Shown: piece after piece, positions 1 to 64,000 of the stretch
Numbering within the stretch: the stretch's first letter is position 1
How the letters are laid out: each line of letters begins with the position of its first letter
NCBI RefSeq assembly: GCF_010882175.1
Contig: NZ_WKLH01000003.1
Coordinates: 124,001 to 188,000 of the forward strand
Direction: 5' to 3'
Source: Mangrovibacterium lignilyticum
GTDB taxonomy: Bacteria > Bacteroidota > Bacteroidia > Bacteroidales > Prolixibacteraceae
DNA length: 64,000 nucleotides
Program-made: the position numbers and the translations under genes
The notes under the pieces: generated by a model
The model's database searches: none
What the model saw: the letters and a program-made list of their open reading frames with translations, nothing else
Told to the model about the DNA's origin: nothing

Positions 1-201
1 CTGATTTTTAAAGGACTGACACTAAAAGGAATCTATGGGCGTGAAATGTACGAAACCTGGTATCACATGGAGATGATGCTGACTACCGGCCTGGATATCT
101 CTCCGGTAATTACACACCGTATGAAAGCCGATAATTTTCAGGCTGCCTTTGATATTATGGAAGAGGGAAACTGTGGGAAAATTATTCTGGATTGGGAATA
201 A
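1..201 (+). CDS. tdh: L-threonine 3-dehydrogenase, C-terminal fragment (cut by window edge)
   Basis: The frame is open from base 1 to a TAA at 199-201 and gives the last 66 residues of a protein whose start lies outside the window. The stretch [14 protein letters not shown] followed by [10 protein letters not shown] and GKIILDWE is the typical tail of zinc-dependent Tdh, which oxidises L-threonine to 2-amino-3-ketobutyrate with NAD+. The catalytic zinc site is not in the visible part. The assignment rests on recall of the E. coli Tdh tail, which is very similar. Confidence 0.85.
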
Positions 202-224
202 CAGAAAAGTGAAAACTAATTCTT

Positions 225-1238
225 TTACAGGGAAAAGCGCTTACTGAGTGTAAACTCCAGAAAACTTGTTCCGTTAGAGATTTGTAAGCTGTTAAAATTG
301 ATATCGGAATTAAATTGATTCTGAATATAAGTCGCTCCTAAATAGAATCCGGAAAAATGATAGCCTCCGGCAACCCGGATTGACGCCCCAATACCCGGCT
401 TACTCTGAATTTCACTATCTCCTTCACTAAATCCTAACTCATTATAGCGATATCCGAACTGAGCAGAAGCCGATCCGGTTAAAATAGCCCTTCGAAAAGG
501 AACCAACGAATAGGCGTAGCCCGCACTTCCATAAACAGAATAGGATTGAAAATCATACAAACCCATAAAACCGGGAAAATATTCTTCACCCAAGTCATCT
601 GAAATCAAATTAACATCGCCACCAATCCGGTAATAACCGACACTGCCTCCAAAAATAATGGATCCTGCACTTCTTAATTGTAAGTCAGTCTGATTAAACG
701 CCGCCTTGTACGAAAAACGATTGTGGTTTAAAACGAACGTAAAATTGGCCCCGAGATTGTCTGTTTGAACATCGCCGCGAACCTGGTACAAACGACCATC
801 TGACGACAAATCGCTGGCATTTTTCCCATTCAACGACAAATAATAACCACGGGTTCTTAGAGCGAGAACATCCACAATAAACGCTCGAGAAATTAAATAC
901 GACTGCAGGCCGAAGCTGGAAGATTGCCCGTATTTGTCTTCGTCGGTATAACTAACGGGTAACTCAGCACCGATTTTGAGTCCAAACCATTTATAATTTA
1001 CGCCAGCTCCGAGTTTAAAGTGATCGTTTGAACGATATACCAGGTTTAAATCATTAAATCCATTTGTGATCATCGCATGATTTCCCTTATCCGCTGAATA
1101 CAAGCGAACAATTAAATCATCGTAATACGATTCTACATAGTTAGGATCGTAATTTAATTCTGACAATTCCGGTGCTGACTGCGCATGAAGCAACCTCCCT
1201 GCAACTATAAGTACAAGAAGAACAATTCCCTTTTTCAT
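225..1238 (-). CDS. DUF4421-family outer membrane protein
   Basis: 337 residues with a signal peptide (MKKGIVLLVLIVAGRLLHAQ, cleavage near residue 20). The mature part begins with NYVESYYDDLIVRLYS and contains FKLGAGVNYKWFGLKIG, the pattern of the Bacteroidota DUF4421 family. The rest is alternating aromatic/polar strands ending in LEFTLSKRFSL, as expected for a small outer-membrane beta-barrel with a C-terminal aromatic beta-signal. Function is unknown; a porin-like or structural role is only inferred. It lies just downstream of xth on the same strand (8 bp apart) and converges with tdh. Confidence 0.7.
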   Translation of the reverse strand: MKKGIVLLVLIVAGRLLHAQSAPELSELNYDPNYVESYYDDLIVRLYSADKGNHAMITNGFNDLNLVYRSNDHFKLGAGVNYKWFGLKIGAELPVSYTDEDKYGQSSSFGLQSYLISRAFIVDVLALRTRGYYLSLNGKNASDLSSDGRLYQVRGDVQTDNLGANFTFVLNHNRFSYKAAFNQTDLQLRSAGSIIFGGSVGYYRIGGDVNLISDDLGEEYFPGFMGLYDFQSYSVYGSAGYAYSLVPFRRAILTGSASAQFGYRYNELGFSEGDSEIQSKPGIGASIRVAGGYHFSGFYLGATYIQNQFNSDINFNSLQISNGTSFLEFTLSKRFSL

Positions 1239-1246
1239 CCAATCTT

Positions 1247-2014
1247 TTAAACGTCCAACTCAAGCCATACCGGACAGTGGTCTGAATGAACCACTTTAGG
1301 TAATATCCCAGCTGAATTAATTTTATCTTTCAATGGTTCGGTAACCATGTTATAGTCGATTCGCCAACCTTTATTTCTCTCTCTTGATCCTGCCCGATAA
1401 CTCCACCACGAATAATGATCCGGATCCGAAACAATTTCCCTGAAGCTGTCAATATAGCCGAAATCGACAAACTGCTGGAACCACTCCCTTTCTTCAGGAA
1501 GAAAACCAGAGGTGTTTTGTTGCTTTTCCGGATTATGGATATCAATCCACAAACGACAAATGTTATAATCGCCCGAAATAACCAGTTTTGGCAAGCTTTC
1601 ACGCAACTCATTCAAGTACGCTGTAAAATCGGCCAAAAAATCCATTTTATAGACCTGTCTGGGACCTCCGGTTGTTCCCGAAGGGAAATAGGCGCTAATA
1701 ACCGAAAAATCGCTAAAATCGGCTCGAATCACTCTCCCCTCACGATCGTACTTCTCATTACCAATTCCCTTTTCGACATGCAAGGCAGGTTCTTTACTCA
1801 AAATAGCCACGCTGCTGTAGCCCGGCTTCACTGCAGAGAAGCTATAAAAATGATAACCTAACGATTCAAATTCAGACTCACTCATTTGCCCGGCCTTCGC
1901 CTTGGTTTCCTGCAAACAAATAACATCCGGATCTTCAGCTTCAAGCCAGGTTAAAAAATCTTTCTTTATTGCAGCACGAATGCCATTAACGTTATAGGAT
2001 AGAATACGTTTCAC
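1247..2014 (-). CDS. xth: exodeoxyribonuclease III (AP endonuclease)
   Basis: 255 residues, the usual size for XthA/ExoA. It cuts the DNA backbone 5' of abasic sites and removes 3' blocks during base-excision repair. Visible motifs of the EEP fold are MKRILSYNVNGIRAA at the N-terminus, the metal-binding LQETKA near residue 35, SGDYN in the middle and HSDHCPVWL at the C-terminus (catalytic Asp-His). The ATG at 2012-2014 starts directly with the conserved first strand, so the start is secure. It is divergent from rsgA with about 60 bp between the start codons. Confidence 0.95.
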   Translation of the reverse strand: MKRILSYNVNGIRAAIKKDFLTWLEAEDPDVICLQETKAKAGQMSESEFESLGYHFYSFSAVKPGYSSVAILSKEPALHVEKGIGNEKYDREGRVIRADFSDFSVISAYFPSGTTGGPRQVYKMDFLADFTAYLNELRESLPKLVISGDYNICRLWIDIHNPEKQQNTSGFLPEEREWFQQFVDFGYIDSFREIVSDPDHYSWWSYRAGSRERNKGWRIDYNMVTEPLKDKINSAGILPKVVHSDHCPVWLELDV

Positions 2015-2077
2015 AAATTTTCGTAATTTTGATAAATCTTTTCAAAAATAACAGAAACAATTAACTCAGAAAACCCA

Positions 2078-3022
2078 GTGAATAAAGGCATCGTCATAAA
2101 ATCAACCGGTAGTTGGTACAGTGTCAAATCGGAATCCGGCCAAATTATTGATTGCAAGATCAAAGGGAATTTTCGCATCAAAGATATTAAAAGTACCAAT
2201 CCAATTGCTGTCGGAGATCATGTTCAGTTCCGCCTTGATGAACAAGACGAGGATGATACCAATAAAGCTGTCGGTTTGATCACTGAAATTGCTGACAGAA
2301 AGAACTATATTGTCCGCAAAGCGCCCAACCTATCGAAACAATCTCATATTATTGCAGCAAACATCGACCAAGCCTTTCTTGTCGTTACCATTAACTACCC
2401 AATCACCACAACAACTTTTGTTGATCGGTTTTTAGCTTCAGCAGAAGCCTACAGAATACCTTGTACTTTGATTTTCAATAAGATAGATAGGTTCAACAAA
2501 GAGCAGATTGCACATTTAGATGATTTAATTGAAACCTACCAAAACATTGGATACCGTTGTCTAAAAACATCGACTAAGAAAAACATCGGACTAGATACCT
2601 TGAAAAGTTGGATGACCGGAAAAATAAATGTTTTCTCTGGTCATTCAGGAGTTGGTAAATCTTCGTTGATCAATAAAATTGAACCGAGAGTTAATTTAAA
2701 AACAAAAGAAATTTCGGAGTACCACTTATCGGGTATGCACACTACTACATTTTCCGAAATGTTTGAATTGAGTTTTGGCGGTTACATAATCGATACTCCA
2801 GGGATCAAAGGTTTTGGAATGCTCGATATGGAAAAAGAAGAAATTGGCCACTACTTCCCCGAAATTTTTGAGCGATTGGAAAAATGCCAGTACTACAATT
2901 GCACTCACACACACGAACCGGGTTGCGAAGTAAAAAAAGCGGTCATCGAAAATGAAATTGCTGAAAGCCGCTACTATTCTTACCTCGGCTTACTCCAATC
3001 AGATGAAAAGTACAGAAATTAA
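2078..3022 (+). CDS. rsgA: ribosome small subunit-dependent GTPase A
   Basis: 314 residues. RsgA (YjeQ) is a late 30S-assembly GTPase. The circularly permuted order is visible: OB-fold at residues 1-70, NKID (G4) near 130, GHSGVGKSS (G1) near 187, DTPG (G3) near 239, then the C-terminal zinc knuckle [14 protein letters not shown]. The start is a GTG at 2078; the next residues ([13 protein letters not shown]) are already conserved, so a later ATG would cut the OB-fold. It converges with uvrC and shares the hairpin at 3041-3065. Confidence 0.95.
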
Positions 3023-3040
3023 GCTAGATGCTTCCATAAA

Positions 3041-3065
3041 AGAAACCCGTTTTAGGCGGGCTTTT
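3041..3065. terminator. bidirectional rho-independent terminator between rsgA and uvrC
   Basis: Stem cccg (3046-3049) / cggg (3057-3060), extended by A-T pairs, with an A-rich left flank and cttttt on the right. It lies between the convergent stops of rsgA (3022) and uvrC (3087). The core stem is short, so strength is uncertain. Confidence 0.6.
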
Positions 3066-3086
3066 TCATGTAAAATCAATTCTATT

Positions 3087-4907
3087 TCAAGTCTTTATCT
3101 TAAAATAATCGAATATTTTAGTGGCACGAGAATCGCCTATTTCTGCAGACACTGTATCGTAGGTCTGTTTTTTTAGATTCTCGAGGCTCTTAAATTTACG
3201 CAAAAGGTGTTGAATCGTCTTTTCACCAATTCCTGGAATATTGTCAAGTTCAGATTGAATAAAATTCTTCGAACGCTTCTGCCGATGAAAAGCAATCCCG
3301 AATCGATGAGCTTCATCTCTTGCCTGCTGAATTACTTTTAAAGTTTCTGAATTCTTATCGAGGTACAACGGTACCGAATCTCCCGGGAAGAAAATCTCTT
3401 CCAATTTTTTTGCAATTCCTATAATCGGAATTTTACCCCGAAGCTTTAATTTACCGAGCGCTTCCAATGCTGCACCCAATTGCCCCTTTCCCCCATCGAT
3501 AATAATTAATTGCGGCAAGGGCTTATTTTCTTCAACCTGTCGTTTATACCTCCGGTAAACTATTTCTTCCATCGAAGCAAAATCATTTGGCCCCTCTACG
3601 GTTTTGATATTAAAATGCCGGTATTCCTTTTTTGCGGGTTTTGCATTCTTAAAAACAACACAGGCTGCAACCGGATTTGTTCCCTGTAAATTCGAGTTAT
3701 CGAAACATTCAATTTGAACCGGCAATTCCTTTAATTGAAGATCCTTTTTTATCGTCTCTAAAATTCGATTTGTACTTTGAGCCGGCTTTGAAAGTGCAAA
3801 CTGCTTTTCCTTTTCAAGTCGAAAATACTTAGCATTTCGAATCGATAAATCCATCAACTTCTTTTTGTCTCCACGAATAGGAACTCTAAAATCAACCCCT
3901 TCAAGCGAAATAGTAGTTTTAAACGGAACGAGCAATTCTTTCGCATTACTGAAAATCTTCTGCCGAATATCGACAATTGCATATTCCAACAATTCTTCCG
4001 CCGATTCATCGAGGGCTTTTTTTACCTCCATCGTATAAGTTTGAATGATCGCCCCATTGATTACTTTCAGGTAATTTACAAAAGCTGATTTCTCAACAAC
4101 TTCTATCCCGAACACATCAACATCTGTAATTGTAGCACTAACAACAGTCGATTTATTTTGAAATTTCTCCAGACTTTCCAATTTTTCTTTCACCTGGTTT
4201 GCTTCTTCAAACTGATAATTTGCTGCGAAGTCCTTCATCATTTCCCGAAGATATTTGATAACCCCGGAAATATTTCCTTTCAAAATATCCTTAATTTCAT
4301 CGATATATTTTAAATAATCACTCTCATTCTGGAAACCTTCGCAAGGCCCCAGACAATTCCCAATATGATATTCGAGGCAAACTTTATACTTCCCGGCATT
4401 AATGTTTTCTTTCTGGAGATTCAAACCACACGTTCTGAGTTTATATAAGCGGCGAAATAAATCAAGCAAAGTCCGAACAGCAATTACAGAAGTGTAAGGT
4501 CCAAAATAAACCGAGCCATCACGAATAACATTCCGGGTTTGAAACACCCTTGGAAACGCTTCATTTTTGATGACAATCCAGGGATAGGTTTTATCATCTT
4601 TCAAGCGAATATTATACCGTGGCTGATATTTTTTGATGAGGTTATTTTCCAATAAAAGGGCATCCTGTTCCGTTTCAACAACCATGTGTTTGATGTCGTA
4701 AATATTCCGAACAAGCAATGCCGTTTTCCGATTATCGTGATTTTTGGAAAAATACGAAGAGACTCTTTTCTTTAAATTTTTAGCCTTCCCTACGTAAATA
4801 ATCTTACCCGAATTATCAAAATACTGATAAATTCCTGGTTGATCCGGCAACACAGAAACCAGTTTTTTCAACTCATCAATCCGATCATTTGCACTTGAAT
4901 ATTTCAA
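3087..4907 (-). CDS. uvrC: excinuclease ABC subunit C
   Basis: 606 residues, normal for UvrC, the nuclease that makes both incisions around UvrB-marked lesions. The N-terminal GIY-YIG domain shows DQPGIYQYFD and IIYVGKAKNLKKR (residues about 22-50). The middle has the cysteine cluster CGLN..KVCLEYHIGNCLGPC and a UVR-like segment (YQFEEANQVKEKLESLEKF). The RNase H-like C-terminal nuclease has ECFDNSNLQG and IIDGGKGQL, and the tail has the helix-hairpin-helix NIPGIGEKTIQHLLRKF. It sits about 90 bp downstream of apt on the same strand. Confidence 0.96.
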   Translation of the reverse strand: MKYSSANDRIDELKKLVSVLPDQPGIYQYFDNSGKIIYVGKAKNLKKRVSSYFSKNHDNRKTALLVRNIYDIKHMVVETEQDALLLENNLIKKYQPRYNIRLKDDKTYPWIVIKNEAFPRVFQTRNVIRDGSVYFGPYTSVIAVRTLLDLFRRLYKLRTCGLNLQKENINAGKYKVCLEYHIGNCLGPCEGFQNESDYLKYIDEIKDILKGNISGVIKYLREMMKDFAANYQFEEANQVKEKLESLEKFQNKSTVVSATITDVDVFGIEVVEKSAFVNYLKVINGAIIQTYTMEVKKALDESAEELLEYAIVDIRQKIFSNAKELLVPFKTTISLEGVDFRVPIRGDKKKLMDLSIRNAKYFRLEKEKQFALSKPAQSTNRILETIKKDLQLKELPVQIECFDNSNLQGTNPVAACVVFKNAKPAKKEYRHFNIKTVEGPNDFASMEEIVYRRYKRQVEENKPLPQLIIIDGGKGQLGAALEALGKLKLRGKIPIIGIAKKLEEIFFPGDSVPLYLDKNSETLKVIQQARDEAHRFGIAFHRQKRSKNFIQSELDNIPGIGEKTIQHLLRKFKSLENLKKQTYDTVSAEIGDSRATKIFDYFKIKT

Positions 4908-4996
4908 TCGATTTCGATTTTATAATAAATAAAAATAGCTTGTAAAATTAATCACAAGCCTATTTAATACGATCCTCTAAAGGACAAAAATATAAA

Positions 4997-5515
4997 TTAA
5001 TATTCCACTAAACTATGCGTTTCATATTCTGATAAAATCTTCTTATTACCGTTTTCGATAAATTTCAAATCGCAAATAAATGAGAAATAAACTTGCTTCA
5101 CATTCATCTGTTGAACCAATTTCAAAGCAGCTAAAGCAGTGCCTCCGGTCGCCAATAAATCGTCATGAATCAACACCACATCATCTTCAGAAAGGGCATC
5201 CAAATGCATCTCTATTGTGTCTGTTCCATACTCCAATTCGTATGATTCATGAATCGTTTCAGACGGCAATTTCCCCTTCTTTCGAGCGGGAACAAAACCT
5301 GCATTCAAACAATAAGCTACAGCCTCGCCAACAATAAATCCACGAGATTCCAACGATACAATCTTTGTTATTCCCCGGCCATTAAAATAAGAACTCACTT
5401 CATCAACTACCGTTTTGAAAGCCATTTCATCTTTCAACAGTGTGGTAATATCCTTAAAATTAATCCCCTTTTCAGGGTAATCCGGAATTTCGCGGATATA
5501 CTTTTTAAGATCCAT
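4997..5515 (-). CDS. apt: adenine phosphoribosyltransferase
   Basis: Type I phosphoribosyltransferase that salvages adenine to AMP. From the ATG at 5513-5515 the protein begins MDLKKYIREIPDYPEKGI and is 172 residues, the usual length. SLESRGFIVGEAVA and the PRPP loop VLIHDDLLATGGTALAA are intact. An upstream in-frame ATG at 5548 would add 11 residues beginning MFHVEH, but those codons are the parS-like palindrome at 5531-5548 read as protein, so the internal ATG is preferred. It follows mnmG on the same strand. Confidence 0.93.
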   Translation of the reverse strand: MDLKKYIREIPDYPEKGINFKDITTLLKDEMAFKTVVDEVSSYFNGRGITKIVSLESRGFIVGEAVAYCLNAGFVPARKKGKLPSETIHESYELEYGTDTIEMHLDALSEDDVVLIHDDLLATGGTALAALKLVQQMNVKQVYFSFICDLKFIENGNKKILSEYETHSLVEY

Positions 5516-5530
5516 AATTATATTTTTACC

Positions 5531-5548
5531 GTGTTCCACGTGGAACAC
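5531..5548. other. parS: parS-like ParB (Spo0J) binding site
   Basis: A perfect 18-bp palindrome, gtgttccacgtggaacac, containing the 16-bp parS form TGTTCCACGTGGAACA, which differs only in the arms from the textbook TGTTTCACGTGAAACA and matches sites known in Pseudomonas. It overlaps the first base of the mnmG stop (top-strand 5548-5550) and the leader of apt. parS sites normally lie near oriC and are bound by ParB for chromosome segregation and SMC loading. No parA/parB gene is in the window. Confidence 0.85.
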
Positions 5549-7425
5549 TACCTTCCTAGCATGATTAAAAGAACATTAATGTCGGCAGGACTGACGCCCG
5601 AAATACGACTTGCTTGTCCAATTGTTTGAGGTTTGATTTTCGTCAATTTCTGACGAGCCTCTGTAGAAATTGTGTGTATACTTTCGTAGTCAAACTTGTC
5701 TTCAATATTAATATTTTCAAGCCTTTTGAACTTATCCGCGATCTGCTTTTCACGTTCAATATAGCCCGAATATTTGATCAAAATTTCGGCAGATTCGAGT
5801 ATTTCTTCATACCTGTTTTCGGGTATGTTCTTCAAAAAATTCTTGAATGGAGTGACAGGCTCGATAACATCGAAAATAGAAATTTGAGGTCGAGAAATAA
5901 CATCTTTCAACTTCACACCTTGCTTCAATGGACTCGTATTTTTCCCCTCTAAAAGTGCATTTATAAACTGTGGCTTGATCGAAAAATTAGAAACAAAATC
6001 AACAACCTGATCACGATAATTTGTTTTCTCACGAAGCAAATCCATTCGTTCTTGAGTAGCCAAACCAAGCTCAAATCCTTTTGGAGTTAACCTGGAATCG
6101 GCATCATCCTGCCGCAAAAGAATCCGATATTCTGCTCTGGAAGTAAACATCCGGTAAGGTTCATCAACACCCTTTGTAACCAAATCATCAACCAAAACAC
6201 CAATGTAAGCTTCATCCCTATTCAATACGAAATCGGGTTTCCCATTCGACTTTTGATGTGCATTAATACCGGCAACTAAACCTTGGGCAGCCGCTTCCTC
6301 GTACCCTGTTGTTCCATTAATTTGACCAGCAAAATACAGGTTAGAAATAAGCTTTGTCTCTAGTGTATGATACAATTGTGTCGGGTCAAAATAATCATAT
6401 TCGATCGCGTAACCGGGCCTAAATATCTTAGCATTTTCTAATCCGGAAATCAAACGCAACGCTTTATATTGAACATCCCAAGGAAGTGATGATGAAAAAC
6501 CATTCAAATAATACTCAATTGTCGACTGACCTTCCGGCTCCAAAAACAATTGATGTTGTAATTTCTCGGCAAAGGTTACGATTTTCGATTCAATACTTGG
6601 ACAATACCGAGGACCTGCCCCTTTGATCGTTCCGTTGTACATTGGAGAGTCTTCAAAGCCAACTTCCAGTGCTTTGTGAACTGATTCATTGGTATAAGTA
6701 ATCCAACAACTGCGTTGTTTCAAATCAGACTTTTCGTGCGGCAAATAGGAAAATTTATAGTATCCTTTGTCGCCTTCTTGTTCCTCCAATTTAGAAAAAT
6801 CGATCGTTCTACCGTCAATTCTAACGGGAGTTCCGGTCTTTAACCGACCAGTTACAAACCCAGCTTCGGCCAACTGATCGCTGATAAAATAAGAGGCAGA
6901 CTCCCCTATCCTACCACCTTCCATTTGCGATCGCCCAACGTGCATCAAGCCGTTCAAAAAGGTTCCATTGGTTAAAACAACCGTCTTGGCTAGAAACTCT
7001 ACACCTATCTTTGTGCGAACGCCTGTCACTTTTCCATCCTCCAATAAAAGATGAATAACAGCATCCTGCCACAAATCGAGGTTGTCAATCTTTTCAAGCT
7101 CGCTACGCCACTCTTCTGAAAACCGCATCCGGTCGCTTTGCGAACGAGGACTCCACATGGCAGGTCCTTTAGACCTGTTTAGCATGCGAAATTGTATCGA
7201 TGTGCGATCGGTGATAACACCGGTATAACCTCCTAACGCATCTATTTCGCGTACAATTTGTCCCTTAGCAATTCCACCAATTGCGGGATTACAGGACATC
7301 TGGGCGTACTTACCCATATCCATTGTTATGAGCAAAGTTCTCGATCCCAAATTGGCCGCTGCTGCTGCAGCTTCACATCCGGCATGGCCTCCCCCTACAA
7401 CAATGACATCATATAATGGTAACAT
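5548..7425 (-). CDS. mnmG: tRNA uridine-5-carboxymethylaminomethyl modification enzyme MnmG (GidA)
   Basis: FAD enzyme that, with MnmE, installs cmnm5U34 in tRNA. The Rossmann motif [14 protein letters not shown] is at the N-terminus, with [13 protein letters not shown] and [18 protein letters not shown] following; the C-terminus has [16 protein letters not shown]. The frame opens at a GTG (7446), but the ATG at 7423-7425 puts [13 protein letters not shown] in the usual register and gives about 625 residues, the normal length, so I use that. mnmG (gidA) is often origin-proximal, in keeping with the parS-like site at its 3' end. Confidence 0.95.
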
Positions 7426-7478
7426 CTGACTAAATTTTAGAGCCACAAAATTAATAGAAAAGGTTAGATTAGAAAAGG

Positions 7479-7892
7479 TTAGAAAATCGCCAAATATTGA
7501 TCTTCTTTTTGAGTCATAACGATTTTCTCGTCCGGTTGTTTATCTGGATATCCTAACAAGTGTAAAACTCCATGAACTAAAATACGCCTCAACTCTTCTT
7601 GAAAGGAGACCTGAAACCTGGTAGCGTTCTCTGAGACACGGTCTACACTGACAAAAATATCACCTGATATTTTATCATCTTCTACATAGTCAAAGGTAAT
7701 AATATCGGTATAATAATCATGATCTAGATATTCGCGGTTAACCTGAAGCAGATACTCGTCACTACAAAAAATGTAGTTGACAGATCCGGTAATCTTATTT
7801 TCTGAGCTAATGACGGAAGAAATCCAAGATTTAACTTTTCTTCTTGGTAATTTTAGAGGTTTTACATCCTCATGATAAAAGAGTATGGGCAC
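7479..7892 (-). CDS. ybeY: endoribonuclease YbeY (rRNA maturation)
   Basis: 137 residues. Zinc-dependent RNase family needed for 16S rRNA 3'-end maturation and ribosome quality control. The metal motif is [12 protein letters not shown] (residues about 104-115): the first two histidines are present and the third position, His in proteobacteria, is Lys within the GYxDK form I recall from other Bacteroidota. Its first 23 bp overlap the end of the upstream HATPase gene in another frame, so the two are probably translationally coupled. Confidence 0.88.
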
Positions 7893-8289
7893 GATCGAGT
7901 TTAAATTTTAATTGGATAACAGATCCATTATTTTTGAAATTAACTTCATCTACTAAATTGTGAATAATGAAAAGCCCTCTCCCACCCTCAAGTTTGATGT
8001 TTTCATTTGCGGTTGGGTCAGGAACCTTTGTATAATCGAAGCCATTCCCTTCGTCATGCACTTCGAACAAAGCAGCCTCATTAGTAATTTCAGCAAACAA
8101 AGAAACGTATTTATTTTCGTCTAATTTATTTCCGTGATTAATGGCATTATTCACCGATTCACAAACACCCAGTGTAATAAAAGCAACCTGCTTCGAGCTC
8201 AACTTACAAGCGCCCAAAACATCATCAATGAAATCTTCTACTTCTTTGAGATAGATAAAATTTGAAGGTATGCGTATCGACTTTTTCAA
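7870..8289 (-). CDS. RsbW/SpoIIAB-like ATP-binding protein (anti-sigma type HATPase)
   Basis: 139-residue single-domain GHKL ATPase. The N-box is ESVNNAINHGNK (about residues 45-56), the G1 box HDEGNGFD and the G2 box GGRGLFIIHNLVDEV. There is no histidine-phosphotransfer or sensor domain, so it resembles anti-sigma serine kinases (RsbW class); the target is not visible. It starts 2 bp after the DUF4175 gene ends and overlaps ybeY, so DUF4175-HATPase-ybeY-mnmG read as one transcription block, an order I recall as common in Bacteroidota. Confidence 0.85.
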   Translation of the reverse strand: MKKSIRIPSNFIYLKEVEDFIDDVLGACKLSSKQVAFITLGVCESVNNAINHGNKLDENKYVSLFAEITNEAALFEVHDEGNGFDYTKVPDPTANENIKLEGGRGLFIIHNLVDEVNFKNNGSVIQLKFKLDRAHTLLS

Positions 8290-8291
8290 AC

Positions 8292-11200
8292 TTACTTATT
8301 TACCTGATTCATATAATTTCGAAATTTCTGTTCGTAGAAACTTCGAAGGCGAAAATTATTGTATAAGATTTCCTGCTCCTTATTTTTCTCTTTGTTTTTA
8401 TACTCTAAAAACATATCAGGGTTACTGTAAAAAATCTGTTGCGCGGTCTTCGATTCCCGTTGATCATCAACATCACGTTCCATGTCCGCTTTTTCCGCTT
8501 TTAACAAGCGATCCAGAATCAAATTTTGACGAGTAACCATGTTATCAGTCAGATTTTTTTGAATTAAATCGACTCTATTTTGTTCAATAAGCTGATCAAT
8601 CGCTCTAAGTTGTTCTTTTGCAGAACTTCCAACTCCCTCATCCATTAAAAGATCACCAATCATCTGTTTCATCTTTTCCTGCTGAAGCAGAGATTTCCCT
8701 ATCTGTTCATTCAAGTGCCCTTTTTCGCCATTTTTCAAACTCTCAATCATACGCTGCAACTGATCCTTCAAAGACTGTTGCGTGTCCTTCAATTTCTGCA
8801 TCGAACTTTTCCCGCCCTTCCCGGGTTTATCACATTCCTGATCACCGGGCATCGAATTAGCCATTGCCTTTTCTAAGTTTTCCAATGCCTCGCTTAAGAA
8901 CAAAGAAAGTTCATTTAATGCTGTCATAGTATTTTGCTGAAATTTAAGAACAGTTCCGGTTGATCCTTCCTTTAAATCATCAATCGATTGATGAATAGAA
9001 TAGTCAACTTTCATCAGCTCACTACTAATTTTAGAATCAATAGCCGGAGTCCTTTTGGCAAGAGCATATAGTGAATCTTCTATTTGCTTCGATTGTTCAA
9101 GAATAAGATCTTGCCTCTCTTGAACATCGTTTAGCAACGGATCACTAATATTGAGGTCACGTGTCAAATTTAAGATTTCTTCCTGATCTAGTGATACATA
9201 AATTAAATTCTTAAGAATTTGTTTTAAATTGGCGATGTCTTCGCCCTTCTGTTGCGCCTGGCTACTATTCAACATTTGCTTCACAGCAAAAGCCAAATTC
9301 TGTATTAATGACTTATTTTCAGATATTTGATCCGCTACTTTCTTTCTCTGTTTGCGACTGATGCTCTCCTTAATCTTTTCAAATTGATTTTTGATTTGAT
9401 TTAACTCTTCGTTAACCGGAAACAGATTCATTGGTTTTTCCAATTGTTTATTCAACTCAAGAACCTCATCAATATCTTCTGAAATATCTTTAACTTGCTC
9501 GCTATTATGCTGTTCACTCATATCCAACTCATCGAATTCATCTCTTTCTAGAAGCTTTAAATTACTTCCCTCATTTTCAGCGAGATTATCCAACTGATTA
9601 ACAATATCTTCTAACCTTTGCTCAACTTTAAGCCGCTTTAACATCTCCAAATTCCGATCCAACTGTTTGGACAAATCATCCATGGGAAAAGCCATTTTGT
9701 CCATCATCTCATTCAACCGCTCCTGATCAAAATTCTTAGATAACTCATTAAACTCATCGAATAATTCTTGCAACTCGTCAGTCATTAACTCATTCATCAA
9801 TTGCTCAATTTGCTTTTGCTTATCCATCAACTCTTCCTGTTGATCGCCAAATGAATTATTCAAATTATTTTTCTGAGTATTCATCTGCCCTAACTGATCC
9901 AACGACTCCTGAAGCTTCTCGCGCTTCTTCAAAATATTTTGAATAAACTGCTGCTTATCCCAATCACTCAGATTATCTGAAATACTTCGATACTTAAGTT
10001 CTTCTAAATCCCTTTTTATGTCCTCTGTTATTGATTTGCTGTCATCGAACAGATTTTCTAGATCATTCAAATACTCTTCGTTAACTTCTGCTAACTTTTG
10101 TCTGTCCAGCAGTTGAAAATTAAAAACCTCAGATGTGCTTTGCTTAAATCGATGTACGGCGTCGTTATCGCGAACAGTAAAATAATAACTAAAAGATTCA
10201 CCTAATCCATCAAAGTCTTTAAAATCTATATAATAGAAAAACTCCTGCACATTTAGCGATGGAATGACCGGAATCACTGAAGCACTGTCGAGCTCTGTAT
10301 TTTTAATGTTGAAAACCAAATCTTTAAATCCGTAATCGTCAGCAATTTGACCTTTAAAGTAAAACCGATTCAAAGAGACCGAATCCTGAATTTGAACAAC
10401 TTTAATTTCAGGGAAAAGGTCAGGAATTACCTCTATATCAAACGCAATGAGTTCCTTTCGATGCACAAACTCATTATCCAAAATAACGCTATATGACTTA
10501 TCATTCAACACAATACATTCAACAGAAAACTCGTCTCCCTCTTTCACACCTGAAATGAAATTTCCTTCCATAGAGAGTTCTAACGAATCAGTATCGGCTG
10601 TTATGAATTCCCATCTTACCTTGCTGCCAACAGGTACCTTTAAATCACCAACATCTTTGAATTCCAGATCAGGCAAATTCGTGTAATCCGGAACATCTAC
10701 CTGTACTTTATATGTTAGAAGAATGGGATCCGGAATCACCTCAATTTGAAAGTAGTCCGAAGCATATCGTAAATCAGTAAAATAAACCGGAAACGAACTT
10801 TGTACATTATCGAAGGTGTAAGTAAACAAGGAATCTTCATGGCTCATCAAAAAATTATTACCACCGATATTAACATACAAATTATCCGGCAACTTCTCGC
10901 CAACACAATATACCGATAGCGTTACAACTCCACCCCTTTTTACCCGTGCAGACTTGCCTCCGATTACGAACTGAAATGGAGCAGGCTTCACAAACACCTG
11001 ATTAAAATGAACCAACCGGAAACCAGCCTTGGAAACCAGACCAGGAAAAGACATTCCAACAACAAAAAATAAAACAATTGACACTACAAGAACGCTAACG
11101 TTACCCTTAATCAACTTAAAATTGAAATAATTACGAAACTCAAAGGGTGATAAAGACTTAATTTTCTGATCAATACTTGAAATAATCAGTTGATCATCCT

Positions 11201-11555
11201 CATCCATTTGTCCTAACTCCACAACGTTGATCAGATGGTCCTTTAATTCCGGAAAATGACTGCTTACGAGTTCCGCCTCCTGATTTAAGGTAAATCGCTT
11301 GAGTCCCGAAAAATATAAAAGAGATATAAAAAGATATCTAAATCCAATATAACAGAATAACGATATTAACCCAGTCATAAAAACAATTCGCCATAAACTG
11401 CTAGTATAAACTTGCAACTCAATAAATAAAACTACTGATATATAAATAGTTATTATAGATATTAACAACAAAAGTCCCTTAAACAGCTGAAGTAAGAAAT
11501 ACTTTTGGCTGTACTTTCTAAGTTTTTCAACAAGCAAACTATAGTTGTTAATCAT
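8292..11555 (-). CDS. DUF4175-family large membrane-anchored coiled-coil protein
   Basis: 1087 residues. Three hydrophobic segments lie near residues 20-45, 55-80 and 150-172. A beta-rich region follows (about 180-480), including FVIGGKSARVKRGGVVTL. The rest (about 490-1087) is mostly charged alpha-helical coiled coil rich in Gln, Glu, Lys and Leu, with a short Gly/Lys insert (CDKPGKGGKSSMQKLKD). This layout fits Bacteroidota DUF4175. Its role is unknown; its position suggests an envelope function linked to the small HATPase. Confidence 0.75.
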   Translation of the reverse strand: MINNYSLLVEKLRKYSQKYFLLQLFKGLLLLISIITIYISVVLFIELQVYTSSLWRIVFMTGLISLFCYIGFRYLFISLLYFSGLKRFTLNQEAELVSSHFPELKDHLINVVELGQMDEDDQLIISSIDQKIKSLSPFEFRNYFNFKLIKGNVSVLVVSIVLFFVVGMSFPGLVSKAGFRLVHFNQVFVKPAPFQFVIGGKSARVKRGGVVTLSVYCVGEKLPDNLYVNIGGNNFLMSHEDSLFTYTFDNVQSSFPVYFTDLRYASDYFQIEVIPDPILLTYKVQVDVPDYTNLPDLEFKDVGDLKVPVGSKVRWEFITADTDSLELSMEGNFISGVKEGDEFSVECIVLNDKSYSVILDNEFVHRKELIAFDIEVIPDLFPEIKVVQIQDSVSLNRFYFKGQIADDYGFKDLVFNIKNTELDSASVIPVIPSLNVQEFFYYIDFKDFDGLGESFSYYFTVRDNDAVHRFKQSTSEVFNFQLLDRQKLAEVNEEYLNDLENLFDDSKSITEDIKRDLEELKYRSISDNLSDWDKQQFIQNILKKREKLQESLDQLGQMNTQKNNLNNSFGDQQEELMDKQKQIEQLMNELMTDELQELFDEFNELSKNFDQERLNEMMDKMAFPMDDLSKQLDRNLEMLKRLKVEQRLEDIVNQLDNLAENEGSNLKLLERDEFDELDMSEQHNSEQVKDISEDIDEVLELNKQLEKPMNLFPVNEELNQIKNQFEKIKESISRKQRKKVADQISENKSLIQNLAFAVKQMLNSSQAQQKGEDIANLKQILKNLIYVSLDQEEILNLTRDLNISDPLLNDVQERQDLILEQSKQIEDSLYALAKRTPAIDSKISSELMKVDYSIHQSIDDLKEGSTGTVLKFQQNTMTALNELSLFLSEALENLEKAMANSMPGDQECDKPGKGGKSSMQKLKDTQQSLKDQLQRMIESLKNGEKGHLNEQIGKSLLQQEKMKQMIGDLLMDEGVGSSAKEQLRAIDQLIEQNRVDLIQKNLTDNMVTRQNLILDRLLKAEKADMERDVDDQRESKTAQQIFYSNPDMFLEYKNKEKNKEQEILYNNFRLRSFYEQKFRNYMNQVNK

Positions 11556-12057
11556 GATTCTTAAAATACTAAATTACAAGGTAAAAATACAGGGAAAAAT
11601 TGTTAATTACTCAGGAATAACTGTTGAAATAAAAACAGAAAAATGTTACCAAATTATTTCCTAAATCCTAAATTAATTTTAATCGAGATGAATTATTGAA
11701 AACACAAAATCTAATTTTGTAGAAAGAATCCATAGTTATTGAACAGCCAAAAGCGTTTCAAACGATTAATAAAATCAATACTTTTATTTAATCAACAATT
11801 GTTAATTACTATTAAAAATCATTGACTATCAGAAAATAGAACTGTTAATTTGCCGTTAACAAAACAAGAGAAATACCGAAGACTGAAAAAAGCAAGAACA
11901 ATTGGAATATTTTATCAAAGGAATTAACAGGCTATCATTATTAATATTCTTCTTTTTAAAGAATAAAGAAATATAATAATAGAAATAAGTTTTGTTAGTA
12001 GGGTTTCCTTTTGGTTTGAAAACGGATTAATTTTGAAACGGTTTAACTGGTACGTGA
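11556..12057. other. AT-rich intergenic region between divergent genes
   Basis: About 500 bp separating the DUF4175 gene from a receiver-domain gene. I see no gene in it. The 14-mer aattgttaattact occurs twice (11598-11611 and 11797-11810), with a third relative (ctgttaatttgcc, near 11842). A -7 type box taattttg lies at 12028-12035, 22 bp before the receiver ATG, but I see no -33 partner at a normal distance. Confidence 0.5.
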
Positions 12058-12450
12058 ATGAATGAGAAGCTATCCATATTGCTAGTGGAGGATAATGTGT
12101 TGAATCAGAGGATTGTAACTTTCAGTTTAAAAAAGTATAACCATACCGTGGAGATTGCTAATAATGGACTGGAAGCGTTGGAAGTTTTTAAAACACAGAA
12201 GTTTGATGTTATCCTGATGGATATCATGATGCCTGTAATGGATGGTTTAGAAGCTACTTTAAAAATCCGTGAATACGAAGACACGAACAACATCGCAGAT
12301 AAAACTCCTATTATTGCTGTAACAGCCAATACAATGGACAATGATCGCGAAAAATGTCTTTCTTACGGAATGAATGAGTTTATGGCTAAACCATTTGATG
12401 TTGAGAAACTTGCGCATATTTTTAGCGAACTTAGAATTAATGCTGTGTAA
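12058..12450 (+). CDS. single-domain response regulator (CheY-like receiver)
   Basis: 130 residues, a receiver domain with no output domain. The acidic pocket is LLVEDN at the N-terminus, the phospho-acceptor Asp is in VILMDIMMPVMDG (about residue 55), the switch Thr is in IIAVTAN and the Lys in FMAKPFD. This form is usual for receivers paired with hybrid kinases. No kinase is next to it, so the partner is unknown. ruvB follows 62 bp later but seems to have its own promoter. Confidence 0.9.
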   Translation: MNEKLSILLVEDNVLNQRIVTFSLKKYNHTVEIANNGLEALEVFKTQKFDVILMDIMMPVMDGLEATLKIREYEDTNNIADKTPIIAVTANTMDNDREKCLSYGMNEFMAKPFDVEKLAHIFSELRINAV

Positions 12451-12479
12451 GTTCGTTTTATCCCGATCCGAAATAAAAT

Positions 12480-12487
12480 TATATTTG
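12480..12487 (+). promoter_or_regulatory. putative -7 promoter box for ruvB
   Basis: tatatttg fits the Bacteroidota -7 consensus TAnnTTTG and ends 25 bp before the ruvB ATG. No clear -33 element is visible. Confidence 0.35.
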
Positions 12488-12512
12488 TTCTTTAAAGCGA
12501 AGGAATAATTTT

Positions 12513-13535
12513 ATGGCGGATCCCATTGATTTACACAACCAATCTTTTTCTGAACGAGACAATGACGTCGATAAACGTCTTCGTCCCCTGTCGTTTCACG
12601 ACTTTAAGGGACAGGATCAGGTTGTCGAAAATCTGAAAGTCTTTGTTCAGGCAGCTAAAATGCGTGGTGAAGCCTTAGACCATGTTCTTCTTTTCGGCCC
12701 TCCCGGACTCGGAAAGACTACCCTGTCGAATATTATTGCAAACGAGTTAGGCGTAAGCTTGAAACTTACATCTGGTCCTGTATTGGATAAACCAGGCGAT
12801 TTAGCCGGGCTTTTGACCAACCTCGAAGACAGAGATGTTTTGTTCATCGACGAAATACACCGTTTAAGCCCCATAGTCGAAGAATATTTGTATTCGGCTA
12901 TGGAGGACTATAAAATCGATATAATGATCGATAAGGGCCCCTCAGCACGCTCAATTCAGCTCGAATTAAATCCCTTTACCCTCGTTGGTGCGACGACACG
13001 ATCAGGTTTGCTCACAAGTCCTCTTCGCGCCCGTTTTGGTATCAAGTCGCATTTTGAGTACTACGATCTGAAAATTTTAACGGGAATTGTGAAGCGCTCC
13101 GCTGATATTTTATCTGTCGAAATTGATGAGCGTGCTGCTATCGAAATAGCGTCCCGGAGCCGTGGTACTCCCCGTATCGTCAATGCTTTACTGCGGCGTG
13201 TACGCGACTTTGCCCAAGTGAAAGGAAACGGCCGAATTGATATGGAAATCACCCGATTTTCGTTGGAAGCACTAAATATTGATACGCACGGTCTGGACGA
13301 GATGGATAATAAGATCCTTCGCACCATCATCGATAAATTTAAAGGAGGACCTGTTGGTATAAGTACGATTGCTACAGCTGTAGGCGAGGATAGTGGAACG
13401 ATAGAGGAAGTCTACGAACCGTTTCTGATTAAAGAAGGGTTTATCAAAAGAACTCCCAGAGGTCGTGAAGTTACTGATTTAGCCTATAAACATTTGGGCG
13501 TATTTAAACCCGGTAGCGATTCGACACTTTTTTAG
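12513..13535 (+). CDS. ruvB: Holliday junction branch migration helicase RuvB
   Basis: 340 residues, the usual size. RuvB is the AAA+ motor that drives Holliday-junction branch migration with RuvA. Visible: [18 protein letters not shown] near the start, Walker [11 protein letters not shown] (about residues 67-76), Walker [10 protein letters not shown], sensor 1 LVGATTRSG, the arginine-finger region PLRARFG, and the winged-helix domain ([16 protein letters not shown]). The start ATG gives the usual short N-terminal arm. It converges with the MscS gene, 16 bp between stops. Confidence 0.97.
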
Positions 13536-13551
13536 GGAATTCGAATATAAT

Positions 13552-16023
13552 TTATTCTTTTTCAGGTAGTTTTTTATCCGATTGTTGAGTTTTATCTGCA
13601 GGTATATCAAGGACATGCAAATCGAGTTGTGGAAAGGGAATTTCAATTCTGTTCTCTTTGAATACTTTATCGATTGCGACAGATAATTCACTTTTAACTT
13701 TAATTCCATTTTGGAACAATACCCAGCAAAGCAACCTGAAATTAAGAGCGCTATCCGCGAACTCGTTGAAGAGAACTTGGGGTTCCGGAAATTTTGAAAC
13801 AAGTTCGTGGTCGTTCGCAACTCCTTTTAAAATTCGGATTACTTCTTCGGGGTCTGTACCGTACTTCACACCAATAACAATTTCAATTCGTCGTTTTTCG
13901 TCAGACAAAGTCCAATTAATGAGTTGATCAGATACCAAAATAGCATTTGGAACAATCACTTCTGCCCCATCAAAAGTTCTTACTCTGCTGCTGCGTATTC
14001 CTATTTTTTTCACCTCTCCCATTAAGGTATTTATTTCAATGGTATCTCCCGCTTGTATCGGGCGTTCGTAAATTAAAATCAAGCCTGAAATAAAATTATT
14101 AACGATGTTTTGCAAACCGAATCCGATACCTACACTAAAAGCTCCCAGCATGATGCTGATTTTCGTTAGATCGACGCCGGCCACAGAGAGCGCAAACAGA
14201 AATCCACCTAGTGCAATAACTAACCTCAGGGTAATGGAAATGGCGGCGGGAACACCTCGCAATCTTTGTGTCCGTTTGAAATTACCTTCGCTAAATGCGA
14301 TTTTGATAATGGTCACGATCGCCCAGGTGATTAACATGATTATTGCAAACTGAAAAATAGCTTGGTAGGTAAAAATAAAGCTGCCGACATTCCTTTCAGT
14401 ACCCATGAATCGCTCTAAATTGTTGTAGAACGGGGTGTCCATTTCCAAAATTAAGAGTAATGTATGAAATCCGACCAGGGCAAAAAACAGGCTCAATAAT
14501 AAAAGCAGCCTTTTTTTAAACATGGGAAAGTATTCGTGAGATTCATATTTTTCAAAACGGGTTAATACTTCGAATAAAGTATACAAACTGCTTTTTGTTA
14601 TCTCCCAGGCACCAACGATGATGATAATGGCATATGATATATGAGTGCCTATTTTTAACAAGAATATGGCTAGGTTTTGATAACCTAAAACATTCAAAAT
14701 AAACCCGGTACCGTACAAAATGAAAACAGGATACCGGAGCAGGTTGAGCAGTACTTTATACCTGAATCCTTGTGCTATTTTCTTTGTAAAATCCGGGCTC
14801 ATGAAGTACGAAATCAACACGATTCCCAATCCGGCTTCAAAAAACAAATACAGGCGGGCGTAGTTTCCAAAATACCAGAAAACAATTTCACCAATGTTGA
14901 CAGCTAGCAAAGGAATGAAGGTTAAGATCAATCTTCTGGCAGGTGCATTAATATAGGAACGGAGGAGAAAATAGGTGATAACTAACATTGTCAGGGAAAC
15001 AAATCCGGACAATGCTAAAGGGATATTCTTAAACAGCAGAAAGAAAATGAATAAGCTTAAATAAAAAACGGATACAGCCGGGTGCCAAATGACAAGTTCA
15101 TTGATATTGGTTTTTTCCGATGAGCGTTTGGATGGATTTTGCTTGAAATACAGATAGCGCAAACTGGTAATCGACAGGATAATGATTATAATCCAGATGA
15201 TAAAATTATCGAAGTATTCCTTAAAAGCAGGAAGACTGTCTTTTATCGATTTCGAGTTTTCGTACCAGGCTTTCTGCAGGCGTGCGCTTATTGTTCCGTC
15301 AAAAGTGTCTTTCAGTTTTATGTTCCAAATAAGCGGTTGGGTTGCTTTTAAGAGGCTTTTGCGGTAGCTTTTATGGAGTTCCTCAATCGTTCCAATATAT
15401 TCGTCTACCTCAATTGTCTGGTCAATAACCCGCGAATCGAGCACAGCGATTTGTTCGACCGCTTCATAAAGGTTTGTCTGTAGTTCCTGTAGCTTATCTA
15501 TCGTATTTAGTATTCTCGTAGTTATTTCCTGGGGAAGTTTCTTGCTAACTGATATATTGGATGTTTCCGTCCATAGACTTTCCTTTCTCCTGACTTTATC
15601 GGAAATCTCCATCAGATACTGGAGGCGGTTTGCCAGCTCCACCTGCCAGCTATTGAGCTGAGATCTGTAACTCGACCAGACCCGTTTTTTATTGATGAGG
15701 AAAAACTTCGATAGGTTTTGTTGATCGAAATTATTGAACTCACGATATTCGATTTCGATGCGTGAACATAAGTTGCTGAATGTTGAATCTATTTCTGAAA
15801 TCTGCTGGTAAGATTCAATTTTCTTGTATCCCTCCTTGATATCCCGGTTGATATTTTCTATTTCGTAAGCAATTTCAGCGGCTTTATACGAACGGCGTTC
15901 TTTCACAATGGTGGAGTCATTGCTACCGTTGCTGTCACCGGCCGGCGAATTCGTTTGTGCCTGCAATACGTACGGAGAAGCGAAAAGTAAAACTGTGATG
16001 AAAGTTGTAAGGAGTGCTTTCAT
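13552..16023 (-). CDS. MscS-type mechanosensitive channel (large, KefA-like layout)
   Basis: 823 residues. A signal peptide (cleavage after VLQAQ, about residue 23) leads into a helical periplasmic region (about 30-270), then many transmembrane segments between about 275 and 620. The MscS core is GFGLQNIVNNFISGLILIYE (about residues 634-653), followed by the beta domain (AGDTIEINTLMGEVKKIGIR). Proteins of this layout release solutes on hypo-osmotic shock. The length is well above the 286 residues of E. coli MscS and nearer to MscK/YbdG-type relatives. It appears monocistronic. Confidence 0.88.
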   Translation of the reverse strand: MKALLTTFITVLLFASPYVLQAQTNSPAGDSNGSNDSTIVKERRSYKAAEIAYEIENINRDIKEGYKKIESYQQISEIDSTFSNLCSRIEIEYREFNNFDQQNLSKFFLINKKRVWSSYRSQLNSWQVELANRLQYLMEISDKVRRKESLWTETSNISVSKKLPQEITTRILNTIDKLQELQTNLYEAVEQIAVLDSRVIDQTIEVDEYIGTIEELHKSYRKSLLKATQPLIWNIKLKDTFDGTISARLQKAWYENSKSIKDSLPAFKEYFDNFIIWIIIIILSITSLRYLYFKQNPSKRSSEKTNINELVIWHPAVSVFYLSLFIFFLLFKNIPLALSGFVSLTMLVITYFLLRSYINAPARRLILTFIPLLAVNIGEIVFWYFGNYARLYLFFEAGLGIVLISYFMSPDFTKKIAQGFRYKVLLNLLRYPVFILYGTGFILNVLGYQNLAIFLLKIGTHISYAIIIIVGAWEITKSSLYTLFEVLTRFEKYESHEYFPMFKKRLLLLLSLFFALVGFHTLLLILEMDTPFYNNLERFMGTERNVGSFIFTYQAIFQFAIIMLITWAIVTIIKIAFSEGNFKRTQRLRGVPAAISITLRLVIALGGFLFALSVAGVDLTKISIMLGAFSVGIGFGLQNIVNNFISGLILIYERPIQAGDTIEINTLMGEVKKIGIRSSRVRTFDGAEVIVPNAILVSDQLINWTLSDEKRRIEIVIGVKYGTDPEEVIRILKGVANDHELVSKFPEPQVLFNEFADSALNFRLLCWVLFQNGIKVKSELSVAIDKVFKENRIEIPFPQLDLHVLDIPADKTQQSDKKLPEKE

Positions 16024-16205
16024 GGGGCGATATTAATTGGTTCGGATGATGTGTTCCTAACAAATTTATGAAATTCACATCGAACAACCGACCCCTAAAT
16101 CGCTGTTGGCGACAATATTTGATTAAATGATTGTTACACCGGAAAGGAAAACAGCACGGCTGATGAATGAACAGAAGCACTTCCCTCCTGTTTTCGGACA
16201 GCGTT

Positions 16206-17279
16206 TTAGTCGGCTTTTACCAGCTTTACTTCGAAGAGGCTGGGCCAGAGTTTACCGGTTACATACATTTTGCCATTCGCTTTGTTAAAGGCAATTCCGT
16301 TCAGGACATCAATTGGTTTTGCAGGGTTGTACATGACCGACATCAAACCCGAAAAATCGATCTTCGCAGCAACTTTACCAGTCACCGGATCAATCTTTAC
16401 GGCAAAGTTGGTTTGCCAAATATTGGCGTACACATAACCGTCGTAATATTCCAGTTCATTCAGGTTGGTAACTGCACCATTGTTGTCGTAAACTGCTATT
16501 CGCTTTAAAACGCTGAAGGTCTCCGGATCCAAAAAATCCAGGAATTCCGATCCATCGGTTTTAATCAGGTATTCGCCGTCGTGTGTCAAGCCCCATCCTT
16601 CGGGAGTGGTGTAGGTAAAGCTGTCGACCCGGGCAAAGGAGTTTAAGTCGTACACGAAGCCTTTTTGGGCTTTGTAAGTCAGTTGGTAAATCTTATCGTT
16701 AACGATTGTGATCCCTTCGCCGAAATATTTCTCTTCCATTTTATATTCCTTCAACACATCTCCATTTTGTAAGTTGAAAAGATAAATGCCTGACTTTCCG
16801 TTTTGACCGGTGCTTTCGTAAAACTTGTTTTCGTGTACTTCCAGCCCTTGGGTAAAATGCTCGGTGTTGTGCGGATAGGTATGAACGATTTCGTACGAAT
16901 AGAGCTCGGGAGTGCTGTTTGAAACGACTTCGTAGGTTCGGAAACTAATCCCTTCAACCCCGTCGGTTTTGGTGGCTATCACTTTCAGTTGGTGTTTTCC
17001 CAGGCTGTTTAGCGGAAGCGCAGGATAGCTGAACTCCTCGTTTTCGGATGTTGTCAGCAGTTGATTGTCGAAGTAGAGTTCGGCTTTGGCCAGTTCGCCG
17101 TTTTTCGGGTCAACTTTTATCGCGACCTGAACGGTATCGCCCAACGCTAATTTTTGCCTTTTCGGAAGAATGTCAATTTTAGAAACCGGCGGTCTCGATT
17201 TTTTGGAGGTATTGCTGCACGAAATTCCGGTAACCACAAGCAAACAAACACTTACAAGTACAAAAACTTTAAATCTCAT
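16206..17279 (-). CDS. glutaminyl-peptide cyclotransferase (glutamine cyclotransferase family), lipoprotein
   Basis: From the ATG at 17277-17279 the protein has a lipoprotein signal peptide, MRFKVFVLVSVCLLVVTGIS followed by the lipobox Cys. The frame is open 20 codons further upstream, but that would bury the signal peptide. An Ig-like N-terminal region (about 40-115) precedes the five-bladed propeller of the plant/bacterial glutamine cyclotransferase family, with YPHNTEHFTQGLEVHENKFYE-type repeats, EGWGLTHDGEYLIKTDGS and LNELEYYDGYVYANIW. It would cyclise N-terminal Gln to pyroglutamate on exported proteins. Confidence 0.85.
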   Translation of the reverse strand: MRFKVFVLVSVCLLVVTGISCSNTSKKSRPPVSKIDILPKRQKLALGDTVQVAIKVDPKNGELAKAELYFDNQLLTTSENEEFSYPALPLNSLGKHQLKVIATKTDGVEGISFRTYEVVSNSTPELYSYEIVHTYPHNTEHFTQGLEVHENKFYESTGQNGKSGIYLFNLQNGDVLKEYKMEEKYFGEGITIVNDKIYQLTYKAQKGFVYDLNSFARVDSFTYTTPEGWGLTHDGEYLIKTDGSEFLDFLDPETFSVLKRIAVYDNNGAVTNLNELEYYDGYVYANIWQTNFAVKIDPVTGKVAAKIDFSGLMSVMYNPAKPIDVLNGIAFNKANGKMYVTGKLWPSLFEVKLVKAD

Positions 17280-17386
17280 TCTAGTCAAATTTTTTGGGAA
17301 AGCGTAAAAATACACAAAAGCTTGGCAATCGAAACCCATTCTTTTTAAAGTTTCGCGAATGACGGGCGGTTTCGGACATAAAAAAA

Positions 17387-17402
17387 GCCGGGCTGCACCG
17401 GC
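17387..17402 (-). terminator. rho-independent terminator of the DUF6261 gene
   Basis: Stem gccgg (17387-17391) / ccggc (17398-17402) with a 6-nt loop. On the minus strand it is followed by seven T residues (top-strand a's at 17380-17386). It lies about 38 bp past the stop of the gene at 17440-18162. Confidence 0.8.
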
Positions 17403-17439
17403 TCTTCAAACTAATCACTCTAAAACTACTTACTACAAA

Positions 17440-18162
17440 TTAAACCCCTTCGGTTATGGTGTCCCTTGGCGAGCTTTGTTTCGCCGCGGCATTGTCTTCG
17501 GAAATATACTGGTTGATTTCGGCAACGGCTTCCTGAATGCCCGCCGGATCGTTCATCAGGCACAGGCTGGTGAGCACACTCGGAAGCAGTTCCAGCGACG
17601 CTTTGAGGTCGGCAAAAGCCTTTTTGTCGTCAACGGTGTTGTCGGTCGAGCGGGCTGCACTTCGGTTCGCGCTGGCATCGCTAAAGGCCAGGTTGTCGGC
17701 ATCCAGTTCGGCCAGCCAGCCAACGGCGTTAATGGTGGCCAGATGCGCCTGGTTTTCGGCGGTTTTTAAATCGGCTACGAGGCTGTCTATGGCCGATGTT
17801 TCATCTTCGTCGGCCAGTTGGTACAGTTTGCTGTTGTTTTTTTCGAACACCACCCACAAGGCTTCGCAGGCTGTACGGTAGTCGGCATTTCGGCGGCGCA
17901 AACCGGCCCTGACATGGTTTTTCAGCGATATATAACTGTCGTCGCGGTCTTTATCGGCCTGTCTGACATCTTTGGTCAGCGGGTTTTTGGTACTGCTTCC
18001 AATAGCCTGCAGCGCAACCGCCATGCGGGCTTCGAGCGGGGCGAGAACCGCCGCGATCATCAGCTGATCGGGAAATTTCGTCGCGAGTAATTCTTTGATT
18101 TTTTTAGCCAGCGCGTGCAACCTGGCAAGGCTAAAGTACGAGTAGAAAATTTCTTTTATCAT
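17440..18162 (-). CDS. DUF6261-family protein
   Basis: 240 residues, soluble and almost wholly alpha-helical; the ending DNAAAKQSSPRDTITEGV looks disordered. The pattern FYSYFSLARLHALAKKIKEL near the N-terminus and the repeated Asp/Ala/Leu-rich helices fit DUF6261, a Bacteroidota-restricted family often present in several copies per genome. Function is unknown. By eye the base composition is more G+C-rich than the flanking housekeeping genes. It stands alone between a terminator and the repeat-bearing gap at 18163-18815. Confidence 0.65.
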   Translation of the reverse strand: MIKEIFYSYFSLARLHALAKKIKELLATKFPDQLMIAAVLAPLEARMAVALQAIGSSTKNPLTKDVRQADKDRDDSYISLKNHVRAGLRRRNADYRTACEALWVVFEKNNSKLYQLADEDETSAIDSLVADLKTAENQAHLATINAVGWLAELDADNLAFSDASANRSAARSTDNTVDDKKAFADLKASLELLPSVLTSLCLMNDPAGIQEAVAEINQYISEDNAAAKQSSPRDTITEGV

Positions 18163-18815
18163 TTTGTTGGGTTTTAAAGGGTTTTGGTTTCGATCTTCAA
18201 ATTACAACATTTTAGTAAATTGAATTATGTAATATTTAAAAACATTCGAACTAAAGACATGTTTTTCAGCTGCTATTTTATATTGTGCGCTTGGTTTCCC
18301 GGAACAGTCAGTATTTATTTTGTTCCGAATTTAGTTGGATGCAGTGGAGCGACCGTTTTTTTTCGATCTGTGGGTTGAATGAAAGTTAACGGTTTGCTTG
18401 CGTTCAATCTGTGGATTGGGTTAAAGTTGACGGTCGACTTTCGTTTAATTTGCCGATGGGGTCGAAGTTGATGGCTTGCTTTGGTTTAATCTGCCGATGG
18501 AGTTGAAGTGGACGATTCACTTTGCTTCAATCTGTAGCTTGATTTAAAGTTGACGGCTGGCCTTCGTTCAACCCGTAGATTGATTAAAAGCTGGCGGTTG
18601 ACTTTGGTTTAATCTGTAGATTGAGTAGAAAAGAATGGTTTTTTTGCCCTTCGCCGGTTTTTAGCGGAAACCCAGGCTGCAGAATTTCTCACCGATTGAT
18701 GGTGTATCCGAAAGGCAGCCGCATCGGGATTGTGGCTGGCCGGCAAAGAAAGTTTTTGGGCACTTTTAAACCCAATTAGTGCGAATAGCTATCTTTACCA
18801 AAAAATTTCAGCCCC
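18163..18815. other. 650-bp intergenic region holding a 41-bp tandem repeat
   Basis: I see no credible gene. A plus-strand open frame at 18184-18378 has no family pattern. The main content is the tandem repeat at 18368-18639, described separately. The stretch 18640-18815 shows no strong promoter or hairpin. Confidence 0.6.
18368..18639. repeat. diverged 41-bp tandem repeat, six full copies plus a partial
   Basis: Units start at 18368, 18409, 18450, 18491, 18532 and 18573, each exactly 41 bp, with a partial seventh from 18614. Each begins CTG(T/C)(G/A)GNTTG (variants TTG, CCG), has AAAGTTGACGG-like sequence in the middle and ends TTYGTTYAAT. The constant length despite many substitutions shows an old array. 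41 is not a multiple of 3, so it is not coding in a fixed frame. Unit junctions form small inverted repeats (caatct/agattg) and several units have AAAGT/ACTTT arms inside. Confidence 0.88.
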
Positions 18816-20288
18816 TTGAGCTCATTAAAAAAATTAGTTGGCGATACCGCCATTTATGGTGTCAGCAGTATTGTAGGCCGTTTCCTGAACTGGTGGTTGG
18901 TACCCTACTATTCGCACATATTTTTGGCAGCCGAGTACGGCATTGTGGCCAACCTGTACTCGTATATGGCCTTTTTGCTGGTGTTGCTCACTTATGGTAT
19001 GGAAACCGGGTACTTCCGGTTTGCGTCGCGGGCCGAAGATAAAAACCTGGTGTATTCGAGCTCGTTGATCTCCTTATTCGTCACTTCGCTGAGTTTTTTG
19101 TTGATGGTGTACACCTTTTCCGACAACATTGCACGCTGGATGGAATACGAAAGCCACCCCGAATATATTCGGTGGATTGCGCTCATCATGGCTTTCGACG
19201 CGTTTACGTCTATTCCGTTTGCCAAACTGCGTATTGAGTCGCGGCCCATTAAGTTTGCGTTTCTGAAACTGGTCAATATTTTCGCCAATATCTTTTTCAA
19301 TATTTTCTTCCTCAGTGTTTGTCCGGCTTTGTTGAAGGGCAACCCCGACAGTATCGTCCGGCTGGTTTATAACGAAGAAATTGGCGTGGGCTATGTGTTT
19401 ATTTCGAACCTGATTGCCAGCGGAATCACCCTGCTGATGCTTTTACCCGACCTTCGCATCAAATTGCGCGTTAGCCGCTTGTTATTGAAGGAAATGATCT
19501 GGTACTCCTTCCCTATTTTGGTGGTTGGTTTGGCCGGTATGGTGAACCAAAATATCGATAAGATTTTAATTCCGAAGCTCATTCCCGACAACCAGGGGCC
19601 GATGGAACAACTTGGTATTTACGGAGCCAACTATAAGCTGGCGGTGCTGATGAATATGTTCATCCAGGCTTTCCGTTATGCGTTCGAGCCGTTCTTCTTT
19701 TCGCAGGTGAAGTCGGAAAACAACAAACGTGGCTATGCTTTAATATTGAAATACTTCGTCATATTCGGCTTGCTCATTTTCTTAGGTATCAGCTTATTTA
19801 TCGATCTTTTCAAGGCGCTCAACATCCTGGACGAATCCTATTTTTCAGGCTTGAAAGTAGTGCCGATCGTTTTGATGGCTAACCTGTTCCTGGGAATTTA
19901 CTACACCCTGTCGCTGTGGTACAAGTTGACCGACAAGACCCGGTACGGTGCCTATTTCGCATTGATAGGCGCTGCGATCAGTTTAGTCGTCAACATTATT
20001 TTTATTCCGGTTTACGGCTATATGGCGTCGGCATTTGCCGTGCTGATTTGTTTTGTCGTCATGGCAGCTCTCTCCTATTTTGTCGGACAAAAACACTTTC
20101 CGGTCAACTACCCGATTAAGCGTATAGGCTTATACTTTTTGCTGGCGTTGGTCATTTATGCACTTTCGGTCGTAATTAAGATCGACACCGTGTTTTTGTC
20201 GTACCTGGCAAACTTTGTTCTGTTCAGTATCTTCCTAATTGTTGTCTTTCTGTTGGAAAATAAGGAATTTAGAAAGTTTCTTAATTAA
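18816..20288 (+). CDS. polysaccharide biosynthesis flippase (Wzx/MATE-like)
   Basis: 490 residues with about 12-14 transmembrane helices. The N-terminus LKKLVGDTAIYGVSSIVGRF and the next segment WWLVPYYSHIFLAAEYGIV are typical of RfbX/Wzx-type flippases, which move lipid-linked oligosaccharides across the inner membrane. The only start near the conserved N-terminus is a TTG at 18816; an in-frame stop lies at 18786-18788 and the next Met is about residue 51, too late. No glycosyltransferases are adjacent, so the substrate is unknown. Confidence 0.82.
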   Translation: MSSLKKLVGDTAIYGVSSIVGRFLNWWLVPYYSHIFLAAEYGIVANLYSYMAFLLVLLTYGMETGYFRFASRAEDKNLVYSSSLISLFVTSLSFLLMVYTFSDNIARWMEYESHPEYIRWIALIMAFDAFTSIPFAKLRIESRPIKFAFLKLVNIFANIFFNIFFLSVCPALLKGNPDSIVRLVYNEEIGVGYVFISNLIASGITLLMLLPDLRIKLRVSRLLLKEMIWYSFPILVVGLAGMVNQNIDKILIPKLIPDNQGPMEQLGIYGANYKLAVLMNMFIQAFRYAFEPFFFSQVKSENNKRGYALILKYFVIFGLLIFLGISLFIDLFKALNILDESYFSGLKVVPIVLMANLFLGIYYTLSLWYKLTDKTRYGAYFALIGAAISLVVNIIFIPVYGYMASAFAVLICFVVMAALSYFVGQKHFPVNYPIKRIGLYFLLALVIYALSVVIKIDTVFLSYLANFVLFSIFLIVVFLLENKEFRKFLN

Positions 20289-20606
20289 ATAATCGCATAT
20301 AAATACTTTTTAGTATTATTTTTGTCGGTAGATTTGCGTTAGCACGACAGGATCTCAATGAATAACCCGCGACATGTGAACGATTCAGTCAAAATATTTT
20401 GTCCGAATCAGATCGTTAGTTAAGGGCCTTCAAACAGGGAGCTGTTTGCTAAAAGCAGACAAATTTTTCAATACTGGATATTTTAATTGGTATATCGCTG
20501 AAAGGTAATCGTTAAGCTTGTTTAAATTGAAAGCAAATTTGAAGGTCGAACAGTCCCCTGTTTCAGTCGGTAGGATATCAATTTATTAAACTGGAAGTTC
20601 TAAGTC
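20289..20606. other. 318-bp leader region upstream of lutB
   Basis: No gene seen. It holds a -7 type box tatttttg (20317-20324) without a clear -33 partner, a long dyad (20382-20409), and a hairpin tgtttgct/agcagaca (20443-20450 / 20454-20461) followed by aattttt. If the box is used, the lutB leader is about 270 nt long, which leaves room for leader-level control. Confidence 0.45.
20382..20409. promoter_or_regulatory. 28-bp dyad, candidate operator upstream of lutB
   Basis: Outer arms gattc (20382-20386) and gaatc (20405-20409) flank a perfect 12-bp palindrome caaaatattttg (20390-20401) with 3-nt spacers on each side. The symmetry suits a dimeric regulator. It lies about 200 bp before the lutB ATG. 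Confidence 0.5.
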
Positions 20607-21989
20607 ATGGCAGAAGTAAAAACAAAATTCCTGCACGATTCTGATAAGATTGCTTTTGATAAAAAACATCGGGCAACCATAAAATTCAATATTGCTCGCT
20701 ATGATTCGGCGGTAGATAAAGGCAAAAAGCGTTATTCAAACCTCGAACTGGCTAAAGAACGCGGCTCTTTTATCAAAGGCAAGGCTATTGATAACCTCGG
20801 TAAATACCTGGTCGACTTTGAACAAAATATAACAGACCGCGGAGCAAATGTGATTTGGGCCGAAGATAGCTCCGAAGCGATTCAGGCTATTGTCAGCATA
20901 TTGCAGGAGAATGATGCCAAACTGTTGGTCAAAAGTAAATCGATGACCACTGAAGAGGTTGATTTTAACGAGCATGTTGAAGAGGCGGGTGTGCATTCAT
21001 TGGAAACCGATTTGGGTGAATATATCGTTCAGTTGGCCGGCGAAAAGCCGTATCATATTGTAACGCCTTGCATGCATAAATCAAAGGAAGATATCGCGGA
21101 GCTTTTTCATGAAAAATTTGATACACCCGAAAAAAGTACACCGGAATACCTGACGGCTTATGTGCGTAATAAGTTGCGCGAAAATTTTGTCAAGGCTGAT
21201 GTTGGGGTGACTGGTGCTAATTTTCTGATTGCCGATATCGGAGGCATTGCACTGACAGAAAATGAAGGGAATGCCATGATGACTTTCTCTTTTCCGAAAG
21301 TCCATATCGTTTTGGCAGGTATCGAGAAAATCGTGCCCAAAATGAATGATCTGGGTTTAATGTGGCCGCTGCTTGCAGCACACGGAACAGGTCAGCAAAT
21401 CACGGTTTACAATTCAATTGTTTCGGGGCCAAAGCAAAAAGGCGAAAAAGACGGACCCGAGAAAATGTATGTCATCCTGTTAGACAATAAAAGAAGCGAA
21501 ATATACCAGCAGAAAGAGCAGTATTTATCCTTGAAATGTATTCGTTGCGGCGCTTGTTTAAATGCCTGCCCGATCTATAAAAATATTGGTGGGTACACCT
21601 ATGCTTCAACGTATAGCGGACCTATTGGCTCGGTGATTACACCATTTTTTAAAGGAATGGCCGATTATAACCATTTAAGTTCGGCTTGTTCGGTTTGCGG
21701 AAAGTGTACCGAAGTTTGCCCGGTAAAAATACCGCTTCATAACTTGTTGCTATATAACCGTCGTGATGCTGTTGATCAGGGAAATGGTTCGTTTGCCTGG
21801 GATAAAGGCATGAAAGCATATGAGTTTGCTTTCTCGAAACGAAGCCGGTTGGATGCTGTTGGCGGAAAAGTGAAAAATGCGCTTTCCGGTTTGGGAAAGA
21901 ACGCTTTGGGGGACCAAAAACAGCTTCCAAAGTTTGCTGATAAATCGTTTAGCCAGCAATGGAAGTCGGCTCAAAAGAATAAAAACTAA
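20607..21989 (+). CDS. lutB: LutB-like lactate utilisation iron-sulfur protein
   Basis: 460 residues, close to LutB/YkgF. An N-terminal LUD domain (about 60-300, with GGIALTENEGN) is followed by two [4Fe-4S] motifs, CIRCGACLNACPIYK (about residue 312) and CSVCGKCTEVCPVK (about 359), and the characteristic GGYTYASTYSGPIGSV. LutABC oxidises L-lactate to pyruvate through an Fe-S electron chain. No lutA or lutC is next to it, so they may lie elsewhere or this protein may serve another dehydrogenase. The Rrf2 regulator follows 44 bp downstream. Confidence 0.87.
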   Translation: MAEVKTKFLHDSDKIAFDKKHRATIKFNIARYDSAVDKGKKRYSNLELAKERGSFIKGKAIDNLGKYLVDFEQNITDRGANVIWAEDSSEAIQAIVSILQENDAKLLVKSKSMTTEEVDFNEHVEEAGVHSLETDLGEYIVQLAGEKPYHIVTPCMHKSKEDIAELFHEKFDTPEKSTPEYLTAYVRNKLRENFVKADVGVTGANFLIADIGGIALTENEGNAMMTFSFPKVHIVLAGIEKIVPKMNDLGLMWPLLAAHGTGQQITVYNSIVSGPKQKGEKDGPEKMYVILLDNKRSEIYQQKEQYLSLKCIRCGACLNACPIYKNIGGYTYASTYSGPIGSVITPFFKGMADYNHLSSACSVCGKCTEVCPVKIPLHNLLLYNRRDAVDQGNGSFAWDKGMKAYEFAFSKRSRLDAVGGKVKNALSGLGKNALGDQKQLPKFADKSFSQQWKSAQKNKN

Positions 21990-22033
21990 TTGGATATAAA
22001 TAGAAAAAGACTGTTACCTTAAAACCTTATAAT

Positions 22034-22477
22034 ATGCTTTCAAATACGTGTAAATATGCTGTTCGGGCGCTAATTTATCTTGGGAAATTCAGCGAAAACG
22101 GAGAAAAAATCGGTATCAAGAAGATTGCCGGTGATCTTGAAATTCCAACACCCTTTTTGGGTAAAATCCTCCAAAATCTGGTGAAACAAAAGATTCTTTC
22201 ATCAACAAAAGGTCCGAATGGAGGTTTTGGATTGGGCAAACCAGCTGAAGAAATCACGCTTTACGACATTGTGAAAACAATCGATGGAGAAGATTTTTTC
22301 CGGAACTGTCTGATTAGCCTCGAGCCTTGCTCTACACATCATGCAGAAGGTAAACCATGTGCCGTACACAATCGTTTTAGCGAGGTACGAAGCGAATTAA
22401 TGGAGTTTTATTCGAACACCAGTATCGCGAAGATTATCGCCGATATGAAAGGACATGAGGATGTAATTAAGCTGTAA
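22034..22477 (+). CDS. Rrf2-family transcriptional regulator
   Basis: 147 residues. The winged helix starts LSNTCKYAVRALIYLG and includes KKIAGDLEIPTPFLGKILQ and the wing LSSTKGPNGGFGLGKP. Three cysteines, in NCLISLEPC and KPC (about residues 95-115), match the positions that bind an Fe-S cluster in IscR/NsrR-type members, so redox, iron or NO sensing is plausible but not proven. It directly follows lutB, an Fe-S protein, and may regulate it, perhaps through the dyad at 20382-20409. Confidence 0.88.
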   Translation: MLSNTCKYAVRALIYLGKFSENGEKIGIKKIAGDLEIPTPFLGKILQNLVKQKILSSTKGPNGGFGLGKPAEEITLYDIVKTIDGEDFFRNCLISLEPCSTHHAEGKPCAVHNRFSEVRSELMEFYSNTSIAKIIADMKGHEDVIKL

Positions 22478-22601
22478 AATAGTCAGTTTAATTGAGTTTC
22501 AGCTATTACAGGTACTTCCATTTTTATGACTAGCTGTTTTTGCTAAATACTTGGTCAGTTGATTTTTTGTTTAATTTTCACGATTTGATTTAATACCCGA
22601 A

Positions 22602-23735
22602 ATGGCTGGAATTTATATTCATATTCCTTTTTGCAAAACGAAATGTCATTACTGCGATTTTTATAAATCGACAGATTTTGCCTCTCGTCCTGATTTTTTG
22701 ACTGCGCTGAAATTGGAAATTGAAGCCCGTAAAGATGAACTTTCAGGAGAAAAAATTGAAAGCATATACTTTGGTGGAGGTACGCCATCGGTTCTGAAAG
22801 TGTCGGAAATACGGCAAATTTTAGAAAAGATATTTGCCAATTATTCTGTTTCCGAACAGGTTGAAATAACCATGGAATGTAATCCGGATGATCTTTCAGC
22901 CCAATTTTTGAACGAACTGAAAGCAAGCCCTGTCAACCGGCTCAGTATCGGAACGCAGTCTTTTAACGATCGTGATTTGAAAAGCATGAACCGTCGGCAT
23001 AACGGCAACCAGGCAATTTCGGCTGTTAAAGCGGCTCAGGAAGCCGGTTTTTCAAACATCAGCATCGATTTAATTTACGGTTTGCCCGAACAAACACTGG
23101 AAGCATGGCAGCAGAATGTTGAAAAGGCAATCAGCCTGAATGTGCAGCATATTTCAGCTTATCATCTCACTTACCACGAAGGCACAGTTTTCTACGACTA
23201 TTTGAAAACCGGGAAGATTAAAGAATTGCCGGATGACTTGAGTTTTGATCAGTTTAAAATACTGAAGCAGGAATTGGAAAGGGCTGATTTTGAGCATTAC
23301 GAAATTTCAAATTTTGCCAAATCAGGGCTCTATTCCCGGCACAATAGAGCTTACTGGGAACGAAGAAGCTATTTGGGATTTGGGCCTTCAGCTCACTCTT
23401 TCGACTTAAAAACCAGGCGGTGGAACGTATCATCACTTCGAAAATATTTACAGGCATTCGAGTTGAATAGTCCTTACTGGGAAAATGAAATTTTAAGTGA
23501 TCAAGATCAATACAACGACTATGTAATTACTTCTCTTCGTACTATTTGGGGAATTTCTAGTAATTATTTGGAACAGAATTTTGAAAGCCGTTTTCAGCTT
23601 CATTTTAAAAATGAAGCGCAACAGTTTATGGAGACTAAGCATTTAAAAGTTGAAGCAGGATCGTACCGATTGAGTACGGAAGGGCTATTTATTTCGGATA
23701 AAATAATGGAGCAGTTACTCTATGTCGAAGATTGA
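22602..23735 (+). CDS. hemW: radical SAM heme chaperone HemW
   Basis: 377 residues, the usual HemW length. It begins MAGIYIHIPFCKTKCHYCDF: the CxxxCxxC cluster motif with the extra HemW-type Cys three residues on is visible. Further motifs are SIYFGGGTPSVL, LSIGTQSF and ISAYHLTYHEGT. HemW resembles coproporphyrinogen III oxidase HemN but lacks its specific N-terminal extension; it transfers heme to target proteins. It lies between Rrf2 and dut with about 110-125 bp on each side. Confidence 0.92.
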   Translation: MAGIYIHIPFCKTKCHYCDFYKSTDFASRPDFLTALKLEIEARKDELSGEKIESIYFGGGTPSVLKVSEIRQILEKIFANYSVSEQVEITMECNPDDLSAQFLNELKASPVNRLSIGTQSFNDRDLKSMNRRHNGNQAISAVKAAQEAGFSNISIDLIYGLPEQTLEAWQQNVEKAISLNVQHISAYHLTYHEGTVFYDYLKTGKIKELPDDLSFDQFKILKQELERADFEHYEISNFAKSGLYSRHNRAYWERRSYLGFGPSAHSFDLKTRRWNVSSLRKYLQAFELNSPYWENEILSDQDQYNDYVITSLRTIWGISSNYLEQNFESRFQLHFKNEAQQFMETKHLKVEAGSYRLSTEGLFISDKIMEQLLYVED

Positions 23736-23843
23736 TTAAATAGTGTTAATAGATTGAAACAAAGATATCGGCTCACGGATAATTACCTATATTTGGAGAT
23801 TGTAAAAAATAATAGCAGGTCGTAGACCCTAAAAGATAGATAT

Positions 23844-24278
23844 ATGCAAATCAAAATCATTAACAAATCCACGAACGCATTGCCAAGCTACAGTACTCCA
23901 CTATCTGCAGGAATGGATTTGAGGGCTAATTTGAGTGAATCGGTTGTTTTAAAACCTTTAGAAAGAGGCTTAATTCCAACAGGTTTGTTTATTGAATTAC
24001 CCGAAGGTTATGAAGCGCAGGTTAGACCAAGAAGCGGATTAGCTTTGAAAAAAGGTATTACCGTGCTCAACTCGCCCGGGACGATCGATGCTGATTATCG
24101 TGGCGAAATAGGCGTGATTTTGATTAATTTATCTCAAGAAGATTTTACGATTGAACATGGGGAGCGAATTTGCCAAATGGTAATTGCGAAACATGAAACG
24201 ATTAGTTGGGATGATGTGGAAATACTGGCTGAAACCGATCGTGGAGCAGGAGGTTTTGGACATACAGGTAAAAACTAA
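23844..24278 (+). CDS. dut: deoxyuridine 5'-triphosphate nucleotidohydrolase
   Basis: 144 residues, standard for trimeric dUTPase, which hydrolyses dUTP to dUMP and pyrophosphate. All five motifs are present: [42 protein letters not shown] and the flexible tail [12 protein letters not shown]. The start is fixed by the conserved first strand MQIKIINKS. The TPR gene begins 80 bp downstream on the same strand and could be co-transcribed. Confidence 0.97.
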
Positions 24279-24358
24279 ATTGCCGCATTTCTAGTCATTT
24301 TATTTGGTCATTAGCTGAAGAATAACAACAACCAGGTCAGCGACCGTAAAGGGAAAGA

Positions 24359-26122
24359 ATGAACATAAAGAAGTTTAGATATTTTGCATTGCTTGGTTTA
24401 TTCCTGGCATCTTGCGCTACCAGTAAGCAGCAGGTTGTAGCTCAAACGGAGGTACAAAAGAAAAGTCAGGAAACGTTACTTTCTGAGGACCAACAAAATG
24501 AGTTCGAGTATCTGTTTATCGAAGGTATTAAGCAAAAAAAATTGGGAAATGCGTCGAATGCTGTTTCCATTTTTTCACGATGTCTTGAAATAGATCCTCA
24601 ATCAGCAGTAGCCATGTACGAAATGGGTACGATGCATTACGCCAATAAAGATCTTACAAGTGCGGCTTTGTTGCTCGAAAAAGCCAATTCAATCAATCCA
24701 AACAACAAATGGTATAAGCTTTCATTAGCCCAGGTTTACCAGCAGAGACGCCAATACAGCGAAGCTGCTGCACTATATGACCAGCTAAGTGAGTTGGAAC
24801 CTGATAACCTGGAATTTCAATATAGCAAGGCCGTTTTATTAGGCATGGCTGAAAATTATCAGGAAGCGATTGATGCCTATGACAAGTTGGAAAAGCAAAT
24901 TGGTTTAAACGACCAGATTGCGGTTGCCAAACAGAATATGTACCTGAAACTGGGCAAAACTGACAAAGCTTTTGATGAAATAAACCGCTTAATTGAGTCA
25001 AATCCCAACGAACCTCAGTATTATGGTTTAATGGCTGAATTGTATCAAAGTCAGGGCGATAAAGAAAACGCGCTGAAATATTACAATAAGATTTTGGAAA
25101 TAGACCCCGAAAATGGTTTTGTCCATTTTTCGCTGGCTGGTTATTTCGTCGAAGAAGGTGATTTTGAAAAGGCTTTTGATCACGTTAAGCTGGCTTTCCA
25201 AAACGATGAACTGGATGCTGATACCAAAATCCAGTATTACATGATGCAAACATCGCAGGCTGATAGTTCTGATTGGACTGATGAGCAGATTGATGAATTG
25301 TTGGATATTCTGCATGAAAAATATCCTGACGATAACCGCATGTTCGCTATTTATGCCGATCATTTAGTTCGTCAAAACAAACTTGCTGAAGCGCGCGATT
25401 ATTTGCAAAAATACATCGAAAAAGATAAGAGTAGCTTCGAAATTTGGTGGCAATATTTGTTGATTAGTAACGATTTACAAGAATGGGATCGTTTGTATAC
25501 AGATAGTAAAGAAGCGATTGAACTATTTCCGAATCAGGCAGCATTGTATGCGCTAAATGCAGTGAGTGCGCTTCAAACCGAGAAATACGAAGAAGCCCTG
25601 AAAGTGGTTGAAGAAGGCGAAAGCTATGCTGGTGAGAATGTGAGCTTAAAAATTCAATTGGCTATTTATAAGGCTGAAGCGAATTACAAATTGAAAAATA
25701 TTGATGAAGCGCTGCAAGCCTACGAAGAAGTGATCAAATTAGATCCTGAGAACTTCATGGCTATGAATAATTATGCCTACTACCTTTCTGTTCAAGGGCG
25801 AAATTTAGATAAAGCGGAACGTTTCAGTAACAAGGTCGTTCAGGCCAATCCAACTAATCCAACTTATTTGGATACCCATGCCTGGGTGTTGTTTAAACGA
25901 AAAGATTACAGTTTAGCGAAATTCTACATCGAAAACGCTTTGGAAAACGGTGGAAGTGAAAACGCTGTTTTAGTCGAGCATTACGGCGATATCCTATACA
26001 TGTTGGGCGAAAAGGGAAAAGCTTTAGAAGAGTGGAAAAAAGCACAAAGCCTCGGTGACGGAACCAGCGTTTTGGAGCAAAAAATTAAAGAATCACGCTA
26101 CATCGAAAGTCAGGAAGAATAG
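24359..26122 (+). CDS. tetratricopeptide repeat lipoprotein
   Basis: 587 residues. A lipoprotein signal (YFALLGLFLASC, Cys near residue 19) is followed by about 12 TPR units through most of the protein, for example NAVSIFSRCLEIDPQSAVAM and ALQAYEEVIKLDPENFMAMN. Such proteins scaffold assemblies on the periplasmic side; the partner is not identifiable. Its stop TAG (26120-26122) shares its G with the GTG start of the DUF4292 gene, and an EnvC-like gene follows, so the three are probably one operon for an envelope function. Confidence 0.85.
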   Translation: MNIKKFRYFALLGLFLASCATSKQQVVAQTEVQKKSQETLLSEDQQNEFEYLFIEGIKQKKLGNASNAVSIFSRCLEIDPQSAVAMYEMGTMHYANKDLTSAALLLEKANSINPNNKWYKLSLAQVYQQRRQYSEAAALYDQLSELEPDNLEFQYSKAVLLGMAENYQEAIDAYDKLEKQIGLNDQIAVAKQNMYLKLGKTDKAFDEINRLIESNPNEPQYYGLMAELYQSQGDKENALKYYNKILEIDPENGFVHFSLAGYFVEEGDFEKAFDHVKLAFQNDELDADTKIQYYMMQTSQADSSDWTDEQIDELLDILHEKYPDDNRMFAIYADHLVRQNKLAEARDYLQKYIEKDKSSFEIWWQYLLISNDLQEWDRLYTDSKEAIELFPNQAALYALNAVSALQTEKYEEALKVVEEGESYAGENVSLKIQLAIYKAEANYKLKNIDEALQAYEEVIKLDPENFMAMNNYAYYLSVQGRNLDKAERFSNKVVQANPTNPTYLDTHAWVLFKRKDYSLAKFYIENALENGGSENAVLVEHYGDILYMLGEKGKALEEWKKAQSLGDGTSVLEQKIKESRYIESQEE

Positions 26123-27000
26123 TGAAAAAGTCGATCATAAATACCCAACAGCTTTTAATTCTTTTGGTCCTGTTGGTTTTTGCTTCATGTAAGACCACTA
26201 AAACCATTACCAGCTTTGAGAAACTCAAGCCAATAAGCACCAATCGTTTAATCAAAAATGTTGAGGAGAACTCCTTCGAATACGAGGGATTGGATATTAA
26301 ACGTATCGCTTGCGTTTACGAAACCCCTGATAATAAAACCTCTTTTCGGGCAACACTTTCCTCTAAAATCGACGATCACATTCAAGTTACCATCAGTAAA
26401 TTGAATCTGCCGGTCGCCAGAATTTTGTTGACTCCCGATAGTGTTAAGATGATCAATTACCTGCAAAAAGACTACTTTTTGGGTGACTACTCCTATATGG
26501 AAAAAATGTTGGGAGCTGCGGTTGATTTTCAGGTTGTTCAGTCCATATTGACGAATGATGTGTTTTCATATCGAAAAGATGAAAAGGATAAGGATTTCAA
26601 GGAGTTTGTTTCGTATGCCGATAGCGGACTTTACGTTCTTCAATCGCTCAAAAACCGGAAACTTGAAAAAATCAGCCGGAAAGGAAAGGATGATAAAGTG
26701 GACCGTTACCTGAAAAAATTGGATGAGGAAAGCTTTATTGTACAATACCTGTATGTTGACCCGAAGAGCTTTAAAGTGAGAAAGATTGTGATGGATGACG
26801 TGACGGAAGGCAGAAAAGTTACCGTTAATTTTGACAATTTCACAGCTGTAGAAAAGCAGCTTTATCCCGGAAGCATTGACATTCATTTAAAAAGTCTGGA
26901 AAATGACTTGAAAATGAAAATTAAGTTGAGTAAATTCTCGCTCGATCCGGATCAGACTATTAACTTTAAAATTCCGGAAAAGTATAAGCTGACGAATTGA
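26122..27000 (+). CDS. DUF4292-family lipoprotein
   Basis: 292 residues starting at a GTG that overlaps the previous stop by one base. Lipobox LLVLLVFASC with Cys about residue 23. The mature part is beta-rich, with amphipathic strands such as DHIQVTISKLNLPVARILLT and KLKIKLSKFSL-like segments, resembling LolA/LolB-like lipoprotein-binding folds; that likeness is structural inference. DUF4292 proteins are typical of Bacteroidota and of unproven function. The EnvC-like gene starts 10 bp after its stop. Confidence 0.75.
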   Translation: MKKSIINTQQLLILLVLLVFASCKTTKTITSFEKLKPISTNRLIKNVEENSFEYEGLDIKRIACVYETPDNKTSFRATLSSKIDDHIQVTISKLNLPVARILLTPDSVKMINYLQKDYFLGDYSYMEKMLGAAVDFQVVQSILTNDVFSYRKDEKDKDFKEFVSYADSGLYVLQSLKNRKLEKISRKGKDDKVDRYLKKLDEESFIVQYLYVDPKSFKVRKIVMDDVTEGRKVTVNFDNFTAVEKQLYPGSIDIHLKSLENDLKMKIKLSKFSLDPDQTINFKIPEKYKLTN

Positions 27001-27010
27001 TCCCATTGGT

Positions 27011-28198
27011 ATGAAACGAATGCTATTGAGCTTGTGCCTGTTATTGTTTATCCTGACCTTAAACGGCCAGTCCGTTTCAGAACTGCGAGCCAAAAAATCG
27101 AATGCAGAAACACAAATTCGTTTAACCAGTTCCTTGTTGGAAGAGGCTCGAAAAAGTGAACAGTCTTCCCTTTCCAAACTACAATTGCTGAATTCACAAA
27201 TCAGTTACCGGAACGAAATTATCGAAAGCATCAATCAGGAAATTGGATTGGTCGATTGGAGTATTTCAAATAACAATGAGATTATTGGGATGCTGCAATC
27301 CGATTTGAAGAGGTTAAAAAAGGAATATGCCTCTATGATTCGTTTTGCGCAAAAGAATAAAAATAGCTACGACATGCTTATTTTTCTGTTTTCAGCAGAA
27401 AGTATGAACCAAGCTTATAAACGTTGGCTTTACTTGCGACAATATGCCAAATACAGGCGTTCTCAGGCTGAGATTATTCATTTGGTGTCTGGAGTAATGG
27501 ATGAGAATCTGGCCAAACTTTCAGAGAGAAAAAAGCTCAAAACGGAGCTTCTAAACGGTAAGCTTGAGGAATTCAGGTTGCTTGAAAAAGAACGGGGGCA
27601 ACAAAACGATTTTGTTGCGACGCTTCAAAAAAAGCAAAAAGATCTAAAACGAAATATCAGGGAACAGCAAAAAATTCAGGATGAACTGAATCGGCAGATT
27701 CAGAAAATTCTGGAAGAAGAAGCCCGGAAGACAGCCGATAAATCCGGTTTTAGCTTGACTCCCGAACAGAAATTAATCGCAGCTGATTTCGAAAAGAACA
27801 AAGGTCGTATGCCATGGCCTGTTGAACGGGGGATAATTACTGAGCATTTCGGAGTACATGCTCATCCGGTTCTCAAGCAAATAAAAGTACGAAGTAATGG
27901 AATTGACATTAGCACAAATGTTGGGGCGAAAGCTCGTGCGGTGTTCGGAGGAGAAGTGAGTCGGGTCTTTGCTATTTCAGGCGGTAATATGGCTGTGATA
28001 ATTCGACATGGGAGCTTTTTAAGCGTTTATTCCAATCTTCGGGAGGTGACGGTCAAGTCGGGTGAAAAAATTGCTCTGAAGCAGGAAATTGGGACGATTT
28101 TCACCGATCAGTCCGATGGAAATACAACAGTCATGAAATTTCAAATCTGGAAAGAAAGTCAAAAGCTCGATCCGGAAGAGTGGATCAGCCAATATTAG
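27011..28198 (+). CDS. EnvC-like murein hydrolase activator with degenerate LytM domain
   Basis: 395 residues: signal peptide (cleavage after LNGQ, about residue 20), a long coiled coil (about 25-245) and a C-terminal LytM/M23 fold beginning WPVERGIITEHFGVHAHPVL. In catalytic M23 enzymes the metal ligands are HxxxD and HxH; here the first His is Asn (RSNGIDIS) and the final motif reads HGSFLSVYSNL, lacking the second His. It is therefore probably a non-catalytic activator of amidases, as EnvC is of AmiA/B at the division septum. It is last in the TPR-DUF4292-envC unit and ends at a terminator. Confidence 0.87.
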   Translation: MKRMLLSLCLLLFILTLNGQSVSELRAKKSNAETQIRLTSSLLEEARKSEQSSLSKLQLLNSQISYRNEIIESINQEIGLVDWSISNNNEIIGMLQSDLKRLKKEYASMIRFAQKNKNSYDMLIFLFSAESMNQAYKRWLYLRQYAKYRRSQAEIIHLVSGVMDENLAKLSERKKLKTELLNGKLEEFRLLEKERGQQNDFVATLQKKQKDLKRNIREQQKIQDELNRQIQKILEEEARKTADKSGFSLTPEQKLIAADFEKNKGRMPWPVERGIITEHFGVHAHPVLKQIKVRSNGIDISTNVGAKARAVFGGEVSRVFAISGGNMAVIIRHGSFLSVYSNLREVTVKSGEKIALKQEIGTIFTDQSDGNTTVMKFQIWKESQKLDPEEWISQY

Positions 28199-28208
28199 GT
28201 AAAAGAAA

Positions 28209-28225
28209 ACCCGCCATAAGCGGGT
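28209..28225. terminator. bidirectional terminator between envC-like and Crp-like genes
   Basis: Perfect 6-bp stem acccgc (28209-28214) / gcgggt (28220-28225), loop cataa, with an A-rich left flank and ctttc on the right. It sits between convergent stops at 28198 and 28232 and can serve both. Confidence 0.8.
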
Positions 28226-28231
28226 CTTTCA

Positions 28232-28933
28232 TTATAAGTTGGCAACTTTCGTTAACGTATTTACATCCAGTAATTTGATTTTTCGCCCTTGAAGCTCAAT
28301 CAAATTATCATGTTTAAATTCCGACAATAACCGAATGACACTTTCAGTAGCTGTGCCAACAATATTAGCCAGCTCTTCTCTGGTCAAGGAGATTTGAAGC
28401 GTATTTGAATTGTCCAATTCGAAGTTTTCTTTCAATAAAATAAGAACCTCGGCCAGTCTTTCCCGGACAGTTTTTTGGGCAATATCTGTAATGTAGTCGT
28501 TTGCTTCGCGCAACTCTTTACAGACGATTTGCAACATGTGGTGCGAGAATTCCCAGTTGTTTTGAATTAAAAACAGTAAAGTTTGATAGGGGATGTGGCA
28601 CAATACCGCCTCTTCGATCACTTTTGACGTAGTACAAGCCAATTCCTGGCTTAGTAAAGACCGGTAAGCAACAATCTCACCTTTTTTGGCAAAACGGATA
28701 ATCTGTTCTTTTCCGTCAATACCGGTTTTATATATTTTCAGAATTCCGCGGGTCACACAATAGAAGCCGGTTAACCGACTTCCCTCCCGGTATATAATGC
28801 TTCCTTTTTTATACAACGAACAGGTTTTGTCGTAATTAAGATGCACAAATTCCTGCTCAGTAAGCTTTTTAAATAATTGGAATCCAGATAAATCACATTC
28901 TTCTTCGCTTGGTCTTTTTAAAGAACTTTTCAT
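28232..28933 (-). CDS. Crp/Fnr-family transcriptional regulator
   Basis: 233 residues. The cyclic-nucleotide-binding-type beta-barrel covers about 35-140 (KGSIIYREGSRLTGFYCVTRG) and the C-terminal winged helix about 160-225 with the recognition segment LTREELANIVGTATESVIRLL. Cysteines occur near residues 13, 37 and 59, but not in the FNR N-terminal arrangement, so an Fe-S sensor is not assured. It is divergent from osmC (about 160 bp between starts), and regulation of osmC or another stress gene is possible. Confidence 0.88.
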   Translation of the reverse strand: MKSSLKRPSEEECDLSGFQLFKKLTEQEFVHLNYDKTCSLYKKGSIIYREGSRLTGFYCVTRGILKIYKTGIDGKEQIIRFAKKGEIVAYRSLLSQELACTTSKVIEEAVLCHIPYQTLLFLIQNNWEFSHHMLQIVCKELREANDYITDIAQKTVRERLAEVLILLKENFELDNSNTLQISLTREELANIVGTATESVIRLLSEFKHDNLIELQGRKIKLLDVNTLTKVANL

Positions 28934-29000
28934 TTACCCTGTTGAATTAATTTTGAATAAATATTCGGTTTAAAATGAGACTAAATATACAATGATACCT

Positions 29001-29008
29001 TATATTTG
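29001..29008 (+). promoter_or_regulatory. putative -7 promoter box for the OsmC-family gene
   Basis: tatatttg matches TAnnTTTG and lies 89 bp before the ATG, in the divergent region shared with the Crp-like gene. No clear -33 box. Confidence 0.35.
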
Positions 29009-29097
29009 TGAAACAAATTATTTAGATAGTTGGATATTTGAAATGTATACAATTATAGGACAAAAATAGTTCAAAAAACAATATAAACTAGTTTGTT

Positions 29098-29514
29098 ATG
29101 AAACACTTTCTTGATTTAGCCTGGAAACAAAATATGGCCTTTGATACAGATATTGATGGACACAAATTGGTGTTTGATGCTGCTGAAGAATCCGGGGGTG
29201 ATAATTTGGGTCCGCGACCTAAAAAATTGATGCTCGCTGCATTGGCCGGATGTACAGGAATGGATGTTATTATGATCCTGAAAAAGATGAAAATAGAGCC
29301 GGAAGGTTTCAATGTAATTGTAGAAGGAGATGTTGCAGATGATCATCCGAAGAAGTATACCAAAATGAAAGTGATTTATCAGTTTAAAGGTGCAAATTTG
29401 CCGATGGATAAACTGGAAAAAGCGGTGAGCTTGTCGGAAGAAAAGTATTGCGGAGTTAGCGCGGTTTATAAAGCAGCGCTCGATCTGACCACCGAAATTC
29501 GTATTGTCGAATAA
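29098..29514 (+). CDS. OsmC/Ohr-family protein
   Basis: 138 residues. The OsmC fold is recognised from GPRPKKLMLAALAGCTGMDVI around residue 40 (split: GPRPKKLMLAALAG, then CTGMDV, holding the first reactive Cys) and EKYCGVSAVYKAAL near residue 120 with the second Cys. These two cysteines reduce organic hydroperoxides in characterised members. It is a single gene with its own terminator, divergent from a Crp-like regulator. Confidence 0.9.
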   Translation: MKHFLDLAWKQNMAFDTDIDGHKLVFDAAEESGGDNLGPRPKKLMLAALAGCTGMDVIMILKKMKIEPEGFNVIVEGDVADDHPKKYTKMKVIYQFKGANLPMDKLEKAVSLSEEKYCGVSAVYKAALDLTTEIRIVE

Positions 29515-29537
29515 ACGTATTGACTGATTATAAATTG

Positions 29538-29562
29538 AAGGAGTCCAAATTTGGGCTCCTTT
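29538..29562 (+). terminator. rho-independent terminator after the OsmC-family gene
   Basis: Nine-bp stem aaggagtcc (29538-29546) / gggctcctt (29553-29561) with one G-T pair, followed by a T tract. It starts 24 bp after the stop. Confidence 0.88.
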
Positions 29563-29677
29563 TTTATTTTGCCCTTCGAATTGTCTGCGAATATATGTTT
29601 GGAGGCATAACTTGTTTGCTATTCAAAAAGTTGGTGGTAAATTGATTGTCTGCTAAAAAACCATTAAAACTAAACGC

Positions 29678-31084
29678 ATGAATAGTCTAAATCGTCGTCA
29701 ATTTTTGAATGCCGCCGGTGCCATAACCGCCGGAACTCTTTTAACTAATCCAATACAAAGTTTTGCCGCCGGAGCCGATTCAAAATTAAAACTCGCATTG
29801 GCTGGAACAGGTATCAGGGGCACCAGTTTTTGGGGAAAGGCTATTGTTGAACGTTACCCGGGCGAAACGGAGTTTGTTGCCTTATTCGATCATAATCCGG
29901 GGAGGTTGGAATACGCCAAAGAATACATGGGAATCGACTGCCTGGTATTTACAGATTTTGAGGCGATGATCAATCAAACAAAACCAGATTACATCATTGT
30001 TACTACGGTAGATGCAACACACCATCAGTTTATAATTAAGGGACTTGAAATGGGGTGCAATGTGATCACTGAAAAGCCAATGACTACTGACGAAGTAAAA
30101 TGTCAGGCTATTTTAGATGCAGAACGCAGAACTGGGAGGAAGGTTATTGTTGGTTTTAATTATCGTTACGGACTTCAATTTACCAAATTAAAGGAGTTGC
30201 TGGTTCAACAGGAGGCTGGACATTTAACTTCGGTTGACTTTCACTGGTACCTAAATACTTATCACGGAGCGTCGTACTTCCGTAGATGGCACGGCGAAAG
30301 GGATAAAGGCGGAACATTGCTGCTACACAAAGCTACCCATCATTTTGATTTGTTGAACTGGTGGATTGACTCGGACCCGATGGAGGTGGTAGCTTTCGGC
30401 TCGTTGGAGCATTACGGCCATAACAACGCCTATCGTGGTGCTAATTGCAGATCGTGTGCTTATACCGATCAATGTAAATTTTATTGGGATATTATGGGCG
30501 AACAGCGCATGGTAGATTTGTATGTGAAGAATGAAAAGTACGATGGTTACATTCGCGATAATTGCCTGTGGCGCAACCGCATTGATATTTACGATAAGAT
30601 GGCTGTACAAATCAAGTATGCCAACAATGTGCAGGTTAGCTACTCGTTGACCACCTATTCTCCCTATGAAGGTTGGCGGATCGCTTTTAACGGGATGGAC
30701 GGGCGTATCGATTCATGGGAGGGTATTCCATGGGAAACAGCTGAAATGGTCAGTCAGTCACAGTTACATGCAGCAGAAATGAGTCAAAATAGGAACGAAC
30801 ACCCCGAGGAATACGATGAAATAATGGTGATGAAGAATTGGGAGGATTACAAGTTGGTTAAAGTACCCAAAGTGCGCGGCGGCCATGGTGGTGGAGATGT
30901 TCGGCTTCAGGATAAGATTTTTAAGGATCCGAATATGGCAGATCCCTACAGACATTCGGCCGGAACCCGTGATGGAGCCATGTCAATTTTAATTGGAATT
31001 GCTGCCCGCAAAAGCATAGAGGAAGGGCGCACGGTGAAGATTGAGGAATTGACAGATTTACCGGTTCTAGCCTTAAGACCATAA
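29678..31084 (+). CDS. Tat-exported Gfo/Idh/MocA-family oxidoreductase
   Basis: 468 residues. A twin-arginine signal (NRRQFLNAAGAITAGTLL) opens the protein. The Rossmann part follows (LKLALAGTGIRGTSFW, about residue 40), then the conserved ITEKPM (about 130) and the Gfo/Idh/MocA C-terminal sheet. A Cys-rich insert, ANCRSCAYTDQCKFYW (about residue 255), is unusual and could bind metal or form disulfides. Members act on sugars or glycosides with NAD(P). The substrate is not deducible and no sugar genes are adjacent. Confidence 0.87.
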   Translation: MNSLNRRQFLNAAGAITAGTLLTNPIQSFAAGADSKLKLALAGTGIRGTSFWGKAIVERYPGETEFVALFDHNPGRLEYAKEYMGIDCLVFTDFEAMINQTKPDYIIVTTVDATHHQFIIKGLEMGCNVITEKPMTTDEVKCQAILDAERRTGRKVIVGFNYRYGLQFTKLKELLVQQEAGHLTSVDFHWYLNTYHGASYFRRWHGERDKGGTLLLHKATHHFDLLNWWIDSDPMEVVAFGSLEHYGHNNAYRGANCRSCAYTDQCKFYWDIMGEQRMVDLYVKNEKYDGYIRDNCLWRNRIDIYDKMAVQIKYANNVQVSYSLTTYSPYEGWRIAFNGMDGRIDSWEGIPWETAEMVSQSQLHAAEMSQNRNEHPEEYDEIMVMKNWEDYKLVKVPKVRGGHGGGDVRLQDKIFKDPNMADPYRHSAGTRDGAMSILIGIAARKSIEEGRTVKIEELTDLPVLALRP

Positions 31085-31101
31085 CAGAAATAAAAACAGA
31101 T

Positions 31102-31126
31102 AAGGATTTGCACACTGCAGATCCTT
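31102..31126 (+). terminator. rho-independent terminator after the Gfo/Idh/MocA gene
   Basis: Eleven-bp stem aaggatttgca (31102-31112) / tgcagatcctt (31116-31126) with one G-T wobble, loop cac, followed by a run of T. It begins 17 bp after the stop. Confidence 0.9.
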
Positions 31127-31179
31127 TTTTTATGCTTTAATACTGCTAAATTTGATATACAATAGAAAATGAAGACATC

Positions 31180-32541
31180 ATGAAAGCCATTAATCCATTT
31201 ACAGGAAAGATATGCGGAATCTACCCCAAGCACAACGAGAAAGAAGTTAATCAGATCATCAATCAGGTTGATTTAGCCTATAAAAGTTGGCGGGCAAGTG
31301 ATTGTTCAGAGCGGTCAGCTTTCTTGTTCAGGCTGGGCGAATTGTTGTTGGAAAAGGAAGATTGGCTTTCGGATATCATCACCTCAGAAATGGGAAAATT
31401 GAAAAAAGAGTCTCTGGCTGAAGTTCGGAAATGTGCCTGGGTTTGCCGGTATTACGCCGAACATGCTCCAGAATTTCTGGCTAGCGAGTCTATCCAAACT
31501 GAATCAAGCCAGGCATTTGTCAGTTACCAACCAATTGGAACTGTTTTAGCTGTGATGCCCTGGAACTTTCCTTTTTGGCAGGTTTTCCGTTTTTTGGCGC
31601 CAACGCTGATGGCTGGAAATACCGGATTACTGAAACATGCCAGCAATGTTCCGGGATGTGCTTTGGCCATTGAGCAACTGGTGGAGGAAGCAGGCTTCCC
31701 TGAAAATGTTTTTCGGACTATTTTAGTTGGCGGATCTGAGGTCAAAGCTATTATTGGCAATACGAAGGTGAAAGCGGTGACCTTAACCGGAAGTACTCCA
31801 GCTGGAAAATCGGTAGCTGCAGCAGCAGGTGCGGTATTGAAAAAAACAGTACTAGAGTTGGGAGGCAGCGATCCGTACCTTATTTTGGAAGATGCAGATG
31901 TGCAAGAAGCGGCACGCTTGTGTGCTGCCGGTCGTTTGCTGAACGCCGGTCAAAGCTGTATTGGTGCGAAGCGATTTATCGTTATGGATTCGGTTTATGA
32001 GGCCTTTAAAGCTGAGCTTTTACGACACATGGAATCGGCAAGGTATGGAAATCCGAAGGATGAAACGACTTCCATCGGTCCAATGGCAAGGCTCGATTTA
32101 CGGGATGAATTGCATGAACAGGTAGTAAAAAGCATCCAATTGGGAGCCAAGTTGCTTTGCGGAGGGTATATTCCGGACGGAGAAGCTGCCTTTTATCCGG
32201 CAACCGTACTCGAGAATGTTCAAAAAGGAATGCCTGCTTATCACGAAGAGTTGTTTGGACCGGTAGCAGCGCTTTTCCGTGTTAAAAGCCACGATGAGGC
32301 TATTTCTGTAGCGAATGATACCGTTTTTGGACTTGGAGGGGCCATCTTTACCCAAAACACGGAAAATGCGAAACTACTGGCCGAAAAGGGCCTTGAAGCG
32401 GGTTGTGTTTTTATCAATGATTTTGTGAAGTCTGATCCCCGGTTACCGTTCGGTGGAGTGAAGGAAAGTGGTTACGGTCGGGAATTATCGTTGTTGGGAA
32501 TTCGCGAGTTTGTCAATGCTAAAACGATCGTTATTAAATGA
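31180..32541 (+). CDS. NAD(P)-dependent aldehyde dehydrogenase, succinate-semialdehyde type
   Basis: 453 residues. ALDH superfamily: AVMPWNFPFWQVFR (about 120-133), TGSTPAGKSVA, the general-base motif LELGGSDPYLIL and the catalytic cysteine in NAGQSCIGAKRF (about residue 255). NAGQxC and the short length resemble GabD/Sad-like succinate-semialdehyde dehydrogenases, but specificity is inferred. It is monocistronic; the terminator just upstream isolates it from the oxidoreductase. Its last 8 bp overlap the convergent gene at 32534. Confidence 0.9.
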   Translation: MKAINPFTGKICGIYPKHNEKEVNQIINQVDLAYKSWRASDCSERSAFLFRLGELLLEKEDWLSDIITSEMGKLKKESLAEVRKCAWVCRYYAEHAPEFLASESIQTESSQAFVSYQPIGTVLAVMPWNFPFWQVFRFLAPTLMAGNTGLLKHASNVPGCALAIEQLVEEAGFPENVFRTILVGGSEVKAIIGNTKVKAVTLTGSTPAGKSVAAAAGAVLKKTVLELGGSDPYLILEDADVQEAARLCAAGRLLNAGQSCIGAKRFIVMDSVYEAFKAELLRHMESARYGNPKDETTSIGPMARLDLRDELHEQVVKSIQLGAKLLCGGYIPDGEAAFYPATVLENVQKGMPAYHEELFGPVAALFRVKSHDEAISVANDTVFGLGGAIFTQNTENAKLLAEKGLEAGCVFINDFVKSDPRLPFGGVKESGYGRELSLLGIREFVNAKTIVIK

Positions 32542-32824
32542 AATTTCGGGCAAACCATCCGAAGGCGACAATAAACAGTACGATTGAAAGAACCAACATA
32601 CTTTTTTCGAGCCGGCTTTGTCGTTTGAGGTCTGCTTTGATTTGTTTCATAATTCGTTGCTTATCGGCTTCAGATCCTTCTTTGTATTTCAACTCTAAAT
32701 GCGATCCAAAATGAATAAAACCTTCTTCATTTTCTCCAAAATGCTTCCTTTTCCTGACTGGATTCCTGTTTGCCTTTAAGCGGGAAATCATGTCGGCAAT
32801 GTGACCTGCACCTCCTTCAAACAT
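32534..32824 (-). CDS. small membrane protein, unknown function
   Basis: 96 residues: a basic/polar N-terminal two-thirds (ANRNPVRKRKHFGENEEGF, then ELKYKEGSEADKQRIMKQIK) and one C-terminal transmembrane helix (SMLVLSIVLFIVAFGWFARNFI). The topology is that of a tail-anchored inner-membrane protein. I recall similar small proteins in Bacteroidota but no named family. It converges with the aldehyde dehydrogenase, overlapping it by 8 bp. Confidence 0.65.
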   Translation of the reverse strand: MFEGGAGHIADMISRLKANRNPVRKRKHFGENEEGFIHFGSHLELKYKEGSEADKQRIMKQIKADLKRQSRLEKSMLVLSIVLFIVAFGWFARNFI

Positions 32825-32939
32825 AATATTTTGATTTAAAAAGTTAGCTTTTAACTAAGTTACAACAATGGATTTTAAATTACAATTATGTTGAGATTGT
32901 TTTGCTGCGGCACAGAGAAATTGATTTTGTTTTAACAGA

Positions 32940-33428
32940 TCAGCGGGTTGCGCTGATGAATAAGCTCTCGAGTGTTTTCGTTCTGAATTCGAATATCTGT
33001 TTCAGCTGTCTTTTCACAAAAAAAGAATGTGCCAGGTGCCCTAAAAGGCCAAATGGAAGTTTGTAGGATACTTTATCCTTCATTAGAATACCATCAGTTT
33101 CTTGCTGAAAAAAATGCTCGTGATGCCACATTAGGTAGGGGCCAAATCGTTGTTCATCAACAAAAAAGGAAGGAGGTACAGATTCCGTAATTTCTGTTAC
33201 CCAATTTGTTTTTATGCCGGGAAGCGGCGATAATTTATAAGTGATCATCTGTCCTTTGTACATGGAATCCGGTCTGCCTGAGCTTATTTCAAATTTCATG
33301 TGAGCCGGCGTCATCTTACAGAGGTTTTCAGGTGATGAGAAAAACGCCCAGGCTTCCGCTAATGAAATGGGTAGTCGTTGTTCTGTTTCTAATGTATAAA
33401 TGCCGGAGTGGTAACGAAATTTGATCAT
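32940..33428 (-). CDS. SRPBCC-family protein (START/polyketide-cyclase-like fold)
   Basis: 162 residues. The pattern LETEQRLPISLAEAWAFFSSPENLCKMTP (strand, then the helix typical of this fold), MYKGQMITYKL and WHHEHFFQQ fit SRPBCC ligand-binding proteins, as in COG4276. The fold is a helix-grip with a hydrophobic cavity; the ligand is unknown. It stands alone, with about 110 bp to the gene at 32534-32824 on the same strand. Confidence 0.78.
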   Translation of the reverse strand: MIKFRYHSGIYTLETEQRLPISLAEAWAFFSSPENLCKMTPAHMKFEISSGRPDSMYKGQMITYKLSPLPGIKTNWVTEITESVPPSFFVDEQRFGPYLMWHHEHFFQQETDGILMKDKVSYKLPFGLLGHLAHSFFVKRQLKQIFEFRTKTLESLFISATR

Positions 33429-33633
33429 GTTTACTCAATTAAATGGTTGATAAGAAAACAAGTTCCAGTCTATTTTGTTTAACTATTATAGTCAATAATG
33501 AAACATAAATATCGTCTCTCAAAACCATCTTCAACAAGAAAAGAGAAAAAGAATAAGTATTTTTTTACAAAGCTTGAACCTTTCTAATCAACTTGTTGTT
33601 TTGGTGTTATAGTTCGATGTTCAAGTAGAAAAG

Positions 33634-33747
33634 ATGAGGTCGAGAGAAAAGGTACAGAGATTTAAAGAGATGAAGAGAGAGAACGTCGAACTTGTTACAA
33701 AATTGATAAAAATATTATCTACGCAGATAGATTCAGGTTTAGTTTAG
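33634..33747 (+). CDS. possible small protein of 37 residues
   Basis: ATG at 33634 to TAG at 33745-33747, in a 500-bp gap otherwise without genes. The product (start MRSREKVQRFKEMKRENVEL, end IDSGLV) is basic and would form a continuous amphipathic helix. A strong plus-strand terminator begins 20 bp after the stop, and no other plus-strand gene lies upstream to need it. That, the clean frame and the residue pattern suggest a real small gene or a small RNA with a coding part. No family recognised; no convincing promoter box found. Confidence 0.42.
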   Translation: MRSREKVQRFKEMKRENVELVTKLIKILSTQIDSGLV

Positions 33748-33767
33748 GTTTAGTTGGTTTATTAGTG

Positions 33768-33798
33768 AAAAGGGTTCGTTTTACCAAACGAGCCTTTT
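33768..33798 (+). terminator. rho-independent terminator, plus-strand orientation
   Basis: About 12-bp stem: left arm aaaagggttcgttt, right arm aaacgagcctttt, with two wobble pairs, followed by a T run. The orientation does not suit the flanking minus-strand genes; it fits a transcript covering 33634-33747. Confidence 0.82.
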
Positions 33799-33811
33799 TT
33801 TTGTATAAAAA

Positions 33812-33839
33812 AAACCGCTCTTGCGTACAAAAGCGGTTT
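33812..33839 (-). terminator. rho-independent terminator of metG
   Basis: Perfect 8-bp stem aaaccgct (33812-33819) / agcggttt (33832-33839). On the minus strand it is followed by a T run (top-strand a's before 33812). It lies about 95 bp past the metG stop. Confidence 0.8.
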
Positions 33840-33933
33840 CGTATATGTAGAGTAAATTGCCGATCTGCAGAGCAGTACTGCAATTTACAGAAGCGTCACC
33901 AACAAGAGTTGGCAACGACTGTCTTATTTCATT

Positions 33934-35967
33934 TTATCGGATCTCAGACCCGTTTTTAACCTTGATTTCCGGAGAAATAAACTTCAGACTACCATCGGCA
34001 TCTTCAGCCATCAAAATCATGCCCTGAGACTCGATTCCACGCAATTTGCGAGGCTCCAGATTTACCAGTACCGATACTTGCTTGCCAATGATTTCTTCCG
34101 CTTTATAATATTCTGCAATGCCTGAGACGACGGTACGCTTGTCAATGCCGGTATCCAGCAGAATTTTCATCAGCTTTTTGGTTTTAGCAACCGGTTCAGC
34201 CTCCAGAATTGTGGCTGTTCGAATATCCATTTTCATGAAATCGTCGAAGGTGCAGTTTTCTTTGGCCGGCTTGGCCACGGCTTCAGCAGCTTGATTGGCC
34301 TTTTTTGTAGCCAGTAACTTCTGTACCTGTGCCTCAATGGTTTCATCTTCAATCTTTTCAAACAGCAATTCCGGTTTATTTGTCAAATGACCTGCAGGCA
34401 ACAAATCAGTTCGTCCCAGTTCGCTCCAATCCAGTTTTTCCAAATTGATGAATCCACGCAGTTTGGTCATACTGAATGGCAGGAAGGGTTCCAGCATGAT
34501 GGTCAGGTTAGCGGTAATCTGCAAACAGATATTCATAACCGTTTTTACACGTTCCGGGTCCGTTTTAACGACTTTCCACGGCTCTTCGTCGGCCAGGTAC
34601 TTATTACCCAGACGAGCTAAATCCATGGCTAATTTCAATGCTTCGCGGAAACGATAGCTTTCGATACTTTTTTCCACATCAGCCTTCAGTTTGGCAATTT
34701 CAGCCAAGGCGGCTTGGTCAACTTCGTTGGTTTCGCCTAAAGCAGGAATTTCGCCGTTATAATATTTTTGAGTCAGCACCAGTGCGCGGTTAACGAAGTT
34801 ACCTAACACAGCAACCAACTCGTTATTATTGCGGGCCTGGTAGTCTTTCCAGGTGAAGTCGTTATCTTTTGTTTCCGGCGCGTTAGCAGTTAATGTGTAT
34901 TTCAGCACATCTTCTTTGCCGGGGAATTCTTCCAAATATTCGTGCAACCAAACGGCCCAGTTACGTGAAGTTGATATTTTATCACCTTCGAGATTCAGGA
35001 ACTCATTAGCCGGAACGTTTTCGGGCAGAATGTAGCTTCCTTCAGCCTTTAACATGGCCGGGAAAATGATGCAGTGAAATACGATATTGTCTTTTCCGAT
35101 GAAGTGTACCATTTTACACTCTTCATCTTTCCAGTATTTTTCCCAATCCGGAGTCAGTTCTTTCGTAGCCGAAATATAACCGATTGGCGCGTCGAACCAA
35201 ACGTACAACACTTTACCTTCACCACCTTTTACCGGAACAGGCACCCCCCAATTCAGGTCGCGTGTTACAGCGCGAGGTTGCAGGCCACTGTCGATCCAGC
35301 TTTTACATTGCCCGTAAACGTTACTTTTCCATTCTTTGTGGCCTTCCAGAATCCATTCTTTTAACCAGGGCTCGTACTCATCGAGTGGCAGGTACCAGTG
35401 TTTGGTTTCTTTCAACACCGGGGTGTTTCCGCTAATCATCGATTTTGGGCTGATGAGTTCGGTTGGGCTGAGCGAAGTACCGCAGCTCTCGCATTGGTCG
35501 CCGTAAGCATTTTCGAACGAGCATTTCGGGCAAGTACCTACAATGTAGCGGTCGGCCAGGAATTGCTTGTTTTCCTCGTCGTAATATTGTTCGGAAGTTT
35601 GCTCAACAAACTTGCCTTTGTTGTATAGTGTTTTGAAGAATTCGGATGCTGTTTCGTGATGAACAGGAGCACTCGTGCGAGAATATACGTCGAACGAAAT
35701 TCCGAATTTGGCAAATGATTCTTTAATGATGCCGTGATACTTATCTACAATATCCTGGGGAGTAACACCTTCATTTTTAGCTTTTAGGGTGATTGGAACT
35801 CCATGTTCATCTGATCCGCCGATGAACAGCACATCCTGATTTTTCAAACGCAGGTAGCGTGCGTAAATGTCAGCGGGAACATAGACTCCGGCCAAATGGC
35901 CAATGTGAACCGGGCCGTTGGCGTAGGGCAGGGCCGATGTGATTAAAGTACGTTTAAAATCAGTCAT
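33934..35967 (-). CDS. metG: methionine--tRNA ligase
   Basis: 677 residues. Class I synthetase with [14 protein letters not shown] (HIGH signature, about residue 15-28), the zinc motif [17 protein letters not shown] (about 143-159) and KISTSRNWA as the KMSKS counterpart (about 330). The C-terminal 100 residues ([17 protein letters not shown] onwards) form the EMAP/Trbp111-type tRNA-binding domain that dimerises the long bacterial form. It charges initiator and elongator tRNA-Met. Monocistronic. Confidence 0.97.
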
Positions 35968-36119
35968 TACACGAAAATTTATTCAAGGCGACAAAGATAA
36001 GCTAAATTTTGAGTTGGAGGAAAAACCGGGAACGACAGGTTTAAAGTTCTTCGGTAAAAAACCTACAAGTAACATTTATGGAATAGTTGTGTTGTTGCAT
36101 TCCATCGTTTTTGATTCAG

Positions 36120-38318
36120 TTAAAGCAGAATCAAACCATTTTTCCGTATGTTTTTAACTGAAGGGCTGTTCCAGAAGAGCATAAAATCTCCGCCGGTCTG
36201 TTCCTCAAACTCGGTTTCCAGTTGGCTGAATGTTTTTGGACTGGCATGGTTGACCGAAAAACCGGCTAATTCTGCCATTAACCACTTTCCCTCTTCCTGT
36301 TTCAAGTGAACGACCAGATCATTTGTTCGGTTCGAGAAAGTCAGTTCGGCCATTTCAAACTGCTTGTTTTTCTTCTTTTTGGTGAAATATTTGGCACTGC
36401 CTTGTCCGCCCAGCCAATAAATACTGGCCGACGAGCTTGGTTTTTCAAACTCTTGGGTATCGATGGCTTGCTGAATGAAATCCGGAGCGACAGTTGTGCG
36501 CGGAACTTTAAAATCGAACCAATCCTGAAGGGGCAAGTCAAAACCAATGTCGTGCATGTAGTTGAAAAGCGATTTCCGTAAACCGTCACTGAATAGTTCG
36601 TGCTTGCATCCAATCGGGTCAATGTGTACCAAATCGTTGTTGGCAAAGCTTCCTGTTTCAGTGGACTCCCGTGCAACTTTAAATTTTTCGGGGTGAAGGC
36701 CTACCGGGCTGTGGGCTGTCATGGCAAACTGGTGCCAAAACCCGGATTGAATGACACCTGCTTCAAACAGTTGTCGAACCACATCCATCGAATCGATCGT
36801 TTCCTGGGCTGACTGAGTTGGAAAACCATACATCAGGTAGGCATGAACCATTATTCCGGATCGGGTAAAATTGTCGGTTACCCGGGCAACTTTTGTCAGG
36901 CTAACCCCTTTGTTGATCATGCCGAGCAATCGGTCTGAAGCAACTTCCAATCCTCCGGAAACCGCGATGCATCCTGATTCTTTCAGTAAAACGCACAAAT
37001 CGTAAGTGAAACTTTTCTCGAACCGGATATTCGTCCACCAAACCACGGTCAGTTTCCTTCGGATGATCTCCAAAGCTAACGAACGCATGAGGGCAGGAGG
37101 AGCTGCTTCATCAACAAAATGAAAGCCGATTTCGCCGGTTTGACGAATGAGTTCTTCCATTCGGTCGCAAAGTTGCTTGACCGTGCTTGGCTCGTAACGT
37201 TTGATGTAATCGAGCGAGGTGTCACAGAAGGTACATCGGCCCCAGTAGCAACCGTGTGCCAGGGTGAGTTTGTTCCAACGTCCATCGCTCCAAAGCCGGT
37301 GCATCGGGTTGGCTATTTCGATAACCGACAAGTAGCAGTCCAACTGCAAATCACGATAGTCGGGAGTTCCCGTGTCAGCTTGTGAAATATCTCTTTCAAC
37401 AGCACTATCCTTGTAAATCACTTGTCCGTTTTCGCAGATAAAGGTTCGTTTTAGCTGGTCTGCTTCCCGCTTTCCTTCCAGATGTTCGAGCAAGAGAAGC
37501 AAAGGAGCTTCGCCATCATCAAGCGTAATGAAATCGAGATAGTCGAAAACCCGCGAATCGGTTAACGATCGAAGCTCTGTATTGGGAAATCCGCCACCCA
37601 TCACGATTTTAATTTCAGGATGGTTTTTTTTGATCCATTGGCCACACTTAAAAGCACTGTACAAGTTTCCGGGAAACGGAACTGACAAAGCGATCACTGT
37701 TGGTTGGTACAATTCAACTTTCGCACGGAGCAAGTCGATCAGAATTTCATCAATGAAATTATCCGGAGCCAAAAGCGATTCGTTGAGCTCATCAAACGAA
37801 TTGGCCGATCGCCCCAGTCGCTCTGCATAGCGGCTAAAACCAAAATGTGGATCAACAGCTTCAATAATCAAATCTGAAAGGTCTTCTAAATAGAGCGTTG
37901 CCAGGTGTTTGGCTTTATCCTGTATTCCCATGGTTCCAAAAGCCCAGTCAAGGTCTTCAGTTTGCGAAAAACGGGAAGCTTCGGGAAGGAAAGTGCGGTC
38001 GCTGATGGCGTGGGCAAGAATCCTGTTTTTTTCCTGCAAAAAGCGGATGACCTCATCTATTGTCCGGATATAGTCGTCACGCATATTATAAATGCGCTGG
38101 CTGTTTTCAGATAGTTCGGGCTTTAAAGTCTCAATCTTTTGAAAAAGGGAACGCAACCCGTCCGACGAAAATAAGGACAGAATAACTTCAATGCCTAAAT
38201 CACACTGATTGGACCGAATAGACCGGGTATTCAGAAATCCTTTTAAATAAGCTGTTGCCGGATAAGGCGTATTTAACTGCGTAAAAGGAGGATTGACAAA
38301 AAGTATCTTTTGGCTCAC
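36120..38318 (-). CDS. B12-binding-domain radical SAM protein
   Basis: 732 residues. The N-terminus ILFVNPPFTQLNTPYPATAY and GGGFPNTEL (about residue 240) form a cobalamin-binding Rossmann-like domain. The radical SAM core follows with LAHGCYWGRCTFCDTS at about 352-367. The cluster cysteines are spaced CX4CX2C instead of CX3CX2C, a variant I recall in Bacteroidota relatives. Then GGLEVASDRLLGMINKG and LMYGFPTQSAQET, usual for the B12-SAM class. Substrate unknown; chemistry could be methylation or ring rearrangement. It is the only potential corrinoid-using enzyme seen outside the B12 locus. Confidence 0.85.
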   Translation of the reverse strand: MSQKILFVNPPFTQLNTPYPATAYLKGFLNTRSIRSNQCDLGIEVILSLFSSDGLRSLFQKIETLKPELSENSQRIYNMRDDYIRTIDEVIRFLQEKNRILAHAISDRTFLPEASRFSQTEDLDWAFGTMGIQDKAKHLATLYLEDLSDLIIEAVDPHFGFSRYAERLGRSANSFDELNESLLAPDNFIDEILIDLLRAKVELYQPTVIALSVPFPGNLYSAFKCGQWIKKNHPEIKIVMGGGFPNTELRSLTDSRVFDYLDFITLDDGEAPLLLLLEHLEGKREADQLKRTFICENGQVIYKDSAVERDISQADTGTPDYRDLQLDCYLSVIEIANPMHRLWSDGRWNKLTLAHGCYWGRCTFCDTSLDYIKRYEPSTVKQLCDRMEELIRQTGEIGFHFVDEAAPPALMRSLALEIIRRKLTVVWWTNIRFEKSFTYDLCVLLKESGCIAVSGGLEVASDRLLGMINKGVSLTKVARVTDNFTRSGIMVHAYLMYGFPTQSAQETIDSMDVVRQLFEAGVIQSGFWHQFAMTAHSPVGLHPEKFKVARESTETGSFANNDLVHIDPIGCKHELFSDGLRKSLFNYMHDIGFDLPLQDWFDFKVPRTTVAPDFIQQAIDTQEFEKPSSSASIYWLGGQGSAKYFTKKKKNKQFEMAELTFSNRTNDLVVHLKQEEGKWLMAELAGFSVNHASPKTFSQLETEFEEQTGGDFMLFWNSPSVKNIRKNGLILL

Positions 38319-38515
38319 AATGCTGATATTTTTTCTTTCGGTAAATGTACGATAAAACCGGCGATGGACTACGATGCCGAAACGGACTGATTTTGGGAAA
38401 GGGTGACCCGAAATTCAAGCTATCAAAAGAAAATTTGGGGGATTGATATTCTTGTCGATTTGTGTTAACTTGATTATAATTAAAACACTGGTAATCACTA
38501 TCTAAATCTATTGTT

Positions 38516-38935
38516 ATGAGTTTGATGAAGGAATTTAAAACCTTTGCCATGAAAGGTAATGTTGTCGACATGGCTGTTGGTATTATCATTGGCGGTGCTT
38601 TTGGTAAAATTGTCGCTTCGTTTGTCAACGATGTGTTGATGCCTCCAATTGGCGTACTTTTGGGTGGAACCGACTTTAAAGTATTGAAATTTGTATTGCG
38701 TGACGATGTATTAAATGATGCCGGCGAAGTGGTCACTAAAGGAGCTTCCATCATGTATGGTAATTTTATTCAAACAACGGTCGATTTCCTTATTATCGCC
38801 TTTGCCATTTTTATGATGATTAAAGCGATGAATAGCATGAAAAGGAAAGAGGAAGCCAAACCTGCAGCTCCACCTGCTCCAAGCAAAGAAGAGCTTCTAT
38901 TGACTGAAATCAGAGATTTGTTGAAACAAAAATAA
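38516..38935 (+). CDS. mscL: large-conductance mechanosensitive channel
   Basis: 139 residues, standard MscL size. The first helix and TM1 read [20 protein letters not shown], then [17 protein letters not shown], a short periplasmic loop, TM2 ([16 protein letters not shown]) and the charged C-terminal bundle ending EIRDLLKQK. It opens near lytic membrane tension. Divergent from the radical SAM gene, with a strong terminator downstream. Confidence 0.97.
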
Positions 38936-38962
38936 TATTGATGCATGTTTCATTATGGAAAG

Positions 38963-38983
38963 GCACTCCCGAAAACGGGGTGC
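38963..38983 (+). terminator. rho-independent terminator of mscL
   Basis: Stem gcac-t-cccg (38963-38971) / cggggtgc (38976-38983), loop aaaa, one bulged T, then a T run. Starts 28 bp after the mscL stop. Confidence 0.88.
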
Positions 38984-39148
38984 TTTTTTTGTGTGTTAAA
39001 ATGTCGTTGTCGAAAAGCTGTTTTCTTGATTTGTAACGATACCTTTTGGGCATTCGTAATTAGCAATAGATCAAAAATTCCTATCCTTTAATCACTCCGA
39101 CTAGGTTCAGTTTAAGTTAGAATACAAATCAATGGAAGGAGTAAAATC

Positions 39149-39661
39149 ATGAGAAAACAAGTATTGGGCATTCTGGTATCTTTTGCTTTTGGCCTGGCTT
39201 CCTTTGCCCAGGAAATGCCTGAAGCACAGAAAAATTTCATTCAATTTGAAGGAGAATGGATCTGTAAAAATCCAAAAATGACGGTGGGTGAAGATCAAAT
39301 GACGGGTGAATACACGTTTTACTGTGAATTGGTAAATGATAACACTGGCGTTGTTGCCCATGAAAAGTTTGTAGGTGAGGATTTCACGATGCTGGGCGAA
39401 AACCTGGTGGGCTACGATCCTAATTTGAACCAGGTACACATGTACAGCATTGATAATACGGGAACGGCACACGACCATGTTGGTTATTGGACCGAAGCAA
39501 ATTCGTTGTATGTTCAATATCAAGGTGTGGTTGAAGGGAAGATGTATGTAGAACAGATTTGGGTGAATTTTACTGGCACAAACACCATGTCGGTGAAATT
39601 GCATGGCATTCATAACGGTAAATTGGTAGAAAATTTCGATGCCGTTTTTCAAAAACCTTGA
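39149..39661 (+). CDS. secreted DUF1579-like protein (tentative)
   Basis: 170 residues with a clear signal peptide (MRKQVLGILVSFAFGLASFA, cleavage about residue 20). The mature part has FIQFEGEWICKNPKM, GYDPNLNQVHMYSIDN and HDHVGYWTEANSL, an all-beta pattern like DUF1579/lipocalin-type barrels that begin with a G-x-W motif. The function is not known. It is a single gene between the mscL terminator and an aminotransferase gene 54 bp downstream. Confidence 0.6.
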   Translation: MRKQVLGILVSFAFGLASFAQEMPEAQKNFIQFEGEWICKNPKMTVGEDQMTGEYTFYCELVNDNTGVVAHEKFVGEDFTMLGENLVGYDPNLNQVHMYSIDNTGTAHDHVGYWTEANSLYVQYQGVVEGKMYVEQIWVNFTGTNTMSVKLHGIHNGKLVENFDAVFQKP

Positions 39662-39715
39662 TTTACTACGTATTTTCAAAATTCAGTCGTAAATTGCTGT
39701 ATAAAACCAAAGACT

Positions 39716-40531
39716 ATGATCGGATTTAACAACGGCAGTTACGAGGAGATCGACAAAATTGCGGTTCCCATTACCAGCTTATCTGTTAACAGAGGCTATG
39801 GTGCATTTGAGTTTTTTGAGATTATCAATCACCGTCCTTTTTATGGAGAGCGTCATCTGGTCCGTTTCAGGCGGAGCATGGAACTACTGAAATTGTACAC
39901 TGATTTTGACAATGACCTGCAGGAGATTGTCAATCAGCTGATTCAACGAAATAAGATAGAGCATAGCTACATCAAGGCCTTTGCTCTGCCTCACGATATA
40001 GCTTTTGAAGGCACTAAAAAAGCGAGCCTCTACGTGTTTCCGATTGATATGCCGATGTATGATCCCAAATTATACACCAACGGGGCACAGTTGATCCTCA
40101 AAAAACACCGGCGTTTTATGCCCGAGGCGAAATCGACCAATTACCTGGCAAGTCAGTATTGGATGGATCAAGAGGAAAACAAGCAGGTGGTAGATGTTTT
40201 GCTACATGATGGAATCAATATTCAGGAGACTTCCCGGGGTAATATTTTCTTGGTGAAAGATAATACTGTATTGACACCAGCTGAGGGCGTATTAAAGGGA
40301 GTCACCCGTGGATTGGTCATCGAGCTATTGGCTGAAAAGGGACTGTTACACGCCGAAACCGATGTGAGTTTATCGATGCTGTTTTCAGCTGATGAAGTTT
40401 TTGTTTCGAGCACGACCAAACACATCATGCCTATTATTCAGATTGATGATGTTGTGATTGGTGATGGAAAACCGGGGCCGGTAACCTGCAAGATCCGGGA
40501 AGCCTTTTTGCGGCTGAGACACGACTATTAG
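39716..40531 (+). CDS. class IV PLP-dependent aminotransferase
   Basis: 271 residues. Fold type IV as in branched-chain aminotransferase IlvE, D-alanine aminotransferase and aminodeoxychorismate lyase PabC. Visible: NRGYGAFEFFEII near the N-terminus, the PLP lysine in EAKSTNYLASQYW (about residue 140), and QETSRGNIFLVKDN, then VLKGVTRGLVIEL. The short length leans towards PabC/DAAT-type rather than BCAT, but the substrate cannot be settled from sequence. Its 3' end overlaps the convergent response-regulator gene by 4 bp. Confidence 0.85.
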   Translation: MIGFNNGSYEEIDKIAVPITSLSVNRGYGAFEFFEIINHRPFYGERHLVRFRRSMELLKLYTDFDNDLQEIVNQLIQRNKIEHSYIKAFALPHDIAFEGTKKASLYVFPIDMPMYDPKLYTNGAQLILKKHRRFMPEAKSTNYLASQYWMDQEENKQVVDVLLHDGINIQETSRGNIFLVKDNTVLTPAEGVLKGVTRGLVIELLAEKGLLHAETDVSLSMLFSADEVFVSSTTKHIMPIIQIDDVVIGDGKPGPVTCKIREAFLRLRHDY

Positions 40532-41244
40532 AAGCTTTCCAACTTGTCCAATATCTCTTTTTTGTAGCTGCGGCTAATCGGAATTTGCTTTCGTCCTATT
40601 TCAATATACTCATTGGTGAAAGAGTCAATTTTTGAAACTGAAACGATAAAAGACCGGTGTGTCCGAAGGAAATCCTTTTGCGGTAATTTGGATTCAATAT
40701 TAGCGATCGTATCGCGGGTAGTGACTGTCTTGTCCGATAGATGGATCTTTACATAGTCGCTCAAACTTTCAATGAACAGGATTTCGGTGAAATCGATTTT
40801 GATCATCTTCCGGTCGGAACGAACGAAGAACGATTCTGTTTTTTCGGCTGTAATTTCAACTGGCTCAATGCTTCTTGCCTGTGTGTTTTCTCCCAGGTAT
40901 TTGTTGATCGACTGCAGTAGCCGTTCGAACGAAATCGGTTTTAGCAAGTAATCAACAGCCTGCAAATCGAATCCATCAACAGCATATTCTCGGTAGGCAG
41001 TGGTAAAGATGATTTTCATGTTTTTGTTGATTGACTTGGCGAACGAAAGACCATTGATCTCGGGCATATTGATGTCGAGGAAAATTAAATCGACAGGCTT
41101 GGAGTTGATCACGTTGAACGCTTCAATGGCGCTTTTGCAACTGGCAACTACATGCACAGCTTCAATTTGCGACAGGTGGCTTTCCAGTATTTCCCGGGCA
41201 ACGGGTTCATCATCGACGATGATACAGGCTATCGGTTCAGACAT
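40528..41244 (-). CDS. LytTR-family response regulator
   Basis: 238 residues. Receiver domain with IIVDDEPVAREIL at the start, phospho-acceptor Asp in LIFLDINMPEING (about residue 57) and the switch Lys in LLKPISFERLL. The C-terminal LytTR DNA-binding domain (about 135-238) has FLRTHRSFIVSVSKID and the strand ending PISRSYKKEIL. It overlaps the start of the kinase gene's 3' end by 8 bp, so it is the cognate partner. Confidence 0.93.
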   Translation of the reverse strand: MSEPIACIIVDDEPVAREILESHLSQIEAVHVVASCKSAIEAFNVINSKPVDLIFLDINMPEINGLSFAKSINKNMKIIFTTAYREYAVDGFDLQAVDYLLKPISFERLLQSINKYLGENTQARSIEPVEITAEKTESFFVRSDRKMIKIDFTEILFIESLSDYVKIHLSDKTVTTRDTIANIESKLPQKDFLRTHRSFIVSVSKIDSFTNEYIEIGRKQIPISRSYKKEILDKLESF

Positions 41245-42307
41245 TGGCTTTTAGGTTTAAATTGAAGATGATCAGTTGTGCTGAAAACCATTCATCTCCG
41301 GGCTCAATATGTAGTTCGTAATTATTTTTGTAGTGAAGTTCCAGCCGTTTCCGAATATTCTCCAAGCCAATTCCATTCTTTTCAGTTTCTTTTTCCCGTT
41401 GGTTGAAGCTGTTCCGAATGGCAAATTCAAGTTGGTGCCCTGTTAGCTTTACCTGTATTTCAATCTGCAGAAAACCACCTTTTAGCGTCCCGTGTTTGAA
41501 TGCATTTTCAACAAACGGAATCATCAACATTGGTGCAACTTGTATGTTCTCGTCAATTTCGCTGCTTTCCAGTTTCACAGACAGGCTGTCCTGAAAACGA
41601 ATCTTTTCCAGTTCAATGTATTCGCGAATATGTAGCACTTCTTCTTTTAAACTCACCTTGGGTTTATTCACCTGGTACAAAATATAGTCGAGCAGGTTCG
41701 ACAGCTTTAAAATGATATCGGGTGTTTGTTTCGATTGTTTCAATGCAAAACCGTAAATCGTATTCAGGGTGTTGAACAGAAAATGGGGATGAATCTGCAT
41801 TTTCAGGTAGTGCAATTCCTGTTCTTTCAGCTGCAGATTTGTTGCCAGAATCTTGTTCTCCAATTCTTTGTTTCTGGAAATCGTTTTAAAGTTATGATTC
41901 AGCAGGTAAACAAAGCTAACGAAGCCGACAACCAAAATAACCAGCACAAGGACAAAGGTGAAATTCTTACTCATGGGCGGCATGTTGCTAATGTTGAAGT
42001 TTAGCAGAAAATACAGGCAACCGTAGAGGAGCAGTACAATTTCGTATGACGTAAATACCAGCAGGTAGAAGCTGTATAAACCGTATTCCCAGTATTTTCG
42101 GGTTAGCAAATAGCGGGGAATCAAATAATAAACCATAAAGTAAGTGACACCCATGGTCAGCGGTAACAACAAGCTTGAAAACCACAGTATGTAGCGGGTG
42201 TTGTCGTTGTTGTAGCTGAAAAAGTAAACAAAGAAAAACCAAACTGAAATCCACAGTAGAACGTGAATCAGCGCAAACCTGGTTTTAATTAATCGGGCAA
42301 GATTCAT
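41237..42307 (-). CDS. LytS-type sensor histidine kinase
   Basis: 356 residues. Four transmembrane helices within about 1-145, then a coiled linker and a His_kinase domain with the phospho-acceptor in LKMQIHPHFLFNTLNTIYG (about 190-208). The ATPase has MIPFVENAFKHG (N-box) and GIGLENIRKRLELHY. No periplasmic sensor domain is evident, so the signal probably enters within the membrane. It is first in a two-gene operon with the LytTR regulator. Confidence 0.92.
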   Translation of the reverse strand: MNLARLIKTRFALIHVLLWISVWFFFVYFFSYNNDNTRYILWFSSLLLPLTMGVTYFMVYYLIPRYLLTRKYWEYGLYSFYLLVFTSYEIVLLLYGCLYFLLNFNISNMPPMSKNFTFVLVLVILVVGFVSFVYLLNHNFKTISRNKELENKILATNLQLKEQELHYLKMQIHPHFLFNTLNTIYGFALKQSKQTPDIILKLSNLLDYILYQVNKPKVSLKEEVLHIREYIELEKIRFQDSLSVKLESSEIDENIQVAPMLMIPFVENAFKHGTLKGGFLQIEIQVKLTGHQLEFAIRNSFNQREKETEKNGIGLENIRKRLELHYKNNYELHIEPGDEWFSAQLIIFNLNLKANV

Positions 42308-42516
42308 CGCTACAAAGTACGCAATTTCTCTTAATCGTTTGTTTTTTAGCGACCAATAACCGGTTTAATTCCTGTTTTAACATTCCCGGAACCGGATTTC
42401 ATTTTATATCTTTAAAACTGCTGAAACGAGTCTTGTTTTGTCGGTCTGTCGCAAATAAAATTTTCGAACCGAAATCGAAGATACATTTGATTATGTATTA
42501 ACCAAAATTCTATGTC

Positions 42517-42885
42517 ATGGCTAATTTATTTAACATCTTAAACGACGGTGGTATTTTAATCTCGTATCCGATTTTAATTTTAGTAATTGTTGTGTTGATT
42601 TTATTTACCCGGGCAATGCTGGGTAAAGCAGACTTTGCCAAAACAAAGTCATTACTGGTTTCAATCGGCTGGTTTTGTCTGGTTTGGGGTTATTTGGGAC
42701 GAACCATTGGCCTGATCGCGGCTTTCGATAAAATTCAGGCTGCAGGCGATATCAGCCCGAGCATGTTTGCGACACATCTGAAAATGGCTTTGGTCGGTCC
42801 GTTGGTTGGGATCTTTGCTTTCTTGGTAGCCCGCTTGCTGATTATCATCTTAATTGCGACACAAAAGAAAGCTGCCGCCGAATAA
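42517..42885 (+). CDS. MotA/TolQ/ExbB-like small membrane protein
   Basis: 122 residues with three hydrophobic segments (about 15-33, 45-70, 88-115). The phrase LKMALVGPLVGIFAFLVARLL resembles the last two helices of MotA/TolQ/ExbB proton channels, and FNILNDGGILISYPILIL is a typical ExbB-like first helix. It lacks the long cytoplasmic loop of true ExbB and no ExbD/TolR or TonB gene is adjacent. A stand-alone role is unknown. It has its own terminator. Confidence 0.65.
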   Translation: MANLFNILNDGGILISYPILILVIVVLILFTRAMLGKADFAKTKSLLVSIGWFCLVWGYLGRTIGLIAAFDKIQAAGDISPSMFATHLKMALVGPLVGIFAFLVARLLIIILIATQKKAAAE

Positions 42886-42916
42886 TTTATCATTGCAGCG
42901 GCAAACGATATTGAAG

Positions 42917-42946
42917 GAAATCCGGGCTTTCGTGCGTACGGATTTC
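42917..42946 (+). terminator. rho-independent terminator
   Basis: Perfect 8-bp stem gaaatccg (42917-42924) / cggatttc (42939-42946), followed by ttgtttttg. It lies 31 bp after the stop of the ExbB-like gene. Confidence 0.75.
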
Positions 42947-43012
42947 TTGTTTTTGTCAGCTAAGAGCGCACTTTTGTCCATATATTTGCTGGAAGAATAA
43001 ACTGAAATTACG

Positions 43013-43360
43013 ATGAATACCCTTAAAAACACCCTCATCCAAATTACAAGTAAAGGCATGGGGCAAGGCGACGAAGAGCTTGGCTTGCTTTTACTGAAAA
43101 ACTATTTCACCTTACTTGCCGAAGAAAGTAAGTTACCCCGGGTCCTGGCATTTTACAATGGGGGAGTGCATTTGATTTGTAGTGGATCGCCGGTGATTGA
43201 ACAATTGAAAGTTCTTGAGGAAGCCGGGGTTCGGTTGCTGGCCTGTAAAACCTGCCTGAAACATTTCGATTTGCTGGATAAACGGGAAGTAGGGATCGAA
43301 GGCACCATGATTGATATTCTGGAGCTTCAAAAGGTGGCCGACATGGTGATTAACCTTTAA
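43013..43360 (+). CDS. DsrE/YedF C-terminal domain protein (sulfurtransferase-like)
   Basis: 115 residues covering only the C-terminal half of YedF-type selenium-metabolism proteins: QITSKGMGQGDEELGLLLL, then FYNGGVHLICSGSPVIEQLK and the paired cysteines in LLACKTCLKHF (about residues 80-83). The N-terminal TusA-like domain is absent and no selD, selA or tusA gene is near. A role in sulfur or selenium transfer is inferred from the family only. Confidence 0.8.
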   Translation: MNTLKNTLIQITSKGMGQGDEELGLLLLKNYFTLLAEESKLPRVLAFYNGGVHLICSGSPVIEQLKVLEEAGVRLLACKTCLKHFDLLDKREVGIEGTMIDILELQKVADMVINL

Positions 43361-43437
43361 TCGGCAGCCCAGGGGAGCTGGAAGAGAACCAAATTTCAGC
43401 TATATTTGGTAGATGTGATTAAAAATGGAGACGCAGG

Positions 43438-44163
43438 ATGCCCCACAGCTGTAAAAATTGTCACAACCAATTTGAAGGAAAATTCTGTAACCACTGCGGA
43501 CAGGCAGTCGATACGCCCAAGATCGGCATGAAGTATATTCGACGTGATATCCAGCAGGGATTGCTGAATTTCGATGTCGGTTTGTTGTTTAGCCTGAAAG
43601 AATTGTTTACCCGCCCCGGCCATTCCATACGCGAGTTCATTGAAGGGAAAAGGGTACACCATTACAAACCCCTGTCGATGGTGGTGATTCTTGCGACTGT
43701 TCATTCCTTTATAATTCACTATTTGGGGATGCATATCCTCGAGGTTGACACAGCCAACGTCGCTGATACCTTTGCGGGAATTGAACGAGCCACAAACTGG
43801 ATGGAAAACAATTATTCAATCAGTTTGCTGGTTACTGTTCCTTTTTTTGCTGTGCTATCTTTTGTTTACTTTCGAAAGCAAGGCTACAATTTGGCCGAAC
43901 ATTTGGTTTTGAATGCCTTTACTGCGGCACAACGCATTGCGGTTAAGCTGTTGTTTATTCCCCTTGATTACGCTTTCCCATCGTATAGTTTGCTGTTCGA
44001 CAGGCTGATTACCTTAATATCCATCGGGCTGTACTGCTGGGTTTTCATCCAGTTTTTTTGCAGGCTCCGGAAATGGAAAGTGGTTATCGCAGGTCTGGTC
44101 GTCTATCTGGGTGCGCTTCTGATCTTTCTGCTCATTATTCTTGCGGTTGCTGCCAGTGCTTAA
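43438..44163 (+). CDS. DUF3667-family zinc-ribbon membrane protein
   Basis: 241 residues. The N-terminal double CxxC ribbon (CKNCHNQFEGKFCNHCGQ, residues 5-22) is followed by IRRDIQQGLLNFDVGLLFSL and RPGHSIREFIEGKRVHHYKP, the signature of Bacteroidota DUF3667. Three to five transmembrane helices fill the rest. The function is unknown. Starts about 77 bp after the YedF-like gene. Confidence 0.82.
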   Translation: MPHSCKNCHNQFEGKFCNHCGQAVDTPKIGMKYIRRDIQQGLLNFDVGLLFSLKELFTRPGHSIREFIEGKRVHHYKPLSMVVILATVHSFIIHYLGMHILEVDTANVADTFAGIERATNWMENNYSISLLVTVPFFAVLSFVYFRKQGYNLAEHLVLNAFTAAQRIAVKLLFIPLDYAFPSYSLLFDRLITLISIGLYCWVFIQFFCRLRKWKVVIAGLVVYLGALLIFLLIILAVAASA

Positions 44164-44268
44164 ACCAACCAAACCGGTTTTCTTCAAAAATCATTTCTTA
44201 CAATTGTTCAGGTTTTCAAAATTATTGGATATTTTTGGGTGTAGTTGATCGGGTAAATTAAAAAAAGC

Positions 44269-44757
44269 ATGAGTTTTAGCGCAGATTTATATAACCAGGA
44301 ATTTATCGACAAGTATTTCAAGGGCTGGATCGGGATTTCGGTCGATATACCGGCAAAACCGGCTATTGAACCCATGTTGCTGAATCTGGAGTTCGACTCG
44401 AAATGCAATGCATCAGGCTCACTGGTATTTTTGCACCGCTGGCAAACGTTCAGCGCCGAAAAAAAACTTCGGCTAAATCTTATTGAAGAACCCGACGGAC
44501 AACTTTCCTGCTACTTTTTTACTCCCGGTTACCCCTGCTTTAAGTTGGGCCGTTTTAAATCGCATGTGAACTGGGATAAGATTCGCCGCTTTGCTGAGCT
44601 TCAGAAAGAATATTCGGCTTACCAGGTTGTTACCCGTTATGCCGACCAAAACTACGATGTGCAGGAGGCTGAATCACAAAACATCATCGTTTTTCTCGAT
44701 AACCTGGCTTTTCGCAAGCGCGAGAAAGTTGGTCAAAGCGAGCTCGAATTCGAATAA
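44269..44757 (+). CDS. conserved-looking hypothetical protein, cytoplasmic
   Basis: 162 residues without signal peptide or membrane segment. Mixed alpha/beta with many aromatics (YNQEFIDKYFKGWIGISVDI near the start, CYFFTPGYPCFKLGRF in the middle). I recognise no family. Composition and codon pattern look like neighbouring genes, and the frame is uninterrupted. Converges with the XRE regulator gene, 10 bp between stops. Confidence 0.6.
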   Translation: MSFSADLYNQEFIDKYFKGWIGISVDIPAKPAIEPMLLNLEFDSKCNASGSLVFLHRWQTFSAEKKLRLNLIEEPDGQLSCYFFTPGYPCFKLGRFKSHVNWDKIRRFAELQKEYSAYQVVTRYADQNYDVQEAESQNIIVFLDNLAFRKREKVGQSELEFE

Positions 44758-44767
44758 TCAGCTTGGG

Positions 44768-45088
44768 CTAACTCTTGATGAGTTTCATCAAGGTGCGGTT
44801 TTCAATTTCCAGCTCTTTTATCCGCCCAATTTCGACAGATTCGGGTTGGTCGATCTGTAGTTGGCTGGCCCAAAACCGAAAGAAATTGAAATCGAGAATT
44901 AACGAAAGCTCGTGAAGTCGGTCCAGAGTCATCTTATTACCTTTAAGCATGTTTTGTGTAGCGCTCACACTTAATTGGAGTCGGGAAGCCAATTCCTTGT
45001 TACTCATACTTTGTTCTTTGAGTTTAAGCTGCATTAAATCCAGCAACTCGGTCTTCACAACAGCTGCTTTTTTCTTGATTACTCCCAT
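44768..45088 (-). CDS. helix-turn-helix (XRE-type) regulator
   Basis: 106 residues. The HTH is MSNKELASRLQLSVSATQNMLKG (about 28-50), preceded by a basic N-terminus and followed by a C-terminal helix (EIENRTLMKLIKS) suited to dimerisation. A near-perfect 20-bp dyad lies 15-34 bp upstream of the ATG (45103-45122), consistent with autoregulation. No toxin or phage gene is adjacent. Confidence 0.75.
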   Translation of the reverse strand: MGVIKKKAAVVKTELLDLMQLKLKEQSMSNKELASRLQLSVSATQNMLKGNKMTLDRLHELSLILDFNFFRFWASQLQIDQPESVEIGRIKELEIENRTLMKLIKS

Positions 45089-45102
45089 TGGTTATCTTGT
45101 TA

Positions 45103-45122
45103 ATCGTTTGTATACAAGTGAT
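45103..45122. promoter_or_regulatory. dyad upstream of the XRE regulator, candidate operator
   Basis: Palindrome ttgtatacaa (45108-45117) with outer arms atc/gat separated by 2 nt on each side. It lies 15 bp before the divergently read ATG at 45088, in promoter position. Confidence 0.5.
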
Positions 45123-45575
45123 AAGCTTCAAGTTACAACTATTTTAGATTTTATGCTACTTATACAGAATCAATTGGTAGGGTTACAATTAAAACAGGAT
45201 TTGTATAGCTTATTAGTTGATTCCAACAGTTAAAAATACTAATCCAATTTGGAGTTGGTCTATTCACTCAGGAAAAAGAGCCGGTATAGTCTGTAGTTGA
45301 CACATTATTACGATTAAGTGAGCTATTTCGGTTAGGAGTATGCCTTGTTCAGGACTAATAGGCATTATTCCCGGATTAAAATGGCCTAGTTTAGCGCCTA
45401 AATTAGCGAGTTTTACGCGTATATCTTCCTGCAATATCTTTCGGAATTTGAGCTTGGAGACCGCGTGATCCTGGAGGTTTCAAATTTGGGGTGGCGGACG
45501 ATTTATTTCACATCGTCAATCAGGGCGTTCGAAACAAGTAGGAGCTGTGTCAGCTGTCGATAAGCTGCATAAACC

Positions 45576-45624
45576 AGGTCGGCTTAAAATAGAAAAGCCG
45601 ACCTGAGTGGCAGGTACGGCTTTT
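45576..45624. terminator. hairpin pair, probable bidirectional terminator
   Basis: Two overlapping stems compete: aggtcggctt (45576-45585) / aagccgacct (45595-45604), perfect 10 bp; and aaaagccgacctg (45593-45605) / caggtacggctttt (45611-45624) with one bulged A. The second has A and T flanks like a bidirectional terminator and would serve the small minus-strand gene at 45682-45822, 58 bp away. Confidence 0.6.
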
Positions 45625-45681
45625 CGCTTGTTAACGCAATTATTCGAGGTAAGGGATATCGTTATTCTTTCGAATTCAAAT

Positions 45682-45822
45682 TTATGATCCAACAATTGGT
45701 TCGCATGTGTGTATCTTGCCGTATTGGCTCGAAAAAGCTGCGCGGAGCAGAAAATACACCCCTCCCACTGTTACGGCCAGTAACAGGACTAAAGCGATAC
45801 ATATGTTGATGACTTGTTTCAT
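45682..45822 (-). CDS. small single-pass membrane protein
   Basis: 46 residues from the ATG at 45820-45822: MKQVINICIALVLLLAVTVG leads into one transmembrane helix, then a short tail. The frame is open further upstream (to 45927), but that part is unlike a protein and a start just before the hydrophobic helix is more natural. A hairpin terminator lies 58 bp downstream. The function is unknown. Confidence 0.5.
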   Translation of the reverse strand: MKQVINICIALVLLLAVTVGGVYFLLRAAFSSQYGKIHTCEPIVGS

Positions 45823-46181
45823 GCTGTTTATTGTTTCGTGGTAACTGTCTTCTTTAAGCCAATTTGTATGCCGAAACGCGAGGAAATCCTTAAGTCGCTG
45901 ATAATAAAGCAACGTTTGTTTGGGCAAGCTCGCTTCGTTTTCTCAGTTTGATTAACCGGATATCAAATCGACATTTGGTTGGCGGCTTGAGCGGAATGGA
46001 AGGACTGTTTGGGAGGGGCATCCCGAATTCATTTCTGGAAATCCAAACAGATTTGGAAATACCCCGAATTTCGGAAGTTGAATGACTCACAGCGTAACTT
46101 GTCGCGTGGGACTGGAAACTGACCACTGCGATTGCTCACTTAATTAAACACCGCTATTCGACATTCCTCAGCTAATTTTCC

Positions 46182-46189
46182 TACTTTTG
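46182..46189 (+). promoter_or_regulatory. promoter -7 box of B12 unit 1
   Basis: tacttttg fits TAnnTTTG and sits about 7 bp before the 5' edge of riboswitch 1. A ttcg at 46157-46160 is in -33 position. The surrounding 10-mer ctacttttgc is identical to that before riboswitch 2. Confidence 0.65.
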
Positions 46190-46195
46190 CCTACG

Positions 46196-46370
46196 TTTTT
46201 GGTGGCTAGCTTCCTAACTGAAGTTGCCTTAATAAGGGAATCCGGTGTAAATCCGGAGCAGTCCCCGCTGCTGTAAACCTCGTACGTTTTGTTGTACTCC
46301 AGCCACTGTCCTGCAATTGCCGGATGGGAAGGCATCAGCAAAGAGGTGAGCCAGAAGACCTGCCGTAAAC
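46196..46370 (+). ncRNA. cobalamin riboswitch 1 (upstream of btuF)
   Basis: The conserved core is unmistakable: agggaatccggtgtaaatcc (46244-46263 region), then ccccgctgctgtaaac, gccactg, gggaaggc and the B12-box region gaggtgagccagaagacctg. It ends about 95 bp before the btuF ATG. Such aptamers bind adenosyl- or other cobalamins and shut expression of uptake and synthesis genes when B12 is plentiful. No standard terminator is visible, so control may act on translation. Confidence 0.95.
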
Positions 46371-46465
46371 AACACGTATTAACCGGATCTTCGGGGAAAA
46401 AAGATCGTTGGAATACTTATTCCATTCGCCAACTTTTCTTCGGGTCATTTAATTTTGATTCGTCT

Positions 46466-47308
46466 ATGTATCGAAAATCATTACAGAAGTTAAACCGAAA
46501 GACCGTTTTATTGACTCTTCTTTTGGTTCTTTTTAGCTCATTTTCACAGGCGCAAACGTCCCATCGTATTATCTCGCTGGCACCCTCGCTCACCAAAAGT
46601 TTGTACATGTTGGGAGCCGAAGATTTGTTGGTTGGATGCACCAACTATTGCACCCTGAAAAATTCGGATGATGCTGAAGTTGTAGCCTCAGCGGTGAAAG
46701 TGAACCTGGAGAAGGCCATGATGTTGAAGCCCGATTTGGTACTGACCAGTTCGCTGACAAACCCGGAAACAACCCGGACTTTCGAGAAACTGGGTGTTGA
46801 GACCATGTATTTCCCTTACCCGAAATCGTATGAGGAAATGTGCACTTACCTGCTTCGTTTGGGCGAAAAGATTGGACGTAAGGAGTTGGCGGAAAAACTG
46901 GTGGCCGAGTCGAAAGCCAGATTGGCCAAAGTAATAGCTTCGGTACCAAAACAGGATAGCAAGCCGCGGGTGTTTATGCAGATCGGCGCTAATCCTTTGT
47001 TTACGGTGGTTCCCAATACTTTTATGCAGGATTTTATCGACTTTTCGGCTTGTGAAAATATTGCCGGCGATCTGACCATCGGAAGTATTACCCGCGAGGG
47101 TGTGCTGGTGCGCAATCCCGACGTCATCTTCGTGATCCTGATGGGCTCGGTGAGTGCTGATGAAAAGGAAAAGTGGGAGAACTACGAGAACCTGAATGCC
47201 GTGCAAAACAAAAAGATATTTGTACTCGATTCGGAAAAAACCTGCAGCCCCACACCACTCGATTTTACCGATGCGTTGGAACAAATGATCGGGCTGATTT
47301 ATAATTAA
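46466..47308 (+). CDS. btuF: cobalamin ABC transporter substrate-binding protein (BtuF-like)
   Basis: From the ATG at 46466 the product is 280 residues with a signal peptide (TVLLTLLLVLFSSFSQAQ). The frame is open back to 46289, but that extension would translate the riboswitch. The BtuF/FepB fold starts RIISLAPSLTKSLYMLGAED, followed by the tail of domain I and a second domain with GSITREGVLVRNPDVIFVIL. It would capture corrinoids in the periplasm for BtuCD. First gene of unit 1, directly below riboswitch 1, with btuC and btuD downstream. Confidence 0.9.
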   Translation: MYRKSLQKLNRKTVLLTLLLVLFSSFSQAQTSHRIISLAPSLTKSLYMLGAEDLLVGCTNYCTLKNSDDAEVVASAVKVNLEKAMMLKPDLVLTSSLTNPETTRTFEKLGVETMYFPYPKSYEEMCTYLLRLGEKIGRKELAEKLVAESKARLAKVIASVPKQDSKPRVFMQIGANPLFTVVPNTFMQDFIDFSACENIAGDLTIGSITREGVLVRNPDVIFVILMGSVSADEKEKWENYENLNAVQNKKIFVLDSEKTCSPTPLDFTDALEQMIGLIYN

Positions 47309-47404
47309 TAAGTTTTGAGTCTTGATTAATGAGTTTGAGCTGGTCAACTGCTGCTCATTTTCGTCTCATTACGCAAGACTCATATCTCAATACTAAAAAG
47401 AAAC

Positions 47405-47932
47405 ATGAAAAAAGGACTTGTTCACATATACACCGGAACCGGCAAAGGGAAAACAACCTGCGCAGTCGGATTGGGCACCCGCGCGTTAGGGCAGGGGTTT
47501 AAAGTAACCTATTGCCATTTTATGAAGCGCCCCGAATTATACGGTTATCATGAGATTGACAGCCTGAAAAAGCTTGGTGCAACAGTCATGGGATTTACCG
47601 ATGGCCATCCAAGTTTCAATAAGGAAGTGACTCCCGAAATGCTGCGAAAACAAGTGGGCGAAGCTTTGGTTTTTTTAGCTGGTTACCTGCAAACTGCTAA
47701 ACCCGATTTAATGATCATGGATGAAATTCTGATCACCGTTCGTGATGGTTTCTTGGAAGAAGATGTACTTTTGGACTTCATCAACCAAAAGCCGGAAGGT
47801 ACCGAGCTGGTTTTAACCGGTCGGGGTGCTACTGACGGGTTGATTGAGCGAGCTGATTACGTAAGCGATATCAACATGGTGAAACATCCTTTTCAGCAAG
47901 GTATTCCCAGCCGGAAAGGAATTGAGTTTTAG
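47405..47932 (+). CDS. cobO: cob(I)yrinic acid a,c-diamide adenosyltransferase (CobA/BtuR/CobO)
   Basis: 175 residues. P-loop IYTGTGKGKTTCAVGLGTRA at residues 8-27 and LMIMDEILITVRDG, with ELVLTGRGATDGLIERAD near the end, mark the CobA/BtuR/CobO family. It transfers the 5'-deoxyadenosyl group of ATP to cob(I)alamin-type corrinoids, converting salvaged cobinamide or cobyric acid to adenosyl forms. It is placed between btuF and btuC, so import and adenosylation are co-expressed. The 96-bp spacer before it carries a long inverted repeat. Confidence 0.93.
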   Translation: MKKGLVHIYTGTGKGKTTCAVGLGTRALGQGFKVTYCHFMKRPELYGYHEIDSLKKLGATVMGFTDGHPSFNKEVTPEMLRKQVGEALVFLAGYLQTAKPDLMIMDEILITVRDGFLEEDVLLDFINQKPEGTELVLTGRGATDGLIERADYVSDINMVKHPFQQGIPSRKGIEF

Positions 47933-47990
47933 CACTTAGTAATCGGATGCAAAATGCTTTCTTTGGAATTTGGAACTTGAAATTTGGAAT

Positions 47991-49010
47991 TTGAAAAATA
48001 ACCCGAAATATCTCACCTGGTTGCTGGCTGTAGCCGGATTAGGCGTTTTACTGCTGTTTTCGATGGTTGTTTCCCTGACTTTAGGTGAAATGAATATCGG
48101 TTTGCTCGACGCTTTGAAAATGATTGTCGGCTCGGGCGATCCCACCAGCATCGAATACATGCTGGTGCGGCAGGTGCGGTTACCACGCATTATACTGGGA
48201 CTGGCTGTTGGCGGTTCACTCAGCCTGGCTGGTGTCATACTGCAAGGCATATATCGCAATCCGCTGGTCGAGCCTTTCACACTTGGGATCTCCGGTGGTG
48301 CGTCGCTCGGGGTGGCCATCACCATCGTGTTTGGTTTGCATCTCACCTTTGGTTCCTTTGTGCTACCGCTTTCCGGGTTTCTCGGGGCTTTTCTGATTAT
48401 TTTCTTGGTGTACACCATCAGCTCCCGCAGTGGAGCAATTGATATTCAGCGTATGTTGCTGACGGGAGTCATGGTGAGCTTTGTCGCTTCGTCAGCCATG
48501 ATGTTTCTGATGTCGGTGAGCACCAGTGAAAACCTTCACGGGATCATCTTCTGGATCATGGGATCGTTGGACGAGCCGGATACTTCGCTGATTTGGCTGA
48601 CGCTGATTTCAAGTTTGGTGGTTCTACTGCTGTCGTACTTGTTTGTGCAGGCTTTAAATGCCTTGCGCCTGGGAGAAGAAAAAGCACTGCACCTCGGTAT
48701 CAACACCAATGTTGCTGTTCGGATTCTCTTCATATTAGCCTCCTTGCTAGCCGGTATTTGCGTATCTGTGGCCGGCGTTATTGGCTTTGTCGGGCTGATT
48801 ATTCCGCATTTGCTGCGGATGGTTTTTGGTTCCGATTACCGCATTCTGCTGGTCAGTTCGTTTTTGTTGGGAGGCTCCTTTCTGATCCTTTCGGATGTGG
48901 TGGCGCGAACCATTATTGCGCCTAACGAGCTGCCGATTGGTGTCATCACCGGTATTATTGGAGGGGTGGTATTTATAGTCATGATGAGCCGTAAAAAGAC
49001 ATTGGTATGA
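47991..49010 (+). CDS. btuC: cobalamin ABC transporter permease (BtuC/FecCD type)
   Basis: About 340 residues with some ten transmembrane helices. Family landmarks are LVRQVRLPRIILGLAVGGSL (about residue 60), GGASLGVAITI and the coupling segment VAGVIGFVGLIIPHLLR. The start is uncertain: the frame opens with a TTG at 47970, but 47960-47990 is a spacer repeat seen in non-coding positions elsewhere in the locus, so the TTG at 47991 (product KNNPKYLTWLL...) is preferred. It overlaps btuD by 4 bp (ATGA), the usual coupling. Confidence 0.92.
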   Translation: MKNNPKYLTWLLAVAGLGVLLLFSMVVSLTLGEMNIGLLDALKMIVGSGDPTSIEYMLVRQVRLPRIILGLAVGGSLSLAGVILQGIYRNPLVEPFTLGISGGASLGVAITIVFGLHLTFGSFVLPLSGFLGAFLIIFLVYTISSRSGAIDIQRMLLTGVMVSFVASSAMMFLMSVSTSENLHGIIFWIMGSLDEPDTSLIWLTLISSLVVLLLSYLFVQALNALRLGEEKALHLGINTNVAVRILFILASLLAGICVSVAGVIGFVGLIIPHLLRMVFGSDYRILLVSSFLLGGSFLILSDVVARTIIAPNELPIGVITGIIGGVVFIVMMSRKKTLV

Positions 49011-49807
49011 GCGCAAACTTCTTCGAAATAAAAAACTTCTCCTGTGGTTACCCGTCGTTTCATTTGTCGGATATCAGTCTTAGCCTGACGCGGGGAGCCT
49101 TTGCGGGGATTATTGGTCCCAATGGCTCGGGAAAGACAACCCTTTTTCGGGGAGTCACCGGAGCGCTTTCAACCCTATCGGGTGAAGTGTTGCTCGAAGG
49201 TAAAAACCTGAAAAATCTCTCGCTGCAAAAGCGGGCTCAGAACATTGCCATTGTCACGCAGACAGTCGATGCCGGGCAAATTACCGTTGAAGACTACGTG
49301 CTCATGGGCCGATTACCTTATCATTCGCGTTTCCAGTTTTTCGAAACAAAAAGCGATTTGGAAATTGCTAGAAAATACATGGAGCTGACCGGTGTCATTC
49401 GGCATAAAGACAAGCTGATGACAGAGCTGAGTGGGGGAGAACAACAACGCGCAGCAATTGCGAGGGCGCTAACACAGGAGCCCGAGTTGCTTTTGCTCGA
49501 CGAGCCCACTTCGCATCTTGATATTACCCACCAGGTGCGTATTTTAAACCTGTTGCAACGCCTGAATGACGAGTTGGGCCTGACCGTATTGATGGTGATT
49601 CACGACCTGAACCTGGCTGCGGAATATTGCAACCAGCTGATCATGTTTCAGGAGGGAAAAATTTTCCTGCAAGGCGATCCCGATAAAGTGCTGACTTTTG
49701 AAACCATTGAAGAGGTTTATAAAACGCCGGTCATCACCCGAATCAATCCCTATTCCAATAAACCGGTCATCTTTCTGGTGAGTGAGAAAATGATGAGAAA
49801 CCGCTGA
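49007..49807 (+). CDS. btuD: cobalamin ABC transporter ATP-binding protein (BtuD-like)
   Basis: 266 residues. Walker A GIIGPNGSGKTTLFRG (about 34-49), Q-loop VTQTVDAG, signature LSGGEQQRAAIARAL (about 143), Walker B ELLLLDEPTSHLD and the switch VIHDLNLAAEYC. The family covers siderophore, heme and B12 importers; position after btuF and btuC and below a cobalamin riboswitch makes B12 the likely cargo. Last gene of unit 1. Confidence 0.93.
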   Translation: MSANFFEIKNFSCGYPSFHLSDISLSLTRGAFAGIIGPNGSGKTTLFRGVTGALSTLSGEVLLEGKNLKNLSLQKRAQNIAIVTQTVDAGQITVEDYVLMGRLPYHSRFQFFETKSDLEIARKYMELTGVIRHKDKLMTELSGGEQQRAAIARALTQEPELLLLDEPTSHLDITHQVRILNLLQRLNDELGLTVLMVIHDLNLAAEYCNQLIMFQEGKIFLQGDPDKVLTFETIEEVYKTPVITRINPYSNKPVIFLVSEKMMRNR

Positions 49808-49871
49808 TTGATGTTTCTGTGACACATTCTTTGAGATTTCTGCTGAAAATGCTTAATTTGAGGTAAATTAT

Positions 49872-50648
49872 TTGACTACCATGACTACCAAAAGCGAAAT
49901 CAATCTAAATTCTCCATCCTCCGTTTACCTTTCTCATTTATCAATCGACTGCGTTGTTTTCGGATTTCACGAAAACCAGTTGAAAGTGCTGTTGCTCAAA
50001 TCGAATTTTTTCGGTGAATGGAGTTTGCCGGGAGGGTTTGTCGGGAAAGAAGAGACGCTGGAAGAAGCGGCTACCCGGATCCTGCAGGAGCGAACCGGTG
50101 TAGAAAAGATCTTTCTGACCCAGTTTCGTACGTTTAGCGATCCGAAACGGAAAAACCCCGGATTTGTTAAGGAAAACATGGAGAAAGCTGGTATCAGCCT
50201 GGAAAATTTTGAATGGCTGAACCAACGTTTTTTGTCGGTCGGGTTTTATGCCTTAGTCGAATTTTCAAAAGTAGAACCACAACCGGATTTATACTCGGAG
50301 AAGTGCGAATGGAAAAGTGTCGACGAGGTCGGTGAGCTCATGATGGATCATAATCAGATTTTGGATGAAGCTCTGGAGACACTGCGTTTGCAACTCCGTT
50401 ACCAACCAATTGGCTACAACCTGCTGCCCGAAAAATTTACCATGCCCGAGCTTCAAAAGCTGTACGAAACCATTTTGGGAACTGAGCTCGACCGCCGAAA
50501 CTTTCAACGGAAGATATTGAGCTACAAAATCGTTAAGCGATTGGCTGAACGCCGCACCGGTGTGGCCTACAAAGCACCTTATCTGTATTGCTTCGATCTG
50601 GATGTATACAACAAGGCCTTAAAAGACGGTCTTTCCGGAGACTGGTGA
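49872..50648 (+). CDS. NrtR-like Nudix-domain transcriptional regulator
   Basis: 258 residues: a Nudix domain (about 15-150) joined to a C-terminal winged helix (about 165-250, EKFTMPELQKLYETILG and RRNFQRKILSYKIVKR). The Nudix box reads GFVGKEETLEEAATRILQER instead of GX5EX7REUXEEXGU: the catalytic REUXEE has become RILQER, so hydrolysis is unlikely and the domain probably senses a nucleotide-type ligand, as in NrtR/AraR regulators. It lies between the two riboswitch-led B12 units and has no obvious target of its own. Confidence 0.87.
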   Translation: MTTMTTKSEINLNSPSSVYLSHLSIDCVVFGFHENQLKVLLLKSNFFGEWSLPGGFVGKEETLEEAATRILQERTGVEKIFLTQFRTFSDPKRKNPGFVKENMEKAGISLENFEWLNQRFLSVGFYALVEFSKVEPQPDLYSEKCEWKSVDEVGELMMDHNQILDEALETLRLQLRYQPIGYNLLPEKFTMPELQKLYETILGTELDRRNFQRKILSYKIVKRLAERRTGVAYKAPYLYCFDLDVYNKALKDGLSGDW

Positions 50649-50717
50649 TATTCAAATCGATATTGATTTTTTTGATGGAATTTTCTGTAAAATAAGAAGG
50701 ACAACAGAAATAATTTC

Positions 50718-50725
50718 TACTTTTG
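50718..50725 (+). promoter_or_regulatory. promoter -7 box of B12 unit 2
   Basis: tacttttg, in the same 10-mer ctacttttgc as before riboswitch 1, close to the riboswitch 5' edge. No distinct -33 box. Confidence 0.6.
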
Positions 50726-50730
50726 CGACG

Positions 50731-50922
50731 GATTTGGTTCCAGCGCTTGTGTTCGCACAAGCCGGATGAAAAGGGAATCCGGTGTAATTCCGGAGCTGTA
50801 CCCGCAGCTGTAAACCTCCAGAAATCTTTCTGAGACCCCTGCCACTGTTTAATACCGATAGCTATCGGGACGAGACGGGAAGGCATCAGAAAGAGAGGTG
50901 AGCCAGAAGACCTGCCTAATCA
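50731..50922 (+). ncRNA. cobalamin riboswitch 2 (upstream of btuB)
   Basis: Conserved parts in order: atttggttcca at the 5' side, a hairpin gcttgtg-ttcg-cacaagc (50745-50762), agggaatccggtgtaattcc, acccgcagctgtaaac, gccactg, gggaaggc and gaggtgagccagaagacctg. Between the gccactg and gggaaggc segments it carries the extra palindrome ccgatagctatcgg. It precedes btuB by about 100 bp. As with riboswitch 1 no classic terminator is seen, so translational control is likely. Confidence 0.95.
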
Positions 50923-51020
50923 TTTTAAGTATTAACAATAGCTTCGGGAATAAAGCTGGTGAAATAGTATAATCAGGTATTTTTCACAATTTTATCCTAA
51001 GCTCATATTCTGAAAAAGAA

Positions 51021-52964
51021 ATGAGAAGGTTTTTTCTATTCGCAGGTTTGCTGGCTCTGTCAACAGGCGGCTTAAAAGCTCAGGAAGAGCAAATGGCAGA
51101 TTCTGTGCTCTTACACGAAGTGGCAACTTACGCCCCTTACAAAAAGTACCAGGCTGGTGCTAAAGTCGAGTCCATTCCGGCCGAACAAATAGAGATTACC
51201 GAAACGGGAAGCTTAACTGATTTGTTATCCCGGTTTAGTCCGGTTTACCTGAGGTCCGATGCTGGTGGATTGGCAACGATCCGATTGCGGGGAACTTCAG
51301 CAGATCACACATCGGTGAATTTCGGTGGTATCAATATCAACTCGTTAACGCTGGGGCAGTCGAATTTTAACAGTGTGCCGCTTTACCTGTTCGACGGGGT
51401 CGATTTACAATACGGTTCTTCATCGGCTGTGAATGGCTCAGGATCTATTGGTGGAGCCTTATATCTTGGGCTGCTCTCGAACTGGACAAACGGACAGCGT
51501 GTACATGCGACTGCATCAGTCGCTTCATTTGGCGAGCAGTTGTACGGAACCAAGTTATACTTCGGAAACGGTAAGTTCGAGTCGGTAACACGTTTGTATT
51601 ATTTCACCCGGAAAAACGATTTCGATTTTTATTACGCTCCCAACGACAGGTATTATACCCAACGTGGTGCAGTTATTGAAAATAAAGGATTACTGCAGGA
51701 ATTTAATTATCGTTTTAACCAAAAAGAATGGTTGAAAACGGCTATTTGGCTGGAACACGACTGGCACGAAAAGCAACCGGAAATGAGTTCGTCGATTGCA
51801 GATAATCTGGCAATTGAGGACCTGGACAACAAACATATTCGCTTTTGGTCGGAATATGAAAACGGCAAACGTGCATTTAAATATAAGGCGGGGCTGGGTT
51901 TTGTTCACGATATGCAGGTCGATGCAGGTCGCACAGCTCAAAAAATCGGCACTGACCGACTAATCGCTGAGCTGGAGGGGAAACAGGATTTTAACGTTCG
52001 GCTAGGATACAAAGTCGGGCTTAAATATGTCTACGTTAAACCCGACGTGTATGCGTATTCGTCTGATGTGATTGAGTATGAACAACGGACCGATCTCTAT
52101 GCTTCCGCATTTTACAGTCCGTTCAACCGCATGAAACTTACCTTAAATCTACGGCAGCAGTTTGTCAGCAATTTTACGGTACCATTTACGCCTTCGATTG
52201 GAGCCGAATACAGGCTTTTTATGACCGATAAGGAGGTTTTGAAAGTGACTGGGAATGTCGCAAGCAGTTACAGGATTCCGACTTTTAATGACCGTTTCTG
52301 GGGGACGCAGGGTAATCCTGATTTGAATCCGGAAAAGGGAATGAATTACGAAATAGGTTTTCAGTACCAGTACTGTTCGTCCTGGCTTCAATCGGATGTT
52401 AAGTTGAATGCGTTCTATATGGATGTCGACGACTGGATCGAATGGCGTCCAACAGGAACCAATAGTGAATTTGAAGCTGAAAACCGCTCGCGGGTGGTTA
52501 GCAAAGGCATCGAATTTCAGTCAAACAACGAATTGAACTGGAACCAGGTTCGTCTCAACCTGCGCTTGAATTACAGCTTCAATCCAACTGAAATAAAAGA
52601 AGATTCGTTGAAATCGATGATTGGGCAACGATTGATCTATACCCCCGAGCATGTCGGAAATGTATTTCTAATGGCAAGCTACCGGCAATGGGGAATTTAT
52701 ACAGACTGTGCCTATACAGGCAACCGACAGGTGGATTATTCAGGCAATGTTTACAATCCTGAAGGGAATGTGCTTGATGCTTATTTTTTGCTCAACGCCG
52801 GACTGAACCGGAAGATCGAGCTATGGAAACAATCGTTTAATCTTCGTTTTAGTGTTCGTAATCTGTTGGATAAGGACTATCAAAATCAGCTGAACTATGC
52901 CATGCCCAGAAGGAGTTTCCAGTTTAGCCTGGCTACCGATTTGAAATTTTTAAATAACAAGTAA
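51021..52964 (+). CDS. btuB: TonB-dependent outer membrane cobalamin receptor (BtuB-like)
   Basis: 647 residues with a signal peptide (FLFAGLLALSTGGLKAQ). The plug is at about 40-150 (GSLTDLLSRFSPVYLRS, then GLATIRLRGTSADHT, and GSSSAVNGSGSIGGALYLG), followed by a 22-strand-type barrel ending in a typical last strand (RRSFQFSLATDLKF). IRNLLDKDY-like sequence near the C-terminus (VRNLLDKDYQNQLNYAMP) is the TonB-receptor tail. Cobalamin is inferred as cargo from the riboswitch and from btuG 15 bp downstream. Confidence 0.92.
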   Translation: MRRFFLFAGLLALSTGGLKAQEEQMADSVLLHEVATYAPYKKYQAGAKVESIPAEQIEITETGSLTDLLSRFSPVYLRSDAGGLATIRLRGTSADHTSVNFGGININSLTLGQSNFNSVPLYLFDGVDLQYGSSSAVNGSGSIGGALYLGLLSNWTNGQRVHATASVASFGEQLYGTKLYFGNGKFESVTRLYYFTRKNDFDFYYAPNDRYYTQRGAVIENKGLLQEFNYRFNQKEWLKTAIWLEHDWHEKQPEMSSSIADNLAIEDLDNKHIRFWSEYENGKRAFKYKAGLGFVHDMQVDAGRTAQKIGTDRLIAELEGKQDFNVRLGYKVGLKYVYVKPDVYAYSSDVIEYEQRTDLYASAFYSPFNRMKLTLNLRQQFVSNFTVPFTPSIGAEYRLFMTDKEVLKVTGNVASSYRIPTFNDRFWGTQGNPDLNPEKGMNYEIGFQYQYCSSWLQSDVKLNAFYMDVDDWIEWRPTGTNSEFEAENRSRVVSKGIEFQSNNELNWNQVRLNLRLNYSFNPTEIKEDSLKSMIGQRLIYTPEHVGNVFLMASYRQWGIYTDCAYTGNRQVDYSGNVYNPEGNVLDAYFLLNAGLNRKIELWKQSFNLRFSVRNLLDKDYQNQLNYAMPRRSFQFSLATDLKFLNNK

Positions 52965-52979
52965 ATAAAATATCTATCC

Positions 52980-54065
52980 ATGAAAAAATTGATGAAATTA
53001 TTGCCAGCATTTTTGGCACTTGCGACTCTTTTAGTATCGTGTTCAGACGATGACAATGACGAGCTCGACTCAAGCGAGTTAGTTAAAGGTGCCTATGTTG
53101 TAAATGCCGGTTTCTATTCGAACGATGCAGCTTCGATTACAAAGTATGATGACGAAGGTAATGTAACTGAATATTATGATCAGCTTCAAAATAATGGAGC
53201 AGTGATGACTTCGGCTCCACAGGATGTTTATGAGCTCGACGATAAAGTGTATGTCGCAGGTAATGAGCCAGACCGGGTCGTTGTTTATAATTCGCTTTGG
53301 CAAGGACAAGACACAATCACTACCAATGTGGTTCGTCCCCGCTGTTTTGCGAGTCAAGGAGACTACCTATATGTATCGTGCTGGGGAGAGAACCCTGATT
53401 GGACGGACATGCCGGACACCTATATTTTAAAATATAACATGGTTACTGGGACTTCTGAAAAAATAAGTTTGCCGGGCGGACCGGAAGGTCTCGCCATTGC
53501 TAATGGCAAATTATATGCAGCCCTGAACTACAGTCATCAAATTGCTGTGATGAATCTAAGTACCGAAGAATTTTCTTATATCGCGACAGAAGCAGTATCG
53601 TCAAGCGTGGTGAAAGATGCAAATGATAATGTCTATGTGGCTTTGCTGAGCTCCTATTCCGATGTTTCCACAGAGATCGGTCTAGGCGTTATTGATACAA
53701 ATACCGACGAACTAAGCTTGTACAAACTGGATGCGGTTAGCTCAAATTCGGCATCTATCGTAGCGGTTAGCAAAGACAATTCTAAAGTGTACGTCGTTGC
53801 TGCAGGCTATGACGCAAATTGGAACATGGTAGGAGGGATACAGGTGTTTGATACAGCGACCAAAACGTTTGAGGAAACTCCACTGATTAGTAATGTTACG
53901 GGTATTAATGCTGTCTCAGTAGATCCTGAAAACGGTGATGTGTATGTATTGATTAGTACTGGTGGATTAACTAAAGGTGAAATGAACGTTTATTCAGCTG
54001 ATCATACGCTGAAGGCTGAAGAAACAGTCGGTGCAAACCCATCGGAAGTGATCTTCCTCGATTAG
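52980..54065 (+). CDS. btuG: surface lipoprotein beta-propeller, BtuG-like
   Basis: 361 residues. A lipoprotein signal ends in LVSCSDDDNDELD: the acidic tail after the Cys resembles the Bacteroidota surface-export signal. The mature part is a seven-bladed-propeller-type repeat (YNE/DUF5074-like) with VVNAGFYSNDAASITKYD, GNEPDRVVVYNS, GGPEGLAIANGKLYAALN. In Bacteroides, BtuG caps BtuB and binds B12 with very high affinity. Location 15 bp after btuB supports the same role; the identification rests on fold pattern and context. Confidence 0.82.
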   Translation: MKKLMKLLPAFLALATLLVSCSDDDNDELDSSELVKGAYVVNAGFYSNDAASITKYDDEGNVTEYYDQLQNNGAVMTSAPQDVYELDDKVYVAGNEPDRVVVYNSLWQGQDTITTNVVRPRCFASQGDYLYVSCWGENPDWTDMPDTYILKYNMVTGTSEKISLPGGPEGLAIANGKLYAALNYSHQIAVMNLSTEEFSYIATEAVSSSVVKDANDNVYVALLSSYSDVSTEIGLGVIDTNTDELSLYKLDAVSSNSASIVAVSKDNSKVYVVAAGYDANWNMVGGIQVFDTATKTFEETPLISNVTGINAVSVDPENGDVYVLISTGGLTKGEMNVYSADHTLKAEETVGANPSEVIFLD

Positions 54066-54089
54066 TATATTTTGACTCTCGAACGAAAG

Positions 54090-54112
54090 CTACCCCATCT
54101 TCCCAGGGGTAG
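54090..54112 (+). terminator. hairpin between btuG and the DUF4430 gene (terminator or attenuator)
   Basis: Perfect 7-bp stem ctacccc (54090-54096) / ggggtag (54106-54112) followed by ttttccttttt. It could end part of the unit-2 transcripts after btuG, so that the downstream genes are expressed at a lower level. Confidence 0.7.
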
Positions 54113-54150
54113 TTTTCCTTTTTCAAAAAAAATACCAAAAACCAATTCAA

Positions 54151-54537
54151 ATGAAACGGAATAGAATTTTATCAACCCTGATTTTTACCTTCCTAATTGC
54201 GTTTTCAGCCTTGGCCGGAAAAGCAAAATCGATCACAGTTGAGATTAACTATGGCGAGCAACAGAAAACAGAAACAATTCAAGTCGAATGCACAAAAGCG
54301 ATGACAGCCCTCGAAGCCTTGCAACATGCTGCCAATGTTAAAACTCATCCGGTAGCCAACTACGTATTTGTAACTGGTATTAATGGTGTTGAAGGTGTCC
54401 GTGGCGATAAGGCCTGGTACTACACCGTGAACGGCGAGAAACCGAAGCTTGCGATCAGCCAAACGGTGAAAGCCGGTGATACCATTAGCTGGCGTTACGT
54501 GAAGGACGTTTGCTCCTGCACGGTTGATAAGAAGTGA
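54151..54537 (+). CDS. secreted DUF4430 protein (transcobalamin C-domain-like)
   Basis: 128 residues: signal peptide (cleavage after SALAG, about residue 23) and a single DUF4430 domain with ALEALQHAANV, then GDKAWYYTVNGEKPK and VKAGDTISWRYV, the family's WYYxVNG and GDxxxWxY marks. DUF4430 is also the C-terminal domain of vertebrate transcobalamin and intrinsic factor, where it covers bound B12. A CSC motif sits near the C-terminus. No lipobox, so it is soluble in the periplasm or secreted. Position between btuG and cobU suggests corrinoid binding; this is inference. Confidence 0.75.
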   Translation: MKRNRILSTLIFTFLIAFSALAGKAKSITVEINYGEQQKTETIQVECTKAMTALEALQHAANVKTHPVANYVFVTGINGVEGVRGDKAWYYTVNGEKPKLAISQTVKAGDTISWRYVKDVCSCTVDKK

Positions 54538-54683
54538 TCAGTGATCAGTCACAGTGCTCAGTAACACTCTGTGGAACGCTGTGATGAACACCGTGTCCTC
54601 TGTGGTTGAAAATGATGACTGCGAGTGCTTCGTCTCTTAACTCAATACTCACTACTTTAAACTTTAAACTCGAAACTCAAAGA

Positions 54684-55193
54684 ATGGCAACAATAACACT
54701 CGTAACAGGAGGTGCCCGGTCGGGCAAGAGTAGCTTTGCGCAGCACATGGCCGAGTCGAAAAGCGATCGGCCAGTGTACCTGGCTACGGCCCGCATTTGG
54801 GACGAAGACTTTGCTGAGCGGGTGAAACGCCACCAAAGCGACCGCGATGAGCGCTGGGAGAATGTGGAAGAAGAAAAGCAACTGTCGAAACACGATTTCA
54901 GCGGCAAAGTAGTGCTGATGGATTGCGTCACGCTATGGCTAACCAACTTTTTTCACGACAGCGGCTACAAACTCGATGAAGCGCTTAAAGCTGCCAAAAC
55001 CGAATGGGAGCAGTTTATTCAGCAGGACATGGACCTGATTGTGGTGACCAATGAGTTGGGCATGGGGGTTCATCCGGAGCACGAAACGGCTCGCAAATTT
55101 GCCGACCTGCAAGGCTGGATGAATCAACACATCGCCAAGGGTGCCAACGATGTTTATTTGCTGGTTTCCGGTATTCCGGTGAAGATAAAATAA
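54684..55193 (+). CDS. cobU: adenosylcobinamide kinase / adenosylcobinamide-phosphate guanylyltransferase
   Basis: From the ATG at 54684 (MATITLVTGGARSGKSSFAQ) the product is 169 residues, close to CobU. The frame is open to 54606, but that part is repeat-type spacer. P-loop GGARSGKS, the histidine-bearing RVKRHQSDRDERW (guanylylated-His region) and VVTNELGMGVHPEHE are present. It phosphorylates adenosylcobinamide and then adds GMP, activating the corrinoid for CobS. Confidence 0.93.
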   Translation: MATITLVTGGARSGKSSFAQHMAESKSDRPVYLATARIWDEDFAERVKRHQSDRDERWENVEEEKQLSKHDFSGKVVLMDCVTLWLTNFFHDSGYKLDEALKAAKTEWEQFIQQDMDLIVVTNELGMGVHPEHETARKFADLQGWMNQHIAKGANDVYLLVSGIPVKIK

Positions 55194-55273
55194 GAGACAA
55201 GAAGACAATCGATTTTAGACATGAGACGGTTTTTGTCTGTATTCTAAGATCTGAAGGCTATAAATCTAAAACT

Positions 55274-56278
55274 ATGAAACTAAAAGACCAATTACAACAA
55301 AAGATTGACCTGAAAACAAAGCCAACCGGCGCCTTGGGCCAACTGGAACGGATTGCCTTACAAATCGGTTCTATTCAAAATACATTGACTCCCGAATTGA
55401 AAAAGCCGGCGATGCTGGTCTTTGCCGGCGACCACGGCCTGGCCGATGCCGGTGTGAGTCCTTATCCGAAGGAAGTAACCTGGCAAATGGTGATGAACTT
55501 CTGCGCGGGCGGTGCAGCGATTAACGTTTTCTGCAAGCAGAACGGGATTGATCTGAAAGTGGTTGATTCCGGGGTCGATTTCTACTTTCCAAAGGACCTT
55601 CCGGTAGTTGACTGTAAAGTGGCCATGGGAACCAAAAATATGCTGGATGAACCGGCTATGACTGTAGAGCAATGTCGCGAAGCACGCAACCTGGGTGCCG
55701 AGCTGGTGAAAGCAGAAGCTGCTGCCGGTTGCAATGTGATCGGTTTCGGAGAAATGGGAATTGCCAATACTTCGGCATCATCCCTGTTGATGCATCGTTT
55801 TATGGACTTGCCGATTGAACAATGTACCGGGCGCGGTGCGGGTATGGTGGGCGAGAAGCTCGACTTTAAAACGTCGGTGCTGAAAACCGTTTCGGAGAAG
55901 TATAAGCCGGAAACTGTTGAGGAAACTTTGGCTACCTTTGGTGGTTTCGAAATTGCCATGATGGTTGGTGCCATGCTTGAGGCCAAGAAACAGGAAATGA
56001 TTATCCTGGTGGATGGCTTCATTACGACTGCTGCGACATTGACAGCTATTCAGTTTGACGCGTCAGTTCGTGAGAATTGTATTTTCTGCCATGCTTCGGA
56101 AGAACAAGGGCACCAGATGATCCTGGAGCATTTGGACGCTGAGCCGGTATTGAGTTTAGCGATGCGTTTGGGTGAAGGTTCCGGCGCTGCGGTAGCCTAT
56201 CCGGTTATCCAGTCGGCAGTGAACTTCCTAAACCAAATGTCGAGCTTTGAAGACGCCGGTGTTTCGAATAAAGAATAA
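55274..56278 (+). CDS. cobT: nicotinate-nucleotide--dimethylbenzimidazole phosphoribosyltransferase, copy 1
   Basis: 334 residues. It makes alpha-ribazole phosphate from NaMN and the lower-ligand base. Landmarks: KTKPTGALGQLERIALQ, FAGDHGLADAGVSPYPKEV, CAGGAAINV, GFGEMGIANTS (Glu matching E174 of Salmonella CobT) and LGEGSGAAVAYP (matching catalytic E317). The segment normally GRGTGL reads GRGAGM. A second, more divergent homologue lies at 59124-60197. It is flanked by cobU and cobS in unit 2. Confidence 0.93.
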   Translation: MKLKDQLQQKIDLKTKPTGALGQLERIALQIGSIQNTLTPELKKPAMLVFAGDHGLADAGVSPYPKEVTWQMVMNFCAGGAAINVFCKQNGIDLKVVDSGVDFYFPKDLPVVDCKVAMGTKNMLDEPAMTVEQCREARNLGAELVKAEAAAGCNVIGFGEMGIANTSASSLLMHRFMDLPIEQCTGRGAGMVGEKLDFKTSVLKTVSEKYKPETVEETLATFGGFEIAMMVGAMLEAKKQEMIILVDGFITTAATLTAIQFDASVRENCIFCHASEEQGHQMILEHLDAEPVLSLAMRLGEGSGAAVAYPVIQSAVNFLNQMSSFEDAGVSNKE

Positions 56279-56373
56279 AGCAAGATAAGGAGACCTTAGA
56301 CGTCGGATAATAGATAGCTTTTTTGTTGTTTTTGTCTGGTGTCTAAGGTCTGACAGCTAAAAATCTGATTTAA

Positions 56374-57138
56374 ATGAAGAAGCAAGTCCAACTCTTTCTC
56401 ACAGCCGTCATGTTTTATACGCGCATTCCGGTTCCGGCTACACTGGAGTATTCACCCGAGCGTTTAAACAGGGCAACACGCTATTTCCCGCTCATCGGCT
56501 GGATTGTGGGTGGAGCAGGAGCCGCTGTTTTCTATGGATTAGTGCAGATCCTGCCGCTTCAGCTAAGCGTATTTTTAAGTATGCTGGCAACAATCTTCCT
56601 GACCGGTGCTTTTCACGAGGATGGCTTTGCCGATTTTTGCGATGGCTTTGGCGGCGGCTATACCCGCGAGAAGATCCTCACCATCATGAAAGACAGCCGC
56701 ATCGGAACTTATGGTTCGGTTGGATTGATTGGCATGTTGGGAACCAAGTTTTTGGCGCTTCAATCCATGCCTGTTTATGAGATTCCGATGGCCATGGTTG
56801 CTGCACACGCGTTCAGCCGGTTGATGCCGGTTCTGATCATTTTTAACAGTTGGTACTCGCGCGACGATGAATCGAGCAAAAGCAAACCGATCGGTAAAAA
56901 AGGCAAGAACAGCGATCTGATCATAGCCATAATTGTCGCTTTAGTACCGATGGCTTTCCTGCCCTGGCAGCTCATGGCCGTGGCTTTACCCGCCGCGTTG
57001 TTGCTGACATTCCTCTTTAAGAAATACACCGAGCGCAAAATTGGCGGTTACACCGGCGATGGCCTGGGAGCCCTGCAACAGCTCGTCGAGGTGTTGTTCT
57101 ATTTGTGTTTGCTGGGCGTAAGCGGGTTGGCTTTATAA
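56374..57138 (+). CDS. cobS: adenosylcobinamide-GDP ribazoletransferase (cobalamin synthase)
   Basis: 254 residues, integral membrane, five to seven helices. FYTRIPVPATLEYSPE near the N-terminus and the catalytic acidic motif FHEDGFADFCDGFGGG (about 81-96), followed by REKILTIMKDSRIGTYG, are diagnostic. It joins AdoCbi-GDP and alpha-ribazole(-phosphate) to give adenosylcobalamin (phosphate). The spacers on both sides carry long inverted repeats. Confidence 0.95.
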   Translation: MKKQVQLFLTAVMFYTRIPVPATLEYSPERLNRATRYFPLIGWIVGGAGAAVFYGLVQILPLQLSVFLSMLATIFLTGAFHEDGFADFCDGFGGGYTREKILTIMKDSRIGTYGSVGLIGMLGTKFLALQSMPVYEIPMAMVAAHAFSRLMPVLIIFNSWYSRDDESSKSKPIGKKGKNSDLIIAIIVALVPMAFLPWQLMAVALPAALLLTFLFKKYTERKIGGYTGDGLGALQQLVEVLFYLCLLGVSGLAL

Positions 57139-57151
57139 AGGGAAGTCACCA

Positions 57152-57234
57152 TTTCTACTAAGGTTATGGAATGAAAATAAGGTTTTAGTTTCCTGCCTTT
57201 TAACCTTATTCCCTGTATTCAACCTTAGTAGAAA
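57152..57234. repeat. nested inverted repeat between cobS and cobC
   Basis: Outer arms of 14 bp, tttctactaaggtt (57152-57165) / aaccttagtagaaa (57221-57234), are perfect. Inside is a second perfect 9-bp pair aataaggtt (57176-57184) / aaccttatt (57202-57210). No T run follows, so it is not a simple terminator. Confidence 0.85.
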
Positions 57235-57314
57235 ATGCAGATGACACGCTTTAACATACCTTGTTACCTTATTTTTGTCTGAATATTTAAATTTGCTGCA
57301 CAAATAACAATCAC

Positions 57315-57848
57315 ATGAAAATTACCGCTATCCGCCATACCCGGGTTGCTGTTGCTGCCGGAATCTGTTACGGGCAGACGGACGTGCCTTTAAACGGGAC
57401 TTACCCCGATGAATTGCAAATGGTGCAGTCGAAGCTTAACGGACAGGTTTTTGACGCGGTATTTTGCAGTCCGCTGACGCGCTGCCGGCAGTTGGCCGCG
57501 GATTTGTTTCCACGTGAAACGATTCAGTTTGATGAACGCCTGAAAGAACTGAACTTCGGCAACTGGGAAATGCAGCATTGGAACGATCTTAGCGACAGCC
57601 CGGAAGCGAAAGCCTGGTTCAATGATTTTGTGGAGGTTCGGACGCATGGCGGCGAGTCGTTTCGCGACCAGATTAACCGCACGGCAGCTTTCCTCGAAGA
57701 TTTGGAAGCGATGAACTACACGGCAGTGGCTATGGTCGCGCATGGTGGTATTCTGCGGGCCCTCGACTGTCTGCTCAACGGAACAGCCCCGCTCGATGCC
57801 TTTAAAAATCAGGTGGATTACGGCGACGTCATTGCATTCAACCTTTAG
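57315..57848 (+). CDS. cobC: alpha-ribazole phosphatase (histidine phosphatase family)
   Basis: 177 residues. Phosphoglycerate-mutase-like fold: ITAIRHTRVAVAAGICYGQT (catalytic His 8; RHT as in many CobC, not RHG), FCSPLTRCRQLA, LNFGNWEMQHWNDL and VAMVAHGGILRALD (second His). It removes phosphate from alpha-ribazole-P or adenosylcobalamin-5'-P. Last gene of unit 2; its stop abuts that of a convergent membrane-protein gene (57849). Confidence 0.9.
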   Translation: MKITAIRHTRVAVAAGICYGQTDVPLNGTYPDELQMVQSKLNGQVFDAVFCSPLTRCRQLAADLFPRETIQFDERLKELNFGNWEMQHWNDLSDSPEAKAWFNDFVEVRTHGGESFRDQINRTAAFLEDLEAMNYTAVAMVAHGGILRALDCLLNGTAPLDAFKNQVDYGDVIAFNL

Positions 57849-58115
57849 TTACTTTTCGACCTTGTCGGCCGGTTCCAGCTTGTCCAGATCGGGTGTGGAA
57901 AACACCGGCGTCATGAATTTCAGGAAGCCCTGGCGGTAAATGGCCCGAAAAACAATCACTCCAAACCAAATGGCTCCAAGCAGCAGCACCGCTGCAATGA
58001 TAAATCCCGCGACCGATTGCAGTTCGTTGTAAATTAAAAAGCTGAACATGGCAGCGCCGGTAACCGGCAGCATGGCCGTGAGCACGCCGGCAAAAATGCG
58101 GATAAGTTGTTTCAT
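57849..58115 (-). CDS. small two-helix membrane protein
   Basis: 88 residues with two transmembrane helices (about 8-30 and 36-58) and a cytoplasmic-type tail (FSTPDLDKLEPADKVEK). No family recognised. Its stop is adjacent to the cobC stop with no intergenic base. It breaks the cob gene run and may simply be a resident gene. Confidence 0.6.
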   Translation of the reverse strand: MKQLIRIFAGVLTAMLPVTGAAMFSFLIYNELQSVAGFIIAAVLLLGAIWFGVIVFRAIYRQGFLKFMTPVFSTPDLDKLEPADKVEK

Positions 58116-58214
58116 GATGAGTGATTTTTCGGTTAGTACGTTTAAAGGTAGAGAAAATCAGGCTTCGTTGTTCGCTGGGTAAATCAGCTTTGTGAGCCGT
58201 TCGCCGGGCGGTTT

Positions 58215-58673
58215 TTAGTCGTAAAAGTAATTCGATTGGCGGCCATGTTTCCTGAGGCTGCGGTATTCCCAGGGTTGCATGTGTTGGTAAGCCCTGAAAA
58301 ACTGGCTGAAACTACTCGACGACAGTCCCATCATTTTGCCGACCTCCTTAAAGCTCCAATCCGTTTGCACAAGTAAATCGCAGGCAACCAGCCGCACGTA
58401 CTCGTTAATCCAGTCGTGCGTGCTCATGCCCGACATGCACCTGATGGCGCCATCGAACTGGCGCGTGTCTGCCTGCATCAGTTTGGCGTACCATTTCGAG
58501 CTTTGTTTCCCGTACTTCCGAACCTGTTCGGCAAACAAATCCATGTAGCTGTTGCCGGTCGGTTGATGACTTTGCGTGATGGTGGAGAAGCGATGGTTTG
58601 ATGCTTCGGCAAGCGCAACAAGTCCGTTGTAGACGTTGTCGGGGGTGATTAAGGGGTACTCAATAGGCGTCAT
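58215..58673 (-). CDS. AraC-type helix-turn-helix regulator, short form
   Basis: 152 residues from the ATG at 58671-58673 (MTPIEYPLITPDNVYNGLVA). The C-terminal AraC fold (about 60-140) has YVRLVACDLLVQTDWSFKEV and GLSSSSFSQFFRAYQHMQPW. The N-terminus is too short for a cupin sensor. The frame is open to 58823, but that upstream part is AT-rich and overlaps the first dyad at 58745-58778, so the later ATG is preferred. It lies between B12 units 2 and 3; with the upstream dyads it may regulate itself or unit 3. Confidence 0.8.
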   Translation of the reverse strand: MTPIEYPLITPDNVYNGLVALAEASNHRFSTITQSHQPTGNSYMDLFAEQVRKYGKQSSKWYAKLMQADTRQFDGAIRCMSGMSTHDWINEYVRLVACDLLVQTDWSFKEVGKMMGLSSSSFSQFFRAYQHMQPWEYRSLRKHGRQSNYFYD

Positions 58674-58744
58674 GGGCTGTTTTTGCCTTAAGTTACGACG
58701 AAATTTTAGGAATGTGTGCATTTCGGTTAAATATTGCAACTGAT

Positions 58745-58905
58745 ACTTTATAAAAATGGGAAAAATGATAAAATATTGAACGAACCATGCGGTGAAAGAT
58801 GAGCGGTTGAAGGAATGGGTCAAGCGCTATTTTATAAAAATGTACAATCTGATAAAGTATTCGGATGATAACTTTATGAAAATGTGCAAAATGATAAAGT
58901 TATCG
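58745..58905. repeat. three copies of a ~34-bp dyad element
   Basis: Copies at 58745-58778, 58829-58863 and 58871-58905. Each starts a(c/t)tttat, has aaaatg in the middle and ends tgataaa(a/g)t. The third is the best dyad: gataactttat / ataaagttatc, a perfect 11-bp inverted repeat around a 16-nt centre. Copies 2 and 3 lie 42 bp apart, copies 1 and 2 about 84 bp apart, close to whole helical turns. Confidence 0.8.
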
Positions 58906-59016
58906 TGAAACAAGGAGTTGCTTTTTCAGTTTTTCGCTTCGCCGGCCGGACAATGACCGTTGTCTTGTTTTTCGGCTTGGTTAAATTGGCTTAACGCAGT
59001 GGTGTTCGAGCCGGAT

Positions 59017-59051
59017 TTTGGGCCTGTTTCAGTCTGAAAACTGTATCTTTG
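59017..59051 (+). promoter_or_regulatory. promoter of B12 unit 3 (cobT2-cobQ-cbiB)
   Basis: -33 box tttg (59017-59020) and -7 box tatcttTG form (tatctttg, 59044-59051) with 23 bp between them, a good match to the Bacteroidota TTTG/TAnnTTTG promoter. The leader would be about 65 nt. Confidence 0.65.
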
Positions 59052-59123
59052 GCAGCACTTTCGAAGCGGGGCTGCGGGATTGGAGCCCGGAGCCTTTCTT
59101 CCGGATAAATCAACAAAAACCAA

Positions 59124-60197
59124 ATGCAACACAACGAATTTGAGATCCCCGCAATTGATGAGGGATTACGCGGGGCCATTCAGCATAAACTCGACAACAA
59201 AGCGAAACCGGTTGGCTCGCTTGGCCGGCTCGAATCGCTGGCTATGCAGGTGGCGCTCGCTCAACATACACTGACACCGGAATTGCAAAAACCGGTGATG
59301 TTAACGGTGGCGTCGGACCACCTGATTTGTGCCGAGGGCGTGAGTGCCTGTCCGGTGGATATTACCTGGCAACAGGTGCTGAATTTCCTGCAGGGCGGGG
59401 GCGGAATCGGCCTTTTATCGCGCGTTTGCGGCATGGATTTGCACGTGGTGGATGCAGGGGTGAATTTCGATTTCAACCCACACCCGAAACTGATTGATGC
59501 CAAGGTTCGCAAAGGTTCGCGCAACTTTTTGTACGAGCCGGCGATGACCATGGACGAGTGCCTGCAGGCGTTCAATAACGGCCGGAAGATCGTCGCCGGG
59601 TTCAACGCGAAAGGCACGAATATCATCGGTTTTGGCGAAATGGGTATCGGGAATACAACGCCTGCTTCGGCCTTGATGGCCATTATTTGCCAGCTGCCGG
59701 TGAAGGACTGTGTCGGGCCGGGTGCCGGTCTCGATCAGGCCGGTGTTTCGCATAAAGGCCGGGTGATTGAGCAGGCCATTGCCAGACACGGTGTGTCGGA
59801 GAATGTGCTCGAAAACCTGGCGCGTTTCGGTGGTTTCGAGATCGCGACCATTGCCGGTGGAATGTTCGAAGCAGCTGCCCGGCGCATGGTCATTCTGGTC
59901 GATGGTTTCATTACCACGGCGGGCATGTTGGTGGCTCAGCAGCTGAACAAACGGGTGCGCGACTATGCGGTTTTTGCGCACGTGTCGGACGAGCAGGGGC
60001 ACCGCAAAATGCTCGACTATATGCACGCTGATCCGGTGTTGGCGTTCGGCCTTCGTTTGGGTGAAGGAACCGGCGCAGCATTGGCGTACCCGATGATGCA
60101 AGCCGCGGTGGCAGTGCTGTCGGAAATGACAAGCTTCGAGGAAGCGCAGGTGATCAATACCAGCCACATCCGGTTTGAAGAAGTGGTTGGGAAGTGA
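59124..60197 (+). CDS. CobT-family phosphoribosyltransferase, divergent copy 2
   Basis: 357 residues, homologous to copy 1 along its whole length. AKPVGSLGRLESLAMQVALA, GFGEMGIGNTTPAS and LGEGTGAALAYP keep both catalytic glutamates. Differences from the standard: AGDHG is ASDHL, GGAAI is GGGGI, and GRGTG is GPGAG. It could use another lower-ligand base or form a heteromer with copy 1, as the ArsA/ArsB pair does for phenolic bases; this is inference. First gene of unit 3, ahead of cobQ and cbiB. Confidence 0.9.
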   Translation: MQHNEFEIPAIDEGLRGAIQHKLDNKAKPVGSLGRLESLAMQVALAQHTLTPELQKPVMLTVASDHLICAEGVSACPVDITWQQVLNFLQGGGGIGLLSRVCGMDLHVVDAGVNFDFNPHPKLIDAKVRKGSRNFLYEPAMTMDECLQAFNNGRKIVAGFNAKGTNIIGFGEMGIGNTTPASALMAIICQLPVKDCVGPGAGLDQAGVSHKGRVIEQAIARHGVSENVLENLARFGGFEIATIAGGMFEAAARRMVILVDGFITTAGMLVAQQLNKRVRDYAVFAHVSDEQGHRKMLDYMHADPVLAFGLRLGEGTGAALAYPMMQAAVAVLSEMTSFEEAQVINTSHIRFEEVVGK

Positions 60198-60256
60198 TCA
60201 GTGGGAAGAGGTCATTAGTGGTCATTCAGTGGTCATTAATGCTCGTCCTTGTTTTT

Positions 60257-60363
60257 CATCCTCTGACTCCCTAAAGGGAGAACCAAACAAGTACTGCGTG
60301 GCGAGTGCGCCAAGAGTAATTTGAAAAGGCGAAGCCAAGTCCCCTTCAGGGGATTTAGGGGTA
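60257..60363. repeat. REP-like element with two hairpins
   Basis: Left hairpin ctccctaaagggag (in 60268-60281) and right hairpin agtccccttcaggggattta (near 60338-60357) with ggcgaag-type sequence between. The right half resembles a cccctaaatcccct repeat that I recall from many Bacteroidota spacers. It lies between cobT2 and cobQ. Confidence 0.6.
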
Positions 60364-60433
60364 AAAAAATGTATCGAATTGATTGTCTCACGACTGTTTG
60401 AAACTTGAAATTTAGAACTTGGAACTAGAAACA

Positions 60434-61912
60434 ATGAATAAACTCAAACCCATTCTTTTTGTCGGTACCGGCTCCGATGTGGGCAAATCGGTGATTAACG
60501 CGGCCTTTTGCCGCATCTTCAAACAGGATGGTTACAGCCCCGCGCCCTTCAAGGCGCAGAACATGTCGCTGAACTCGTTTGCCAGTGCCGAGGGTCTGGA
60601 ACTTGGTCGTGCACAGGCGGTGCAGGCCGAAGCTTGTGGCATTCCCTGCCTCAGCGCCATGAACCCCATTTTGCTGAAACCGACCAGTCATACCAAGGCG
60701 CAGGTGGTGCTCAATGGTAAGCCGATGGGCGATCAAACGGCCCAGGAGTATTTCCTGAAAACCGATCGCGATTTCCTGTTTGCTGAGGCCATGAAAGCCT
60801 GGCGCTCGCTGGATGCGAAGTATAATCCCATTGTAATGGAAGGTGCGGGAAGCATTTCCGAGGTCAACCTGTGGGACAAAGACATCACCAATATGCGGGT
60901 CGCCCTCGAAACAGGCTCGCCCACGATTTTGATCGCCGATATTGATCGGGGAGGCGTGTTTGGCAGTGTTTACGGCACCATTAAGCTGTTGCCCGAAGCC
61001 GAGCGAAAGCTGATCAAGGGGATTCTCATCAATAAGTTTCGGGGCGATATTGCGCTCTTTCACGACGGTCGTAAAATGCTCGAAGATTTGACTGGCATTC
61101 CGGTAATTGGCGTGGTGCCTTACTTCACCGATATCCATGTGGAGCAGGAAGACAGCGTGGTGATTGACTACAAACGCGGCAGTGTTCAGGATAACGGGCA
61201 GGTGAATGTGGCCGTGGTTTTGCTGCGGCACATGAGCAATTTCACCGATTTCAACATGTTGGAGCGCATGCCCGATGTGAACCTCTATTATTCGGCCAAT
61301 CCGGAAGAAATTGCCAAGGCTGATTTGGTGCTCGTGCCGGGATCGAAGAATACCATCTCCGACCTCATGTACCTGCGCGAACGCGGACTGGCCAAAGCCA
61401 TTCTGCAAGCTGCTGAAGCCGGTAAAGGGGTATACGGCATTTGCGGAGGTTACCAGATTTTGGGGGAAGAAATTCGTGATCCGCACCATGTGGAAGGCGA
61501 TATTGAAGCCATTCCGGGTCTTGGCCTGCTGCCGGTAGTTACAACCTTGACGAAGGAAAAGCGCACGGTGCAAACAGAATTCCGATTTGCCGGTCGCGAC
61601 GAAAGCTGTTCGGGCTACGAAATCCACATGGGCACGACCGAGCTGAAAGGCGGGCAGCCTTTGTGCACCCTGAATGATGGCAGTACTGATGGTTGCCTGG
61701 CGTCGCCCAAGCTGTGGGGCAGCTACCTGCACGGCATCCTCGACAACAAAGCTGTGGTTGAAGAAATGCTCAAAGCCAACAAGCTCAAGGCTGAAGTTAC
61801 CGAGTTCGACTACGCGAAGTTCAAGGAAGAACAATACAACAAACTCGCCGATCACGTTCGTGGCTATGTGAACATGGACTATGTGTATTCGGTGATGCAG
61901 TTGGACGAATAG
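60434..61912 (+). CDS. cobQ: cobyric acid synthase
   Basis: From the ATG at 60434 the product is 492 residues. Walker A FVGTGSDVGKSVINAAF at the start, then SLNSFAS, EGAGSISEVNLW, and the glutamine-amidotransferase half with the nucleophile Cys in YGICGGYQILGEEI (about residue 337) and SYLHGILDN. It amidates the b, d, e and g side chains of adenosylcobyrinic a,c-diamide. The TTG-headed extension from 60419 is spacer repeat. Confidence 0.94.
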   Translation: MNKLKPILFVGTGSDVGKSVINAAFCRIFKQDGYSPAPFKAQNMSLNSFASAEGLELGRAQAVQAEACGIPCLSAMNPILLKPTSHTKAQVVLNGKPMGDQTAQEYFLKTDRDFLFAEAMKAWRSLDAKYNPIVMEGAGSISEVNLWDKDITNMRVALETGSPTILIADIDRGGVFGSVYGTIKLLPEAERKLIKGILINKFRGDIALFHDGRKMLEDLTGIPVIGVVPYFTDIHVEQEDSVVIDYKRGSVQDNGQVNVAVVLLRHMSNFTDFNMLERMPDVNLYYSANPEEIAKADLVLVPGSKNTISDLMYLRERGLAKAILQAAEAGKGVYGICGGYQILGEEIRDPHHVEGDIEAIPGLGLLPVVTTLTKEKRTVQTEFRFAGRDESCSGYEIHMGTTELKGGQPLCTLNDGSTDGCLASPKLWGSYLHGILDNKAVVEEMLKANKLKAEVTEFDYAKFKEEQYNKLADHVRGYVNMDYVYSVMQLDE

Positions 61913-61927
61913 TGACAAAGAATTACA

Positions 61928-62854
61928 ATGGAACTCCTCATACTACCTCTTCTCATTGGTTTTGCTTTGGATTGCCTGCTGGGCGATCCGCGTTGGCTGC
62001 CTCATCCCATCCGATTGTTTGGCTGGTTGATTAGCTGGTTCGAAAAACGGTTGAACCGGGGTAGCTACCGGAAGTTGAAAGGTGCGATGTCGACGGTTTT
62101 ACTGGTGGGAGGCACCTGGATGCTATTGTTCCTTTTGTTTGGATGGTTGAAGAGTTTTCCAACTGCCTTTATCGTGGTCGCGTCGGTTTTCGTCTTTTTC
62201 GGCCTGGCCAACCGCAGCTTGATTTACGAGTCGTGGCTGGTGATCCGTGCTTTGGAGAAAGATGGATTGGAAGCCGGTCGCAAACAGTTAAGCTACATAG
62301 TTGGTCGCGACACAACCAAACTGAACGAGCAACAGATCCGCACTGCCGTATTGGAAACAATGGCTGAAAACCTCAGCGATGGCGTGATTGCACCCTTGTT
62401 TTTTTACGCCTTAGGCGGCGTTCCCGGGCTTTTCGCTTTTAAAATGGCCAGCACCCTCGATTCGATGATTGCTTACAAAAGCGAGCGCTTTAAGAGCTAT
62501 GGCTGGTTTGCCGCCCGCCTGGATGATTTGTTGAACCTGATTCCCGCGCGCCTCACCGCTTTGCTGATGGTTTTGGTGAGCTTTAGCTGGAGTGGCCTTA
62601 CGCACATCTTCCGCTACGGACACCAACACGCCAGCCCCAATGCTGGCTACCCCGAAGCCGCTTTGGCCGGCATCCTGAAATGCCGTTTCGGCGGGCCAAA
62701 TGTTTACCATGGCAAGTTGGTGGAGAAACCTTACATCGGCCACAACCAAAAGCGAATAGCCAGTCGCGACTTTTGGTTTACTTCTTATGTGAATACAAGT
62801 GCAACTGTTGTAATGATGGCCGGGATGGTGCTGGTTTACATCATCCTGAACTAG
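61928..62854 (+). CDS. cbiB: adenosylcobinamide-phosphate synthase (CbiB/CobD)
   Basis: 308 residues, membrane protein. LDCLLGDPRWLPHPIRLFGW near residue 15-34, VIAPLFFYALGGVPGLF, LDSMIAYKSERFKSYGWFAAR and GYPEAALAGILKC-type sequence are diagnostic. It joins cobyric acid with aminopropanol(-phosphate). Starts 15 bp after cobQ. No threonine-phosphate decarboxylase gene is in the window to supply the aminopropanol arm, so that gene lies elsewhere or salvage suffices. Confidence 0.94.
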   Translation: MELLILPLLIGFALDCLLGDPRWLPHPIRLFGWLISWFEKRLNRGSYRKLKGAMSTVLLVGGTWMLLFLLFGWLKSFPTAFIVVASVFVFFGLANRSLIYESWLVIRALEKDGLEAGRKQLSYIVGRDTTKLNEQQIRTAVLETMAENLSDGVIAPLFFYALGGVPGLFAFKMASTLDSMIAYKSERFKSYGWFAARLDDLLNLIPARLTALLMVLVSFSWSGLTHIFRYGHQHASPNAGYPEAALAGILKCRFGGPNVYHGKLVEKPYIGHNQKRIASRDFWFTSYVNTSATVVMMAGMVLVYIILN

Positions 62855-63200
62855 TTGCAGGATCTCTAGCCATTCTTGTCCTCTAACCGGACGGGCTCAA
62901 ACTTTTCCAGTCGATGAAAAGTTTGCAAAAATCTTGTCAAATCGAACCCTCGCCCGGGCGATTTGACGGCCTACGCACTCGCTTCGATGAATTTTTGTCT
63001 TTTTATTGGAACTTATTCGATATCCAATGTCAACTTATACTTTAATTTCCGGTGCTGGCGATGTTGAAAATACTTGATAGCCAATAATTCTCGTTCTATC
63101 CAACTTTAGGGATACTAGAGCATCTTTTGATGAAAGTCATCCCGAAACCAGTTCGGGATGACTTTTATCTTTTTACTCGTGTCTCAAATCTCAGGACTCG
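62855..63200. other. 346-bp region with three hairpins
   Basis: No gene seen. Two perfect hairpins stand back to back: caaacttttc / gaaaagtttg (62898-62907 / 62916-62925) and gtcaaatcg / cgatttgac (62936-62944 / 62959-62967). A third is the terminator at 63133-63165. Confidence 0.65.
63133..63165. terminator. long hairpin, terminator after cbiB and/or the convergent gene
   Basis: Perfect 14-bp stem aaagtcatcccgaa (63133-63146) / ttcgggatgacttt (63152-63165), loop accag, followed by tatcttttt. The arms contain a cccgaa/ttcggg motif that may also be a dispersed repeat. Confidence 0.75.
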
Positions 63201-64000
63201 CTACTCGATCAATTTCTTCGCCATTGCAATAATTTCCCTCGCTAATTCTTCACTCGTCGCATACAGCACACCATGATGGTTGAGGTAGGTTGAATCCGGA
63301 CGGTTCAGGTCGAGCGGGTTGCCATCGATATCGCTCACCCAGGCACCGGCTTCTTTGAAGATGCAGGCGCTGGCTGCAAAGTCCCAGATGCTGCCACCGC
63401 CATCCACTTTTTTGGGATAGGCGAAATAGCAGGCTGGTGCGGTTTCGAGCACCCAGTTTGAGATCATCGCAGCTCCCCCCTGGTATTTCTCGGCCAACCC
63501 TTTGTAGCCCAGCTTTTGGCTGATGGCTTCCATTTCTTTCAGCGTAGCTTCTTTCAATGGGTGTTCCAGGAAACTTTTACCATTGATAAAGGAAAGGGGT
63601 GCATCTTCTTCGGACTCTACGGTCCATTCCCGGCCACTCATGAAGGCACCTTGTCCCTTTATGGCTTGGTAGATGGTTTTGTTAATCGGGTCGAAAATAA
63701 CGCCGATAATCGGTTCGCCCGATTTTGAAACCAAGGCGATTGAGGTGGAATAGCCTTCTTCTTTATTGATGAACGCCAGTGTGCCGTCAATTGGGTCAAT
63801 GGCCCAGAAATACTCTTTTTCGAACCGTTCGTGGTTGTCAGGACTTTCTTCGCCCAAGGTTCCTAAATCGTATTCTTTGGTGACTTTTTTGAGCATTCCC
63901 AGAATGATATCCTGAGCCATCACATCGACTTCAGTAACGACCTGGGATGCCAGCGTGTCGCCAACTCCTTTATTTTTCACTTCTAAGTCTTTCTCGGCGT
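63201..64000 (-). CDS. inositol-monophosphatase-family phosphatase, N-terminus cut by window edge
   Basis: The frame stays open to the end of the window (residues AEKDLEVKNKGVGDTLASQ before the first internal GTG at 63980), so the start lies outside. At least 266 residues are visible. Landmarks are TEVDVMAQ (metal-site Asp), GEESPDNHERF, WAIDPIDGTLAFINKEEGYS (the DPIDGT motif) and GGSIWDFAASACIFKEAGAW. These phosphatases act on inositol phosphates, 3'-phosphoadenosine phosphates (CysQ) or histidinol phosphate; the exact substrate is not clear from the sequence. Confidence 0.85.
   Translation of the reverse strand, partial: AEKDLEVKNKGVGDTLASQVVTEVDVMAQDIILGMLKKVTKEYDLGTLGEESPDNHERFEKEYFWAIDPIDGTLAFINKEEGYSTSIALVSKSGEPIIGVIFDPINKTIYQAIKGQGAFMSGREWTVESEEDAPLSFINGKSFLEHPLKEATLKEMEAISQKLGYKGLAEKYQGGAAMISNWVLETAPACYFAYPKKVDGGGSIWDFAASACIFKEAGAWVSDIDGNPLDLNRPDSTYLNHHGVLYATSEELAREIIAMAKKLIE

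Follow-up and report, generated by a model that had tools for sequence, protein, structure and literature searches.

Two CobT paralogues with contrasting base-pocket residues in one cobamide locus of Mangrovibacterium lignilyticum

The lower base attached to a cobamide decides which cobamides a bacterium and its neighbors can use, and PMC6461909 gives this base as predictable from the genome for 58% of producers. The same paper takes tandem cobT homologues as the criterion for arsAB. In Propionibacterium freudenreichii, BluB is fused to CobT2, and CobT2 takes part in the choice of lower base (PMC4657239). Catalytic roles are assigned to CobT residues E174 and E317 in PMC9561151.

Set beside these systems, the window—the whole 64,000-nucleotide stretch of M. 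lignilyticum DNA analyzed here—holds two complete cobT genes, cobT1 and cobT2, whose products (T1 and T2) are 48% identical (Table 1). The preliminary description was right to place two paralogues in one locus, with cobU, cobS, and cobC beside copy 1 and cobQ and cbiB 3′ of copy 2. T1 and T2 are the only PF02277 matches in the genome, which also carries a corrin-ring cluster and a single CobS. The cobalamin riboswitch lies 4.3 kb upstream of cobT1, with the TonB receptor gene downstream of it. The small hydrophobic ORF between cobC and cobT2 has counterparts in two other loci (L034 and L036).

Table 1. Features of the two-cobT locus (window coordinates)
Feature	Coordinates	Strand	Details
Cobalamin riboswitch aptamer RF00174	50718..50933	+	109.7 bits; 5′ of btuB-like gene
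TonB-dependent receptor gene, btuB-like by position	51021..52964	+	TonB barrel and plug above cut-off
cobU	54684..55193	+	PRK05800, 169 bits (cut-off 161); ORF list start TTG 54606, ATG 54684 likelier
cobT1 (T1)	55274..56278	+	CobT, pocket Y80/M88/M175
cobS	56374..57138	+	Sole cobS of genome
cobC, alpha-ribazole phosphatase	57315..57848	+	TIGR03162 above cut-off
88-aa hydrophobic ORF, cobC/cobT2 interval	57849..58115	-	No Pfam match
AraC-type helix-turn-helix ORF, cobC/cobT2 interval	58215..58823	-	HTH_18 above cut-off
Candidate promoter of cobT2 unit	59017..59051	+	TATCTTTGG invariant in 4/4 genomes of genus
cobT2 (T2)	59124..60197	+	CobT, pocket C80/Q88/M175
cobQ, cobyric acid synthase	60434..61912	+	ORF list start TTG 60419
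cbiB, adenosylcobinamide-phosphate synthase	61928..62854	+	Downstream of cobT2 and cobQ

Both copies look like active CobTs. They score 422 and 423 bits against TIGR03160 (cobT_DBIPRT; cut-off 319) and exceed the PRK00105 cut-off. The alignment places E174, E317, and K213, the last of which we take to be catalytic, in each of them, and the GEMG and LGEG motifs of the catalytic glutamates were found in both as described. E174 and K213 are conserved in 20/20 T2 and 47/47 T1 rows; E317 is conserved in 20/20 and 46/47, the remaining T1 being a gap in a partial row. The predicted structures reach pLDDT 93.5 (T1) and 90.5 (T2), and the T2 model has the CobT fold (PDB 4kqi, Z 50.0, rmsd 1.5, 335 residues), with Z up to 50 against solved CobTs versus 45 against ArsA entries. 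Values of dN/dS were 0.02–0.06 for T1 (6 of 15 pairs computable) and 0.04–0.09 for T2 (8 of 15); on these values and the conserved residues, copy 2 as a decaying gene was rejected. Sequence motifs cited earlier as separating the copies fared unevenly: ASDHL and GPGAG do occur in copy 2, whereas GRGTG in copy 1 was a misreading of GRGAG, GRGTG being the copy 1 motif in three other genomes of the genus. Nor is ASDHL a T2-type trait, the residue after DH being G in 9/20 T2 proteins and L, E, W, or H in the others. The telling differences lie not in these motifs but at positions 80 and 88.

Those positions belong to a base pocket (80, 88, and 175 in Salmonella CobT numbering) in which 80 and 88 covary, Y/F with M in T1 and C/V with Q in T2. 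Across 203 rows, a set with some loci repeated and many flanks of just 1.5 kb, we counted 164 Y/F+M, 37 C/V/S+Q, and 2 S+V; Y/F80 with Q88, or C/V/S80 with M88, occurred in none. PDB 4kqj is, by its title, Salmonella CobT S80Y/Q88M/L175M with p-cresol bound, so positions 80 and 88 bear on the base. A literature search on CobT S80Y found no paper. The 80/88 pocket switch goes beyond the preliminary description. Every two-copy genome of the family (15/15) pairs M88 with Q88, as do three of five named two-copy genomes outside it—a nonrandom sample, taken from the 80 top-ranked among 577 confirmed relatives with T2 as the query—while the other two pair M with M. Both states thus occur together in 18 of the 20 two-CobT genomes looked at, and the pair in M. 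lignilyticum suggests, short of proof, that this bacterium attaches two different lower bases. The proposed second lower-ligand base stands insofar as the pockets differ between two intact CobTs; base preference is what we infer from them.

The T1 pocket letters point to no specific base. ArsA-like letters sit in copy 1 rather than copy 2, and the T1 triad Y/M/M recurs in ArsA, in the p-cresol-bound Salmonella variant, and in natural BluB-CobT fusions. Because of these fusions, the triad is compatible with DMB (the B12 base) and is no particular sign of phenols. Y/F-M, the commonest state among the examined rows and present in Thermus, names no single base, since it accompanies p-cresol in 4kqj, phenols in ArsA, and also BluB. 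A homologue of the DMB synthase BluB was fused to CobT in 4/164 M88 rows and nearby in 11/164, versus neither in 37 Q88 rows; this contrast (15/164 vs. 0/37) is statistically weak, uncorrected for kinship, and limited by short flanks and by the lack of BluB in Prolixibacteraceae itself. The partner in two long CobT ORFs (L111 and L113), considered as CobU, is BluB. At cut-off, neither BluB nor BzaD matched any of 140 family genomes, although BzaD also matched 0/14 controls and so had no positive control. The M. lignilyticum genome has one ThiC, no match to the remodeling enzyme CbiZ, and none of the benzimidazole synthesis genes searched for.

Control of the two copies differs in this genus. 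The riboswitch stands upstream of the copy 1 unit, as described, and a single transcript probably runs from it through to cobC. No riboswitch precedes copy 2 in 57840–60450 at E up to 1, in agreement with a riboswitch-free second unit; the sole RNA-family match there, to a family of lncRNAs at E 0.51, fell short of the cut-off. Conservation in four genomes suggests a candidate cobT2 promoter, whose pattern occurred 3 times versus 4.2 expected, i.e., with no excess over chance; a sigma-70 and terminator scan gave no signal over shuffles. The claim of different control does not extend to relatives in which both genes share a run: T1-cobS-cobC-T2-cobQ lie on one strand in seven other family genomes and one Salinivirgaceae genome, with cobS and cobC between the two copies, and this run is riboswitch-led in 5/5 relatives searched. 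On these arrangements, separate control is the derived state. In genomes lacking T2, cobC abuts cobQ or an AraC ORF fills the slot, and one locus (L047) keeps a 60-aa T2 remnant; T2 has therefore probably been lost several times.

Across the family, T2 tracks corrin-ring synthesis. Among 58 CobT-bearing genomes, it is present in 12/14 with CbiF versus 8/44 without (Fisher P = 9e-6, kinship ignored). It lies near cbi genes in five family genomes, in a neighbor-gene survey that omitted L001–L032, L073–L102, and stretches with <8 kb total flank and that double-counted some genes from repeat loci (L139, L140, L145, and L146). A strictly de novo role is broken by the exceptions: 8/20 T2 genomes have no CbiF above cut-off (among them G106, whose assembly is 85% complete), and CbiF occurs without an intact T2 in G127 and G130.

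The phylogeny called for with CobT, ArsA, and ArsB places T1 and T2 among Bacteroidota-type CobTs, in a clade (100/100) that leaves out ArsA and ArsB, both long branches, so that neither copy groups with either. The tree holds 93 of 208 rows, selected on identity and length; 6b5f and most Chlorobia-like rows are not among the 93. The row set omits identical cores and one T1 fragment of G016, the pocket letters of a second G016 fragment being read separately. All 26 Q88 rows in the tree form one group (90/90) that unites T2 with Bacteroidaceae and Marinilabiliaceae rows, and a recent local duplication in the genus was rejected on this ground. An initial quick tree put T2 outside its S/Q order-mates; AU tests reject neither T2 with those order-mates (P = 0.68) nor a single clade of all family CobTs (P = 0.59), leaving the deep branching uncertain. 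An ArsAB-like heteromer activating phenolic bases, raised in the preliminary description, would suit the likely co-transcription in many relatives and the ArsA triad of T1, but the clade separates both copies from ArsA and ArsB, the ArsB deletion of the K213 loop is absent from T1 and T2, and the genes are nonadjacent, with cobS, cobC, and two opposite-strand ORFs between them. T2 is moreover the sole CobT found in 5/58 CobT-bearing family genomes and T1 in 38/58 (four of these fragments only); because each type is seen without the other in some relatives, an obligate heteromer is unlikely, and we consider the whole proposal highly improbable. We give equally little credence to a T2 that is inactive or catalyzes another reaction: the altered residues near conserved motifs (ASDHL and GPGAG) could be read that way, but catalytic residues are retained in all 20 T2 rows, dN/dS is far below 1, and T2 is the only CobT found in L049 and L060, where the operon also includes cobQ, cobD (identity tested in L049), cbiB, cobS, cobC, and cobU.

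A more serious competitor, doubtful on balance, holds that the copies are redundant isozymes using the same bases. Dosage or separate expression would then explain why T2 is retained, and its differing pocket would be a neutral relic of lineage history. Genomes with a single type, the probable repeated losses of T2, and the one group of Q88 rows, whose state may just mark descent, are all in its favor. Against it stand the two pocket states kept in 15/15 family pairs, including G115, whose M88 copy falls outside the T1 clade, and the bearing of the switched residues on the base. We favor, with somewhat better than even confidence, two active CobTs of different lineages and base preferences feeding one CobS. 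Two modules would have been combined: T1 would derive from the operon for uptake and the nucleotide loop that the riboswitch leads (btuB-like gene, cobU, cobS, and cobC), as a salvage CobT, and T2 from the genes for corrin synthesis (cobQ, cobD, cbiB, and cbi genes), as a CobT of the de novo pathway. Each is most likely an ordinary CobT homodimer transferring ribose phosphate from nicotinate mononucleotide to the lower base, and both products would pass to the single CobS, giving a dual cobamide pool. The Y80/M88 and C80/Q88 pockets most likely confer different preferences, T1 having the kind used for externally acquired benzimidazoles and T2 one for another base, with adenine a guess. Only tentatively do we extend this to two functional classes of Bacteroidota CobT (aromatic 80 with Met88, small 80 with Gln88), some marine-type Bacteroidota keeping both and running two cobamide lines through one CobS: a base for de novo corrinoids and an external benzimidazole for salvaged ones.

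A two-residue switch with both states in one cell offers a natural test of what determines CobT preference. The adjacency rule of PMC6461909 would miss separated pairs such as T1/T2 and would label an adjacent pair, such as that of Labilibaculum, as arsAB.

Canonical CobTs resemble T1 and T2 in catalytic residues, family models, and nucleotide-loop operon context, and the T2 model shares the fold of the Salmonella (1d0s/1jh8, Z 49.7–49.9) and Thermus (1j33, Z 48.6) enzymes; M. lignilyticum differs in having two per genome. The Salmonella pocket implied by the 4kqj title, S80/Q88/L175, differs from both T2 (C80/Q88/M175) and T1 (Y80/M88/M175), whereas Thermus CobT has the same Y/M/M as T1. P. 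freudenreichii cobT2 shares its name with the T2 gene and its product likewise bears on base choice, but there CobT2 forms one protein with BluB, the DMB synthase, whereas T2 is unfused with no BluB at cut-off; four relatives at class or phylum level carry similar fusions, each with the T1 pocket state. In Sporomusa ovata, ArsAB (PDB 4hdk among other entries) likewise comprises two CobT homologues in one locus, and ArsA shares Y/M/M with T1. ArsB lacks the K213 loop that T1 and T2 both retain, and, unlike ArsAB, the two M. lignilyticum genes are nonadjacent, their products stand apart in the tree, and each type also occurs alone.

The window carries two CobT paralogues at one locus, as the preliminary description had it (table below): they are 48% identical, both exceed the TIGR03160 (CobT equivalog) cut-off, and a whole-genome search returned no third PF02277 match. 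The gene order is cobU, cobT1 and cobS-cobC, followed by cobT2, cobQ and cbiB. Third-position GC is higher in cobT2 than in cobT1 (0.67 and 0.54), as it is in two congeneric genomes (L034, L035), but not in Sunxiuqinia elliptica (L046) or the relative L048; within the genus, cobT2 dS is lower than cobT1 dS.

Positions of the two cobT genes and the riboswitch in the window
Feature	Position	Strand	Remark
cobT1 (T1)	55274-56278	+	complete gene
cobT2 (T2)	59124-60197	+	complete gene
cobalamin riboswitch	50718-50933		ahead of a + strand gene run that starts with a TonB receptor and extends as far as cobC

Catalytic positions are shared and the base pocket is not. E174 and K213 are conserved in 20/20 T2 and 47/47 T1 rows, and E317 in 20/20 and 46/47, the remaining T1 being a partial row with a gap at the site (for the roles of E174 and E317, see PMC9561151). 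At pocket residues 80/88/175 (Salmonella numbering), T1 has Y or F/M/M and T2 has C or V/Q/M. Across 203 CobT rows, including a few genes fetched twice, residues 80 and 88 pair as Y/F with M (164), C/V/S with Q (37), or S with V (2). Other letters read earlier fare less well: the GRGTG ascribed to T1 is in fact GRGAG, and the ASDHL of T2 is not general to its type, G following DH in 9 of 20 T2 rows.

Among 140 genomes searched in Prolixibacteraceae, here assigned to the order Marinilabiliales, 58 bear CobT, the window's own included. They contribute 47 T1 rows (counted at ≥250 residues; tblastn adds T1 fragments in five genomes), 20 T2 rows, one per genome, and one further M88-type copy. Both pocket states occur in 15 of the 58, T2 alone in five (G040, G074, G075, G077, G124), and T1 alone in 38, of which four show it as fragments only and G130 retains a vestigial T2. 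The further M88 copy falls outside the T1 clade and belongs to G115, which also has a Q88 copy, a second pairing of both states. In a phylum sample of 392 spread genomes, each at least 90% complete, 109 have a CobT match and none but the window's genome has two full copies (pieces in G310 and G399). Five named genomes outside the family, chosen because a T2 query gave two loci or a double locus, have exactly two matches each by whole-genome search, one Salinivirgaceae match spanning a stop codon: M88 and Q88 are paired in three (two Marinilabiliaceae, one Salinivirgaceae), and two M88 copies occur in Labilibaculum and a Flavobacteriaceae MAG. In Labilibaculum sp. K2S (L214:6903-9044), the two cobT genes, the only ones in that genome, are neighbours with 39 bp between them; each has a Y/M pocket, and the first carries K at 175 (GEKG). 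An adjacency rule would label them arsAB.

In the main CobT tree (93 rows, with bootstrap support that had not completely converged), T1 and T2 fall within a Bacteroidota-type clade of 84 rows (100/100), with ArsA, ArsB, Salmonella and Thermus all outside. The ArsAB-like heteromer proposed earlier for the pair thus finds no support: T1 and T2 share a clade without ArsA or ArsB, and T2 is the sole CobT found in some genomes. Its occurrence there in operons with other late genes argues that T2 can work without T1. The pair is genuine: two CobTs that differ in pocket class, rather than an ArsAB. The clade's 26 Q88 rows group together (90/90); they comprise Bacteroidaceae with order-mates (S/Q), Marinilabiliales (C/Q or V/Q), and the otherwise-labelled MAGs L141, L147 and L159. 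The S/Q order-mates took another position in an earlier quick tree, and neither arrangement could be rejected by AU tests, so a single origin of Q88 is likely, not proven.

The proposed difference in control holds for the window, where no riboswitch was detected ahead of T2 even at relaxed thresholds, but is particular to its genus. Seven family genomes outside the genus (G006, G010, G013, G015, G016, G126, G131) and the Salinivirgaceae genome have T1-cobS-cobC-T2-cobQ on one strand, with cobU ahead except in G016, whose contig stops within T1. There cobC and T2 overlap in six loci (L037, L039, L040, L041, L048, L141) or lie 103 bp (L046) or 420 bp (L038) apart, and cobalamin riboswitches stand upstream of the run in all five loci searched (L037, L038, L040, L046, L048), so the separate T2 unit arose as a change within the window's genus. 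The cobC-T2 gap is 1275 bp in the window and 611 to 1679 bp in its congeners (L034-L036). In the window it holds two opposite-strand ORFs, one hydrophobic and 88 aa long, the other with an AraC-type helix-turn-helix. About 75 bp before T2 lies TATCTTTGG, invariant in 4/4 genomes of the genus, which we take to resemble a Bacteroidota promoter, a candidate whose pattern, taken alone, is not above chance. Among eight T2-less loci measured, cobC and cobQ overlap in six (L053, L055, L057, L062, L066, L071) and an AraC ORF separates them in two (L054, L056).

T2 tracks corrin-ring synthesis. Of the 140 family genomes, 15 have a CbiF over the cut-off, and CobT gave no match in one of these, G076 (77% complete); intact T2 is present in 12 of 14 CobT-bearing genomes with CbiF vs 8 of 44 without (Fisher p 9e-6, ignoring shared ancestry). 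Among 23 CobT-bearing genomes of one genus (g6), T2 occurs in 4/4 with CbiF and 0/19 others. T2 lies near cbi genes in G040, G041, G069, G071 and G115, and at least two ring genes are nearby in 7 of 32 Q88 rows (one a repeat) vs 2 of 91 M88 rows. Against a strict tie stand the eight T2 genomes without CbiF over cut-off, including G106 (85% complete), and G127 and G130, which have CbiF but no intact T2. In G130, the slot normally T2's (L047:9860-10042) holds the first 60 aa of a cobT2, then a stop, with cobQ next: the remains of a T2 that has been lost.

The two copies must both feed the genome's single CobS. We lean toward a division of labour in lower-base choice, the main rival being that T1 and T2 are redundant. 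Both genes appear constrained, with dN/dS within and near the genus of 0.04-0.09 for T2 (8/15 pairs) and 0.02-0.06 for T1 (6/15), the remaining pairs being saturated and several computed dS exceeding 2. The T2 model is confident (pLDDT 90.5); it aligns with CobT structures at Z scores reaching 50, and with ArsA entries at a Z of 45. BluB, the DMB synthase, offers a contrast between the pocket classes: among 164 M88 rows, blastp shows a BluB homologue as fusion partner of CobT in 4 and within the fetched stretch in 11, vs 0/37 Q88 rows either way. This contrast is suggestive only, many stretches being short, kinship ignored, and the window's own family having no genome with BluB over its cut-off. 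The four Bacteroidota fusions (L111:6770-8455, L113:6505-8211, L155:7275-9053, L173:7338-9029) score 157-228 bits in the N-terminal domain against the BluB cut-off of 150, exceed the curated cut-off in the CobT half, and are all Y/M. These fusions and neighbours make the Y/F-M pocket compatible with DMB, a link that the Q state lacks. Neither BluB nor BzaD exceeds its cut-off in any of the 140 family genomes, nor BzaD in 14 controls; the window's genome has one ThiC and no CbiZ match. The likely substrates of T1 and T2 are adenine or lower bases imported from outside.

No account of Bacteroidota CobT pairs of two pocket classes was found in the literature searched, most subscription papers lying outside its reach. 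On another contig, the window's genome has CbiJ, CbiH, CbiG, CbiF, CbiL, CbiE, CbiD, CobB/CbiA and CbiC over curated cut-offs, CobD slightly below (284 vs 290.55 bits), and in the CbiT place an ORF matching only general methyltransferase families (Pfam). With this cluster the organism is probably able to build its own corrin ring, in contrast to the bulk of the phylum, for which PMC6461909 gives complete synthesis in 0.6%. CbiJ, CbiD, CbiG, CbiF, CbiE, CbiH and CbiC are separate ORFs there, unlike in locus L044:332-6592, where genes are fused pairwise (CbiJ-CbiD, CbiG-CbiF, CbiE-CbiT, CbiH-CbiC). As for the pocket, the predicted difference between the copies is borne out at residues 80 and 88, though it is T1 that resembles ArsA there. 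Its Y/M/M should not be taken as phenol-specific. PDB titles 4kqj and 4kqk place p-cresol with CobT S80Y/Q88M/L175M. A study cited in PMC4657239 is reported to have seven CobT homologues favouring DMB except Veillonella ArsAB, which favours phenolic bases. Y/M/M is the pocket of ArsA and equally of Thermus CobT, and the BluB-CobT fusions have a known example in Propionibacterium freudenreichii BluB/CobT2.
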